DNA of 58,103 nucleotides from an uncultured Thermosynechococcus sp. (lineage in GTDB: Bacteria > Cyanobacteriota > Cyanobacteriia > Thermosynechococcales > Thermosynechococcaceae), in contig NZ_CALJEM010000002.1 of NCBI RefSeq assembly GCF_938074695.1, forward strand, positions 1 to 58,103. The letters run 5' to 3'. Under the pieces are notes generated by a model. It searched no databases. It was not told the origin of the DNA and saw nothing but the letters and a program-made list of their open reading frames with translations. Positions 1 to 58,103 of the stretch are shown here, in pieces (position 1 is the first letter of the stretch; each line of letters starts with the position of its first letter). Position numbers and translations under genes: made by a program.

Positions 1-544
1 CACTGACAGCGGCAAGACATCAAGCACGTACCCACAGGTCGAACAGCTCTTGCTGCTGGCGAAGAAGCGATCAACGACCACCACCTGCCCGCCACGCATC
101 GCTGCCTTGTACTCAAGCTGCCGTCGGAACTCGAAGAAGCCTATGTCGGCAATTGAGCGCGACAAGTGCCGATTCTTCAGCGTGCCGCGCACATTCAGAT
201 TCTCAACGCAAATCGTATCGAATCTTGCGGAACTGCGGGTAGCGGGCGCGACCGGCAAAGAAGTTCTTGAAGGCTTCCCCCAGTTGAATGATCGCCATCT
301 GCGGCGCGCACTTGGTGACTTGTAGCATCCACGGGCATTGACTGCGCTTGATTGCGTTCAACTGCCGACGCAGCGCAGTCTCTGACGGTTTTGGTAGACT
401 GTTGTCCAGCTTCCATGCCTCATATTGCCGCTTTCACTCGACCAGCGCCCAGTTGTAGGCAAAACGCGCTGTGCCCGCCGCTTTGGCAAAGTAGGTGGCT
501 TGCCCGTTGTTGGGGTCGAGCGCGATCTTGTGGGCGACGATCAT
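1..544 (-). pseudogene. tnpB: tnpB (IS607/IS605 OrfB) pseudogene, internally deleted
   Basis: Reading from the ATG at 544 gives MIVAHKIALDPNNGQATYF, a typical TnpB N-terminus. An in-frame TGA follows at 434-436, codon 37, where a Trp is probably expected. The frame then continues with recognisable TnpB sequence (QLNAIKRSQCPWMLQVTK) to about position 210. There it jumps to the C-terminal part (RGTLKNRHLSRSIADIGFFE, then FFASSKSCSTCGY with the zinc-finger CxxC). The middle of the protein, including the expected first RuvC-like acidic residues, is missing. The 3' end runs off the window. TnpB proteins are RNA-guided nucleases; this copy should be dead. Confidence 0.8.
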
Positions 545-830
545 GCGCGAGCCTCCTCAACAGCCTTTCTGACGCCATCGAGTAGTTTCTGGTTCTTTCG
601 GGAACTCACCTTGAATGTCCTCTTTCTGAGCGTAACTGGAGACACGGGCATAGGCAAGGGTGCGACGGTGTGCATCGGCTTGGGCGCGGAACAGTTTGGG
701 TTTGAGCTTGGCGAGGTCGTAGCGTCGGTGGCCGCCCGCCGTGTTTTCCCGATGCCTCCCCGCGGCGTAGCGTCGTAATCGACACACCCAAGGCCGAAGC
801 AGCTTCGCCTATGCTCACCAATCTTTCCAT
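541..830 (-). pseudogene. tnpA: tnpA (IS607 serine recombinase) pseudogene, frameshifted and deleted
   Basis: The ATG at 830 starts MERLVSIGEAASALGVSITT, the MerR-like helix-turn-helix that opens IS607 TnpA. About 25 codons later the frame breaks. A second frame supplies AGGHRRYDLAKLK and then TLAYARVSSYAQKEDIQ, the serine-recombinase catalytic segment. After that most of the catalytic domain is absent, and a third frame gives only the C-terminal tail NQKLLDGVRKAVEEARA, ending in a TGA that overlaps the tnpB ATG. The normal protein is about 200 residues; this one covers roughly half and needs two frame changes. Confidence 0.8.
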
Positions 831-876
831 ATTGGAAGGTATTGCACAGTCTTGGTGATATTTCAAGTGAACTGCT

Positions 877-1188
877 CAAACCCCACTGCCGCAGCCGCTC
901 AAGAAAGGGTTCTACCATGCCGAGGTCTTCAGCGTTGCCGTGACTAAAAAGCACTGTAAAGTGAGCGTCTGGGTTGGAGACATACCGCACCGCAAGACGA
1001 TCGCCCTGACCCACTGGAATCAGCGTGAATCCTGCAGAAAGGGAATAAGTAGGAGGCGGCGGATGGAAGATGAGCGCATCGGCGCCAAAGTAGAGATAGG
1101 CCGCAATAATCAAGTAAATGAGGAGTGCTGATCGCCCCAGGCGCAGCCAATTCCACTCCCCTAGTACCCAATCTCGTAGCCAACTCAT
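877..1188 (-). pseudogene. Alpha/beta hydrolase, 5' fragment cut by the IS607 relic
   Basis: The ATG at 1188 overlaps the ndhD1 stop by four bases (ATGA), so the gene was once the third member of the ndhF1-ndhD1 transcription unit. About 104 residues remain: an N-terminal membrane anchor (residues about 18-35), a FHPPPPTYS segment and the strand-turn LFSHGNAEDLG typical of ABHD17/BEM46-like serine hydrolases. Sequence similarity ends near RLRQWGLSS (about position 877). The nucleophile elbow and the Asp/His of the catalytic triad are gone, so no enzyme can be made. The 3' part may lie beyond the left edge of the window. Confidence 0.7.
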
Positions 1189-2774
1189 TTAGAGGTAGCG
1201 TGCAGACTGGGTGCCGCTATAGGCAGCGTCCCTAGGGGTTGATCTCCCTGCTGAGCCAGTGTGGGTACCACTTCTCGCACGCGGGCAATCACCTGACCTG
1301 TGGTGGCATCGTAAATCTGTGTCAATAGCTTAGGATAGAGGCCAATGCCGATAATCGGCACCAACAGACAGGCAATGATAAACACCTCACGGGGTTCGGC
1401 ATCCACAAGGGCTTCCTGCTCAACCAGTTCCTTGTTTTCGGGGCCGTAGAAAATTTCCCGCAGCATCGAAAGCAGGTAAATCGGCGTCAGAATTACCCCC
1501 ACTGCGGCCAAAAAGACCACAATCACTCGGAAGGGCAGAGAATAGGCATCACTGGTGGCAAAGCCAATAAAGACCATCAGTTCAGCCACAAAACCACTCA
1601 TCCCCGGCAAGGCAAGGGAGGCCAAGGAGCAGGCCGTAAACATAGCAAAGATCTTCTTCATTTTCTGGCCGACCCCGCCCATTTCCTCAAGAATCAGCGT
1701 ATGGGTACGGTCATAGGTGGCTCCCACCAAGAAAAAGAGGCTCGCCCCGATTAAGCCGTGGGAGACCATTTGTAGCACTGCCCCACTCATCCCCAGATTG
1801 GTAAAGGAGGCAATCCCAATCAGCACAAAGCCCATGTGGGAAATTGAGGAATAGGCAATTTTGCGTTTCAAATTCCGCTGGGCATAGGAAGTCAACGCTG
1901 CATAAATAATATTGACTACCCCCAAAATCACCAGCACGGGCGCAAACTTGGCATGGGCTGCCGGCAGCATATCCACATTCATGCGAATCAGGGCATAGCC
2001 CCCCATCTTGAGGAGAATTCCCGCCAACAGCATGTGCACCGGCGCCGTTGCTTCCCCGTGGGCATCGGGCAGCCAGGTGTGGAGAGGCACAATTGGCAGC
2101 TTGACGCCGTAGGCAACTAAAAAGCCCGCATAGACCAAGAGTTGAAAACCAACGGCATAGTCCTTAGCCGCTAAGGTTTGCATGTCAAAGCTAATCGTGT
2201 CACCGTAGAAGGCCATGGCCAAGCCCGCCACCAAAATAAAGAGGGAGCTACCGGCGGTGTAGAGAATGAACTTGGTTGCGGCGTATTGACGCTTGGGGCC
2301 GCCCCAAATTGCCAAGAGCAGGTACACCGGAATGAGTTCTAATTCCCACGCAAGGAAAAAGACCAGCATATCCTGCACGGCGAAAACGGCAATCTGCCCC
2401 CCATACATCGCCAGCATTAAGAAGTAAAACAGTCGTGGCTTCAGGGTCACCGGCCAAGCGGCCAAAATCGCCAGCGTCGTAATAAAGCCCGTGAGCAAAA
2501 TCAGCGGCATCGAGAGGCCATCGGCTCCCACCGACCAGCGCAGGCCGATTTCCGGAATCCAGTCATAGCTTTCCCACAGTTGCATGCCGGGGGTATTCAG
2601 GTCATAGGCAGTCGTGAAGGCATAGACCATCAAGGCAAAGTCAATTAGCCCCACCGTTAAGGCATACCAGCGAATCGGGCGCCCTTTGCCGCTGGGATCA
2701 GGGATGAAGGGAATCGCCAAGGCAGCCACAATGGGGAACAGGATAATCGTTGTCAGCCAAGGAAACGTACTCAT
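1185..2774 (-). CDS. ndhD1: NAD(P)H-quinone oxidoreductase (NDH-1) subunit D1
   Basis: This is a 529-residue antiporter-like membrane subunit of thylakoid NDH-1, the complex for respiration and cyclic electron flow around photosystem I. The start is the ATG at 2774 (MSTFPWLTT), with GGAGGAG about 12 bases upstream. An upstream reading to 2873 would run into the intergenic space and has no family support. The Proton_antipo_M core shows [13 protein letters not shown], the lysine-bearing [19 protein letters not shown] and the loop [15 protein letters not shown]. About 14 membrane helices are expected. It follows ndhF1 after 49 bases. Full length, no defect seen. The choice of D1 rather than a CO2-uptake D3/D4 paralogue is inferred from pairing with an F1-type ndhF. 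Confidence 0.93.
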
Positions 2775-2823
2775 GGCAATTGTCTTTACTCCTCCAGCAG
2801 TTAAGAAAGAACCCTGAGGGGGG

Positions 2824-4803
2824 TTAGGCTTGCACCGAGAAGATGACAAATCCCAACACCGCCAGCAGCACAATCAGGGCGTAAAATTGCGCTCGGCCAT
2901 TTTGAAGGTATTTCAGCCCCTCGCCGGTAACCATGGTGACAAAGCCCGTGAGGTTCACTACCCCATCCACCACGTTGTAGTCCACCTCCAAGACCTGACG
3001 CGCCAAGCGACGACAGCCTTTGATGAAGACCGCTTCGTAAAGTTCATCGAAGTACCACTTGTGCAGCGAGAACTGATACAGGGGTTGAATTGCTTTGGCG
3101 ATCGCCTGCGGACTGGGACTCCCCTTGAGATACATCAGGAAGGCCATGGTAATGCCAATCAGGCCAATCCCCACAGAGCTGCTGCCAAGGACGAGGAACT
3201 CTGTCAAATCCGGCGCGTGCTCCGCCATTATCTCCTTACCGGGGGCATGGATAAAGGTTTCAAAGAGATTGTTGAAGGGAGTACCCACAAAACCAATGAA
3301 TGTCGAGGGAATCGCTAGCACCACCAAGGGCAGCGTCATTGTCCAAGGAGATTCATGGGGTGCAGCAGCGGGGTCATCGTGGTGCCCAGGGTGATCATGG
3401 TGCTCCTGTAACTCTGGGGGCACATTGCGGAACTTGCCCTCAAAGGTCAGGAAGTACATGCGGAACATGTAAAAGGCGGTTAGGCCAGCCGTGAGCCACG
3501 TCAGTGCCCACATCGCCGGGTTGGCATGAAAAACTGCACCTAAAATTTCATCCTTCGACCAAAAGCCGGCAAAGGGAGGCACGCCAGAAATGGCCAAGCA
3601 CCCCACTAGAAAGGTTGCCCCCGTAATGGGCATATACTTGCGCAGACCCCCCATGTAGCGCATATCTTGAGCCAAATCAGGGTTATGGCCAACCACCCCT
3701 TCCATGCCATGGATCACCGACCCCGATCCCAGAAAGAGCATGGCTTTGAAGTAGGCATGGGTCATCAGGTGAAAGAGGCCGGCACTGTAGGCACCCACGC
3801 CCATCCCCATGACCATGTAGCCCAGTTGGGAAATGGTTGAATAGGCCAAGCTCTTCTTGATGTCGTTTTGGGTGATGGCAATCGTTGCCCCCATAAAGGC
3901 GGTAAAGGCACCCGTCCAAGCAATGAGCGCCATGACTTGGGGCAGTTGCTCAAATACAGGGAACATGCGCGCAATCAGAAATACCCCGGCTGCCACCATT
4001 GTTGCCGCGTGAATCAAAGCAGAAATGGGTGTCGGGCCTTCCATTGCATCCGGCAGCCATACGTGCAGGGGAAATTGGGCAGATTTAGCTACAGGACCAA
4101 GGAAGACCAAGATGGCGAGAATGGCCGCAAGGCTGGGGGACAGCAGCCCCGTATTCACCAGCTCCGTCAGGCGATCGCCCATTTCCCCAAACTCAAATGT
4201 GCCCGTTGCCCAGAACAGACCCACCATGCCCAACAGAAGGCCAAAATCCCCAACGCGGTTGGTAACAAAGGCTTTTTGTGCTGCTTCCGCTGCGCTTTTG
4301 CGGTCATACCAGAAGCCGATCAGCAGGTAGGAGCACATCCCCACCAGTTCCCAAAAGATATAAACCTGCACCAAGTTGGGGCTGACCACCAACCCCAGCA
4401 TAGAGGAACCAAACAGGCTCAAGTAGGCAAAAAAGCGCACATAGCCAGGATCGTGAGCCATGTAGCCATCGCTGTAGAGCATGACCAAAAAGGCCACCGT
4501 GGTAACGATGACCAACATCAAAGCCGCTAGGGGGTCAATCACGTATCCCATGGCAATGTGGAGATTGCCCGCCGCTGCCCATTCAATCATTTGTGTGTAG
4601 GGGGCGTGGCCTTGAACTTGGCTCCAAAAGAGACCCAGCGAGTGCCCCATGGCAATGGCCATCAGGGTCATGATAAAAATGGCACTGGGTCGTCGCAGTT
4701 TCGAGGTGGTCTCTGAGAAGGCAATCAAGCCAAAGCCAACAATCAGCGCTCCCAACAGGGGTAAAACGGGAATCAGCCAAGCGTATTGATATAGGGGTTC
4801 CAT
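2824..4803 (-). CDS. ndhF1: NAD(P)H-quinone oxidoreductase (NDH-1) subunit F1
   Basis: This 659-residue NuoL-type subunit is the distal proton-pumping arm of NDH-1. The chosen start is the ATG at 4803 ([18 protein letters not shown]), with AGGTGG five bases upstream; a GTG nine bases earlier is possible. Recognisable segments are [19 protein letters not shown], the helix [19 protein letters not shown] and [17 protein letters not shown], all standard for NuoL/NdhF. A histidine-rich loop ([12 protein letters not shown]) lies near residue 465. The C-terminus carries the long lateral-helix region. It leads the ndhF1-ndhD1 unit. Confidence 0.94.
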
Positions 4804-5160
4804 GCGTGCCACCTAACTTTCCACAAGAGCTGCCTGCCTAGAAAACCCAATAGGTATGAATCGCTAGCGTAGGCAAAACCCTCTACATTTTGCCACATCC
4901 CTTTTAGCAAGCGACGAGGGGTACCGGTTACGGAAAATAAAAAAACAGATTTTCTTCAACATTGCCACCATCAAAAGGCATGATTACCCCTGCCTTTCTG
5001 CAACATGGGGGACATGTCAAAAAAAATGAGATGATCCCTTGCAATAGCTTTTGCAGCGTTGTGTGTCTTGCGGTCTTGCAAAAAGGGGTGTAGGGATGGA
5101 ACAAGTCAAAAAGGGTTACCCGTCTAACGATACATTGATGCAGTGACAGGGGAGAGCGCG
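4804..5160. other. Intergenic region between divergent ndhF1 and the SYLF gene
   Basis: This stretch of 357 bases between divergent genes must hold both promoters. I see an A/T-rich patch (about 4935-4960) and an 8-base palindrome GACATGTC near 5012, but no convincing -35/-10 pair on either strand and no coding similarity. Confidence 0.5.
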
Positions 5161-5880
5161 ATGAGATTGGGGTTTGTTATAGGACGCTTATGCTGGTCAG
5201 GATCTGTTATTGGGGGAGCGATCGCTTTGATGTTTATCCCCCCTACCACCGTTGCCCAAAATCCCCCCGATTCCCGCATGGTGCAACGGGTCGAGAACGC
5301 CACATTTGTCCTTGGGGAGTTTACATTTAACAACACCAATCGCATTCCTCCGAGGATTATCCAGCGTGCCCAAGGAATTGCCATTATTCCCAATGTGGTT
5401 CAGGCAGGCTTTATTTTTGGGGGCCGCCGCGGCGCTGGGATTCTTTTAGTGCGCAATGAAAATAACCAATGGAGCAAGCCCGCCTTTATCACCCTCACGG
5501 GGGGGAGCTTTGGTCTGCAAATTGGCGCCCAATCCACGGATGTGGTGCTGGCCTTTATGGATAAATCTGTAGTTATGCGCAGCTTGGCGCAGTCGTTTCG
5601 CCTAGGAGGCAATGTCTCCGTTGCCGCAGGCCCAGTGGGCGGGGAAGTTGTGAGTCCCACCGACCCTAGTCCTCAAGTCTTTTCCTATACTCGCAGTGCT
5701 GGGCTATTTGCAGGGGTTGCTCTTGAAGGAGCCAAAATTGGCTTTGACCAAACTGCCAATACCCAGTTCTATGGTCGCCGCAACCTTACCCCCAGCCAAA
5801 TTTTTGAGAATTCGCCGCCCCTCCCTTCGCCTCCTGTTCTCAACGGCCTTTATAATGCCCTTGCCCGTGCGGCTCGCTAA
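5161..5880 (+). CDS. Exported SYLF-domain (YSC84-like) lipid-binding protein
   Basis: The protein has 239 residues. The ATG at 5161 follows AGGGGAG with good spacing and opens a signal peptide: MRLGFVIGRLCW, a hydrophobic stretch to about residue 26, then TTVAQNPP as the probable cleavage area. An upstream GTG at 5143 is less likely. The mature part matches the SYLF/Ysc84 family, with PPRIIQRAQGIAIIPNVV, a glycine-rich GFIFGGRRGAGILL and the ending TNTQFYGRRNLTPSQI. Family members bind phosphoinositides or other lipids; the bacterial role is not settled, and the sequence suggests only an envelope location. It stands alone, with ybaB following after 63 bases. Confidence 0.85.
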   Translation: MRLGFVIGRLCWSGSVIGGAIALMFIPPTTVAQNPPDSRMVQRVENATFVLGEFTFNNTNRIPPRIIQRAQGIAIIPNVVQAGFIFGGRRGAGILLVRNENNQWSKPAFITLTGGSFGLQIGAQSTDVVLAFMDKSVVMRSLAQSFRLGGNVSVAAGPVGGEVVSPTDPSPQVFSYTRSAGLFAGVALEGAKIGFDQTANTQFYGRRNLTPSQIFENSPPLPSPPVLNGLYNALARAAR

Positions 5881-5943
5881 TGCCTTATCCAGACAGTGGT
5901 AAGATAGCAGTCAATAGTCTGCATTCTAAAGCTAAGGAACACT

Positions 5944-6291
5944 ATGGCAAAGGGACAGGGTTTTGGCTTCGGTTTGGGCAAAATGAAGGAGCTGGCCGCA
6001 GCCATCCAAAAAGCGCAACAAGTTCAAGAGGGCGCCAAGAAGCTGCAAGAAGACCTAGAAAAAATGGACATTGAGGGTCAAGCGGCAGGCGGTGCCGTCA
6101 AAGTGATTATGAGCGGTACCCAAGAACCCCGCCGCGTTGAAATCAGCCCAGATCTCCTCAGTGAAGGGGCAGAAGTCCTCTCCGACTTGGTCACAGCTGC
6201 CATGCGCGATGCTTACCAAAAATCCACCGCCACCATGCGCGAACGGATGGAAGAGTTAACAGGTGACTTAAACGTTCCGGGTCTGGGTTGA
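5944..6291 (+). CDS. YbaB/EbfC family nucleoid-associated protein
   Basis: This 115-residue DNA-binding protein starts at ATG 5944, with AAGGA upstream. The N-terminus has a glycine-rich basic lead ([20 protein letters not shown]), then a helical segment rich in Gln/Lys ([18 protein letters not shown]). The conserved beta portion [19 protein letters not shown] follows, then the C-terminal helix [18 protein letters not shown], as in YbaB/EbfC dimers. The family binds DNA without strong sequence specificity. In Gram-negative bacteria it often sits by dnaX-recR; here it does not. Confidence 0.92.
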
Positions 6292-6310
6292 TGCACTCCT
6301 CTTGCCCACT

Positions 6311-6500
6311 ATGGCACCCAAGCTGCGGCTGCTGATTGTTGAGATGCTCCAATGATGCAACTGGGGCCAAGACAAGACCTAGGGGATCAGTTTGCTGTGG
6401 TGGGTTATGCCGAAGATGGCTAGGGCACCATTGATTTAACGACAATTGCAGCCTCAAGTCCTACAAAGGGCGACCGATCAAAGCTTAAGGAACCTCGCGG
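6311..6500 (+). pseudogene. Response-regulator receiver-domain relic
   Basis: Reading from 6311 gives MAPKLRLLIVE. A one-base slip then gives DAPMMQLGPRQDLGDQFAVV followed by GYAEDG and a TAG, then GTIDL. Another shift continues as QLQPQVL. Together these follow the first half of a NarL-type receiver domain: the acidic pair after strand 1, a helix, V-V-G-x-A-x-D-G, and the strand just before the phosphorylated Asp. At least two frameshifts and one stop are present, and the rest, including the output domain, is not recognisable. No function is possible. Confidence 0.55.
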
Positions 6501-6596
6501 TGTCCGGCGATCGCTAAGGGTGGGCAGCCGCTGGGGAACAAAGTCGGGTGCTGGTTAGTGCTTTCCCGCTAAAGTTCGCAATCTTTACAGGTTAGA

Positions 6597-6919
6597 AATC
6601 GCCACCCCAGCCCCCCAGGTCCGTAGCGGTTCCCAAGAGGAGATTATCCTCCGACACCTCAGCGAGAACGGGGGCAGGTGGCAACCCCAGGTACTCAATC
6701 TGCACCGTGGCACTGTGCGTGCCCTCTCTATCTATTATCTCCAAGGCCAAGGATTTGTGCCGGTGGTGATGAGGGATGGCTCTGTTATTGGCAGCAAATT
6801 CAACTGAGTTACTTCAAAGAGCCTAAGAATACTTCACAACCCTTGCTTGGCATCCCAAGGGAGCGTATTTAGCCCCAGGGGGCACCGAAGGGGAACTGTG
6901 GGTTTGGCAAGCAAACTAG
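6597..6919 (+). pseudogene. WD40-repeat protein relic
   Basis: Three frames have to be stitched together. One gives RSGSQEEIILRHLSENG followed by LNLHRGTVRALS, the start of a WD repeat. The next gives CAGGDEGWLCYWQQIQLS, a repeat ending with the aromatic-Trp pair. The third gives AYLAPGGTEGELWVWQAN and a stop at 6917-6919. The spaced G-D/G-x-(L)-x-(V/Y)-W signatures are typical of WD40 blades. Frameshifts and loss of most repeats make it a pseudogene. I cannot tell which WD40 protein it came from, or whether it was ever joined to the receiver relic just upstream. Confidence 0.5.
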
Positions 6920-6968
6920 AGAGAACCTGTGTGGTAGGATGTTGCTGCGGGTTTGAGCTAGAGTGCCG

Positions 6969-7487
6969 ATGAAACTCATTGATCGCTATGGCCGCCTTTT
7001 TGGCAAGGTAAGTCTTCTAGATCTGGGGGCAGGGGTTGTTCTCCTGTGTGTTTTGGCGGGATTATTCCTTCTGCCGGGGCGATCGGGCACCTCCCTAGCA
7101 CAACTGGCGGCTGCACAACCCATTGAAGTGGATGTCCTGGTTCTAGGTTTGAGCACGCCCACTCCCCAAGATCTGATTCCTGAGGGCAGTACCGCCAACT
7201 TTATCATTCGCAACCAGCCCTATGGGCAAATTACTGTGAAAAATGTACAGGTACTGCCGCGGACAGTCACCGTTTCCCAGCCCGATGGATCGGTTAAGGC
7301 ACTGCCAGACCCCCGCCCAGAGATGGCCTTTAGCAGTAATCTACTGCTGACCCTTGAAGGGCGAGGCCAAATCACCAAAAATGGCCCTGTATTGGGAAAT
7401 ACTGGCATCAAAGTAGGGACACCCGTAGAACTAGAGGGCAAAGACTATAATTTTCGTGCCTCTGTAATTGCCGTTAGGTCGTTGTAG
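6969..7487 (+). CDS. DUF4330 family membrane-anchored protein
   Basis: The protein has 172 residues from ATG 6969 (MKLIDRYGRLFGKVSLLDLG); a GTG two codons earlier is also open. A single transmembrane segment (about residues 19-36) is followed by a beta-rich extracytoplasmic part with VDVLVLGLSTPTPQDLIPEG and a C-terminal VGTPVELEGKDYNFRASVI. This matches the DUF4330 family, common in cyanobacteria and Gram-positives, whose role is unknown. The beta-rich domain after one helix suggests an assembly or envelope function, but that is inference. Its 3' end overlaps the converging RidA gene by 14 bases. Confidence 0.8.
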   Translation: MKLIDRYGRLFGKVSLLDLGAGVVLLCVLAGLFLLPGRSGTSLAQLAAAQPIEVDVLVLGLSTPTPQDLIPEGSTANFIIRNQPYGQITVKNVQVLPRTVTVSQPDGSVKALPDPRPEMAFSSNLLLTLEGRGQITKNGPVLGNTGIKVGTPVELEGKDYNFRASVIAVRSL

Positions 7488-7872
7488 GGCAATAGGCAAT
7501 GCAGTCAATTTCAACCTTGACCCCCTTAGGAAGGCGTGAGACCTCCACACAGGCTCGGGCAGGCGCTGTGGCGGTATCCACGTACTTAGCATAGATTTCA
7601 TTCATGGCTGTGAAGTCATTGAGGTCTGCGAGATACACGGTTGTTTTCACTACCTGTGACCAATCACTGCCAGCAGCCTTGAGGACAGCACCGAGGTTGT
7701 CCATCACTTGGCGGGTCTGCTCCTTAACATCTTCCTCACCGACCATCTCACCCGTTTTGGGATCGAGGGCAATTTGCCCTGCAAGAAAGACCCATTCCCC
7801 TTGCCGCACGGCTTGGCTATAGGGGCCGACGGGCAGAGGTGCATCAGGGGTATAAATAATCACTTTTGTCAT
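7474..7872 (-). CDS. ridA: RidA family reactive enamine/imine deaminase
   Basis: This 132-residue RidA (YjgF/YER057c/UK114) protein hydrolyses the 2-aminoacrylate-type enamines and imines formed by PLP enzymes. The sequence shows PLPVGPYSQAV near the N-terminus, the GQIALDP strand and the C-terminal signature APARACVEVSRLPKGVKVEI. Arg106 in that signature corresponds to the substrate-binding Arg of the family. The length is typical and the homotrimer fold is expected. It converges on and overlaps the DUF4330 gene by 14 bases. Confidence 0.94.
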   Translation of the reverse strand: MTKVIIYTPDAPLPVGPYSQAVRQGEWVFLAGQIALDPKTGEMVGEEDVKEQTRQVMDNLGAVLKAAGSDWSQVVKTTVYLADLNDFTAMNEIYAKYVDTATAPARACVEVSRLPKGVKVEIDCIAYCPTTT

Positions 7873-8225
7873 AAAACTTAAAACAATTACATCGAGGGCG
7901 CGATCGCCCTAAACCCTGATTTTACAGTGGATTGAGCCACATCTACCTGTATCAAATCAATGGATATGATAGCCAATATATTATGCATTTATACCCTCAC
8001 AATCATGTCAAGAATTCAAGCATCTTAAATAATGTTAATTATCGGCAAAGTCTGTACTCCCCTTCTATAATGCTGAATTGAGCATTCGCCTCCCGAACGG
8101 GCTTTATCGTTCCATTCTGGGTCTTTAGATTCACGATTCTTCACAATCATTGATCTAAGGATCTTTCTATATTGCCGAGGTGAATGCCCTCGTTCCTTCC
8201 TTGCCTAAGAGAGAGGAGAGACTCG
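7873..8225. other. Intergenic region upstream of psaA
   Basis: This 353-base region between the divergently transcribed ridA and psaA is markedly A/T-rich from 7960 to 8075. It holds the presumed psaA promoter and a leader of about 150 bases. I see no open frame with family similarity. A clear pair of high-light-regulatory (HLR1) repeats, expected before some photosystem I genes, was not found. Confidence 0.6.
8066..8071 (+). promoter_or_regulatory. Candidate -10 element of the psaA promoter
   Basis: A perfect TATAAT lies in an A/T-rich stretch 155 bases before the psaA start codon. No good -35 hexamer is found 16-18 bases upstream. A transcript starting here would have a leader of about 150 bases, which fits the long psaA leaders known from other cyanobacteria. 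This is a prediction from the sequence alone. Confidence 0.4.
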
Positions 8226-10493
8226 ATGACCATCAGTCCACCGGAGCGAGAGCCAAAGGTCAGAGTCGTGGTTGACAATGACCCGGTGCCCACCTCGTTT
8301 GAAAAATGGGCAAAACCCGGACATTTTGACCGCACTTTGGCCAGAGGCCCCCAAACCACCACATGGATTTGGAACCTCCACGCTCTTGCCCACGATTTTG
8401 ATACACACACGAGCGACCTTGAAGATATTTCCCGCAAAATCTTCAGTGCACACTTCGGCCATCTGGCTGTGGTGTTCATCTGGCTAAGTGGGATGTACTT
8501 CCACGGTGCAAAATTCTCAAACTATGAGGCTTGGCTGGCCGATCCCACCGGTGTCAAGCCCAGTGCTCAAGTAGTCTGGCCCATTGTGGGTCAAGGCATT
8601 CTCAATGGGGATGTCGGCGGTGGTTTCCACGGCATCCAAATCACTTCGGGGCTATTCCAACTGTGGCGTGCCTCTGGGATCACCAATGAGTTCCAGCTTT
8701 ACTGCACCGCCATCGGTGGCTTGGTCATGGCTGGCTTAATGCTCTTTGCAGGCTGGTTCCACTATCACAAGCGCGCTCCTAAGCTGGAATGGTTCCAAAA
8801 CGTGGAATCCATGCTCAACCACCACCTCGCCGGACTACTTGGCTTAGGGTCTTTGGCTTGGGCAGGTCACCAGATCCACGTGTCGCTACCCATCAACAAA
8901 CTCTTGGATGCAGGGGTGGCAGTAAAGGATATTCCCTTGCCCCATGAGTTTATCCTCAACCCTAGCTTGATGGCTGAACTATATCCCAAAGTGGATTGGG
9001 GCTTCTTTAGTGGCGTCGTTCCCTTTTTCACCTTCAATTGGGCTGCCTACTCAGATTTCCTCACCTTTAATGGTGGCTTGAACCCGGTTACCGGCGGTCT
9101 GTGGCTGTCGGATACCGCTCACCACCATCTGGCGATCGCCGTTCTCTTTATTATTGCTGGTCACATGTACCGCACCAACTGGGGGATCGGCCACAGCCTC
9201 AAAGAAATCCTTGAAGCCCACAAAGGCCCCTTCACCGGTGCCGGCCACAAAGGTCTTTATGAAGTGCTGACCACCTCTTGGCATGCCCAACTGGCCATCA
9301 ACCTTGCCATGATGGGGTCGCTGAGCATTATTGTGGCGCAGCACATGTATGCCATGCCCCCCTATCCCTACTTGGCCACCGACTATCCCACTCAACTGTC
9401 GCTGTTTACCCACCACATGTGGATTGGCGGCTTTCTAATTGTGGGGGGAGCTGCCCATGGTGCCATCTATATGGTGCGTGACTACGATCCGGCAATGAAT
9501 CAAAACAACGTTTTGGATCGCGTCCTGCGCCATCGCGATGCCATCATTTCTCACCTAAACTGGGTGTGCATCTTCTTGGGCTTCCACAGTTTTGGCCTGT
9601 ACGTCCACAACGACACGATGCGCGCCTTTGGTCGTCCTCAAGACATGTTCTCCGACACGGGGATTCAACTTCAGCCCGTGTTTGCCCAATGGGTACAACA
9701 TCTGCACACCCTAGCTCCTGGTGGCACTGCGCCCAATGCAGCAGCGACCGCCAGTGTGGCCTTTGGCGGTGATGTGGTTGCCGTCGGCGGCAAAGTCGCT
9801 ATGATGCCCATTGTCTTGGGAACTGCCGATTTCATGGTGCACCATATTCACGCTTTCACGATCCACGTGACAGTGCTGATTCTGCTGAAGGGCGTACTCT
9901 TTGCCCGCAGCTCTCGCCTTATTCCCGATAAAGCCAACTTGGGCTTCCGCTTCCCCTGCGATGGTCCCGGTCGTGGCGGCACCTGCCAAGTCTCTGCTTG
10001 GGATCACGTCTTTCTGGGTCTGTTCTGGATGTACAACTGCATCTCCGTTGTGATTTTCCACTTCAGTTGGAAGATGCAGTCGGATGTCTGGGGAACTGTT
10101 GCTCCCGATGGCACGGTATCTCACATCACGGGCGGTAACTTTGCCCAAAGTGCCATCACCATCAATGGCTGGCTACGGGACTTCCTGTGGGCACAATCGT
10201 CTCAGGTGATTGGCTCCTATGGTTCAGCCCTATCCGCCTATGGTTTGTTGTTCTTGGGTGCTCACTTCATTTGGGCCTTCAGCCTCATGTTCCTCTTCAG
10301 TGGCCGTGGCTACTGGCAAGAGCTGATTGAGTCTATTGTTTGGGCCCACAACAAACTGAAGGTGGCACCGGCAATCCAGCCCCGTGCCCTGAGCATCATT
10401 CAAGGCCGTGCTGTCGGTGTAGCCCATTACCTCCTAGGGGGAATCGCCACCACTTGGGCATTCTTCCTAGCTCGGATTATTTCTGTAGGATAG
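8226..10493 (+). CDS. psaA: Photosystem I P700 chlorophyll a apoprotein A1
   Basis: PsaA, 755 residues, is one half of the photosystem I reaction-centre heterodimer in the thylakoid membrane. It carries half of the P700 pair, antenna chlorophylls and two ligands of the FX iron-sulfur cluster. The ATG at 8226 ([18 protein letters not shown]) follows GGAGAG and gives the usual length; an upstream ATG at 8184 is not used. Eleven helices are expected. The FX loop [12 protein letters not shown] is intact and histidine-rich helices ([19 protein letters not shown]) are present. psaB follows after 23 bases, so the two are cotranscribed. Confidence 0.99.
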
Positions 10494-10516
10494 GGGCGAG
10501 GAGGAGATAACTCACT

Positions 10517-12742
10517 ATGGCAACTAAATTTCCGAAGTTTAGCCAAGACCTCGCACAGGATCCGACCACACGCCGGATTTGGTACGCCATCGCCATGGCT
10601 CACGACTTTGAAAGCCACGATGGCATGACCGAGGAAAATCTTTACCAAAAGATTTTTGCCTCCCACTTTGGGCATCTGGCCATCATCTTCCTGTGGGTGT
10701 CTGGCAGTCTATTCCATGTGGCATGGCAGGGAAACTTTGAGCAATGGATTCAAGACCCTGTCAACACCCGTCCCATCGCCCATGCGATCTGGGATCCCCA
10801 ATTTGGCAAAGCCGCAGTGGATGCTTTCACCCAAGCGGGAGCTTCTAACCCTGTGGATATTGCCTACTCTGGTGTCTATCACTGGTGGTACACCATTGGT
10901 ATGCGCACCAACGGCGACCTGTACCAAGGTGCCATCTTCCTACTGATTCTGGCTTCGCTGGCCCTCTTTGCCGGCTGGCTGCACCTGCAACCCAAGTTCC
11001 GTCCTAGCCTCTCTTGGTTCAAAAATGCCGAATCGCGGCTGAACCACCACTTGGCGGGTCTGTTTGGGGTGAGTTCCCTGGCTTGGGCGGGTCACCTAAT
11101 CCACGTGGCCATTCCTGAGTCCCGTGGTCAGCACGTGGGCTGGGATAACTTCCTCAGCACCATGCCCCACCCCGCCGGTCTAGCGCCTTTCTTCACGGGC
11201 AACTGGGGCGTTTACGCCCAAAACCCGGACACGGCTAGCCATATCTTTGGCACCGCAGAGGGGGCAGGAACTGCGATTCTCACCTTCTTGGGTGGTTTCC
11301 ATCCGCAAACTGAGTCCCTCTGGCTCACGGATATGGCGCACCACCACCTTGCGATCGCTGTGCTCTTTATTGTGGCGGGCCACATGTACCGCACCCAGTT
11401 TGGGATTGGCCACAGCATTAAAGAGATGATGGATGCCAAGGACTTCTTTGGCACGAAGGTGGAAGGGCCTTTCAACATGCCTCACAAAGGCATCTATGAG
11501 ACCTACAACAACTCGCTGCACTTCCAGTTGGGTTTGCACTTGGCCTGTTTGGGGGTGATCACCTCTTTGGTGGCTCAGCATATGTACTCGCTGCCACCCT
11601 ATGCCTTCATTGCCCAAGACCACACCACCATGGCCGCCCTTTACACTCACCACCAGTACATTGCCGGCTTTTTGATGGTGGGAGCTTTTGCCCATGGCGC
11701 CATCTTCCTGGTGCGGGATTATGATCCAGCCCAAAATAAAGGCAACGTGTTGGATCGGGTGCTGCAACACAAAGAGGCGATCATTTCCCACCTGAGCTGG
11801 GTGTCTCTCTTCTTGGGCTTCCACACGTTGGGTCTCTATGTCCACAACGATGTTGTGGTTGCCTTTGGTACCCCTGAGAAGCAAATTCTCATTGAGCCGG
11901 TGTTTGCTCAATTTATTCAGGCGGCCCATGGCAAACTGCTCTATGGCTTCGATACGCTGCTGTCGAATCCCGATAGCATTGCGAGCACCGCTTGGCCTAA
12001 CTACGGCAACGTCTGGCTACCCGGCTGGCTTGATGCCATCAACAGTGGCACTAACTCTCTGTTCTTAACAATTGGTCCTGGGGACTTCTTGGTACACCAT
12101 GCCATTGCCTTGGGGCTGCACACCACCACCTTAATCTTGGTCAAAGGCGCCTTGGATGCCCGTGGCTCCAAACTAATGCCAGATAAAAAAGACTTCGGCT
12201 ATGCCTTCCCCTGCGATGGCCCCGGCCGCGGCGGTACCTGCGACATCTCCGCATGGGATGCCTTCTATCTGGCCATGTTCTGGATGCTGAACACCATTGG
12301 TTGGGTGACCTTCTACTGGCACTGGAAACACCTCGGTGTCTGGGAAGGCAATGTGGCTCAGTTCAACGAAAACTCCACCTACCTCATGGGCTGGCTGCGC
12401 GATTACCTCTGGTTGAACTCGTCCCAACTCATCAATGGTTACAATCCCTTTGGCACCAATAACCTGTCGGTCTGGGCATGGATGTTCCTGTTTGGTCACC
12501 TTGTGTGGGCGACGGGCTTCATGTTCCTCATTAGCTGGCGTGGTTATTGGCAAGAGCTGATTGAAACCTTGGTTTGGGCGCACGAGCGCACGCCCTTGGC
12601 CAACTTGGTGCGTTGGAAAGATAAGCCCGTTGCCCTCTCGATTGTGCAGGCTCGCCTCGTGGGTCTGGCTCACTTTAGTGTGGGCTATGTTCTCACTTAC
12701 GCAGCCTTTCTCATTGCTTCAACAGCAGCCAAATTTGGCTGA
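10517..12742 (+). CDS. psaB: Photosystem I P700 chlorophyll a apoprotein A2
   Basis: PsaB, 741 residues, is the partner of PsaA in the photosystem I core and supplies the other two FX cysteines in its own [12 protein letters not shown] loop. The start ATG at 10517 follows GAGGAG. Paired histidine helices ([19 protein letters not shown]) and the C-terminal end STAAKFG match the family. A hairpin with a T-rich tail follows 27 bases after the stop. Residue differences from my memory of T. elongatus PsaA and PsaB suggest a related strain rather than BP-1; this is recollection, not an alignment. Confidence 0.99.
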
Positions 12743-12768
12743 TTTGCCTGAGCTGACCTGAGTTTTTG

Positions 12769-12802
12769 AAATCCCCTGCCCTAGGGTGGGGGATTTTCCT
12801 TT
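12769..12802 (+). terminator. Rho-independent-like terminator of psaAB
   Basis: AAATCCCC (12769-12776) pairs perfectly with GGGGATTT (12789-12796) across a 12-base loop, and the tail TTTTCCTTTT follows. It sits 27 bases after the psaB stop and before the next gene on the same strand. Confidence 0.7.
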
Positions 12803-12905
12803 TGCATTAAGAGTTTGCAAAGTTTGTATGGAAAATTTTTTCTCTGGTAGGATAGGGCTAGCTTTTAACGTTGGGCTGCTTTCATTGTGACTGAGGAAGA
12901 ACAAG

Positions 12906-14537
12906 ATGCTTGATAAGCTGCTAAACCTCTGGGGGTTGCCAAGAGCTTCTTTTGCCCAGTTCATGCAAGAATCTCCCTCTATGGGTGAGCAACTTCAAGA
13001 AAGCATTGGTCTTAACTTGAATGACTTAAGGGGACTGCTCATTCAATTGATTACAGCAGTAGCACTCCTCATCTTGGGCTGGATTGTGGCGCTAATTCTA
13101 GCAAAACTGACCCACCTCCTTTTGAAGCGTCTTCAGTTTGACACGCGGCTGGCTCAATTCCTAGGTGGGGATAGTGAAGCAGTGCGGAGGGTTTCTATTG
13201 CCAGTATTATCAGCGGCATTGTCTTTTGGGTCATCTTTCTGGTGGCCGTAGTGATGTTTTTAGATGCCCTGCGGTTAACCACAGCCTCTCAACCCCTCAA
13301 CGCATTTCTGAATCAGATCTTTAGCTTCCTGCCTAAGCTGGGAGCAGCGATCATTTTAGGTGCGGTGGCTTGGCTGGTGGCGACGTTGGCTAAGTTGGTG
13401 GCTGTGCGGTCGGCCCAAGCACTGAATTTAGACCGTCCCCTGGAGCAGTTGGCCGAGGGGGAAGCAGCATCTCCCCCTATTTTGTTTAGTGACATGTTGG
13501 GGAATGGGCTCTATTGGTTTGTGTTGTTATTTTTCCTGCCCTTGATTTTAGGAGTTCTTGACCTTCAGGGGGCTCTTCAGCCAGTGCAAAATCTGCTCAA
13601 CGATATTCTGGGGGCGCTGCCCTTTATCTTGAAGGCGGCAATTATTGCGGTTGTGGGCTGGCTAATTGCACGGATTGTGCGCGGCTTGGTGGTGAATTTA
13701 ATGACCGCTTTAGGTGTGCAGCGCTTTGGTGAACGGCTGAGGTTGGGACAAGGAACACTGGGGGAATCCCTAGCAACCGGTGCGGGCACGTTGGTCTATG
13801 TGTTAATTTTGATTCCCACGGCAATCGCGGCTTTGGAGGCGCTGCAAATTGCAGCCATTAGTGCCCCAGCAACAGCAATGCTCAATCAGATTCTGCTGGC
13901 ACTGCCGCGCATCTTTACGGCGGGGGTGATTTTGGTGCTGGCCTATCTCATTGGCCGCTTTGTGGCGGAGACACTGACGGGCTTTTTGGCCAGCTTGGGC
14001 TTTGACCAAGTATCTATTTGGCTAGGCTTACCAACCCCTCCTGCCGAAGGAGAACAGACCCCTGAGACGCAACGCCAGTGGCGTCAGCCTTCGGAAATCG
14101 CTGGCATTGTTGTATTGGTTGGCATTATCTTGGTAGGCGCGATCGCTGCCGTTGAAGTGCTCGAAATTCCGGCGTTGACGGCATTTGTCAGTGCCCTACT
14201 GGTCATTTTGGGTCAAGTGCTGGTGGGGATTGTCATCTTTGCGGTGGGTCTGTATTTGGGAAATTTAGCTTTTCGCGTGGTTGCCGCTACGGGTGGATCC
14301 CAAGCCCGCTTTTTGGCGCAGGCGGCGCGAATTGCTATTCTTGCCTTTGTCGGGGCAATGGCACTGCAACAAATGGGCATTGCGGCCAGTATTGTCAATC
14401 TGGCCTTTGGCTTGCTCTTTGGTTCCATTGCGGTGGCGATCGCCCTCGCTTTTGGGTTGGGATGTCGCCAAATTGCAGCGGCGCAGGTGGAGGAGTGGAT
14501 TGCGTTGCTCAAGGGCAAGCAGTCTGATTCGCAATAA
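12906..14537 (+). CDS. Multi-helix membrane protein with conserved TM-helix repeats (mechanosensitive channel-like)
   Basis: The protein has 543 residues, is very hydrophobic and holds several copies of a pattern seen in the conserved-TM-helix family annotated near MscS channels. Each repeat has a segment such as ALLILGWIVALILAKL, AAIILGAVAWLVATLAKLV, AAIIAVVGWLIARIVRGLV or AGVILVLAYLIGRFVAETL, then a short loop with FG or LG. At least four such repeats are visible between residues 50 and 480. The typical MscS beta domain is not seen, so calling it a channel is inference. The start ATG 12906 follows GAGGAAGAA. It is separated from psaB by a terminator. Confidence 0.7.
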   Translation: MLDKLLNLWGLPRASFAQFMQESPSMGEQLQESIGLNLNDLRGLLIQLITAVALLILGWIVALILAKLTHLLLKRLQFDTRLAQFLGGDSEAVRRVSIASIISGIVFWVIFLVAVVMFLDALRLTTASQPLNAFLNQIFSFLPKLGAAIILGAVAWLVATLAKLVAVRSAQALNLDRPLEQLAEGEAASPPILFSDMLGNGLYWFVLLFFLPLILGVLDLQGALQPVQNLLNDILGALPFILKAAIIAVVGWLIARIVRGLVVNLMTALGVQRFGERLRLGQGTLGESLATGAGTLVYVLILIPTAIAALEALQIAAISAPATAMLNQILLALPRIFTAGVILVLAYLIGRFVAETLTGFLASLGFDQVSIWLGLPTPPAEGEQTPETQRQWRQPSEIAGIVVLVGIILVGAIAAVEVLEIPALTAFVSALLVILGQVLVGIVIFAVGLYLGNLAFRVVAATGGSQARFLAQAARIAILAFVGAMALQQMGIAASIVNLAFGLLFGSIAVAIALAFGLGCRQIAAAQVEEWIALLKGKQSDSQ

Positions 14538-14549
14538 CTGGGCAACAAC

Positions 14550-14599
14550 GGACAGCCCTTACAAGAGACAAGAGATCCTAGGACTCAACAGGGCTGTCC
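14550..14599. terminator. Bidirectional terminator candidate between convergent genes
   Basis: A perfect 10-base inverted repeat, GGACAGCCCT (14550-14559) and AGGGCTGTCC (14590-14599), lies between the stop codons of the channel-like gene and the degenerate phosphoesterase gene. The + strand has a pyrimidine-rich tail (CTCTTCCCCTT). The loop is long (30 bases). Confidence 0.55.
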
Positions 14600-14607
14600 T
14601 CTTCCCC

Positions 14608-15312
14608 TTAGTAGCGCACAAAACACTGTTTGAGCTGATTGTTTCCTGGCTGGTAGAGGACGTAACTAGCCATACCGGACTGTCGCCCCACGGAACCCAC
14701 GCCAATGAGACGCCGCTGTGGCAGGTCAAAGGTTTGTGTCTCCCTGCCGTCTAGGGTTTTCACTTCACTGGTTAAGGCTTCTGCACGAACCCAGCAGTCA
14801 AACAGTTCTCCAGAACGTCCACAGAATAGCTGATTGGCATCGGCTCGAATTAGGCGATCGCACAACACCGCCGGAGAAGTAGCCGGCGTTAAAACCTCTG
14901 AGGCACTGACCGGGCTGCCATGAACTAAGAGACAATCTAACTCATGGAAACCAAAGGGGAGCGATCGCAACCACTGCACTGAAGAGCGGGAAATGGACTC
15001 CCACAGTTGGCCCACTGCTGCCTCTCCCTGCTGGGCAATCAACTCAGGAACTTCGCCCGACAGGCCAACACCGAATAGATTAAAGCATTGCTCCTCCCAC
15101 CAGCCTATACAAATCTGGGGGTCTAAAGGCTCTAGGTCAGGCATTTGCAAACGTTGCACCACAGCATCGTTTTGCCCCTTAAGACCAATGATGTCTCCTA
15201 GAACGTAAAGGGTCGTAATGGGGGGACGTTGTCGCTGTAAATCCCTAAGCACTGCCTCCAGTGCCCTCAGATTCCCCTCAATACCGCTGAGGATAGCCCA
15301 GTGAGCGATCAT
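14608..15312 (-). CDS. Degenerate metallophosphoesterase-like protein
   Basis: The protein has 234 residues from ATG 15312, which overlaps the stop of the upstream phosphoesterase by four bases. It is a paralogue of that neighbour: the order LSGIEGN, YVLGDIIGLKG, CLLVHGSP, FCGRSGE, GVGSVGRQSG matches SCIHGN, YCLGDLVGYGP, CFVHGSP, FCGHTH, NAGSVGEPRHG. The metal-binding residues of the first motif (D/C-x-H) have become G-x-E, and both His of GHTH are lost, while the GD and HGSP blocks remain. Catalysis is therefore unlikely, and a regulatory or partner role for the intact copy is a reasonable inference. Last gene of the folE unit. Confidence 0.75.
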   Translation of the reverse strand: MIAHWAILSGIEGNLRALEAVLRDLQRQRPPITTLYVLGDIIGLKGQNDAVVQRLQMPDLEPLDPQICIGWWEEQCFNLFGVGLSGEVPELIAQQGEAAVGQLWESISRSSVQWLRSLPFGFHELDCLLVHGSPVSASEVLTPATSPAVLCDRLIRADANQLFCGRSGELFDCWVRAEALTSEVKTLDGRETQTFDLPQRRLIGVGSVGRQSGMASYVLYQPGNNQLKQCFVRY

Positions 15313-16109
15313 CGCTGGCAAACGTGATGAGGATCATCCGCTCGTTCTGCAAACTCCATGCCCCGCGCCAATCGCCATGCAAAAATTGGCGGCAACCCCT
15401 GCTCAAGAATGGCGGCGCAGGTTTTCTGGTAATCATAGGGAACTTCCCGTAGCGTGACTTCTTGGGTATCAGTGTCGTAGATAACGTAGGTGGCATTGGG
15501 ACGGCCATGGCGTGGCTCTCCTACCGAGCCGGCATTGACAATCATCTTGACGCTAGCTTGAAATTCTTGGGGGGTTTCTCCCCTGTGGTGGACTCGAATC
15601 TTTCCCTCCCGTAAGTAGCGCACATAGGGAATGTGGGTGTGGCCACAGAAGAGCACATCTGCTTGAGCGGCTAGGACTCGCTCAAGGGCAGCAAATCCAT
15701 GCATCCTGGGAAGGAGATATTCATGTTGGCTGTTAGGACTGCCGTGGACAAAGCACAGGTTTCCCTGGCGTAGGCTCATTGGCAATTGGGCAAGGTATTC
15801 GCGAACTTCAGGATGCAGCACCCGATTCGTCCACTCATGGGCACGTCGCCCCCGTTTTTCGGCCAATTGAGAAGGATAGCTACATTCACAGGCATTCAAA
15901 CCCATGACAATATCTTCATCCCAGCACCCCTGACAGGTGGGAATGTCGAGGGAGCGAATCATCTCCACCACTTCATTGGGATAGGGACCATAGCCCACAA
16001 GATCACCCAGACAGTAAATTTGATCTACTCGCTGGCGATCAATATCTAACAAGACCGCATTCAGGGCTTCGTAATTGCCGTGAATACAAGAAATGACGGC
16101 GTACTTCAT
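15309..16109 (-). CDS. Metallophosphoesterase (calcineurin-like, YfcE type)
   Basis: The protein has 266 residues. Motifs run in the family order: SCIHGN (7-12), CLGDLVGYGP (33-42), a GCWDED block near 61-66, FVHGSP (120-125), CGHTH (155-159) and NAGSVGEPRHG. The usual first Asp of the D-x-H-G-N motif is Cys8, which is unusual, although His10, Asp36, His122, His157 and His159 are present. Members hydrolyse phosphodiesters or phosphoproteins with two metals; the substrate here cannot be told. The ATG overlaps the CobW-like stop by four bases and its own stop overlaps the next gene, so translation is probably coupled. Confidence 0.85.
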   Translation of the reverse strand: MKYAVISCIHGNYEALNAVLLDIDRQRVDQIYCLGDLVGYGPYPNEVVEMIRSLDIPTCQGCWDEDIVMGLNACECSYPSQLAEKRGRRAHEWTNRVLHPEVREYLAQLPMSLRQGNLCFVHGSPNSQHEYLLPRMHGFAALERVLAAQADVLFCGHTHIPYVRYLREGKIRVHHRGETPQEFQASVKMIVNAGSVGEPRHGRPNATYVIYDTDTQEVTLREVPYDYQKTCAAILEQGLPPIFAWRLARGMEFAERADDPHHVCQR

Positions 16110-16870
16110 CCTTCAGCCTCCACCTGTGTGCGGTAGTGAACTTGGTATTGCGCTAAAACAGTGTCACTGAGGACGGCATCGGCAATGAGTTCGCGGACGG
16201 CGGCTTTGTCTAGGTGATAGCCAATCAGTTCTAAACCGCTCCAGCGTTGGGGGCGCCCTTCTAACCATGGTGGGACGTTGAGGTTGGTGTACTCGATCTC
16301 CCCAAGACCCAGACAAAAATCAACGGCAAAGGCTTGACCATCCGGCAGTTCAAAAATTCCCTTTAGCCGCTGCACTTGACCATAGGCGCCCTCTGTGAGT
16401 TCAAGGAGCAGCTCATCTAAACTGGGAGGATCAAAGACTTGGCCGGTGAGTTCTACTTGCCACAGCTCGGGCAAAGTGGGGGCGATCGCCGGCAAGGACA
16501 CGGCGGGTTCAATCACTTCATCGGCCCAGTGGCAAAATTCTGTCTCCTGGGGGGTGGCGATCGCCACCCGCTTAACCGAAGCCACCGGAAGCTGCAACCG
16601 GTGGACATCCAAGTGATAGCCAACCTCCAGGAAAAATTGCCCCTCCTTTGGCAAAGTGTTCCAGCATTTCTCTAGGCTTATTGTGGGCAAGACTTGTAAT
16701 CGTGGATAGAGATACCCCATGCGTACCAAATCTACCCCCATTGCCCCATACCCCGGACAGGCGTAAAAAAGGGCTTCCTGCCAACTCTGGGCCGCTAATT
16801 GCTGCCGAATCCAGTGGGTCTTGCCGGCACCCCAACGACCGGCGACAACAATGACTTGGCAGGTATCCAT
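16106..16870 (-). CDS. CobW/COG0523-like P-loop protein, reduced
   Basis: The protein has 254 residues. A Walker A loop GRWGAGKT (residues 11-18) opens the protein, in the place of GxxGAGKT of CobW GTPases. The C-terminal part (RLKGIFELPDGQAF, then RWSGLELIGYHLD) matches the CobW C-terminal domain. The G-domain is shorter than the normal 300-400 residue proteins: I see neither the CxCC metal motif nor the NKxD guanine-specificity motif. COG0523 proteins act as metal (often zinc) chaperones, and several families sit beside folE; it starts 8 bases after folE here. A metal-handling role is inferred from that context. Whether it still hydrolyses GTP is uncertain. Confidence 0.7.
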   Translation of the reverse strand: MDTCQVIVVAGRWGAGKTHWIRQQLAAQSWQEALFYACPGYGAMGVDLVRMGYLYPRLQVLPTISLEKCWNTLPKEGQFFLEVGYHLDVHRLQLPVASVKRVAIATPQETEFCHWADEVIEPAVSLPAIAPTLPELWQVELTGQVFDPPSLDELLLELTEGAYGQVQRLKGIFELPDGQAFAVDFCLGLGEIEYTNLNVPPWLEGRPQRWSGLELIGYHLDKAAVRELIADAVLSDTVLAQYQVHYRTQVEAEG

Positions 16871-16878
16871 GGCGTTGT

Positions 16879-17529
16879 TTAGTGGAAGGAGGGTTGATGG
16901 CGAATCAGGTCAAGAAATTCTTGACGGGTGCGGGCATCCTCTGCAAAAACCCCCTGCATTGAACTGGTGACCGTCCATGACCCCGGCTTTTGAACCCCGC
17001 GCATGACCATACACATGTGGGTGGCTTCAATCACCACTGCCACACCTTGGGGCTGGAGCAACCCCTGCAGGGCATCGGCAATTTGCTGGGTCAATCGCTC
17101 TTGGACTTGAAGACGCCGCGCATACATTTCACAAATGCGGGCAATTTTCGACAATCCAATCACTTTGCCATTGGGAATATAGGCCACATGGGCGCGACCA
17201 ATAATCGGCAAAATATGGTGCTCACAGGAACTAAATAGATCAATGTCGCGCACTAAGACCATTTCGTTGGTGTCTTCGTGAAAAACCGCCCCATTGAGAA
17301 TCTCATCAAGGGATTGATAATAGCCGGAGGTTAAAAATTTCAAGGCCTTGACCACTCGCTTGGGGGTGTCCCGCAGTCCCTCGCGATCTGGATTTTCACC
17401 CAACCCCATCAGTAATACGCGCACAGCCTGCTCCATCTCGGCCTCGGAAACGCGGGGAGAGGGAGTCATTGGGAGTGCAGCAATAGCAGCATCTGCCGTG
17501 GCTAGTTCAGGAAGGGAAAACTGGGTCAT
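16879..17529 (-). CDS. folE: GTP cyclohydrolase I
   Basis: This 216-residue, zinc-dependent enzyme converts GTP to dihydroneopterin triphosphate, the entry to folate and pterin synthesis. The zinc and catalytic residues are visible: Cys102 and His104/His105 in [20 protein letters not shown], and Cys173 in [28 protein letters not shown] is the usual helix. It is the first gene of a compact minus-strand unit with a CobW-like protein and two phosphoesterase-like proteins. A Fur/Zur-like palindrome lies 22 bases upstream of the ATG. A second pterin enzyme gene, folB, is elsewhere in the window. Confidence 0.96.
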
Positions 17530-17550
17530 GGCTTGAAGTTTCTAACAATT

Positions 17551-17565
17551 TGATAACGATTATCA
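17551..17565. promoter_or_regulatory. Fur/Zur-type operator upstream of folE
   Basis: TGATAACGATTATCA is a 7-1-7 dyad with one mismatch, matching the general Fur-family pattern TGATAATnATTATCA. It lies 22 bases before the folE ATG, where a repressor would block transcription. Zur and Fur sites look alike; zinc is suggested by the zinc enzyme FolE and the COG0523-like gene behind it. No binding data are available. Confidence 0.6.
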
Positions 17566-17587
17566 TTCTATTTCAGTAGCTTCCAAA

Positions 17588-17621
17588 TGTAAAGAAAAGG
17601 TGTAGGGCAAACCCCACACCT
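17588..17621 (-). terminator. Terminator downstream of ftsH
   Basis: On the minus strand AGGTGTGGGG and CCCTACACCT form a stem with 9 of 10 pairs around a TTTG loop, followed by TTTTCTTT. It lies 40 bases after the ftsH stop and just before the folE operator, so it separates the two units. Confidence 0.75.
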
Positions 17622-17660
17622 AAACATATGAAATTAATTGAAAAAGAGCTATAGCTGCTC

Positions 17661-19556
17661 TTAAAGTTGCGGCACAAACTGCTCTTTATCAGGAACAACA
17701 GTGTACTCGGCAACAATTTGGCGAAACTCCTCGCCATCAATGGTTTCTTTTTCCACCAACAGATCCACCAAGCGGTCAATGACCACCCGATTTTCGCGGA
17801 TGATTTTGATAGCTAATTCGTAGCTGTGCTGGACTAATTCCCGCACTTGGGCGTCAATGCGAGCGGCAATTTCCTCGGAGTATTCAGTTCGAGACACCAG
17901 ATCACGCCCTAGGAACACTTCACCGTTTTGGGTCTCCAACGACAGAGGCCCTAGGTCGGACATGCCAAAGCGGGTGACCATCTGCCGAGCCATGGCCGTT
18001 ACCTGTTGCAGGTCATTCCCTGCGCCAGTGGTCACCTCGGCATCCCCAAAGACAACGTATTCGGCAGCGCGACCCCCTAGAGCACCTGCCATTCGCGCCA
18101 TTAACTGCGATCGCGAGATGAGACCCGCATCCTCTGAGGGCATAAACCAAGTGAGACCGCGGGCTTGGCCGCGAGGCACCAAGGTGACTTTTTGCACCGG
18201 ATCGTGATCCTTCAGCAATGTACCGACAATGGCGTGACCCACCTCGTGGTAGGCAATCAGCCGCTTGCTCTTGCCGTCAATGAGCGGGGTACCCTCCATG
18301 CCTGCCACCACCCGATCCACGGCATCGTCTATTTCCAACATTGTAATTGCCGGTTTGCGGCGGCGGGCGGTGAGGATCGCTGCTTCATTGAGGAGGTTAG
18401 CCAAATCGGCTCCTGTAAACCCAGGGGTGCGGCGGGCGATCGCTTCAAGGGAGACTTCAGGCGCCAGTTTTTTGTTACGGGCATGGACACTGAGGATTGC
18501 CAAACGCCCTTTAATATCAGGGGCGTCAACAATGACTTGCCGGTCAAAGCGGCCAGGACGCAACAGCGCCGCATCCAGCACGTCAGGACGGTTGGTTGCC
18601 GCAATCACAATGATGCCGGTATTGCCCTCAAAGCCGTCCATTTCCGTCAGGAGCTGGTTGAGGGTTTGCTCCCGCTCATCGTTGCCGCCGCCGATGCCGG
18701 CACCCCGCTGGCGACCCACGGCATCAATCTCATCAATAAAGATCAAACAGGGCGCATTTTCCTTGGCTTTGCGGAAAAGATCCCGCACACGGGAGGCACC
18801 CACCCCCACAAACATTTCCACAAATTCTGACCCTGAAATGGAGAAGAAGGGCACTCCCGCCTCGCCAGCGATCGCCTTGGCTAGCATTGTTTTACCCGTC
18901 CCAGGAGGCCCGACCAACAACACCCCTTTGGGAATACGGGCACCCACCGCCGTAAATTTCTCCGGCTTTTTCAGGAAAGTGACCACCTCTTGCAGTTCTT
19001 CCTTGGCTTCATCCACACCGGCCACATCGTCAAAGGTAACGCCCGTTTTGGCCTCCATTTGGAAGCGGGCACGGGATTTACCAAAGTTCATCGCTTGCCC
19101 CGGCCCTCCCGGCACGTTGCTGGAACGGCGGAAGAGGAAGAAGAGTCCCCCCAAAAGTAAAACAGGGAAGAGCAGGTTCCCCAAAAGACCCCATAGGGCT
19201 CCATCATTGCGAGCCGGATGCACATCAATTTCCACGTGCTGCTCCCGCAGTTTACTAATGACTTCTGGAGCCGTGCCTGGCATATCCACCCGTACCCGCA
19301 GGGGGCGACCGTTAATCAACTCCGGATCAGAGACATCAACAATGGCAGTGCGACCGTTGTCGAAAAGGTCCACTTTGCTAATCCGACCTGCATCCAGATA
19401 GTTGAGGAATCGCCCATAGCTCATGCGGGTACTCGCCGTATTGAGGGGAGGCTGACTTTGATAGAGCATTAGGTTGCTCGCCCCCTGCCAGAGGAGAACG
19501 CCCACTAACAGTACGGGTATTGACCAAAGGAGAACAGTTTTCCAAGAGACTTTCAT
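17661..19556 (-). CDS. ftsH: ATP-dependent zinc metalloprotease FtsH (FtsH2-like)
   Basis: This 631-residue hexameric membrane protease anchors in the thylakoid or plasma membrane by two helices (residues about 8-25 and 122-142) with a short exposed domain between. The AAA module has GPPGTGKT (216-223), FIDEID (273-278) and the second region of homology [10 protein letters not shown]. The protease site HEVGH is at 437-441. Length and N-terminus ([19 protein letters not shown]) resemble Synechocystis FtsH2, needed to remove damaged photosystem II D1; that paralogue assignment is recalled, not tested. Transcribed alone, with a good terminator. Confidence 0.96.
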
Positions 19557-19617
19557 TGGCGGCGCTTTTTATCAGGTTCTTAACTAAATTTAACATATCC
19601 CTCCCAAAGACGGGGTA

Positions 19618-22005
19618 TTAGTTCATCATGCCCTCCAGAAGGCGATCGCGCCGTTGTTGGAGAACTGCCTGCAGCAGGGGATAGCTCTGTAACTGAGGAT
19701 CCTGGGCAATCAGCTCACTGGCTGCCGATCGCGCTGCCTCTAGGCAGTCTTGATCCTCCACGAGGCTGGCCAGGGCCAAGTCTGGCAACCCCGATTGCCG
19801 CGTCCCCAGCACCTCCCCCGGACCGCGCAGCCGCAGATCCATCTCGGCGATAAAGAAGCCATCTTGGGACTGCGCCAACACATTCAACCGCTGCTTGGCA
19901 GCCTCATTGCGGGAACTATTCAGCAGTAGGCAATAGGACTGTTGAGCACCCCGCCCCACCCGCCCGCGCAGTTGATGCAGTTGGGAGAGGCCAAAGCGTT
20001 CGGCATGTTCAATGAGCATCACCGTGGCATTGGGGACATCTACCCCCACCTCAACCACCGTTGTAGTTACAAGAATATCCAGCTCCCCCTTAGCAAAGGC
20101 CTGAATCGTGGCATCCTTTTCGCCGGCGGCCATACGACCGTGGAGCAGCCCCACTCGAAAATTGGGAAAAATCTCCCTTTGTAATCGCTCGTGCTCAGCA
20201 ATTGCAGATTTGAGATCTACTTTCTCCGATTCCTCCACTAGGGGCAACACAATATAGGCTTGGTGCCCCTGAGCCACTTCACGGCGAATTAAATCATAGG
20301 CATAGGGGCGATCGCCCCGTGCCAACACGGTAGTTTGAATCGGTCGGCGCCCCGGCGGCAATTCATCAATTTGACTGACATCGAGATCCCCATGGAGGGT
20401 CAACGCAAGGGTACGGGGAATTGGCGTTGCGGTCATGGTTAAGACATGGGGCAGGAGTCCTTTAGCTTGCAGCTTTGCCCGTTGGGTCACCCCAAAACGA
20501 TGCTGCTCATCAATGATCACCAGCCCCAGTCGTTGAAACGTCACTCCCTCTTGGATCAAGGCATGGGTACCCACGAGCACGGGGAGTTCCCCCGTTGCCA
20601 ATTGACTTAAAATCTGGCGGCGCTTAGCGAGGCGAGTCGAGCCTGTGAGCAGTTCCACCGGCACATGGAGGGGGGTGAGCCATTCCAAAAGCTTGCGATA
20701 GTGTTGCTCCGCCAGAACCTCTGTGGGGGCCATCAGTGCCCCTTGATACCCGGACTGCACTGCCGCCAATAGGGCAATTACGGCCACCACGGTTTTCCCT
20801 GACCCCACATCCCCTTGGACAAGGCGATTCATGGGAATCGGGCGCTCCAAATCCGCCAAAATTTCCGCCACCACCCGCTGCTGTGCCCCCGTCAGTTGAA
20901 AGGGCAACCGTTGGTAAAACTGCTCAATCAGTTTGCCCTGGGGGTTAAGGGGGGCGCCGGCCTGCTGCTGCTGCTGTCGCCGTCGTTGGAGTAACCCCAG
21001 TTGTAGGTAGAAAAATTCATCAAAAACTAGTCGCCGCCGCGCTAGACTCAGCTCTCTTTGATCGGGGGGAAAGTGAATATATTGCAGCGCCCTGTCGAGG
21101 GGAATGAGGTGGTGACGTTGGCGCAGACTCTGCGGTAAAGGATCAGGATAGCCCTGCACCAACGGCAAAATGCAATTCACTGCCCGGCGGATGACATCGG
21201 GGGAAACGCCCTCCGTGAGCGGATAGACGGGCACAATTCGGCCAATGGTCAGGGAGTCGATCTCTGCCCCGGCCCGATCGAGGACTTCCAACTGCGGCTC
21301 CTCAAGGGTGAGGCCGTACTTGGTCAGTTTCACAAGGCCAGAGGCGGCGACGATTGTCTGGGGCGCATAAAGACGTTTTTGCTGCTCTTGCCACGCCCGT
21401 TGAGCATAGCGAGCACCGGCATAAAAGCGACTGAGGCGAATTTGCCCACTGGAGTCCTGAAGGATAATTTCTAAGATGGTCAGCTTGGCATTGCGGGGAC
21501 TGGTAAAACAGTTGCAACGGCGGACTTTACCCACCACCGTTACCGTCTCCCCCGCTTGAAGTTGGCCAATCGGCACTTGGCGGGCATAGTCAATGTGCTC
21601 GCGGGGGAAATAGTAAATAAGATCGGCAACCGTGTAAAGTCCTAGTTTTTCCAGTTTTGCTGCACTGCGATCGCCAATCCCCTTCACCGTCTTGAGCGCC
21701 TGATTGAGGGAAGGGGAGCGCGGGGGTGGACTCGTGAGTTGGCGGTGGACATCGTAGAGCAGTTGGCGCGTTTGTACCACCAGATGCCGGCGTTGGCTGG
21801 GGGATAGATCGTTGTAGTGGGCGTAGGCAGCTGCCGTTTCCTGCCAGCGATCGCGCACCGACAGGGGCAACTGTTGTAGCGGTGTTTGAGTCAAAGCTTC
21901 ATGTAAATATTCATTGAAGCGATAGGTATTGCCCTGAAGGTTGCAAAAACCCCGCTCCGTTTCAATGGCAAGGGCGCGTTGTAGGCGTGGCCAGTCAAGA
22001 GACAT
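19618..22005 (-). CDS. recG: ATP-dependent DNA helicase RecG
   Basis: This 795-residue superfamily 2 helicase reverses stalled forks and branch-migrates recombination intermediates. After an N-terminal extension of about 100 residues common in cyanobacteria come a helix-hairpin segment ([19 protein letters not shown]) and the OB-fold wedge domain ([15 protein letters not shown]). The helicase core follows: GDVGSGKT (Walker A), DEQHRFG (motif II), [14 protein letters not shown] (motif III) and QLRGRVGRG (motif VI). The ATG at 22005 follows GGAGG. It begins 15 bases after an unknown gene, with which it is probably cotranscribed. Confidence 0.96.
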
Positions 22006-22020
22006 AGTAGGCCTCCTTAC

Positions 22021-22878
22021 TTAGTGCTCACCATCCGTTGCCTCCTCGGGGACACTTGTGGCTGCGTCTGGGGCTTCATTGGCTTTCCAAGTTTGCCACC
22101 ATGCCCGACTTGCTTTGAGCACTAGATATTGCCGTTGTTTTTTATGGAGTTGCTGCTGGAGGCTGGCCAAGCGAGCTTCTAGTTGGCGAATTTGACTGCG
22201 CTGTTTGGCAAGGGGTGGGTGCTGAAACTCCAATTCTTCCAGTTGGAGGTAAATAGCTGCCATCGGCTGGTGACCAGACCATTCCCCTTGAGACTCAGCC
22301 GTGTTTTGCTCCTCTTCTCCTTCTCCTTTTGTCTTTTGCTCATCCAGCATCACGGTCAACAAATGGGGAATTCGCCCCAAGGGACGATTTTCGGCCTTAC
22401 TGGCAATCTCTAAAATGACAGCAATCGGAGCAGGGGGTAAGATAGCTGCCCGTTGTAACAAATGATTAATCTTGAGTGAACTCTGGTAGAGGACGTGGCT
22501 CAATTGCTCCCCTAGGGAGGGAGTTTCCTGTTCCTTGCCTGAGTTTGCCTCTAACGGTTCTTCCCCATTCATCGCCTCTTGCATCAGGCCTTTTTGGCGA
22601 CGGGGCTGTAACTCCAAAATAGCAGCTTCCAAAGCTGTGGCCAGTTCAACAATCTGATGCTGGAGTTCCTGCCGCTCTGCGCCTTCAAGATTCAAAAATT
22701 GCTCTGGAAAGACTTGGGTACAGACCTGATACGTAACCGTAATCAACTGCTGGCGGGCGATGGGGGCGAGCATCTCTAAATAGAGATCATAGAGCTGGCG
22801 CATCTCGGCCCCTCCGGCCAATAGCATCCCCTGTAACCCTAAAATTTCCCGCTCAACGGCTTCTAAGCTACCCGACAT
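22021..22878 (-). CDS. Conserved cyanobacterial protein of unknown function
   Basis: The protein has 285 residues starting at ATG 22878 (MSGSLEAVEREILGLQGML); an earlier ATG at 22896 is possible. I do not recognise a family. The sequence is mainly helical and soluble. The first 100 residues are leucine-rich, a charged linker follows (around residues 105-125 and 185-205, rich in Glu, Gln, Lys), and a coiled coil (QIRQLEARLASLQQQLHKKQ) ends near residue 260 before a conserved-looking SRAWWQTW. It sits just upstream of recG on the same strand, 15 bases apart, which suggests joint expression but not a shared function. Confidence 0.75.
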   Translation of the reverse strand: MSGSLEAVEREILGLQGMLLAGGAEMRQLYDLYLEMLAPIARQQLITVTYQVCTQVFPEQFLNLEGAERQELQHQIVELATALEAAILELQPRRQKGLMQEAMNGEEPLEANSGKEQETPSLGEQLSHVLYQSSLKINHLLQRAAILPPAPIAVILEIASKAENRPLGRIPHLLTVMLDEQKTKGEGEEEQNTAESQGEWSGHQPMAAIYLQLEELEFQHPPLAKQRSQIRQLEARLASLQQQLHKKQRQYLVLKASRAWWQTWKANEAPDAATSVPEEATDGEH

Positions 22879-23022
22879 ACAGGCCCAGAACTGCAAAACG
22901 GCAAAAAACAGTACTGCTGCATTTAGAGGACTGTTTCTACAATCTATTACAAAATCTTGATGAGGACAGCCTACTCACCGACTCGTGGCAAGATGGTAAA
23001 GCTACAACGCTGAAGCAAAAAC

Positions 23023-23838
23023 ATGGAGATTGTTCTTTGGCTGCAGGCCGTCATTCTCGGCTTGGTGCAAGGCATTACCGAGTTTTTACCCATTAGCAGC
23101 ACGGCTCACCTGATTCTCTTTAGTGACCTGTTGGGATGGAAGAGTATTTGGCATAAAACTGCCCTAGATGCAATGCAGTTTGGGAGTGTGATTGCCGTTT
23201 TTGGCTACTTTTGGCAAGACATTCGCCAAATTCTCCAAGGGGCTTGGCGGGCATGGCAACAGCGGGATTGGCAGCAAGAGGAATGGAAGCTATTGGTGGG
23301 GATCAGTGTGGGTACGATTCCCGCATTGGCGGCTGGATTCATTCTGAAATTGGCTAAAGTAGCGCTGGATCGCCCTCAGATCATTGCCACCATGGCGATC
23401 GCCATGGCCCTTCTTTTGGGACTGGCGGAGAAATGGGGTTCGCGCAAGCGCACGTACCAAGACATTACGGTTCTCGATGGCTTTTTGGTGGGCTGTGGGC
23501 AGATGATTGCCCTTTTGCCAGGGGCTTCGCGATCGGGTTCCACCTTAACCACCGCCTTGTTTTTGGGTCTAGAGCGGCAAGCGGCCGCTCGCTTTTCCTT
23601 TCTTTTGGGCATTCCCACACTGACAATTGCCACCCTTGTGCAAGCCAAGGATGTGTTTGATGAGGGAACACTCTGGATTCCCTTGGTGATTGCCACCCTC
23701 TCCAGCATGGTGTTTTCCTACTTGGCGATCGCTTGGCTGCTACAATTTTTGCAGCGCCATTCCACTTGGGTCTTTATTTGGTATCGGATTGGCCTAGGAG
23801 CCGCCCTGTGGGGCGCGATCGCCCTTGGTGGCCTGTGA
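23023..23838 (+). CDS. uppP: Undecaprenyl-diphosphatase UppP (BacA type)
   Basis: This 271-residue membrane phosphatase recycles undecaprenyl pyrophosphate to the monophosphate lipid carrier used for peptidoglycan and other envelope glycans. The catalytic regions are both visible: GITEFLPISSTAHL (residues 17-30) and LPGASRSGST (165-174), with Glu20, His29 and Arg170 of the active site. About eight helices are expected. The start ATG at 23023 is preceded by a weak ribosome site. It stands alone between divergent and downstream genes. Confidence 0.95.
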   Translation: MEIVLWLQAVILGLVQGITEFLPISSTAHLILFSDLLGWKSIWHKTALDAMQFGSVIAVFGYFWQDIRQILQGAWRAWQQRDWQQEEWKLLVGISVGTIPALAAGFILKLAKVALDRPQIIATMAIAMALLLGLAEKWGSRKRTYQDITVLDGFLVGCGQMIALLPGASRSGSTLTTALFLGLERQAAARFSFLLGIPTLTIATLVQAKDVFDEGTLWIPLVIATLSSMVFSYLAIAWLLQFLQRHSTWVFIWYRIGLGAALWGAIALGGL

Positions 23839-23875
23839 ACCGAGGGAAGAACATTTAGCAAAATTTAACCAACCC

Positions 23876-23891
23876 TGTGGTCGAGATCACA
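23876..23891. promoter_or_regulatory. CRP-like palindrome upstream of sigF
   Basis: TGTGGTCGAGATCACA agrees at 14 of 16 positions with the CRP core TGTGATCTAGATCACA and keeps the TGTGn(7)TCACA half-sites apart from one base. It is 158 bases before the sigF ATG and 37 bases after the uppP stop. Cyanobacterial SYCRP1 uses the same type of site; binding here is a prediction. Confidence 0.5.
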
Positions 23892-24049
23892 GAGAAATCA
23901 TCGGTGCCCTGCCATACTAGATGTGAAATCCCGAAAATAGGCGAATCCATAGAAAAAGCCTATACACGCTTAATTATTCATTCAATAGCGGCAGAAATAC
24001 CTGATGCATTTATCTTAGGTAATGCGGGGGAATTAAAACTGTGTGTTCT

Positions 24050-24832
24050 ATGCCCAGCACGACAGCCAATAGTGAGCTAAAGAATTCCACCCTCTCGTTG
24101 TTGCAGGCATACCGAGAGAACCCTGCACCGGAATTGCGGAATCGCCTTGTCGAGTTAAACATGGGACTGGTGCGCAGGGAAGCCCACCGCTGGGTACAGT
24201 GCAGCCAAGAAAGTTTTGACGACCTCATGCAAGTGGGCACCTTTGGCCTTATTCACGCCATTGAACGCTTTGACCCGAGTAAGGGGGTGGCTTTTAGTTC
24301 TTTTGCTATTCCCTACATTCGCGGTGAAATTCAACACTACCTGCGAGATAAAAGCCCCCAAATTCGTGTGCCTCGCCGTTGGCAAACATTGCAAAGTCAA
24401 GGGAAACGAGTGATTCAGGAGTTAAGCAAACAACTGCATCGCCCTCCCACCGATAGTGAAATTGCCCAGGCTCTCGATGTCTCCCTGGAGGAATGGCAAG
24501 CGGCCAAATTTGCCGGCTATCACACCACTCCGGTGAGCCTAGATGCCCCTACCTTTGAAGACGAAGAAGACACTGTTTCTCTTGGGGAAATTGTCCCCGA
24601 TCAGCGGTACCAAAGTTTTCAACTCGCCCAAGAGGATCGCATTCGTTTGCAGCAGTGCCTGCAAAAACTGGAAGCTCGCACCTGTCAAATTCTGGAATTT
24701 GTCTTTTTGCACGATTTGAGTCAAAAAGAAACCGCTGAACTTTTGGGGCTAAGTGCGGTCACGGTCTCTCGACAGATTAAAAAAGGTCTGCAAGCCCTAC
24801 AACGAATGATGAGCCGCGACGAGGCGGACTGA
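24050..24832 (+). CDS. sigF: RNA polymerase group 3 sigma factor SigF
   Basis: The protein has 260 residues from ATG 24050 (MPSTTANSELKNSTLSLLQ); a GTG at 24041, with GGGGG ten bases upstream, is an alternative start. Region 2 is clear (RRE-AHRW, FDDLMQVGTFGLIHAIERFD, then FSSFAIPYIRGEIQHYLRD). Region 3 (IQELSKQLHRPPTDSEIAQAL) and region 4 with the helix-turn-helix (SQKETAELLGLSAVTVSRQI) follow. It lacks region 1.1 of group 1 factors. In Synechocystis SigF directs pilus and motility genes; that role is carried over by family. ldpA follows after 19 bases. Confidence 0.92.
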   Translation: MPSTTANSELKNSTLSLLQAYRENPAPELRNRLVELNMGLVRREAHRWVQCSQESFDDLMQVGTFGLIHAIERFDPSKGVAFSSFAIPYIRGEIQHYLRDKSPQIRVPRRWQTLQSQGKRVIQELSKQLHRPPTDSEIAQALDVSLEEWQAAKFAGYHTTPVSLDAPTFEDEEDTVSLGEIVPDQRYQSFQLAQEDRIRLQQCLQKLEARTCQILEFVFLHDLSQKETAELLGLSAVTVSRQIKKGLQALQRMMSRDEAD

Positions 24833-24851
24833 AAACACATAAAATATAACT

Positions 24852-25872
24852 ATGGCTGATTTTGCTGCTCCCCTCGCGGCTTTAAGGGCACATCGTTGGT
24901 TCAAACTGATTAACGGTGCCAGTTTCCAAGATGTTGCCCAAATCTACAATCTGACATTGGCTTATACGCTGGCAGGGGCTGACTGTATTGATGTGGCCGC
25001 CGATCCGGCGGTGATCTACACTGCCAATGACGCTTTGACCGTTGCCGAACGCCTTGGTGCAACTCGCCCCCTACTAATGGTGAGTATTAATGATGGGGCT
25101 GATCCCCATTTTCGTAAGGCGACATTTGATCCGCATCGCTGCCCACCGGGGTGCGATCGCCCCTGTGAACGTATCTGCCCTGCCCAGGCCATTCAGTTCA
25201 ATGCCTCGGTACAAGGGGTGCTGCGCGATCGCTGTTATGGCTGTGGCCGCTGCTTGCCCCTCTGCCCCTTGAACTTGATTACCACTGCGGAACAACCCGC
25301 AGTATTTGAGGACATTACTCCCTTGATTGCCGATGGCACGATTCAAGCCCTTGAAATTCATACCCAACCTCGGCGCTATAGGGCTTTTGCCGAGCTTTGG
25401 CAGCGCGTGCGTCCTTGGGTGCGGTATTTACAGGTGCTGGCGATTAGTTGTCCCCAAGGGGAGGGAGTCATTGACTATTTGCGCTGGATCAATAGCCAGA
25501 TTCAACCCTTGGAGTGTGCCCTCATTTGGCAGGCGGATGGTCGTCCCATGAGTGGCGATATTGGCGATGGGGCAACGCGAGCCACAATCCAGTTTGGTCA
25601 AGCAATTTTAGGGGCAAATTTACCCGGATTTGTGCAGTTAGCGGGGGGCACAAATGGCCATACGGTTGCTAAACTCAGGGCAATGGGATTGTTAGATCCA
25701 CAGGGAATTGCCGGTGTTGCCTATGGTAGTTATGCCCGCAAACGCCTTGCCCCTTTCCACGCGATCGCCGACCAACCATGGCAAACTGTGCCTGCCGTCC
25801 TTGCAGCGGCTGTTGCTGAAGCAGCAACCCTTGTCTCTCCTTTGAAATCTGTCCCGTTACCCTCTGTACCCT

Positions 25873-25880
<8 letters not shown>
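24852..25880 (+). CDS. ldpA: LdpA, iron-sulfur protein of circadian light input
   Basis: The protein has 342 residues. Two Cys clusters, C97-x3-C101-x3-C105-x3-C109 and C128-x2-C131-x2-C134-x3-C138, form a two-[4Fe-4S] ferredoxin-like domain in the first 140 residues. The C-terminal 200 residues (VRPWVRYLQVLAISCPQG, ALIWQADGRPMSGDIGDG) are specific to LdpA. In Synechococcus elongatus LdpA senses redox state and passes light information to the KaiABC clock, altering CikA and KaiA levels. The start ATG is close behind sigF, and the stop overlaps the next gene by 8 bases, so the three genes look like one unit. Confidence 0.9.
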
Positions 25881-27576
<1,696 letters not shown>

Positions 27577-27715
27577 TCAAGTGGGAGAAGTCACCAACTC
27601 CTGCAACAAGATCGCCACCGGGTTAAGACGTGACTAATGATGCCCAGTTTCAGCCCCGCCCTGGGTAAAGCAAAGGAATTCGCTTTTGAGATGTGGGAGC
27701 GATCGCCCCCTAGGG

Positions 27716-27721
27716 TATGAT
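27716..27721 (+). promoter_or_regulatory. Candidate -10 element of hemE
   Basis: TATGAT lies 108 bases before the hemE ATG, in the only spacer between the previous gene and hemE. No matching -35 hexamer is obvious, so this is a weak call. Confidence 0.25.
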
Positions 27722-27823
27722 TGTAGGGTCAAGCTCTAGGAACCGTAGGTAAGACCCGACCCAATGGGGTTGCTGAGCCTGCGCACCAGAGCCATGGAAA
27801 ACGGTTGGAATTACAAGTTTAGG

Positions 27824-28867
27824 ATGGCCACCCCTTTACTCCTACGTGCTGCCCGTGGTGAAAACGTTGAGCGTCCGCCCATTTGGTTGATGCGGCAAGC
27901 CGGGCGCTATATGAAGGTCTATCGTGACCTGCGCGATCGCTATCCCTCGTTTCGCCAGCGATCGGAAATTCCTGAACTCGCCATTGAAATTTCGCTCCAA
28001 CCCTTTCGTGCCTTCGCCCCAGACGGGGTAATTCTCTTCTCGGATATTCTCACGCCCTTGCCGGGGGTTGGGATTCCCTTTGACATTGTGGAGAGTAAAG
28101 GGCCAATTATTGACCCACCCATCCGTACGCTTGAGCAGGTGCAGCAACTCCATCCCCTGGAACCGGAAGCGGCCTGTCCCTTTATTCGTCCGATTCTTTC
28201 GACACTGCGCCAAGAAGTGGGCGATCGCGCCACCGTCCTAGGATTTGCCGGTGCCCCTTGGACCCTTGCGGCCTATGCCATTGAGGGCAAAAGTTCCAAG
28301 GACTACATCGAAATTAAAACCATGGCCTATCGCGAGCCAGACTTGCTCCACAAGTTCTTGAGCCATTTGGCCACTGCTGTTGCCGATTATCTGTGCTACC
28401 AAATTGACTGTGGTGCTCAGGTGGTGCAACTGTTTGATTCGTGGGCGGGTCAACTGAGCCGTCAGGACTACGATGCGTTTGCCTTCCCTTACCAAAAGCA
28501 GGTGGTGCAACAGGTCAAAGCCGTCTATCCCGATGTGCCGATCATCCTCTATATCAATGGCAGTGCTGCAGTGGTGGATCGCATGGCGGCAACGGGGGTG
28601 GATATTGTCAGCCTTGATTGGACAGTGGACATCGGCACGATTCGCCAACAGTTTCCTGCCAGTGTCGGTCTGCAGGGGAATTTAGACCCGGTCATGCTCT
28701 TTGCCCCCCAACCGGTGCTCAAGGAACGGGCACTCGCGATTATCGAGGCAGGTCGCAAGGGCAAATATATTTTTAACCTAGGTCACGGCGTTCTTCAAGG
28801 AACCCCTGAGGAGAATGTGGGTTTTCTCTTTGATCTGGTGAAGTCTCTTGCCCCATGCGCATCCTAA
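27824..28867 (+). CDS. hemE: Uroporphyrinogen decarboxylase
   Basis: This 347-residue enzyme of heme and chlorophyll synthesis converts uroporphyrinogen III to coproporphyrinogen III by removing four carboxyl groups. The signature [14 protein letters not shown] is at the N-terminus, [16 protein letters not shown] in the middle, and [12 protein letters not shown] and [12 protein letters not shown] near the end. Family N-termini start near the ATG at 27824 ([13 protein letters not shown]); upstream ATGs at 27764 and 27794 would add 10-20 residues without family support. Its stop overlaps the SDR gene by 13 bases. Confidence 0.95.
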
Positions 28868-29802
28868 TTACGGGCGCCAGTGGTTGCATTGGTCAGTACA
28901 TCTCTGAGGCGCTGATCCAGCAAACAGATCACGAACTCTTTTTGTTGGTGCGCAACCCCGCCCGGCTGCAAATTGAGCCTCGCCGGCGATCTGGGGTGAA
29001 TGTGATCCAAGGGGATTTGATGGATTTGACGCCCTTGGAACCACTGTTGCCAACCCTCGATGTCGCAATTCTGACGGCAACTGCTTGGGGAGGAAAGAAC
29101 GTCTTTGCCATCAATTACGAGCAAACTTGCTCTCTGCTCAAGCAACTCGATCCCCAACGCTGCCAGCGGGTCTTTTATTTTTCCACGGCAAGTATCCTCA
29201 ATCATCAGATGGAACCGCTGCCGGAGGCGGGCACCTTGGGCACAGACTACATTCGCTCGAAGTATCAGTGTCTCCATGCCATTGAACAACTGCCCGTGGG
29301 CGATCGCGTGATTGAACTCTTTCCGACCATGGTGTTTGGGGGAGGGACTGATGGGAAGCGTCCCTCGTTTATCACGGAAGGGATGCGTGATGTCCTCAAG
29401 TGGTTGTGGTTAGCTCGCTTTTTCCGAGCAGAGGCCAGTTTTCACTTTATCCATGCCCGCGATATTGCCCAAGTGGTTCTCTACCTATTGCAGCATCCTG
29501 AGTATCCAGTACCGCGCCGTGTGGCTCTGGGTAACCCGCCAATTACTGTCAATGAGATGTTGGCACAGTTATGCGCTGCGGTAAAGCTGCCAATTTATGT
29601 ACAAGTCCCCTTGACACTGCCGGTGATTAACTTCTTTGTGCGAGTATTTCGAGTGCAAATGTCGCCGTGGGATTATTTTTGCTTAAACTATCGCAACTTC
29701 ACCTATGAGACGGTGCTCAATCCTCAAGCTCTGGGGCTAACCCCCTACTGTGCCACGGTGGCGGATTTGCTACGCTGTAGTTTGGGTACAGCAGACCTCT
29801 AA
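28855..29802 (+). CDS. NAD(P)-dependent extended SDR family protein
   Basis: The protein has 315 residues. The Rossmann dinucleotide site GASGCIG is at residues 7-13 ([17 protein letters not shown]). A YIRSKYQ motif near residue 132 corresponds to the YxxxK catalytic pair, and STASIL supplies the serine. It belongs to the epimerase/dehydratase group; the substrate cannot be deduced. The ATG overlaps the hemE stop by 13 bases, which suggests coupling, but a role in tetrapyrrole metabolism is only a guess from that position. Confidence 0.8.
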
Positions 29803-29824
29803 ACCAACCATTGCGGAGTCTTGG

Positions 29825-30292
29825 ATGACAGGCATTTGGCTATTGAAGTCGGAGCCAAGTGTTTTTTCTTGGCAGGATTTGAAGGCAGCTCCACAACAAA
29901 CCACCTGTTGGGAAGGTGTACGCAACTACCAAGCACGCAACTTTATCCGCGATCAAATGCAGGTGGGCGATCGCGTGCTCTTTTATCACAGTAATGCCAA
30001 CCCGCCGGCAATTATGGGCATTGCCGAAATTGTTAAGCCTGCCTATCCCGATCACTTTGCTTGGAATCCCGACAGCCGCTACTACGACCCCCAAAGTACC
30101 CCTGAGAATCCCCGCTGGTTTATGGTGGATATTCAGTACCGCCGTGACTTTTTGCCTCCCATCACCCTTCCAGAACTGCGGCAAACGCCCGGCCTAGAGG
30201 GGATGCTGCTATTGCAAAAAGGCTGCCGTCTTTCGGTACAACCGGTTACTGAATCAGAGTGGCAGATCATTCTCGGCCTGCGATCGCCCTAG
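29825..30292 (+). CDS. EVE domain protein
   Basis: The protein has 155 residues from ATG 29825 (MTGIWLLKSEPSVFSWQDL), 22 bases after the SDR gene. It shows the standard EVE sequence: WLLKSEP, CWEGVRNYQARNFIR, VGDRVLFYHSNANPPAIMGI, RWFMVDIQY. The family has a PUA/YTH-like fold and is thought to read modified bases in nucleic acids; the true ligand here is unknown. Its 3' end overlaps the last codons of the zinc-ribbon gene by four bases in convergent orientation. Confidence 0.9.
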   Translation: MTGIWLLKSEPSVFSWQDLKAAPQQTTCWEGVRNYQARNFIRDQMQVGDRVLFYHSNANPPAIMGIAEIVKPAYPDHFAWNPDSRYYDPQSTPENPRWFMVDIQYRRDFLPPITLPELRQTPGLEGMLLLQKGCRLSVQPVTESEWQIILGLRSP

Positions 30293-30831
30293 GGTTGGCG
30301 AGGCAGACGGCGCAAATAGGGTAAATTTTTCAGGTGGCGATCGCTAGAGTATTGAAAGCCAAAATCCGCATATTCTGCGGTATTCACCAGTCGCCGAAAG
30401 GCCGAGAAACCAATCCGCCGTTTGCCATCGAGGGTACTCACCTTGGAGTTGGGGTTGTCTGGATTTCCGCCCAAGAGTCGAAAGGCCTCTTCCGGAGTGA
30501 GCCACTCCTTGCCGGGATCACCGGTGGGAATTTTTTCCTCAAGGTGTTTGAGCTTGGTGACGAGGCTTTCCCAGAGGTTGCGGCGGGGTTGGTGCTGCTG
30601 GAGGCGAGAGGTGAGCGATCGCCACAGGAGTTGCAGTTGCACCCCTAGATACTGGAAAAAACGCTTGAGCAACCGCCTAATCTGATTCAAAAGCAGGGGC
30701 AATCCCGTGGGTGGCGGTGGGGGCGATCGCTCAATGACCACGGTACTCCAACCGCACACACTACACACTTGGCGACCGGAGGACAGTGGCTTTCCTAGAC
30801 GGGCAGAACAGCGAGGGCAAGTTTCCAGCAT
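30289..30831 (-). CDS. Zinc-ribbon protein of unknown function
   Basis: The protein has 180 residues. The N-terminus has a zinc ribbon, Cys5-x2-Cys8 and Cys23-x2-Cys26 (CPRC and CSVCGW). A proline run follows at about residues 37-41, then a basic amphipathic segment (IRRLLKRFFQYL). The C-terminal 70 residues (WLTPEEAFRLLGGNPDNPNS, RIGFSAFRRLVN) look like a small conserved domain that I do not recognise. It follows gcvT by 48 bases on the minus strand, so joint transcription is possible. Confidence 0.7.
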   Translation of the reverse strand: MLETCPRCSARLGKPLSSGRQVCSVCGWSTVVIERSPPPPPTGLPLLLNQIRRLLKRFFQYLGVQLQLLWRSLTSRLQQHQPRRNLWESLVTKLKHLEEKIPTGDPGKEWLTPEEAFRLLGGNPDNPNSKVSTLDGKRRIGFSAFRRLVNTAEYADFGFQYSSDRHLKNLPYLRRLPRQP

Positions 30832-30879
30832 TCGTTGCTTTTATCACTGATGAATCAAATTTTAGCGGAATGGCATTCG

Positions 30880-31956
30880 TTAGCGAGGGCGACGATAAAA
30901 GGGGCGAGGAACCACCACTGCTGGCACGCGGCGATCGCGCACCTGTACTTCTAGTTCACGACCCGTGTGGGCAAACTCTGGAAAGACATAGCCGAGGGCG
31001 ATCGCCTTCCCCAAGGTGGGAGATAGGGTGCCACTGGTGACTTCCCCGACGGCCTGTGTGCCTGCGTAGATTGGGTAGCCATGGCGAGCAATGCCTTTGC
31101 CGACGAGTTCTAGACCCACCAACTGCCGCTCAATCCCCTGCTCCTTTTGCACTAAGAGGGCAGCACGACCTACAAAATCGGGCTTTTGCCAATCAATCAA
31201 CCAATCGAGACCCGCTTCAAGGGGCGTGGTTTGCTCATCCATGTCTTGGCCGTAGAGGAGCATGGCCGCCTCCAAGCGCAGGGTATCCCGCGCCCCCAAG
31301 CCACAGGGAGTAACACCGGCTGCCAGCAGGGTTTGCCACAACTGTTGCCCCAATTCCGGCGTTGCAAGAATTTCCCAACCATCTTCACCCGTGTAGCCGG
31401 TGCGGGCAATCCAAGCAGGCTGTCCCAATAGATTCACCTGAGCATGGCGATAGGCCTTAATCTCCCCTAAAGAGCGATCGCACAGGGGTGTTAGGGTTGC
31501 TGTCGCCGCAGGGCCTTGAAGGGCAATCAGCACCTGTGTTGTGGACTCATCAATAAAATCAATACCGGCGGGTAAATACTTCTGAAACCATGCCCAGTCC
31601 TTGGCAGTGGTGGCCGCATTCCCAATACAGCGTACCTCCCCATCGCCAATATAGAAAATAACATCATCCACAATACCCCCGCCTTCGTTGAGAAGGACAG
31701 TATATTTGGCTTGGCCGGGTTGCAAACGACTCAAATCCGTGGGCACCCGTTCTTGCAATGCCGCGATCGCCCTAGGATCTCGCAGGAGGAACTTCCCCAT
31801 GTGGGAAATATCAAACATCCCCACCCGCTGCCGCACCGCTTGGTGTTCCTGCAAAATACTGCTGTAGTGGAGAGGCATTTCCCACTCACCAAAGGGGGTA
31901 AACCGTGCGCCTTGATGCAGGGGATAGAGGGGGGTACGACGCAACGCTTCAGCCAT
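30880..31956 (-). CDS. gcvT: Aminomethyltransferase, glycine cleavage T protein
   Basis: The protein has 358 residues. It passes the aminomethyl group from the H protein to tetrahydrofolate, giving 5,10-methylene-THF and ammonia, and is central to photorespiration in cyanobacteria. The sequence starts [20 protein letters not shown], followed by [16 protein letters not shown]-like [23 protein letters not shown] and [20 protein letters not shown], in family order. The ATG overlaps the end of the DUF255 gene by 8 bases (ATGGCTGA). No glycine riboswitch is seen. Folate use links it to folE and folB in this window, though not in an operon. Confidence 0.95.
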
Positions 31957-34000
31957 AGGTCACTAAGGGAAAGAGACTATCCAGTTGTTGCTGCAGTTGG
32001 GCAGGGGTCAGTGCCGGTTCGCGGCAGCGCAAGCCTTCACAGACAAGGGCAACAGGCTCAAGGTTATCCCGAACTTTGAGAACCGCTGTTGGCAAGTAAC
32101 GCTCCAAGAGGGGTACCACCTGATCAGAGCGCGTTTGCACACACACCGGCTGCAAATACCACTGCAACGCCGCCAGAAGGCTCGGACAACTCTGGGGAGA
32201 CTCCTTCATCAACTGGCCAAAGAAACACAGTCCCTTTTCTGCCTGTTCCAGATAAGTGGGATTCTCTGTGAGCAAGAAGAGTTGCACCAAGTTGGCGATC
32301 GCCACCCCATTGGCAGAAGGCGTGGCATTATCCAAACCTTCCCGCTGGCGCAGAATCAAGTCGGCTCGCTCTGGGGCATTGTAATAGCCTCCATCCGCGG
32401 CTCCTAGCTCCTGATCAAAAAGGGCTTGATACCGACAGGCCAACTCTAACCACGGCTGCGCCGCTTCCCCCACCGCTAAACTGGCCTGATGCAGGGCAAG
32501 AAGGGCTTGGATCCAGTAGGCATAGTCCTCGGCCTGTGCCACCTCAGTGACGGTGCCGCCATAGTTCAGGCGGTAAAGTTTGTTCTGCTGATATTGATGC
32601 TCGTGGAGCCATTGAGCTGCTTTAGCCGCTCGTTTCCAGTAGGCCTGTGCTCTCCAGACTTGGGCGGCTGTGGCGAGGCCGGTAATCATCAGGCTATTCC
32701 AGGCCAGAATCATTTTGGTATCGGTAACCGGTGGAATCCGTCCCGGCCAAGCCCGCCCCTTAGCGGTTGCATTATCGGTGGCCACAGGAAAGGGCTGATC
32801 CATAGGTGTATCGGCACCATAGCGGCGGGCAAAAAGTTTCCGCAGAATCGGTTCTAGAGTCTCAGGCTGTTCAGGGGGGCGCACTTGCTTGAGCACAATT
32901 TTGCCCTCGAAGTTGCCTTGGGGCGAAATTTCAAAGTGGGCTTGCAATTGTGCCAATTCGGTCTGGCTTAAGATCTGCTCTAGCTCCCCATACTGCCAGC
33001 AGTAAAAGGCGCCCTCCTCGGGTTCAGAATCATGGGCACTAACAAAGCTATCGGCATCTTGAGCCGCGTAGAAGTAGCCTTCGGGAGCGGTCATTTCCCG
33101 GTCTAGCCATTGAATTGTTTGGGCAATTGCCCTGGGAATCTGGGGGGAGCGATCGCCCTGTTGCCACAGCCGTGCCAGATAGGTCACAATTTGGCCATTG
33201 TCGTAGAGCATTTTCTCAAAGTGGGGCACCGTCCACTGCGGATCGACGGTGTAGCGATGCCAGCCACCCCCCACATGGTCATAGATGCCCCCCCGCAGGA
33301 GGTTGTGTCCCCGCAGCCGACACAGGTGCAACAGTTCGGGAGGATTGGGACTCAGAGCCAACCCTTGGAGAAGCATTTGGGCATAGGGCATCATGGGGAA
33401 GCAGGTGCCTTGGGGGCGATCGCGCAAAATCGGCGTGACTTGGCGAATCCCCGCCCTTAGGAGGTCTTCTGTCAGGAGGATGGTCTCTCCCCTCTCAGGG
33501 GAGGCAGCAAGATATTGCCAGAGGGTAGCCTGTTGGGCAGCCAGCTTCTCCTTTTCTTGGTCATAGAAGCGACGCACCGCCTGCAACACTTGCAAAAAGC
33601 CCGGCCGGCCATAGCGCGGTTGCACAGGAAAGTAAGTGCCGCCATAAAAGGGACGGCGATCCTGAGGGGTGAGGAAGATATTCAGCGGCCAGCCCCCCTG
33701 ACCCGTCATCAGTTGCAACGCCTGCATGTAGAGGCTGTCAATATCGGGTCGCTCCTCGCGATCCACCTTAATTGGCAGGAAATAGGTGTTGAGATAGGCG
33801 GCAATTTCTGGATCGGAAAAGGCTTCCCCCTCCATAACGGTGCACCAGTGGCAACTGGAATAGCCAATCGAGAGAAAAATCACCCGATCCTCGGCAGCGG
33901 CTTTGGCAAGGGCTTCATCACACCACGGCCACCAGTCAATGGGGTTTTCGGCATGCTTGCGCAGGTAAAGACTTTGGCACTGGCTAAGGCGATTTGGCAT
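31949..34000 (-). CDS. DUF255 thioredoxin-domain protein (YyaL/SPATA20 family)
   Basis: The protein has 683 residues from ATG 34000 ([20 protein letters not shown]), inside the last 17 bases of folB. The N-terminal thioredoxin-like domain has [13 protein letters not shown] with CHWC at 50-53. The family usually has the sequence CHWCHVM, so Thr instead of His after the second Cys is a small change. A (alpha/alpha)6 glycosidase-like domain follows ([45 protein letters not shown]). The function of this widespread family is unsettled. gcvT follows, with an 8-base overlap. Confidence 0.88.
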
Positions 34001-34367
34001 GGGAGCGTACCATTTCAACACTAATTTGACCCGTAAAGTTGGGCACCGGCGGGGCAACTTTTGTGACGCGTACCGCTGCCCGTTGCACTTGAGGGGGGGC
34101 AAGGCAAAGGTTCATAATCGCTGCTGCGAGGGTCTCAAGGAGCTGAAAGCGCTCCCGCTGCATGAGCTGCTCAATCGCCTGCAACAGGGGGCGATAGTCA
34201 AGGGTATCCTCAAGGCGATCGCCGGCCGCCGCTTGTGCCATATCAAACCAGAGCTTAATATCAATCTCAAACCACTGGCCGAGAATTTGTTCCTCCGGTA
34301 GGGCGCCCGTATAGCCGTAGTAGCGAATTCCCGAGAGGTGGAGACAGTCAATTGATGAGTCGCTCAA
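33984..34367 (-). CDS. folB: Dihydroneopterin aldolase
   Basis: This 127-residue folate enzyme splits dihydroneopterin to 6-hydroxymethyl-dihydropterin and glycolaldehyde. The sequence carries SGIRYYGYTGALPEEQILGQ near the N-terminus, and the C-terminal RAAVRVTKVAPPVPNF holds the conserved Lys. The start appears to be TTG at 34367 (translated as Met); no ATG or GTG is available in frame near the expected N-terminus and the ribosome site is weak. The first gene of the folB-DUF255-gcvT minus-strand series, it overlaps the DUF255 start by 17 bases. Confidence 0.88.
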   Translation of the reverse strand: MSDSSIDCLHLSGIRYYGYTGALPEEQILGQWFEIDIKLWFDMAQAAAGDRLEDTLDYRPLLQAIEQLMQRERFQLLETLAAAIMNLCLAPPQVQRAAVRVTKVAPPVPNFTGQISVEMVRSHAKSP

Positions 34368-34381
34368 GGGTATCGATCCAT

Positions 34382-34545
34382 AACAACACAGGCAAAAATT
34401 CTGCTGGGCTTCCTGATTGTTGTGCCCCTTGCCCTCCTTGACTTAACTTTATCGTCAAAGTGCCGCCAATGGTGAGCTTGCTCCTCAGCGACCCTACCAT
34501 TATTCCCCTTGCGGCTTGGATTTCCAAGTTCACATTCACCCCTAG
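34382..34545 (+). pseudogene. Possible N-terminal relic of a Ca2+/H+ antiporter
   Basis: Frame one from 34392 gives KILLGFLIVVPLALLDLTL and stops at TGA 34473. A second frame from 34475 gives SLLLSDPTIIPLAAWISKFT. These two hydrophobic pieces resemble the first helix and the IIPLAAWI-x-KATEE region of Ca2+/cation antiporters (CaxA type), and the rest is missing. Fragment length and one shift make it a weak identification. It ends next to the tRNA gene. Confidence 0.35.
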
Positions 34546-34551
34546 AGAAGA

Positions 34552-34632
34552 TGCGGATGGCGAGACTCGAACTCGCAAGGCAAAGCCACACGCCCCTCAA
34601 ACGTGCGCGTATACCAATTCCGCCACATCCGC
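34552..34632 (-). tRNA. tRNA-Leu (anticodon GAG)
   Basis: The acceptor stem GCGGATG pairs with CATCCGC, and the discriminator is A. The D-arm GCGGAATTGG is typical of leucine tRNAs. The anticodon loop TTGAGGG gives anticodon GAG, reading CUU and CUC. A long variable arm (about 12 bases, GGCTTTGCC) is present and the T-arm holds GTTCGAGTC. CCA is not encoded. The length is 81 bases. Confidence 0.93.
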
Positions 34633-34761
34633 GTAGTTTTTTATCATAACGCAAAGGGTTGAATTTCCGAAAGGGGCGATCGGGGTCGTGGGGGCAGAAA
34701 ATTGAGATTAGGGGGCGCCCCTCTCTCACCAACGTTTTGTCCTACCCTTGGAAGAACGCCC

Positions 34762-35178
34762 ATGCATGCAGCCGCCTATTTGATTGGTACCGTTGCCCAC
34801 GGCAGTGGTCTCCCCGTTAAGACCATTCGCTACTACGCGGAATTGGGACTGTTGCGCACAGTGGGCCGCACAAGCGGTGGGTATCGTCTCTTTGGCAAGG
34901 ATGTCTTTGCCCGCCTCAGTTTCATTAAACGTGCCCAGTCCCTTGGCCTGAGCCTCAGCGACATCAAAGCCTGTCTTGAGGTGTACGATCGCGGGGAAGT
35001 TCCCTGTGACCACATCAAGGAAAAGCTAGAGGAGAAGTTGGCTGCCATTGAGGCACAAATTCAGCAGTTGCACCTTCTGCAGCAGGAATTGCAAGGTCTC
35101 CTATCGGGCTGGCGATCGCCCCCTTACCCCTCAGCGGACACCATTTGTCCCATTCTGCAACCCGTCCACCATGCCTAA
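34762..35178 (+). CDS. MerR-family heavy-metal-responsive regulator
   Basis: The protein has 138 residues from ATG 34762 (MHAAAYLIGTVAHGSGLPVK). The winged helix-turn-helix is complete: KTIRYYAELGLL, GGYRLFGKDVFARLSFIKRA, SLGLSLSDIKACLEV. A coiled-coil dimer helix follows. Cys in EVPCDHI and in the C-terminal DTICPILQ occupy positions used by MerR/ZntR/CueR proteins to hold metal. The inducing metal and target genes are not known, and no exporter gene is adjacent. A perfect palindrome GGGGCGCCCC lies 41 bases upstream. Its stop directly abuts that of pcxA. Confidence 0.85.
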   Translation: MHAAAYLIGTVAHGSGLPVKTIRYYAELGLLRTVGRTSGGYRLFGKDVFARLSFIKRAQSLGLSLSDIKACLEVYDRGEVPCDHIKEKLEEKLAAIEAQIQQLHLLQQELQGLLSGWRSPPYPSADTICPILQPVHHA

Positions 35179-36564
35179 CTATTCGTTCATATTCTTGTAA
35201 GTAGCCACTGCCGATGGGGAAATCTGGTTGAGATAACGGAAAATCCAATACTTAAACACCGTATCCAACATCACCGGAAACGTGGCAATAAACATATTGA
35301 TAAAATCCTCATTGCGGGGAAATCCAAAGTGCTCTAGGGCATTGTTAACCAGCACTTCCCAACCATGGGGGGAGTGGAATCCCACAAACACATCGGTGAA
35401 TAGAATGATGATAAAGGCTTTAGCACTATCGCTAAGGCCATAGACAACCTCATCCAAGAAAGCTTTGACAATCGCCAATTGTCGTTGACCCGTAAAGACC
35501 AGCGTCAAAAAGACGGCAAATCCCAGCGTATCGGAGAGGATATTTTTCAGCGGTTCAATCAGTTCCTTTTGGTATTCTGTGGATAGCTCAATCGCCTTTT
35601 CGCGGATGCGGGCTTGGATTTCCTCTGCAGAAACCGGCACATTGCTCACCAGACTTTCAAAGCGAATTTTGTTTTCAAAGCGAGCCAGTTCATCCAGAAT
35701 ATTGTCCTCCAGTTGAGAGTTAATGATGCGTTCAATCTGACCCACCGCCTTAAAGTGGTTTACCAGAGGACTAACAATCAGTGCTTTGGAAATTTGCTGC
35801 GTCAACAGGGGCAGAATCACCAGCAGCAGCATGAAGCGAACGGCAAGACGGGTGCGCAGTTTAGAGGTGCGAAAATCACGAAGGACCTCAGCTTCAGTGG
35901 TTTCATCAGAGTTTAGCTCACGGCGAAAGCGATCGGCGGTGCGCAAAATAGAGCGAGGAATAAAGCTGCTACTGTCAAGCTTGGAATCATTGGTGAGGTC
36001 ATCACTAATATATTCTGATAAATATAGAGAATTTTCTTCGATTTTATCTAGGGCTGCCGCCTGCTGGCGTTGTTGAGGGTCTTGACGACTGAGACTAGGA
36101 CGGGCAAGGGCATTGAGTTCCTTTTCTCGCTGCCGTTTATAGCGGTTGAGGGTGGCATCAATGACGCGCAGCTTTTCATAGACGCTGGGTTCCTCAGTGG
36201 CGCTGGTTACTGGGGTGGTCACCGAATAGGTCTCCACGGCAGTGCTAACCCTGTCAGCCGGGGGAGTGGGCAAACGCTGGGGGGGCACAAGGGGCAAAAT
36301 TTGCCGACTGGCGCGGAACTCTGCCATCCGCAGGCGAATGGTTTTCAGGAGTCGCTTCAGCTCTATCTCGAAATAGCTGGAAACTTCTCCCACGGGCAAA
36401 TTGAGGGGGCTAATGGGTTGACCGTCAAAGTGCTCTATTTCAATTTCTCGGATTTTCAGCGCAGCTTCGTAGGCTTCCTGCAGGGCGCGGTTGGGAGTTG
36501 TGAGATACCACTGTTGTGCTCGCTTGATCCAGTCTCTGAGGCGAATAAAGGGATTGCCGGACAT
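35179..36564 (-). CDS. pcxA: Proton extrusion protein PcxA (CemA family)
   Basis: The protein has 461 residues from ATG 36564 (MSGNPFIRLRDWIKRAQQWY). PcxA (CotA) is a plasma-membrane protein needed for light-induced proton extrusion and linked to Na+ and CO2 uptake; CemA is its chloroplast relative. The long N-terminal soluble part, about 210 residues, is charged. The C-terminal half has four membrane segments (FMLLLVILPLLTQQI, FAVFLTLVF, SAKAFIIILFTDVFVGFHSPHGWEV, MFIATFPVMLDTVFKYWIFRYLN). The end of the gene touches the MerR stop with no gap. Confidence 0.93.
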   Translation of the reverse strand: MSGNPFIRLRDWIKRAQQWYLTTPNRALQEAYEAALKIREIEIEHFDGQPISPLNLPVGEVSSYFEIELKRLLKTIRLRMAEFRASRQILPLVPPQRLPTPPADRVSTAVETYSVTTPVTSATEEPSVYEKLRVIDATLNRYKRQREKELNALARPSLSRQDPQQRQQAAALDKIEENSLYLSEYISDDLTNDSKLDSSSFIPRSILRTADRFRRELNSDETTEAEVLRDFRTSKLRTRLAVRFMLLLVILPLLTQQISKALIVSPLVNHFKAVGQIERIINSQLEDNILDELARFENKIRFESLVSNVPVSAEEIQARIREKAIELSTEYQKELIEPLKNILSDTLGFAVFLTLVFTGQRQLAIVKAFLDEVVYGLSDSAKAFIIILFTDVFVGFHSPHGWEVLVNNALEHFGFPRNEDFINMFIATFPVMLDTVFKYWIFRYLNQISPSAVATYKNMNE

Positions 36565-36654
36565 TGCAGTTATTCTCAACGGCTACCGCAGAAGCAAATA
36601 AATCGATAGGATAGATAGCATCGTAGCAAATTGACTTTGCGGACTTAGCCGGCA

Positions 36655-38688
36655 GTGTTGCAGTGGATCAGCGGCGGTAGTCGCAGCGGCAAAACCTATG
36701 CATTGGTTCAACGTTTTGGCCAGTGGATTGAGCAAGCCCAAGGCACACCCGCCGCGTTGACCCTAGGGCAGGAATCGCTTCTTTTTTTGACGGATACAGT
36801 AGAAGGCCGCCAAGCAATTCAGAAGGAAATTGAACGGCAGTTGGGCAGTGGCTATACACCCTACATTGCCACCCCCTTGGGGTTCATGCAGGATGAGGTG
36901 GAACTTTTTTGGCCGTTGCTGGTTCAAGCTCAGGCCGTTGCTTCCCGTCTCCCTGTGCATCTTAAGCCGGAAACGGAATTGCTCTGGGCACAGCGGCTGT
37001 GGCAGCCCTGGCTAGAGAAGAGCACCCTTGCCCCCCTCAGTGAGAATCGCAATCGCGCCACCCGGCACCTGCTCGATATTTTTCAATTGGCTGCCTTTGC
37101 CCGCCTCCGCCTTGATGACTTGCCCCAATTGATGAGGGATCATCAGCTTGACCTTCCCTCAGAAACGGTGGAGGCGATCGCGAGTGCCTTAGACCAATGG
37201 CAAGCTTGGTGTACTGAACATAGTCTGCTCACCTACGGCATCACCGCTGCCCTATTTGGCCATGTTCTTCTCAACCATCCGCAATACCAAGCCTCCTTAA
37301 AACAACGGTTTCAGTGTCTTTTTGCTGACAATACCCATAACTATCCAGCGGTGATGGCAGATTTGATCGAACACTTCAACCAGCAGGGGATCAAGATTGT
37401 CCTGACCCATCAACCCATCGGTGCGGTGCGTCTGGGTCTCGGTGCCGATCCCGATGCCTTCCTGGGCCTGAAACAACAGGCTAAGGTAATTGATCTGCCC
37501 GCCTGCAGAAACACAATTTTTGACACGGCCGATCTCCGGTCTTCAATTCAGGAACTGCTCAAAACCCCCCAATCCACATTGCCGACAACAATTGAGGCCA
37601 TCCAGACCACCTCGCGGATGCAGCTGTTACAGGAGGTTGTTGAGACAATTGCCGGAGCTATTCACAGGGGAATTATACAGCCAACAGAGATTGCCATCCT
37701 TGCCCCCGGTTTAGATAGCGTTGCCCGCTATGTCCTCAGCACTGAGCTAAAAAAGCGCGGCATTCCCCTTGTCATCTGGAATGAACAACGGCCACTGATT
37801 CAATCTCCCTTGGTGCGTGCCCTTTTAACTCTCCTAAGTTTTGTCTATGAGGACATTGGGGTTGGCCTAGAGGCAACTGCCGTTGCGGAAATGCTGACGA
37901 TTTTTCAGCCGCGCGACATTGATCCCGTGCGCGCCGGCCTATTGGCTAACTACTGCTTTCAACCCGATCCCCGACAACCCAAACTGCTGCCGACCACCTG
38001 CTATGGTCATTGGGATCGCTTTGGCTATCGCGCCACCGAAGCCTATAACCAGTTCTGCAATTGGTTAGGTGGTCTTGATGGCCGGCAATTTCCGGCCTAT
38101 GTGCTTGAGGCGGCGATCCAACGCTACATCCGGCCCCAGAACCTAACGGCCAGTGAACTAGCCCCTTTGCGATCCCTCCTAGAGAGCATAGCTACCTACT
38201 GGCAAGTTTATGACCACCTGGCGGAATACCGAGCCACGCCAATCGCTGAGCGACTCCGGGAATGGATCTCCCTACTGCGGCAGGGCACCGTGACAGCGAA
38301 TCCGGCCCCACTCCTGTGGCAACCCCAAGGGGTCTTACTAGCAACAACATTTCAATATCGCAGTGCCCGACTGGCCCATCGCTGGCATTTTTGGCTGGAT
38401 GCGGGGAGTCCGCGTTGGCAGGATGGTGGCTTGCAATGTCTCTGGCAGGCACCCCTCTTTTTGCGGCGGGGGGCAGCAAGTCCCAGTGCACGGGTATGGC
38501 AATTGGAGTCAGAACGTCTGGAGCATTTACTGGTGGATCTGTGCTCACGGGTGAGCGATCGCCTGTACCTGTGCCACAGTGACTTAGCGGCCAACGGCAG
38601 GGAACAGGAAGGCCCCTTCAGTCCTTGGGTGGATTTGGCGGTGGGCGATCGCCTGCAGGCCGTCGGCGATGGCACTATAGATAAATAA
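36655..38688 (+). CDS. UvrD-like helicase family protein with degenerate motifs
   Basis: The protein has 677 residues from GTG 36655 (or TTG 36658). GGSRSGKT (7-14) is a good Walker A motif. The expected motif II DExxD is replaced by LFADNTHNYPAV. The following segment (VLTHQPIGAVRLGLGADPDAF) resembles the region after Walker B in a cyanobacterial UvrD/RecB-related group. EIAILAPGLDSVARYVLS and SPLVRALLTLLSF match the C-terminal part of UvrD helicases. DNA binding may remain, but ATPase coupling is doubtful. The function is unknown; metG follows after 45 bases. Confidence 0.65.
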   Translation: MLQWISGGSRSGKTYALVQRFGQWIEQAQGTPAALTLGQESLLFLTDTVEGRQAIQKEIERQLGSGYTPYIATPLGFMQDEVELFWPLLVQAQAVASRLPVHLKPETELLWAQRLWQPWLEKSTLAPLSENRNRATRHLLDIFQLAAFARLRLDDLPQLMRDHQLDLPSETVEAIASALDQWQAWCTEHSLLTYGITAALFGHVLLNHPQYQASLKQRFQCLFADNTHNYPAVMADLIEHFNQQGIKIVLTHQPIGAVRLGLGADPDAFLGLKQQAKVIDLPACRNTIFDTADLRSSIQELLKTPQSTLPTTIEAIQTTSRMQLLQEVVETIAGAIHRGIIQPTEIAILAPGLDSVARYVLSTELKKRGIPLVIWNEQRPLIQSPLVRALLTLLSFVYEDIGVGLEATAVAEMLTIFQPRDIDPVRAGLLANYCFQPDPRQPKLLPTTCYGHWDRFGYRATEAYNQFCNWLGGLDGRQFPAYVLEAAIQRYIRPQNLTASELAPLRSLLESIATYWQVYDHLAEYRATPIAERLREWISLLRQGTVTANPAPLLWQPQGVLLATTFQYRSARLAHRWHFWLDAGSPRWQDGGLQCLWQAPLFLRRGAASPSARVWQLESERLEHLLVDLCSRVSDRLYLCHSDLAANGREQEGPFSPWVDLAVGDRLQAVGDGTIDK

Positions 38689-38733
38689 CGATAAATAACG
38701 CCCTTTGTTTGACCCCGTAGGGAGAATTGTCGC

Positions 38734-40326
38734 TTGTCACCGCACTTTTCACTGACCACCCCCCTGTACTACGTCAATGCCCTTCCCCACATTGGCAGTG
38801 CCTACACCACCATTGCTGCCGATGTACTGGCTCGCTTTTACCGTTTGCAGGGCTACCAAGTGCGGTTCATTACTGGTACCGATGAGCATGGCCAGAAAAT
38901 TGAACGCACCGCTCAACAGCGGGGGGTGAGTCCCCAAGCCCACTGCGACGAGATTGCCGCTGGGTTTCAATCCCTCTGGCAACAACTCAATATCCGCTAC
39001 GATGTCTTTAGCCGCACCACCAGTCCGCGACATCAAGCCATTGTCAGCGAGTTTTTTCAGCGGGTGTGGGACAGCGGCGACATCTACCTCGGGCAGCAGC
39101 AGGGGTGGTACTGTGTTGAGTGCGAGGAATTCAAAGACGAGCGGGAGTTACTGGAGGGCAAGCGCTGCCCAATCCATGTGAATCGGACAGTGGAATGGCG
39201 AGATGAGCGCAACTATTTCTTCCGCCTCTCGAAGTACCAGCAGGCTCTCCTAGATTACTACGCAACCCACCCTGACTTTGTCCAGCCCCCCAGTCGCCGC
39301 AATGAGGTACTGAGTTTTATTGAGCGGGGGCTTCAGGACTTTTCCATTTCGCGGGTAAACTTGGCTTGGGGGTTTCCCGTACCCATAGATCCAGAACAGA
39401 CCCTCTACGTCTGGTTTGATGCCCTCTTGGGCTATGTCACGGCGCTTCTAGAACCCGATGAAGAGCCTACCTTGGCCAATGCCCTCAGGCGGTGGTGGCC
39501 GATTAACCTTCACATTATCGGTAAGGATATTCTGCGCTTCCATGCAATTTCTTGGCCGGCCATGTTAATGTCAGCGGGCTTGCCCCTACCAGAGCAGATC
39601 TTTGTCCATGGCTTTCTTACCAAGGATGGTCAGAAAATGGGCAAAAGTCTGGGGAATACCCTTGATCCCTTTGCTTTGGTAGCGCAGTATGGTGCCGATG
39701 CAGTGCGCTACTACTTTATGAAAGAGGTGGAGTTTGGCCGCGATGGGGACTTTAGTGAGACCCGCTTTGTCAATATTCTCAATGCGGATCTGGCCAATGA
39801 TTTGGGGAATTTGCTCAATCGCACCCTGAAAATGGCCTGGAAATACACAGGGGGACAAGTGCCCAATGTCCAAGGAACTGCCATTCCTCAAGAGCAGCCG
39901 CTGCGGCAACTGGCAGAGCACCTTAGCCAAATCTATGCTCAAAGCTATCGGCAACTGGCCTTCCATGAGGTGTGCCAACAGGCCCTGACCTTAGCGCGGG
40001 CAGGCAATAAGTTCCTCGATGAGGAGGCACCGTGGAAACGCTACAAGGCGGGAGAAACCGAAGCTGTTGCTGAAATTCTTTACTCTGTACTGGAGTCGGT
40101 GCGCCTTGTGGCCTATGTGCTAGCGCCGATTATCCCCCAACTGAGTGAGGCAATCTATCGGCAGTTGGGCTATACTATTGAACTTAACGCAGCCGTTGTT
40201 GCCCCAGACCTTTTGGGCGATCGCCAGGCTCGGTGGGGTGTTCTCCCTGCCCTGCAGCCTTTGGCCAATCCAGAGCCAATTTTCCAAAAGCTTCCCGTCC
40301 CCCCAACCGTCACCGATTCTCCTTGA
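38734..40326 (+). CDS. metG: Methionyl-tRNA synthetase
   Basis: The protein has 530 residues and charges tRNA-Met with methionine. The start is TTG at 38734, preceded by AGGGAG; the first ATG in frame is far inside the fold. The class I signatures are PHIG (residues 18-21) in place of HIGH, and KMGKS in place of KMSKS. The zinc knuckle CVEC...CPIH is present in the connective peptide. ITGTDEHGQKI and LYVWFDALLGY match the catalytic fold. No C-terminal tRNA-binding extension is present, typical of the short MetG2-type form. Confidence 0.95.
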   Translation: MSPHFSLTTPLYYVNALPHIGSAYTTIAADVLARFYRLQGYQVRFITGTDEHGQKIERTAQQRGVSPQAHCDEIAAGFQSLWQQLNIRYDVFSRTTSPRHQAIVSEFFQRVWDSGDIYLGQQQGWYCVECEEFKDERELLEGKRCPIHVNRTVEWRDERNYFFRLSKYQQALLDYYATHPDFVQPPSRRNEVLSFIERGLQDFSISRVNLAWGFPVPIDPEQTLYVWFDALLGYVTALLEPDEEPTLANALRRWWPINLHIIGKDILRFHAISWPAMLMSAGLPLPEQIFVHGFLTKDGQKMGKSLGNTLDPFALVAQYGADAVRYYFMKEVEFGRDGDFSETRFVNILNADLANDLGNLLNRTLKMAWKYTGGQVPNVQGTAIPQEQPLRQLAEHLSQIYAQSYRQLAFHEVCQQALTLARAGNKFLDEEAPWKRYKAGETEAVAEILYSVLESVRLVAYVLAPIIPQLSEAIYRQLGYTIELNAAVVAPDLLGDRQARWGVLPALQPLANPEPIFQKLPVPPTVTDSP

Positions 40327-40391
40327 CGCGCGATACGCTAGAGGTATGACTTTGTATTTCGATAACACACTTTTTTTGAGATGATTTCTAC

Positions 40392-41087
40392 ATGGTTACC
40401 TCTTCGTCTTCAGTCATTTACACCCCAGAACAGGTGCTACAAAATCGCGGGCGCGTTGCCATCTTTATTGATGGCTCCAACCTCTTCTACGCAGCACTGC
40501 AACTGGGCATTGAAATTGACTATTCAAAACTCCTCTGCCACTTGACCCAAGGCTCTCGGCTCTTTCGTTCCTTCTTTTACACCGGTGTTGACCCCACCAA
40601 TGAAAAACAGCAGGGGTTTCTGCTGTGGATGCGCCGCAACGGCTACCGCGTGGTCTCCAAGGAACTCGTCCAACTGCCCGATGGCTCAAAAAAGGCGAAC
40701 CTGGATGTGGAAATTGCCGTGGATATGATGGCGCTGGTGGGCTGCTATGACACCGCCATCTTGGTCAGTGGGGATGGAGATTTGGCCTATGCAGTGGATG
40801 CCGTCAGTTACCGAGGGGCACGGGTGGAGGTGGTGAGCTTGCGATCGATGACTAGCGATAGCCTGATTAACGTTGCCGATCGCTACATTGATCTTGAAAG
40901 CATCCGTGAAGAAATCCAAAAAGCGCCCCGCTCTACTTACACCTACCGCCCCGCCAGCGGTAGCTTAACGCCACCCCCCATTGTTACCCCTCACTGGGAA
41001 CAAGAGACCTCCGAAAGGAAAGAGGCCACTGCTGCGGATGATTCAGCAAAGACTCTAGAGAATCTAGATCACAATGCCTCTGCCTAG
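40392..41087 (+). CDS. labA: LabA-type NYN domain protein
   Basis: The protein has 231 residues. It is a NYN (PIN-like) domain protein with AIFIDGSNLFYAAL (acidic Asp27), KKANLDVEIAVDMMAL and ILVSGDGDLAYAVDAV, holding the acidic residues that form a metal-binding site in this fold. LabA in S. elongatus acts in clock output under RpaA and KaiC. The assignment is by sequence type, and cyanobacteria have several LabA-like proteins. The C-terminal 50 residues are low-complexity and variable. The last 14 bases overlap the lptC start. Confidence 0.85.
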   Translation: MVTSSSSVIYTPEQVLQNRGRVAIFIDGSNLFYAALQLGIEIDYSKLLCHLTQGSRLFRSFFYTGVDPTNEKQQGFLLWMRRNGYRVVSKELVQLPDGSKKANLDVEIAVDMMALVGCYDTAILVSGDGDLAYAVDAVSYRGARVEVVSLRSMTSDSLINVADRYIDLESIREEIQKAPRSTYTYRPASGSLTPPPIVTPHWEQETSERKEATAADDSAKTLENLDHNASA

Positions 41088-42303
41088 AACTGCCCTCCTC
41101 CTGTGCCTTTTGCTGGCCTTGACAGGCTGCGGCTGGGTAGATCAATGGGTGGGTGAGGAGCCATCACCAGAACCAGAAGTCACAGGTGAGGTAAAGCTGC
41201 AAAATTTAACACTGCGGCAAACCAATGCAAGGGGTGAACTCCTCTGGTTACTGCAAGCGGCGGAAGCACGCTATCGCGATGCCGATCGCCGGCAGTTACA
41301 GATTCAAAACCTTAGCGGTGAGCTAAAAGCAGAGGGTAAGCCCGCCTATAAGGTGCAGGCCAAGGCGGTGAATGTACGCGAGCGGGAGGGTCAACTTTGG
41401 ATCGAAGGCCGCACCACGGTCACCGATTTGCGGCAAAAGGGGACGATTATTGCCGATCAATTTGTCTGGCAGGGGAATCGCGGGGTACTCATTGCCCAGA
41501 AAAACCTGCAAGCCCGCTATCCCCAAGTCAGCGTTACCGCCCAGCGCCTGGAAGCGGATAATCAACGTCAAGAACTGCGTGCCCTCAAGAGGGTTCAGGT
41601 GACCTCGCCAGCCCAAGACGCTAAGGATTTGCGGCTGCATACGGAGAGTCTGGTGTGGCAGCAGCAGCCCAATCGGCTGTTGGCCGGGGGCATGGGTCAA
41701 GGAGGGGTTACGGTCGTGGGTGTAGGGGGCGATCGCCAAGGGCAACGGCTCCAAGCCCAAAGGGTAATCTGGTCAATTAGCGATCAAGTGGTCACCCTAG
41801 AAGGGGGAGTACAGGTGCAACTTCCCAACCCTGCCCTGCGGGTTGAGGGGGAAATGGTGCGCTGGCGGATTCCGCAGCAGCAGTTGGTGAGCGATCGCCC
41901 CCTGCGGGTACAATACCCCAGCCAAGGCATTCAAGGCCAAGCCAACCGCGGTGTTCTCCTGATTGCTGAAAACCGCGCCATTTTTGACAATGCCCAGATT
42001 AATAGTCAACCCCAGCAGGCGCAACTGCGCGCCCAGCGACTCAATTGGTGGATTCCCCAAGAACGGGTGGAAGCCAGCGGTCAAGTGGAAATCCAGCGCC
42101 CTAATGCCCATCTGCGCACCGCTCAACTGGTTTGGCGGATTCCCCAACAGGAAGTGGAAGCCCAGGGCGGCGTCTTTTACCGCCAGAGCAATCCCCGCAT
42201 TCAAGTTCAGGGACAGCGGGCAAAAGGGTGGCTGGATCGCCAAGAGGTGATTGTCAGTGGCAGGGTTCAAAGTGAAGTCCCCGTGCAACTGCGCCTCCCC
42301 TAG
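41074..42303 (+). CDS. lptC: LptC-like lipoprotein, LPS export
   Basis: The protein has 409 residues. A lipoprotein signal peptide ends at LTGC (residues 16-19, Cys19 as the lipid site). The rest has the repeated beta segments of the LptC/OstA fold, with RQTNARGELLWLLQAAEARY near the start. Later repeats include LNWWIPQERVEASGQVEIQ and LVWRIPQQEVEAQGGV. It probably bridges the LptB2FG transporter in the inner membrane to the periplasmic bridge for lipopolysaccharide export. It overlaps labA by 14 bases. Confidence 0.82.
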   Translation: MPLPRTALLLCLLLALTGCGWVDQWVGEEPSPEPEVTGEVKLQNLTLRQTNARGELLWLLQAAEARYRDADRRQLQIQNLSGELKAEGKPAYKVQAKAVNVREREGQLWIEGRTTVTDLRQKGTIIADQFVWQGNRGVLIAQKNLQARYPQVSVTAQRLEADNQRQELRALKRVQVTSPAQDAKDLRLHTESLVWQQQPNRLLAGGMGQGGVTVVGVGGDRQGQRLQAQRVIWSISDQVVTLEGGVQVQLPNPALRVEGEMVRWRIPQQQLVSDRPLRVQYPSQGIQGQANRGVLLIAENRAIFDNAQINSQPQQAQLRAQRLNWWIPQERVEASGQVEIQRPNAHLRTAQLVWRIPQQEVEAQGGVFYRQSNPRIQVQGQRAKGWLDRQEVIVSGRVQSEVPVQLRLP

Positions 42304-42336
42304 ACCTACAGTAGAGAGAGCAACAATCTTTGCTCT

Positions 42337-42930
42337 ATGAGTGCTACGCCATTACAAATTCTTGACTTGGGGGGTGAGATTCTCCTTTTTCAGCGTTTGA
42401 TTCCGGCACAGCAGTGTCAGCAGGTGATTGCTACGGCTGAGAAGGTGGGGTTTGAGGAGGCGCAAATTCTCATGGGGACGGTTGATCACTCAGTGCGCGG
42501 CGGCGGCGTCCTGCGCTTTGACCCCCAAGACCCCCGACAAGACATGATGCGGCAGATCCTTCTGCAAGCCACACAAACGATTCAAATCGTCCTCTACCAG
42601 CACTATGGGATTCGCTTTCCTGCAATTGAGAACTTTTCGATCCTGCGCTATCGAGTCGGCGAGGGCTATCGCCGCCATGTGGACAACCTCCTGCTGGCCA
42701 GTCGGCAAATGGAGCTGGCTCAAGGTATCCCGACGCGGGATGTGAGTCTGGTGGGCTATCTCAATGAGGATTTTCAGGGGGGAGAAACCTATTTCGATCG
42801 CCAAGGGGTAAAGGTCACGCCACGGACGGGGGATGTGGTGGTCTTTCCTGCCTACTATACCCATCCCCATGCCGCCTTGCCCGTGGTGCAGGGTACTAAA
42901 TATGCCTTTGCCACTTGGTTATTCTATTGA
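42337..42930 (+). CDS. 2-oxoglutarate/Fe(II)-dependent oxygenase, P4H-like
   Basis: The protein has 197 residues. The iron triad is visible: His114 and Asp116 in YRRHVDN, and a distal His (176 or 178) in THPHAALP. Lys188 lies in the 2-oxoglutarate-binding position, where prolyl 4-hydroxylases have Lys or Arg. GYLNEDFQGGETYF is the conserved strand preceding it. The substrate is unknown. It follows lptC after 33 bases on the same strand. Confidence 0.85.
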   Translation: MSATPLQILDLGGEILLFQRLIPAQQCQQVIATAEKVGFEEAQILMGTVDHSVRGGGVLRFDPQDPRQDMMRQILLQATQTIQIVLYQHYGIRFPAIENFSILRYRVGEGYRRHVDNLLLASRQMELAQGIPTRDVSLVGYLNEDFQGGETYFDRQGVKVTPRTGDVVVFPAYYTHPHAALPVVQGTKYAFATWLFY

Positions 42931-42972
42931 TGGACGATGATCAATCCTTTAGGCAGTAACTAGGCAACGACC

Positions 42973-43503
42973 ATGAGTGAACCCCTGCGCTTCAAAACCT
43001 CGCCGCTGATTTCTGGAACACTGATGGCTCTCTATGGGGCACTCACCCTTCCTCTACCCTTTTTGGCAGTGCAGACGGCTGCCCCTGTTTCACCCTGGTT
43101 CCTATGGGGGGCGATCGCCTGTGGGGGTCTTTTGCTCTGGGGTGCCCTGAGTCAGCGGGTGGAACTCGACGCCCAAGGAATTCGGATCACCTATCCCCGC
43201 TGGGTTCCACCTTTTCTGCGGCGGCAGTGGCAACTGACTTGGTCAGAGATTCAAGGACTACAGCCCCGCAGCACCAGCCAAGGGGGCTTGGTGTATTACC
43301 TTGTAACTTCTGGGGGTCAGAGATACCTTCTCCCCATGCGGGTTGCAGGCTTTGCCCAAATGATGCGTGCCATTGAAGCCCATACGGGATTACCCACAGA
43401 CATGATTAAGCCCCTTGCTCAGCCTTGGATGTACACTATTTTGGCCGTTTTGACGCTGTTACTGGGCACTGTAGATCTATGGATTCTAATGACTGTGGGA
43501 TAA
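42973..43503 (+). CDS. Small membrane protein of unknown function
   Basis: The protein has 176 residues. Three hydrophobic stretches are seen at about 14-34, 42-58 and 153-174, with a soluble loop between the second and third that resembles a PH-like YdbS-type domain (VELDAQGIRITYPRW, LTWSEIQGLQPRST, GLVYYLVTSGGQRYLLP). I do not recognise a named family. It is probably cotranscribed with the flanking genes. Confidence 0.65.
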   Translation: MSEPLRFKTSPLISGTLMALYGALTLPLPFLAVQTAAPVSPWFLWGAIACGGLLLWGALSQRVELDAQGIRITYPRWVPPFLRRQWQLTWSEIQGLQPRSTSQGGLVYYLVTSGGQRYLLPMRVAGFAQMMRAIEAHTGLPTDMIKPLAQPWMYTILAVLTLLLGTVDLWILMTVG

Positions 43504-43528
43504 TGGGGACGTACTTGCGTGCTGAGCG

Positions 43529-43987
43529 ATGACCATGGGTGCAAATTGGTTTGTGCGGTATCTGCGTCGCGGCGTCGTGGGTTTGCTTTTGAGTATCCTA
43601 TGCTGGTCAAGTATCGCAACGCTGCCGGCGATCGCCACCATTCCGGTGCGGCTTTTTGACCTGAGTTACCATGAATGTCCACCGGAAATTGGCGAGGGTT
43701 CAGTGACCTCAGGGGGAACGACCCTCAAGGCCAACTGCTACCTAATTACCGGCAAAGCAGAGAATAAATCCGGCAAAACGGTGGTGGATGCCGATGTCTT
43801 TGGCCGTATCTACGATGCCAATGGCAATCCAGTATTGCAAAACCGCACACGGGTCGGCACAATTGACGTGATCCCACCGGGGATTAGCGATTTTGAGATT
43901 CGCATTAGTGTGCCCTACAACCAACCAACACCTTTACAACTAGAGCAATTTAAGGCCTCTGGCTTTACGGCAAAAGTACGGGGTTAA
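43529..43987 (+). CDS. Exported protein with FxLYD-like domain
   Basis: The protein has 152 residues. The N-terminal signal (GVVGLLLSILCWSSIAT, then LPAIATIPVR) indicates export. The mature domain has CYLITGKAENKSGKTVVDAD and VGTIDVIPPGISDFEIRISV, patterned like FxLYD/DUF3426 domains. Two Cys (in HECPPE and ANCYLI) could form a disulfide. The function is unknown. Confidence 0.65.
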   Translation: MTMGANWFVRYLRRGVVGLLLSILCWSSIATLPAIATIPVRLFDLSYHECPPEIGEGSVTSGGTTLKANCYLITGKAENKSGKTVVDADVFGRIYDANGNPVLQNRTRVGTIDVIPPGISDFEIRISVPYNQPTPLQLEQFKASGFTAKVRG

Positions 43988-44190
43988 GAACAAGCTGAAT
44001 ACAGCCTCAAACGCCGACTATGGGCAAAAATTGTGATACCTTAGAACGCTTGATGCTTCCTTTTCTTTAGGAAGACTATGCAGGGTCATGCCTAAGACAA
44101 AGGAATGGTTGGCGGTGGTTCCCTGTTCTGGTTGAAAAGACAAAGCATTGTCGTTGATGAACAGGTTTATCCATAGAGGTTTGGGTTCAG

Positions 44191-46215
44191 GTGCGCATTC
44201 CCCTCGACTATTACCAAGTGCTGGGTGTGCCGATTCAGGCAACGCCGGAGCAGATTGAACAGGCATTTCAAGAGCGGTTGTTGCAACTCCCCAGCCATCA
44301 GCACTCTCCCGCCACTGTTGCCGCCCGCCGTGAACTCATCGAGCAAGCCTATGCGGTTTTGCGAGAGCCGGAGCAGCGCCACACCTACGATCGCCACTGC
44401 CGTGTCATTGATTCCGATGATTTGATTGCCCAGTTGGAGGCCGATGCCACAGCTCCCCAACTTGAAATTAGTGATCAGCAATTCTCAGGGGCGCTCCTAC
44501 TCCTCTATGAACTGGGCAACTACTCTGAAGTGGTCAAACTGGGGGAACAGTTTCTTAAAAGAGGCTCCCTAGATCTCAGCCATCCCTACATTCCCTCAGC
44601 CACTGTTGCCGACATTACCTTGACTGTGGCTTTAGCCTATCTGGAATTGGGACGCGAAGAATGGCAGCGGCAGTCCTACGAAGCAGCTGCCTCTCATCTA
44701 GAAGCCGGTCTGGGAGTGCTACAGCGGGCAACCCTCTTTCCTGAACTCCAAGAGCAGTTGCAGACGGAACTCAATCGGCTGCGTCCCTATCGCATTCTCG
44801 AGCTACTGGCCCTGCCTTTATCCGATAGTGTCAATCGGCAGCGGGGTATTCTATTACTGCGGCAGATGCTCAGCGATCGCGGGGGTATTGAAGGGCGCCA
44901 TGAGGATCACTCTGGCCTAGGGGTTGAGGATTTTCTGAAATTTATTCTGCAACTGCGCAGCCATCTCACCGTAGCAGAGCAACAGGAACTCTTTGAACGG
45001 GAATCACGGCGTCCCTCGGCAGTGGCGACCTACCTTGCAGTCCATGCACTGGTGGCGCGGGGGATGCAGGAACTTCAGCCCAGCTATATTCGCCGCGCTA
45101 GGGATTTACTAGAGCGGCTGCTGCCCAATCAAGACATCTACCTTGAACTGGCCAGTTGTTTACTCCTACTGGGACAACCTGCTGCGGCATTGGCAGCGTT
45201 GGACAAATCCCAAGATCAGCAGAGTTTAGCCCTTATCCGCAGTTATTCCGGTGACTCCAGCGATCTGCTGCCGGGACTCTACTACTACACAGAGCAATGG
45301 CTACGGGAGGAAATTTACCCTGCCTTTCGGGACTTGGGGGAAACACCCGTGGCCTTGGATGCTTACTTTGGCGACCCCAATATCCAAACCTACTTAGAAG
45401 CGCTGAGTGACGACTCCCTTGCTGCTGAGTCACCTAACACCGGCACTGGGATACGTTCTGACGTGATCAAACCAGCAGTGGCTGTGCCGCCTCCCGTTTC
45501 CTTTACAGCAGAAACCTTGCCTTTGGAGTATCACACCGAGCTGGGTCAAGGGGTTTCTGCATCGCCTTCTACCTCTTCTTCCACCGTCACCGGCTCAGTG
45601 GCACCCCAACGCCGTCCCCATAAACGGTGCAGCATTCCAAGGAGTCAGCGCAAAAAACACCGGAGGTGGTTTTGGGCAGGGGTAGGAGTTGTGCTTGTGG
45701 GATTAGGAGCCTTAGCAAAGGTCTATTGGCCAACCTCCAGTCCTGAAGCTCCCCCCTCTCCACTGCCACCGCTGAGACCCACGCCTACACCTGTGGCAAC
45801 GCCTACACCACCACCAACGACATTGGCGACAACGTTAACACCTGAGATGGCGCGCGATCGCCTTCGTACCTGGCAGCAAATTAAAGCCCAAGCCCTTGGG
45901 ACGGGGTTTGAAATGGACAAACTGGCAACGATTTTGGCGGAGCCAGAGCTGAGCCGCTGGCGATCGCGGGCACAGGGATTGAAGTCCGAGGGCAGCCATT
46001 GGGTCTATACCCTGAAGACCCTAGAAGTGAAGGCAATACGTCCCCAAGGGAGCGATCGCGCAGAGGTCGTAGCGGAGATTCACGAGGATGCCCGTTTCTA
46101 TGAACAGGGGGCACTGCGCAATGACATTTCCTACAGCGATCCCTACCGCGTCATTTACACCTTGATTCGGCGCGGAGATCAGTGGCTAATTCAACGCATG
46201 CAGGTGCTCAACTAA
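44191..46215 (+). CDS. zipN: Cell division protein ZipN/Ftn2 (ARC6 orthologue)
   Basis: The protein has 674 residues from GTG 44191. It opens with a J-domain-like segment (DYYQVLGVPIQATPEQIE) without the HPD tripeptide, as is usual in Ftn2. Helical repeats follow to about 390, and a single transmembrane helix (RRWFWAGVGVVLVGLGALAKVYW) near 495-512. A proline-rich linker (PPSPLPPLRPTPTPVATP) and a C-terminal IMS-type domain (ARDRLRTWQQIKAQALG) come after. It anchors and regulates the FtsZ ring at the cytoplasmic membrane. Its end overlaps the convergent permease gene by 8 bases. Confidence 0.9.
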   Translation: MRIPLDYYQVLGVPIQATPEQIEQAFQERLLQLPSHQHSPATVAARRELIEQAYAVLREPEQRHTYDRHCRVIDSDDLIAQLEADATAPQLEISDQQFSGALLLLYELGNYSEVVKLGEQFLKRGSLDLSHPYIPSATVADITLTVALAYLELGREEWQRQSYEAAASHLEAGLGVLQRATLFPELQEQLQTELNRLRPYRILELLALPLSDSVNRQRGILLLRQMLSDRGGIEGRHEDHSGLGVEDFLKFILQLRSHLTVAEQQELFERESRRPSAVATYLAVHALVARGMQELQPSYIRRARDLLERLLPNQDIYLELASCLLLLGQPAAALAALDKSQDQQSLALIRSYSGDSSDLLPGLYYYTEQWLREEIYPAFRDLGETPVALDAYFGDPNIQTYLEALSDDSLAAESPNTGTGIRSDVIKPAVAVPPPVSFTAETLPLEYHTELGQGVSASPSTSSSTVTGSVAPQRRPHKRCSIPRSQRKKHRRWFWAGVGVVLVGLGALAKVYWPTSSPEAPPSPLPPLRPTPTPVATPTPPPTTLATTLTPEMARDRLRTWQQIKAQALGTGFEMDKLATILAEPELSRWRSRAQGLKSEGSHWVYTLKTLEVKAIRPQGSDRAEVVAEIHEDARFYEQGALRNDISYSDPYRVIYTLIRRGDQWLIQRMQVLN

Positions 46216-47086
46216 GGGGCATTTCCACTTGGCGGCCAAACTTGAGATTCAAAAGGGACAACCCCAGAATAAACAGGAATAAAACCAGTCCCATCGTGCA
46301 AGCGTAGTTAATTTCCAAACGCTGAAAGGCATTCTCGTAGATGTAATAAACAATAGTCTTGGAGCTATTGAGTGGCCCCCCTTGGGTCATTACATAGACC
46401 TCTTCAAAGACCTTAGTGGCAGAGATGGCCGAGAGAATGCTCACTAAGAAAATGTAGGGGCGCATCAAGGGCAATGTAATATCCCAATGTTGTTGCCATC
46501 CCTCACTGCCATCCAGTGCGGCTGCTTCGTAGAGTTCACGACTAATCCCCTGCAATCCTGCCAAATAAATCACCATGTAGTAGCCCAAGCCTTTCCAGAC
46601 GGTGACGGCCATGACACTAAAGAGGGCGAGGTGGGGACTCGTCAGCCAAGGGATTGGGCTATCCCGCAGATGCAGACCCTGCACCAGTTGGTTCAGCAGA
46701 CCATTGGGGGCATAGAGCCAGCGCCAAGCAATCCCCGCCACGACCATGGAGACAATCACCGGACTGTAATAAGCCGCCCGAAACCAGTGGATGCCCCGCA
46801 GGGGTTGATTGACCAAAATTGCCAGCAGCAGAGGGGCGATCGCCAGAATCGGCACCACAACAACCAGATAGAGGAAAGTGTTGGCCAACGTTTTCCAGAA
46901 GACGCCATCGCGCCACAACTGCACAAAATTGCCCCCTCCCACCCATACGGGCGGAGTCAGTAGATCGGTTTCATAGCGGCTGAAACTGAGGAAAAAGGCC
47001 TGTAGCGCCGGCCAAAAGACCGTCAGTGTCAGCAACCCTAGGGCAGGGGCAAGAAAAAAGTAGGGGGTGAGCGATCGCCCTTTCAT
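46208..47086 (-). CDS. ABC transporter permease, sugar type
   Basis: The protein has 292 residues and about six helices. The EAA loop reads [20 protein letters not shown], typical of the MalF/LacF sugar-permease group. No ATPase, binding protein or second permease is in the neighbourhood, so the substrate is unknown. It starts 4 bases inside the 3' end of carA (ATGA overlap) and was probably cotranscribed with it. It may assemble with components encoded elsewhere. Confidence 0.85.
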
Positions 47087-48231
47087 TGGCTGCGGGGGTG
47101 TTGTTGACGATAGGCACGCATTTGCGCCACAAACTCGCCAAAGAGATAATCAGCATCGTGGGGGCCTGGACTGGCTTCAGGGTGATACTGCACCGAAAAA
47201 ATCGGCAATGTTTGGTGCTTCAGACCGGCAACGGTGTGGTCATTGAGGTTAAAGTGGGTAATCTCAACGGGAGTTTGGGCAAGGGATTCTTCGGTGATGG
47301 CAAAGCCGTGGTTTTGGCTGGTAATTTCCACTTCCTGTGTCAGGCCAGCGGGCTGGTTCAACCCCCGGTGACCAAACTTGAGCTTAAAAGTCTCCGCCCC
47401 TAGGGAGAGACCCAACAACTGATGCCCCAGACAAATGCCAAACATAGGACGCTGCGCGGCCAGTAATTTGCGCACTGTTTCAATACCCTCTTGCACCGCC
47501 GCCGGATCACCGGGGCCATTGGAGAGGAAAATGCCGTCGGGGTCATAGCTGAGAATTGTTTCCGCTGGCGTATCCGCCGGCACGACAATCACACGGCAGC
47601 CATAGCTGGCCAAGCGACGAAGAATGTTGCGCTTCACGCCAAAGTCAATGGCCACCACCGTCAAGGGTGGCTCTTCGGTGGCGGTTTGGGGACGAAATTC
47701 CCAAGCGGGCGGTGTGGGTTCTGTCCATTCATAGGGGGTGCGAGTAGTCACCACCTTGGTTAGATTTTGCCCCTGCATGCTGGGAGCGGCAAGGACTTTT
47801 TGCAGCAGTTCAACAGGATCAAGAATTTCAGTGGAAATGCCGCCATTCATGGCACCGGCGGTGCGAATTTTGCGAGTAAGAGCACGGGTGTCAATTCCAT
47901 AAATAGCGGGAATACGATGGGCTTTGAGGTAATCGGGCAAGGATTGTTGGGATCGCCAGTTACTGGGAATATCACAGACATTACGAGCGACGGCACCGCG
48001 CACTTGGGGGCGATCGGATTCATCATCTTCAGGGGTGATTCCCGTATTGCCCAACTCAGGGTAAGTGAATGTCACAATTTGACCACAATAGCTCGGGTCA
48101 GTGAGCACCTCTTGATAACCCGTCATGCCCGTATTAAAGACCACTTCGCCAATGGCTGTCCCCGGTGCTCCAAAGGAAAAACCGCGAAAGACTGAACCAT
48201 CGGCGAGAACCAGCAGGGCGGGTGTAGGCAT
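47083..48231 (-). CDS. carA: Carbamoyl-phosphate synthase small subunit
   Basis: This 382-residue glutaminase subunit feeds ammonia to CarB for arginine and pyrimidine synthesis. The ATG at 48231 ([15 protein letters not shown]) has GGAG upstream; an upstream start would add 18 unlikely residues. The N-terminal domain has [16 protein letters not shown]. The class I glutamine amidotransferase domain has [10 protein letters not shown] (catalytic Cys) and [13 protein letters not shown] (His and Glu). The permease gene overlaps its 3' end. Confidence 0.95.
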
Positions 48232-48324
48232 TGCAATATCTCCAACTGGGGAAGCCCAATAGTTTATTCTGCATGATAAAGCCAACCGTTAAGTGCACAG
48301 AGCTTGTCTCCTGTTTTGATTTCC

Positions 48325-49383
48325 CTACCTGCGGCGACTCACTTGCTCTGTCAGGTAATCTGCGGCGGTGGCCACCAGCGGAATAATGCGGGCATAGGGC
48401 ATCCGCGTCGGCCCTAAAATACCGACACTGCCCACAGGGGAGTTGCCATAGCAATAGCAGGAATAGACCAATGTACAGGACTGCATCGGCGCTAGGGCAT
48501 TTTCACTGCCAATGCGGATTTGCACTTGCGAGGGGGCTTGGCTATCAGCACTGATGAGAGGAGCCAGTTGATCCTGTTGGTCTTCGAGAAGATGCAGCAG
48601 CATTTGCACCTGCTCCACTTGGGAAAATTCCGGCTGCTGGAGGAGATCAGCAAGGCCGGTGATGACAAAGGAAGTCCCCTGCTGGCTATAGCGATCGCTC
48701 AATTGTTGTAGCAAGGTCTGAAGCTGCTGACTGTAGGCCTGAAATTCTAAATCCAGTTTTTGCCAGTCAATGGTGCTGAGTTCCACCAGCGATCGCCCCT
48801 GTAACTGGTGATTGAGAAAGTTTGTCAATACCTGTAGGGTGCGCTCCCGCAGCTCAGGGTCTTCTTCCCCTTGATCCAATTGGATCAGTGCCGACTGGGT
48901 TTCGTAGGTATCAAGAACAAGGATGACCATCACCTGCTGCGGCTCTAAGGACACCAGTTGAATTACCCGAATCTGCCGCTCCAAGCGATTGGGGAGTGTA
49001 ATTAGCGTAATGTAGCCACTAAGGTCCGACAACAACTGTGCCGCCTGGCGCAAAATGACCTCAAGGCGTTGCTGTCCCGAAGTGAGGCGCTCACTCAAGA
49101 GACTTTCGGCTTTGCGAGCCACATCGGGAATAGGCTGGATCAATTCATCCACATAAACGCGGTAGCCAGAATCGGAGGGTACCCGTCCGGCGGAAGTGTG
49201 GGGCTGGTAAAGCAGGCCGCTTTTTTCAAGGAGCAGCATGGTATTGCGCACTGTGGCCGGACTCACGTTCAGGTTGTACTCCGTGGCGATCGCCTTTGAG
49301 CCGACGGGTTCGGCCGTGGCAATGTAATGGTTAATTGTGGCGCCAAGAATTTTCTTTTGGCGATCGCTGAGTTCAATCGTCAT
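48325..49383 (-). CDS. hrcA: Heat-inducible transcription repressor HrcA
   Basis: This 352-residue repressor binds CIRCE elements before groE and related heat-shock operons. The N-terminal winged helix (LSDRQKKILGATINHYIATA, EPVGSKAIATEYNLNVSPAT, VRNTMLLLEKSGLLYQPHTS) is complete. The C-terminal end has GSVGILGPTRMPYARIIPLV. Unlike the groE operon, no CIRCE (TTAGCACTC-N9-GAGTGCTAA) is seen just upstream. Transcribed alone. Confidence 0.94.
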   Translation of the reverse strand: MTIELSDRQKKILGATINHYIATAEPVGSKAIATEYNLNVSPATVRNTMLLLEKSGLLYQPHTSAGRVPSDSGYRVYVDELIQPIPDVARKAESLLSERLTSGQQRLEVILRQAAQLLSDLSGYITLITLPNRLERQIRVIQLVSLEPQQVMVILVLDTYETQSALIQLDQGEEDPELRERTLQVLTNFLNHQLQGRSLVELSTIDWQKLDLEFQAYSQQLQTLLQQLSDRYSQQGTSFVITGLADLLQQPEFSQVEQVQMLLHLLEDQQDQLAPLISADSQAPSQVQIRIGSENALAPMQSCTLVYSCYCYGNSPVGSVGILGPTRMPYARIIPLVATAADYLTEQVSRRR

Positions 49384-50026
49384 AACCCCTTACACCTGTG
49401 ATTTCTTATTGATGTTTTTATTTATTTATTTTAATTTAATTTTGATTTAATCTATAAACTAGTGTTCCCATTTCGGCAGTGATGTGCTGCAACGGCTGCG
49501 AGGGCTAATTTTGCCCAGAGAATGCCGGAAGTGCTTAAGGGGCATTGCCAATAGGTGATTTCCCAATCAATTGCAGATGGACAGACTAAGCCTGGGGCAA
49601 CGGCTCGTGACCTCTATGGCACGCAAAACTCCCGTAGATAGAACCGTTCCTCCGCCGCTAGCCGGTACTGGAATTGGGGCTGACCCAAGGTAACTGCCAG
49701 TTGCAAGAGATTCCAAGGGGGCGATTGTGCCTGCTGTGTCTCAACTTGCGCTCGTTCTCCCGCCAGTTTATAGGGGCGCAGTTGGGCTGCCCTTGGCCTT
49801 CTAGTTCACTCCAAGGAGGAGCAGTTGAGCTTCGTTAAGCGGGCGATCGCTCACTTCCACCACCGTTTAGCCGAGGCCACTTAACCGCTACAGCCAGTAT
49901 CGTAGCTGTGGACAGGCAGTACCTAGGGGTTAATCTTCAACCGCCCGCCAGAGGGGATCAACGTACTCGTAGGCAATAATAACCACACCCTACGCAGCCA
50001 TGATCCTCATGATCAGGAGGTCATTA
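49384..50026. other. Gene-free region between hrcA and glgA, with possible coding relic
   Basis: This 643-base stretch starts with an A/T-rich block (49405-49460) near the hrcA start, likely its promoter region. The minus strand from about 49868 to 49615 reads as two frames, one with VEVSDRPLNEAQLLLLGVN, the other with YKLAGERAQVETQQAQSPPW and RLAAEERFYLREFCVP before a stop. This looks like protein-coding text with a frameshift, but I do not recognise the family. The remainder shows nothing I can name. Confidence 0.4.
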
Positions 50027-51451
50027 TTAGGCCATCGCCGGTACCAGTGTTGGATGAGGGTTGGGCATTGCATCCGGCGGCAACCCATAGATGGAGTTAT
50101 AGAGGGCATTATAGGCCAGTGCTGATTTTGTCCAGCTAAAGTCCTCACGCATACCCCGCTGCTGAAGGGCGTGCCACTCCCGTTTGTAGCGATAGCCTTC
50201 CCAAGCCCGCACCAGACAGGTATAGAAGTCAAGGGGTTCATAGCGATCAAAACAGTAGCCCGTTCCCGTCTGTTTCTCTGGGTCGTGGTGAGAGACCGTA
50301 TCCACCAGACCCCCTGTGCGGCGTACAATCGGCACACAGCCGTAGCGCAGGGCAATCATTTGGGAAATACCACAGGGTTCAAACCGACTCGGCATAGCGA
50401 AGGCATCGGCACCCCCATAAATCCGCCGTGACAGCACATCACTGTAGAGCAACTGCACACTACAGCGCCCCGGAAACCGCGAGGCAATTTGCCACATCTG
50501 GGTTTCATAGTAGCGATCGCCCGTCCCCAAAAGCACAAACTGGCTATCGGTGTAAGCCAAAAAACGATCCAAAACCTGAATCAGTAGGTCTAGACCCTTT
50601 TGCTCCACCAAGCGGGTAACCATCCCCACTAAGAAAGCACCGGAGTTCACCTCTAGTCCCAGTTCCTCTTGCAGGGCAATTTTGTTAGCCTTGCGTCGCT
50701 CTAGGGTATCCACGGTGTAATTTTGGGCAAGGGCGCGATCGGTACTGGGATCAAAAACCTCTGTATCAATGCCGTTGAGAATCCCCGAGAGCTTGCCACT
50801 AATGAACGACAACAGCCCCTCCAGTTTCTCACCGTATTCGGGCGTTTTGATCTGTTCGGCGTAGGTGGGCGAAACAGTATTGACGCGATCGGCATATTGC
50901 AGTGCCGCCGCCATTGTGTTGTGCCCCTGCATGTACCACGGACACCAAGTGATTTGCTCGAGACGCCACCGCCAAGGCCCCTGATAGGCCAAGTTGTGGA
51001 TTGTGAACACCGTGGTAATGTCGGGGTCTTGGTGCATCCAGACGGGGATCATCCCCGTGTGCCAATCGTGGCAATGGATAATCTGGGGCTTCCAGTAGTT
51101 CCAAGCAAATTCTGCTGCCCCATTGGCAAAGAAAGTGAACCGCCAGTCCTCATCTTCGCCATAGTAGATGCGGCGGGGATTAAAGCAGGGATGGCCAAAA
51201 AGGTAAAGGGGAACATCCGACCCCGGCAAGACGGTTTCATAGACATGGAATGTCTGAAACATGGCATGGCCAATCCAGATGGGCTCCTTGGGAATCTCTA
51301 CCTTATCGGGCAAAAAGCCGTAGTAGGGCAAAAAAATGCGCACATCATGCCCCATGCGGCGTAACACCTTGGGCAGGGAGCCAACCACATCTCCCATGCC
51401 CCCCACCTTCGCAAGCGGTGCCGCCTCGGCAGCCACAAATAGAATTCGCAT
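50027..51451 (-). CDS. glgA: Glycogen synthase (ADP-glucose type)
   Basis: This 474-residue GT5-family enzyme adds glucose from ADP-glucose to glycogen, the carbon reserve of cyanobacteria. The ATG at 51451 ([18 protein letters not shown]) follows AGGAGG; an upstream frame of 25 residues is not needed. The KVGG substrate-binding motif is at 15-18. [15 protein letters not shown] and [19 protein letters not shown] (with the catalytic Glu) match the family. It is divergent from proA. Many cyanobacteria carry two glgA paralogues; which one this is cannot be told here. Confidence 0.94.
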
Positions 51452-51583
51452 GATCCTCCTGAACCTGTCTTTGGCCAATTCTGCGAGCAACGTAATTGCC
51501 GTTAACCTACCACAAGTGCGGCACAATTTGGCGTAGGATTGCTCTTAAATAGGTTTTTATCGGTCTTTGGAATTACAGCCCCT

Positions 51584-52879
51584 ATGACAGAGTCTCCCCT
51601 TGTGCAACGGGTCAAGGAAGTTCATGCGCAGGCGCGTGTGTTGGCCACCCTGAGTGCTTCTGCCCGCAATGAGGCGCTAGAACAGGTGGCCTGTGCCCTT
51701 GAGGACGCCAGGGAGGAGATTTTGGCAGCCAATGCAACTGATTGTGAGCAAGCCAAGGCCAATGACCTCAACCCTTCCCTCTATGCCCGCTTAGAACTCA
51801 GTCCCAGTAAATTGGCAGCAGCGATCGCCGGGATGCGTCAAGTGGCAGCCCTCCCCGATCCCCTTGGGCAGCGCCAACTCCATCGCGAATTGGACACCGG
51901 CTTAATTTTGAGTCGGGTCACCTGCCCCTTAGGGGTACTGGGGGTGATCTTTGAGGCGCGCCCCGACGCAGTGGTGCAGATTGCTTCTTTGGCCATCAAA
52001 TCGGGGAACGGCGCCATTCTCAAGGGGGGACAGGAGGCTCGTTGCTCCTGCCAAGCAATTATGCAGGCTATTCACAGGGGGCTGGAGAAATCGGCGGTGC
52101 CCGCGGGGGCGATCGCCCTCCTCACCGATCGCGCTGAAGTGGTTGAACTGTTGGGTCTGGATCAATGGGTGGATCTCATCATTCCGCGTGGCTCCAATGA
52201 GTTTGTGCGCTATATCCAAAACAACACCCGCATTCCTGTGCTCGGTCATGCCGATGGCCTGTGTCACCTCTATGTGGATGTGGCTGCCGATATTGAGAAG
52301 GCGATCGCCATTACCCTCGACGCCAAAACCCAGTACCCCGCTGCTTGCAATGCCATTGAGACCCTGCTGGTGCACCAAGGAATTGCCACAGAGTTTCTAC
52401 CCAAAGTGGCGGCAGCTCTCCAAAATGCCGGTGTTGAACTGCGGGGAGACACTCTTGCCCGCGAATTGGTGCCCATGACCCCTGCCACGGACGCCGACTG
52501 GGCCACGGAATACTGTGATCTCATCCTTTCTATTAGGATTGTTCCCGATCTCGATGCCGCATTGGAGCACATTGCCACCTATGGATCGGGACACACGGAA
52601 GCCATTGTGACCGAGGATGCCGCCGCCGCCGCCCGTTTTCTCCAAGAAGTGGATGCCGCTGGCGTCTTTCACAACTGCTCCACCCGCTTTGCCGATGGAT
52701 TCCGCTATGGCTTTGGCGCGGAAGTTGGCATTAGTACCCACAAGTTGCCACCGCGAGGGCCCGTGGGGTTAGAGGGATTAGTGACCTACAAATATCAACT
52801 GGTGGGGAATGGCCACATTGTTGCAACCTATAGCGGAGCTAATGCCAAGCCCTTTACCCATCGCGATCTAGAATCTTAA
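51584..52879 (+). CDS. proA: Gamma-glutamyl phosphate reductase
   Basis: The protein has 431 residues. It reduces gamma-glutamyl phosphate to glutamate-5-semialdehyde in proline synthesis. The start ATG 51584 ([16 protein letters not shown]) is preferred to an earlier TTG/ATG-like extension. The catalytic Cys255 is in [13 protein letters not shown]. The signatures [16 protein letters not shown] and [17 protein letters not shown] are present. No proB is adjacent. Confidence 0.95.
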
Positions 52880-53239
52880 TGAATTTAAGGGATTATTAAG
52901 CAACAAACAAAGCCAATTTTTCTGTTTCAGAATGGAGAGGTAGGGCAATCTTGATTGAACCACCGTGCAGAGAATGACCTCTGTAAAGGTTGCCTCTTAA
53001 GTGTCTGTTGGCAATGGAGTGCGTGCTTGACCCAGTGTCTTGCAAAGGGGGTAATCTGTGGTTGTCAACGGACAGTTGTGACTTGGGAGTCGCGCGCACT
53101 TAGGTGATTGACGGATTCAAGATAGCAAAGGGAGCCAAAAACATTCAAAGCTTTAGCGGCTCAAACCCGGCTGTTTCCTCTTTAGGGGCACAGCAAGCAG
53201 CCAGTGAATCAAAAAAACGTAAGGTTTAGGAGTATAACA
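52880..53239. other. Intergenic region upstream of ppsA
   Basis: This 360-base region holds the ppsA promoter and leader. I see no coding similarity. A weak hairpin could form around 53170-53200 (GGCTGTTTCCTC with GGGGCACAGC). No known riboswitch consensus was recognised. Confidence 0.5.
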
Positions 53240-55678
53240 ATGACTCAATCAATCCCAAGACCAACCCGTGAAATAACCGATCGAGAAACAGCATTTGTTT
53301 TAGAACTTCATTCCTTAAGCTGCAAAGATCTACCCTTGGTGGGGGGTAAAAACTCTTCCTTAGGGGAAATGCTCCAACAACTGACTCCCAAAGGTATTAA
53401 TGTCCCCGACGGTTTTGCAACAACGGCCTATGCCTACCGTTACTTTATCCAAGCGGGCAATCTGGAAGCCCAATTGCGGCGGCTTCTTGAAGGCCTTGAT
53501 GTTGAGGATGTCACAGAACTCCACCGCGTCGGTCAGGCAATCCGCTCCCTGATTTTGCATACGCCCTTTCCCCCAGAATTGACGGATGCCATTGCGGCCG
53601 CTTACCAAAAAATGTGCGATCGCTACGGCCCCAATACAGACGTGGCGGTTCGCTCCAGTGCCACCGCTGAGGATCTCCCTGACGCCAGCTTTGCCGGTCA
53701 GCAGGAAACCTACCTGAATGTCCATGGCCTCAAGGGCGTTCTCGATGCCTGTCATCGCTGTTTTGCCTCGCTCTTTACAGACCGCGCAATCTCCTACCGC
53801 CAAATCAAGGGCTTTGACCACTTCAGTGTGGCCCTGTCGGTGGGGGTACAAAAAATGGTGCGCTCCGACTTGGCCTGCTCTGGCGTCATGTTCTCCATTG
53901 ACACAGAAACTGGCTTCAAGGACGCTGCCCTGATTACCGCCGCCTATGGTCTGGGTGAAAACGTTGTTCAAGGGGCGGTTAACCCCGATGAATATCTGGT
54001 CTTTAAGCCAACGTTGAAGGCGGGCTACAAACCCATCCTGAAAAAGGCCCTTGGTACCAAAGAAATCCGCATGGTCTATGACCTTGGCGGGACAAAGCTC
54101 ACCCGCAATGAACCCGTGCCTGAGACGCTGCGGAAACAATTTGCCCTCACGGACGAAGAAATTCTCACCCTTGGTCGCTGGGCCTGTCTCATTGAGGAGC
54201 ACTACTCCAGCCTGCGGGGCACCTATACCCCCATGGACATCGAGTGGGCAAAAGATGGCATCAGTGGGGAACTCTTCATTGTCCAAGCGCGCCCTGAGAC
54301 CGTCCAATCCCAAAAAGCAACGAACGTCCTGCATACCTACCATCTGGAGGAAAAAGGACCGCTCCTTGCCACAGGTCGCGCTGTGGGCGAAATGGTTGGC
54401 CAAGGTCGTGCCCGCGTCATCCTCAATGTCAGCAATATCGATCAGTTCCAAGCGGGAGAGGTGTTGGTAACCCACCGCACGGATCCTGACTGGGAGCCAA
54501 TTATGAAAAAAGCCAGTGCCATTGTCACCGATCAGGGGGGACGCACCTGTCATGCGGCAATTATTGCCCGTGAGTTGGGGATTCCCGCCATTGTCGGCTG
54601 TGGCGATGCCACGGTAACAATTCCCAATGGGGTTGAGGTCACCGTTTCCTGTGCCGAGGGAGAAGAGGGGCATGTCTATCAGGGATTGCTGCCCTTCCAT
54701 GTGGAGGAAGTGGCTCTAGAAAATCTGCCGCGTACCCGCACCCAAATCCTGATGAATGTAGGCAACCCCGAGGAGGCCTTTAGCTTGGCAGCCATTCCCA
54801 ATGATGGGGTGGGGTTGGCACGTATGGAGTTTATCATTGCCAATCACATTCAAGCCCATCCTTTAGCCCTGCTGCACTACGATGAGCTGACGGATGAGGC
54901 TGCAAAGCTAAAAATCGCTGAACTGACCCAGCAGTACACCGACAAGGCAGAATACTTTGTGGATAAGCTCGCCCAGGGAATTGGGACAATTGCAGCCGCC
55001 TTCTATCCCAAGCCCGTGGTGGTGCGCATGTCCGACTTCAAGAGCAACGAGTACGCCAACCTGTTGGGTGGTCGCCAGTTTGAACCCCATGAAGAAAACC
55101 CCATGATTGGCTGGCGGGGGGCGTCTCGGTACTACGACCCCAACTATGCCGAAGGCTTTGCCTTGGAATGCCGCGCCATGAAGAAGGTGCGCGATGAGAT
55201 GGGGCTGACGAATGTGATTCTAATGATTCCCTTCTGTCGCACCCCAGAGGAAGGGCGGCGGGTGCTGGCGGAGATGGCCAAACATGGGCTGAAGCAGGGG
55301 GAAAATGGTCTCCAAGTCTATGTGATGTGTGAACTGCCGAGTAACGTGGTGCTTGCAGATGCCTTTGCCGAAGTCTTTGATGGCTTTTCCATCGGCTCCA
55401 ACGACTTGACGCAACTCACGCTGGGGTTGGATCGCGATTCGGCCTTGGTGGCGCATCTATTTGATGAACGCAATGAGGCAGTGAAGCGGATGGTGGCACA
55501 AGCCATTCAAACGGCGAAGGCCAAGGGGCGCAAAATCGGCATCTGTGGTCAAGCCCCCAGTGACTATCCTGAGTTTGCCCAATTCTTGGTGGCGCAGGGG
55601 ATTGACTCCATTAGCCTCAACCCCGACTCGGTTCTGAAGACAATGTTGCAAATTGCGGAGGCTGAAAAACAAGCCTAG
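53240..55678 (+). CDS. ppsA: Phosphoenolpyruvate synthase
   Basis: The protein has 812 residues from ATG 53240, with TTAGGAG upstream. It converts pyruvate and ATP to phosphoenolpyruvate, AMP and phosphate. The N-terminal ATP-binding domain has LVGGKNSSLGEM and VRSSATAEDLPDASFAGQQE. The swivelling phosphohistidine domain has DQGGRTCHAAIIARE with the catalytic His438. The C-terminal TIM barrel ends with the CGQAPSDYPEF motif. A terminator follows. Confidence 0.95.
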   Translation: MTQSIPRPTREITDRETAFVLELHSLSCKDLPLVGGKNSSLGEMLQQLTPKGINVPDGFATTAYAYRYFIQAGNLEAQLRRLLEGLDVEDVTELHRVGQAIRSLILHTPFPPELTDAIAAAYQKMCDRYGPNTDVAVRSSATAEDLPDASFAGQQETYLNVHGLKGVLDACHRCFASLFTDRAISYRQIKGFDHFSVALSVGVQKMVRSDLACSGVMFSIDTETGFKDAALITAAYGLGENVVQGAVNPDEYLVFKPTLKAGYKPILKKALGTKEIRMVYDLGGTKLTRNEPVPETLRKQFALTDEEILTLGRWACLIEEHYSSLRGTYTPMDIEWAKDGISGELFIVQARPETVQSQKATNVLHTYHLEEKGPLLATGRAVGEMVGQGRARVILNVSNIDQFQAGEVLVTHRTDPDWEPIMKKASAIVTDQGGRTCHAAIIARELGIPAIVGCGDATVTIPNGVEVTVSCAEGEEGHVYQGLLPFHVEEVALENLPRTRTQILMNVGNPEEAFSLAAIPNDGVGLARMEFIIANHIQAHPLALLHYDELTDEAAKLKIAELTQQYTDKAEYFVDKLAQGIGTIAAAFYPKPVVVRMSDFKSNEYANLLGGRQFEPHEENPMIGWRGASRYYDPNYAEGFALECRAMKKVRDEMGLTNVILMIPFCRTPEEGRRVLAEMAKHGLKQGENGLQVYVMCELPSNVVLADAFAEVFDGFSIGSNDLTQLTLGLDRDSALVAHLFDERNEAVKRMVAQAIQTAKAKGRKIGICGQAPSDYPEFAQFLVAQGIDSISLNPDSVLKTMLQIAEAEKQA

Positions 55679-55709
55679 AGGGCACAACCCCGCAGCAACT
55701 CCTAAGGTG

Positions 55710-55748
55710 AGGGCAGGGAATTGCAGCCGCGATCGCTCTGCCCTTTTC
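55710..55748 (+). terminator. Terminator of ppsA
   Basis: AGGGCAG (55710-55716) and CTGCCCT (55738-55744) form a 7-bp stem followed by TTTCTG. It lies 31 bases after the ppsA stop. The loop includes a GCGATCGC octamer. Confidence 0.6.
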
Positions 55749-55785
55749 TGTAGGGGACGTAACCCAGTAGGATCAAGGGAACCAA

Positions 55786-56466
55786 GTGGAGGATCTCGGC
55801 GTGGATGCAGCGGCAATTCAGGAACTTCTCGCTTCGGCGGAGGTGAGCAATCGCCTGCGGGGAATTAATCAACTGCGCACATTGCCCCCTGAAGTGGCCT
55901 TTGCCCTCATCCAACCCCTGAGCCAAGATGAGAATGCCCGTGTCCGCTACGCTGCGGTGAGTCAAATTGCCAGCCTAGGGCACGTTGACCTTCACCAAGC
56001 CCATGAGCTGTTGCGCGATCGCCTGCTCCACGACAGCGAAACCGATGTCCGCGCCGCAGCAGCAGATGCCATGGCTGCCCTACGGGTTCCCTTTGCCCTT
56101 GAAGATCTAGAAACGGCCTACCACAGTACAAATGACTGGCTATTGCAATTTAGTATCATTGCGGCCTTGGGTGCACTGGGGAACCCAGCGGCAGTTGGGC
56201 TACTCACGGAGGCCCTCAATAGTCCCCAAGAATTGGTGAAACTGGCAGCGATTGGTTCTTTGGGGGAATTGAAACAACCCGCAAGCATTGAGCATCTGCG
56301 GCCGTTTGTCGAGTATCCCGATTGGCAAGTCCGCCATCGGCTGGCGATCGCCCTCGGTCAAATTGGCACCCCTGAAGCTTGCCCGCTTCTGGAACAATTG
56401 GCCACGGATTCGGCCGCAGCGGTTGCTGAAGCAGCTCGCACCAGTTTGGCACAGTTGACCACTTAG
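55786..56466 (+). CDS. nblB: HEAT-repeat protein, NblB/CpcE-type
   Basis: The protein has 226 residues from GTG 55786, with AAGGGA upstream. It is composed of HEAT-like repeats (NARVRYAAVSQIASLG, DVRAAAADAMAALRV, LVKLAAIGSLGELKQP, WQVRHRLAIALGQIGTPEA, AVAEAARTSLAQ). Such proteins include NblB, needed for phycobilisome breakdown, and the CpcE/CpcF lyase subunits. Its length favours NblB, but repeat proteins are easily confused. cbiD follows 1 base after the stop. Confidence 0.65.
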   Translation: MEDLGVDAAAIQELLASAEVSNRLRGINQLRTLPPEVAFALIQPLSQDENARVRYAAVSQIASLGHVDLHQAHELLRDRLLHDSETDVRAAAADAMAALRVPFALEDLETAYHSTNDWLLQFSIIAALGALGNPAAVGLLTEALNSPQELVKLAAIGSLGELKQPASIEHLRPFVEYPDWQVRHRLAIALGQIGTPEACPLLEQLATDSAAAVAEAARTSLAQLTT

Positions 56467-56467
56467 A

Positions 56468-57571
56468 ATGGGTTACACCCTACCCGTTTTTGCGACGGCG
56501 GCGGCAGTGGCTGCCCTGCGATGCCTCACCGAAGGCACCTGCCCTCAAGAGGTGACCCTTGCCCTGCTGCGCCCCAACCGCTGTGAAACTTTTACCATTG
56601 CCCAAGGGGCGCCCTTAGATTCCCAACAGGCTTTGGCAATTACCTACAGCGAACCCAGCGATCCCCTTGATCTGACGCGGCATACTCCAATCTGGGCTTG
56701 GGTGCGCTGGCAAGACCCCGCCACTTCCCCCCAAATTCACATTGACGGTGGTTTTGGCGTGGGGCGCGATCGCACCACCGGCGAGGCGGCTATCTACCGC
56801 TATGCGCGGTTGCTGTTGACCACTAACCTCTTGCTCTACTGTCCCAAGGAGCGGGCGATCGCCGTCACCATTGTTCTGCCTCAGGGACGCGACTTAGCAG
56901 AGCGCACCTCAAATGCAGCTTTTGGCATTGTTGAGGGACTCTCGCTGTTGGGCACAACTGCCCTCGCGCAACCTCTGACTGCCCCTGAGCAACTGGAGCA
57001 CTACCGAGAAGACCTCAGGCAAAAGGCCGGTCAATCTCCTACCTTGGTTTTCTGTATTGGCGAGAACGGTCTTCAGGTGGCACAACAGCTCCAAATCCCC
57101 CCTTCCCTCTGTGTAAAAACTGCCAATTGGCTAGGCCCGATGCTGGTGGCAGCAGCGCAACACCATGTTCAGCAGCTACTCCTGTTGGGCTACCACGGCA
57201 AACTTATTAAATTGGCGGGGGGCATTTTTCACACACATCACCACATTGCTGACGCTCGCCAAGAGATCCTCACTGCCTTTTGTGCTCTTGCAGGTTTGCA
57301 TCAAAATATTCTGCACCAGATATGGCAAGCACCCACCATTGAAGCTGCCCTCAAGTCTTTAGAAACGTTGGCTCCCCAAGCCCTATCCCAAATTCTCCGC
57401 CACATTGCCAACCGCATTGAGGAACGAGCTATTGCCTATATCCATACCCATTGTGCCGCTCCCCTGGGACGGTCATTACAAGTAGGTTGTGCCTTGTTTG
57501 GGCGCGATCGCCAAATTGTCACCACGGGCAAAGTCGGAGACCTAATTTTGAGCAGAATTTACAGGCAGTAG
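56468..57571 (+). CDS. cbiD: Cobalt-precorrin-5B (C1)-methyltransferase
   Basis: The protein has 367 residues. CbiD methylates C1 of cobalt-precorrin-5B in the anaerobic route to cobalamin (pseudocobalamin in cyanobacteria). The N-terminus MGYTLPVFATAAAVAALRCL matches the family (GYTTGxxAAAAAKAAAxxLL). Other family blocks are IDGGFGVGRDRTTG, ERTSNAAFGIVEGLSLLGTT and HGKLIKLAGGIFHTHHHIAD. It follows the HEAT-repeat gene after a single base, suggesting an operon. No cobalamin riboswitch is seen. Confidence 0.93.
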   Translation: MGYTLPVFATAAAVAALRCLTEGTCPQEVTLALLRPNRCETFTIAQGAPLDSQQALAITYSEPSDPLDLTRHTPIWAWVRWQDPATSPQIHIDGGFGVGRDRTTGEAAIYRYARLLLTTNLLLYCPKERAIAVTIVLPQGRDLAERTSNAAFGIVEGLSLLGTTALAQPLTAPEQLEHYREDLRQKAGQSPTLVFCIGENGLQVAQQLQIPPSLCVKTANWLGPMLVAAAQHHVQQLLLLGYHGKLIKLAGGIFHTHHHIADARQEILTAFCALAGLHQNILHQIWQAPTIEAALKSLETLAPQALSQILRHIANRIEERAIAYIHTHCAAPLGRSLQVGCALFGRDRQIVTTGKVGDLILSRIYRQ

Positions 57572-57580
57572 GCCATGGGC

Positions 57581-57586
57581 TATAAT
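57581..57586 (+). promoter_or_regulatory. Possible -10 element directly before the small 57591 gene
   Basis: TATAAT ends four bases before ATG 57591. If it is a promoter, the transcript would begin at or after the ATG, so translation would be leaderless or start at ATG 57621. No strong -35 hexamer is seen. Confidence 0.3.
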
Positions 57587-57590
57587 AAGG

Positions 57591-57983
57591 ATGAATTTAG
57601 TAGAAACTGTACCAATACTTATGAATACAAAAGGCCGTCTTCTTGACCGCGAAGAAGTCATTCGTTTTCTTCCCGACGAATGTAGAAGGTCAAAAGCCAT
57701 TCGTGAAATGCTCAATAGTAGCGCTGTTTATCCAGCAGAATTTCTATGGTTTATTTATCGCAATCCTGATGCGATTCCACCACTCTTGGAAGGCGCTGTA
57801 GCAAGAGTCATGATGCTTGATAAAACAGGTTGGCATAGGGGAACCGTTCGACTAGAACTTGTGTTCTATCCCGACGAAGAAACTGCTGACACTAATGTTT
57901 CCGGTGAAATCAGGGATGCCAATAATGAAACTAACAATGTCAGCGATGAAACTAGTCCCAGTGAATCTTCCTCTCAAAGCTAG
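57591..57983 (+). CDS. Small protein of unknown function with acidic, Ser/Asn-rich tail
   Basis: The protein has 130 residues from ATG 57591, or 120 from ATG 57621. I do not recognise it. The first 90 residues look like a compact domain (RFLPDECRRSKAIREMLNSS, YPAEFLWFIYRNPDAIPPLL, GWHRGTVRLELVFYPDEE). The last 33 residues are acidic and rich in Ser, Thr and Asn with loosely repeated (T)N(N)VS(G/D)E units and should be disordered. The gene is more A/T-rich than its neighbours and lies next to a transposase relic, which would fit recent acquisition. This is inferred, not shown. Confidence 0.6.
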   Translation: MNLVETVPILMNTKGRLLDREEVIRFLPDECRRSKAIREMLNSSAVYPAEFLWFIYRNPDAIPPLLEGAVARVMMLDKTGWHRGTVRLELVFYPDEETADTNVSGEIRDANNETNNVSDETSPSESSSQS

Positions 57984-58017
57984 AACTTAGATTCTAAGGG
58001 ATGTTTCTTTCTCTCGT

Positions 58018-58103
58018 TCAGCGCGTACAGCGCTGGCAGGCTTTGGATGTATAGTGCAGACGCACGACATCCACGTTGACGCCCGCCGCCATCGCCTTGT
58101 ACC
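58018..58103 (-). pseudogene. TnpB-like transposase fragment at the window edge
   Basis: On the minus strand, the frame ending at TGA 58018-58020 reads YKAMAAGVNVDVVRLHYTSK and then ACQRC. This is the C-terminal zinc-finger region of a TnpB/OrfB protein (the usual HxxTSKxCxxCG sequence), stopping two residues after the first CxxC. The second CxxC and the rest are lost, so it is a relic. The 5' portion lies outside the window. It differs in sequence from the left-edge TnpB. Confidence 0.6.

Follow-up and report, generated by a model that had tools for sequence, protein, structure and literature searches.

The two adjacent metallophosphoesterase-fold genes analysed here, which we call MPE1 and MPE2, lie within a window of 58,103 nucleotides (the whole stretch of DNA analysed) from an uncultured Thermosynechococcus sp., where they share a run with a short CobW-like gene and a second folE gene. 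The reading that we favour, tentatively and at slightly below an even chance, is that they encode a zinc-stress heteromer composed of a thiolate-modified phosphohydrolase (MPE1), a pseudoenzyme subunit (MPE2) and a dedicated NTPase. MPE1 and MPE2 would thus be two subunits of one complex, predicted by structure modelling, that cyanobacteria use under zinc scarcity. At each metal of the two-metal site of MPE1, a cysteine thiolate would have replaced one ligand of the oxygen or amide type, and MPE1 would most likely still hydrolyse a specific phosphorylated small molecule; MPE2, its metal site lost, would act as a structural or regulatory subunit; and the short CobW-type NTPase, which has no CxCC motif, would dock on the pair and probably load or gate the metal site. 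When zinc is plentiful, Zur probably represses the window's run of folE-II, cobW, MPE1 and MPE2. We found no description of the MPE1-MPE2 pair in the literature searched; it adds a conserved, unexplained unit to cyanobacterial zinc-starvation neighbourhoods, and would offer a clear-cut example of an enzyme that many genera retain alongside its dead twin, with a paired ligand-to-cysteine change in the partner. The features of the window are as follows.

14608..15312, minus strand: MPE2, predicted pseudo-metallophosphoesterase, 234 aa; D40 and H131 are the only ligands left of the seven expected
15309..16109, minus strand: MPE1, metallophosphoesterase-fold protein, 266 aa; Cys8 and Cys62 replace Asp and Asn ligands, and H10, D36, H122, H157 and H159 are retained
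16106..16870, minus strand: short CobW-like P-loop protein, 254 aa; CobW_C present, CxCC absent
16879..17529, minus strand: folE-II, the genome's second GTP cyclohydrolase I gene, which heads the run
17551..17565, no strand: Zur-box-like palindrome TGATAACGATTATCA, ending 21 bp from the folE-II start, with 1 mismatch to the consensus

The run thus reads folE-cobW-MPE1-MPE2 on the minus strand, with 8 bases between the end of folE and cobW, a four-base overlap of cobW and MPE1 (16106-16109) and a four-base overlap of MPE1 and MPE2 (ATGA, 15309-15312). A reading made earlier from the sequence alone (hereafter the sequence-only reading) had described the last of these overlaps and an intact MPE2 frame, and we found both, the MPE1 frame being intact as well; it had not mentioned Cys62 of MPE1, the upstream CobW-like gene, or the Zur-box-like palindrome and the zinc-starvation setting. 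The 234-residue length of MPE2 corresponds to an ATG start at 15312, the earliest start given by the ORF finder being a TTG at 15321 (237 aa). MPE1, MPE2 and the truncated CobW-type NTPase form a three-gene module, in which the four-base overlap of cobW and MPE1 recurs in 58 of 84 distinct cases and that of MPE1 and MPE2 in 10 of 76, so the latter arrangement of the window is not typical, a point against the favoured reading.

The genes near MPE1 and MPE2 were counted at 91 loci, a set that includes the window plus duplicates (MPE sequences are identical between L051 and L125 and between L119 and L120, and L057, L059, L061 and L075 share an identical MPE end), so that the locus counts are not independent. 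The neighbours were full-length COG0523 (40 loci), folE (37), an FAD-binding protein (26), hemB (24), znuB (20), znuA (17), znuC (14), hisI (10) and thrS (9). Identities were checked with Pfam on one example each; for znuB and znuC, this check established no more than an ABC-3 permease and an ABC ATPase, respectively. Genes of these kinds are reported for Zur regulons in excerpts of PMC2770081, PMC6103462 and PMC4628125. An annotated example of the neighbourhood is found on plasmid A of Trichormus variabilis ATCC 29413 (L162). The folE-II gene of the run is a second copy, a folE 67-69% identical to it being present elsewhere in all 11 Thermosynechococcus genomes (69% in G000).

Zur-like sites were scored against the palindrome TGATAATNATTATCA, the letters of which we take to be the Zur-box consensus. 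With at most 2 mismatches, we identified 164 sites, compared to 8.0 expected under a first-order model, at 77 of the 91 loci. Such sites lie within 300 bp upstream of hemB (20/22), thrS (7/9), the FAD protein (17/25), znuA (7/15), COG0523 (20/46) and the short cobW (33/68; 1/9 at loci taken, from their genome size, as picocyanobacterial and 32/59 at the others), and are rare upstream of folE (5/37), znuC (2/14), znuB (0/18) and hisI (0/10), with random-position controls of 0.5-3.0. The assumed consensus is supported by the presence of the site before hemB in 20 of 22 cases, and a 15-bp palindromic site is known in cyanobacteria, according to the excerpted part of PMC10957091. The FAD/NAD(P)-binding protein, which is often preceded by such a site, is about 415 aa long (e.g., L082 736-1980). 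In the window, 17551-17565 is the sole site with at most 2 mismatches and, under the assumed consensus, places a Zur box at the promoter of the run; with at most 3 mismatches there are 3 sites vs. 1.28 expected, and 15 of 100 shuffles reach as many, so this looser count is uninformative and the claim rests on the 1-mismatch site together with the 91 loci. G000 carries three FUR-family genes.

These observations suggest that the MPE pair is a unit of the zinc-starvation response. Against Zur control everywhere, the picocyanobacterial-type loci are mostly without a site, and the excerpted portion of the WH8102 Zur study (PMC9337993) does not name the module, if WH8102 carries it. The low site counts before folE, znuB and hisI also speak against the favoured reading. 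In PCC 7002, according to excerpts of PMC4628125, loss of zur did not derepress the phosphoesterase gene that belongs to the Zur cluster. That result, however, comes from a locus whose copy in the pAQ7 stretch that we fetched is decayed and without MPE1; pAQ7 of PCC 7002 carries, at L161 5610-7381, a decayed module with an MPE2 fragment beside copies of folE and hemB. The MPE1-MPE2 unit is also found in small genomes taken to be those of marine picocyanobacteria. An excerpt of PMC9009326 lists a metallophosphoesterase after porphobilinogen synthase in a predicted operon (organism unconfirmed).

MPE1 belongs to Pfam Metallophos_2 (E 7.7e-22, 78.4 bits, cut-off 27). The ligands of the two-metal site in metallophosphoesterases are supplied by the motifs D-x-H, GD, GNH(D/E), H and GHxH, and MPE1 departs from this canonical set at two positions while retaining the other five ligands: Cys8 stands in place of the Asp of the first motif, as the sequence-only reading had noted, and Cys62 in place of the Asn of GNHD. 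All 84 cyanobacterial rows have both cysteines, as against 0 of 22 outgroup homologues, all 22 of which carry Asp and Asn at these sites (20 from other classes of the phylum, in genomes where our search found no MPE2 orthologue, and 2 from Adhaeribacter and Paraclostridium, of which plasmids only were searched). The sites of Cys8 and Cys62 presumably bind different metals of the pair in this fold, so each metal would have gained one thiolate. Beyond the metal ligands, Cys74, Cys76, Cys231, His262 and Cys264 are invariant (C74-x-C76 and H262-x-C264); Cys231, His262 and Cys264 are specific to MPE1, and Cys74 and Cys76 are also present in the two plasmid homologues. H91, H129, R144, R164, R200 and H201 are likewise invariant, each occurring in at most 1 of the 22 outgroups, and several of the MPE1-specific invariant His and Arg residues adjoin metal motifs in the sequence. 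This pattern of residues suggests a fit to a specific substrate pocket.

Comparison of MPE1 to known structures gives close matches to metallophosphoesterases of the YfcE/ApaH/SapH type (Metallophos_2; 3RQZ, and 3QFM for SapH), with which it shares the fold and the order of motifs (E 2.9e-35 for 3RQZ; Z of 26-28 with VIA-align, in a match list that mostly covers residues 1-255). Unlike these proteins, MPE1 has Cys for Asp and Asn in every row, and is found together with an NTPase and a paralogue that is apparently dead. At the position of the GNHD catalytic His, MPE1 has Trp63, so that the motif reads GCWD; SapH, which its PDB title calls an Ap4A hydrolase, has GNWE, with Trp at the same position, and Trp63 alone therefore does not imply a dead enzyme. 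The Asp-to-Cys and Asn-to-Cys changes may abolish hydrolysis; we favour a hydrolase because the MPE1-specific invariants suggest a pocket and because a close fold, that of SapH, is a nucleotide hydrolase. On the Adhaeribacter and Paraclostridium plasmids, the MPE1-like proteins (L159 3001-3780 and L160 3001-3744) have the Asp and Asn ligands and the CxC pair, and their genes adjoin arsenite methyltransferase genes. Carriage by viruses was considered and rejected, as a scan of viral contigs with the MPE1 alignment identified no relative.

The short CobW-like protein of the window scores 27.5 bits for CobW_C (cut-off 22), a domain that is also above the cut-off in 4 of 7 other short CobW proteins, and the Pfam cobW domain exceeds its cut-off in none of the 7, nor in the window protein. 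The P-loop is present in 63 of 68 short CobW rows, whereas CxCC is found in 0 of 68 and an NKxD-like motif in 1 of 68, compared to 46 of 46 for both motifs among full COG0523 proteins from the same loci. The short form thus resembles the COG0523/CobW zinc metallochaperones in its CobW_C domain, its P-loop and its kind of neighbourhood (excerpts of PMC2770081), and differs from them in the lack of CxCC and of a full nucleotide-binding domain.

This deficiency bears on a different interpretation of the module, which we consider possible although rather unlikely: a zinc carrier or insertase built on the phosphoesterase fold, in which MPE1 would be no hydrolase and zinc would be passed to FolE-II, HemB-II, ThrRS-II and others, and in which, with the same limited probability, MPE1-MPE2 would supply the metal-binding part that is missing from the short CobW NTPase. 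The absence of CxCC from all short CobW rows, the invariant C8, C62, C74-x-C76, C231 and H262-x-C264 of MPE1, the predicted docking of CobW and the frequency of zinc-enzyme paralogues among the neighbours argue for a carrier, which accounts for the NTPase without CxCC and for the extra cysteines of MPE1 equally well as a hydrolase does. Conversely, the large number of Arg, His, Tyr and Trp residues that are invariant in MPE1 and specific to it suggests that the protein holds a pocket for a substrate rather than a store of metal, and full COG0523 is encoded at 40 of the 91 loci, so the chaperone job may already be taken. A more specific proposal, which we regard as unlikely, is a three-protein machine, without a described counterpart in the literature searched, in which a CobW-type NTPase without a metal site drives a two-zinc thiolate MPE1 that is held by a metal-free MPE2; if true, it would scavenge the last zinc of a starved cell for insertion into the replacement zinc enzymes.

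In MPE2, the first motif reads G10-x-E12 instead of D-x-H, the His pair of GHTH is replaced by R166 and G168, and Trp71 occupies the site that corresponds to MPE1 Cys62 (the Asn of GNHD), whereas GD (D40) and HGS (H131) are retained; the sequence-only reading had reported the losses in the first motif and in GHTH and the two retained motifs, and the residues are as it described. Thus, five of the seven expected ligands are lost, and most of the substitutes are conserved, with E12 the loosest (of 93 rows, G10 in 92, E12 in 78, D40 in 93, W71 in 91, H131 in 93, R166 in 93 and G168 in 84). Neither Pfam nor NCBIfam gives a match to MPE2 at E values up to 1; the protein is 31% identical to MPE1 (E 4.9e-19), and hhalign aligns the two with probability 99.9 (E 4.5e-34), so that, as judged by sequence comparison, MPE1 and MPE2 are homologous beyond chance. 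Residues 264-516 of the predicted chain described below, its MPE2 half, match 2QJC (Z 16.2, rmsd 3.5, 189 aligned). MPE2 therefore has the homology and the fold of a calcineurin-like metallophosphoesterase and lacks its set of metal ligands. The Pyrococcus proteins 1NNW and 2GJU (PH1004) have the same fold (Z 28) and are also without D-x-H (ANIAGN), although, unlike MPE2, they have other residues at the lost sites; metal-ligand loss in this fold thus has a precedent.

Among 386 genomes of the phylum, we identified MPE1 in 92 and MPE2 in 96, with both in 92, MPE1 alone in 0 and MPE2 alone in 4. The E values of the counted rows are 2.8e-71 or better for MPE1 and 9.8e-22 or better for MPE2; the count leaves out G103, G113 and G201, which match the MPE2 query weakly, as well as the weak matches in rows marked 'same phylum' (38 in one search). 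In all four MPE2-only genomes the protein is truncated: it is present from residue 65 in G074, as C-terminal fragments in G133 and G139, and without its first ~16 residues in G383. Interruptions affect MPE2 in G209 and G379, and MPE1 in G197, G320 and G379, so that one subunit is broken and the other intact in G209 (MPE2 broken) and in G197 and G320 (MPE1 broken), and both are broken in G379; these cases count against the favoured reading. Second copies of MPE2, partial or interrupted, were seen in G283 (C36 350-823), G272 (C58 14408-14743) and G110 (L112 4370-4531).

To predict contacts, AlphaFold2 was run on in-silico read-through chains that join neighbouring same-frame genes by the real intergenic linker and do not represent a known protein. 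The MPE1-MPE2 chain of L040 (93-row alignment) reached pLDDT 89.6 and pTM 0.82, and the CobW-MPE1-MPE2 chain of L079 (79 rows, 9 of them with CobW) pLDDT 83.1 and pTM 0.78, both with no decoy control; pTM is a global score, and homologous domains may dock falsely. Nine MPE1 rows that were mis-placed in an earlier alignment were left out. Freely floating domains are expected to score clearly lower in pTM and pLDDT, and we therefore read both chains as predicted contacts; residues 73-78 of MPE1, the loop with Cys74 and Cys76, are among the least certain in the model. The sequence-only reading had proposed a heteromer of a catalytic copy and a pseudoenzyme: the purifying selection described below, the tie of MPE2 to its partner and the predicted heteromer are consistent with it, whereas MPE1, with Cys as two of its metal ligands, is no standard catalytic copy. 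Heteromers in a Zur regulon have a precedent in Anabaena: according to excerpts of PMC4787780, the threonyl-tRNA synthetase T2, a Zur-regulated zinc-starvation paralogue whose activity is impaired, pairs with the active paralogue T1 in a heterodimer; T2 differs from the MPE pair in being a tRNA synthetase and in having the housekeeping copy as its partner. At L058 (3936-5519), CobW-like and MPE1 sequences lie within one 527-aa open frame; this frame was considered as a proof of contact and given little weight, as the end of the CobW part reads as unrelated sequence and a frameshift is therefore likely.

The same two proteins might also serve the same response without a stable complex, with MPE1 acting as an enzyme and MPE2 sensing a ligand or regulating on its own, which we consider improbable. 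The genes can lie apart (7.4 kb in G199, and on separate contigs in G064 and G072), and 1NNW and 2GJU were deposited as single hypothetical proteins; against separate action stand the predicted association of the two-protein chain, with its pTM of 0.82, and the truncation of MPE2 in all four MPE2-only genomes.

Within Thermosynechococcus, MPE1 is present in 3 of 11 genomes and MPE2 in the same 3, the other 8 being without both. In G000 the full run lies between msc and ftsH, and in G389 it is on a 6.5-kb contig, adjoining msc. At the msc-ftsH site of G387 (L099 8940-10105), MPE1 and MPE2 are intact, folE-II has an internal deletion and the short cobW a nonsense codon; the persistence of both MPE genes beside this cobW counts against the favoured reading. 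G241 has folE-II only, with a weaker Zur-like site, and in G173, G083 and G388 msc adjoins ftsH with no run between them (loci surveyed: L180, L181, L182 and L184); ftsH lies outside the fetched msc stretch in G390 and G386, and G381 and G391 have no msc match. The run is thus being lost in Thermosynechococcus, MPE1 and MPE2 going together. The sequence-only reading had held that absence of the degenerate copy from close relatives would speak against it; MPE2 is indeed absent from 8 of the 11 genomes, but the same eight have no MPE1 orthologue, and what was lost is therefore the unit rather than a single copy.

In pairs among G000, G389 and G387, we obtained dN/dS values of 0.075, 0.049 and 0.058 for MPE2, 0.038, 0.030 and 0.026 for MPE1, 0.113, 0.079 and 0.091 for the neighbour msc, and 0.040, 0.009 and 0.011 for folE (partial in G387), those involving G387 being rough because dS is near 1; for cobW the single computable pair gave 0.112. 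The comparison of dN/dS that the sequence-only reading had proposed thus places MPE2 at 0.05-0.08, which is not neutral. Furthermore, 23 positions of MPE2 are invariant across 41 aligned sequences, and in a 67-row tree, which has long branches and a midpoint root, a branch with support 100/100 separates the MPE2 rows from all others, the support of the MPE1 group being weak (65/24). As far as sequence comparison can tell, MPE2 is a conserved pseudoenzyme under purifying selection. That it is a decaying duplicate kept only through linkage, as its missing or broken state in some relatives could suggest, is highly improbable given the low dN/dS, the invariant positions and the fully supported clade, and we rejected it on the basis of dN/dS and conservation.
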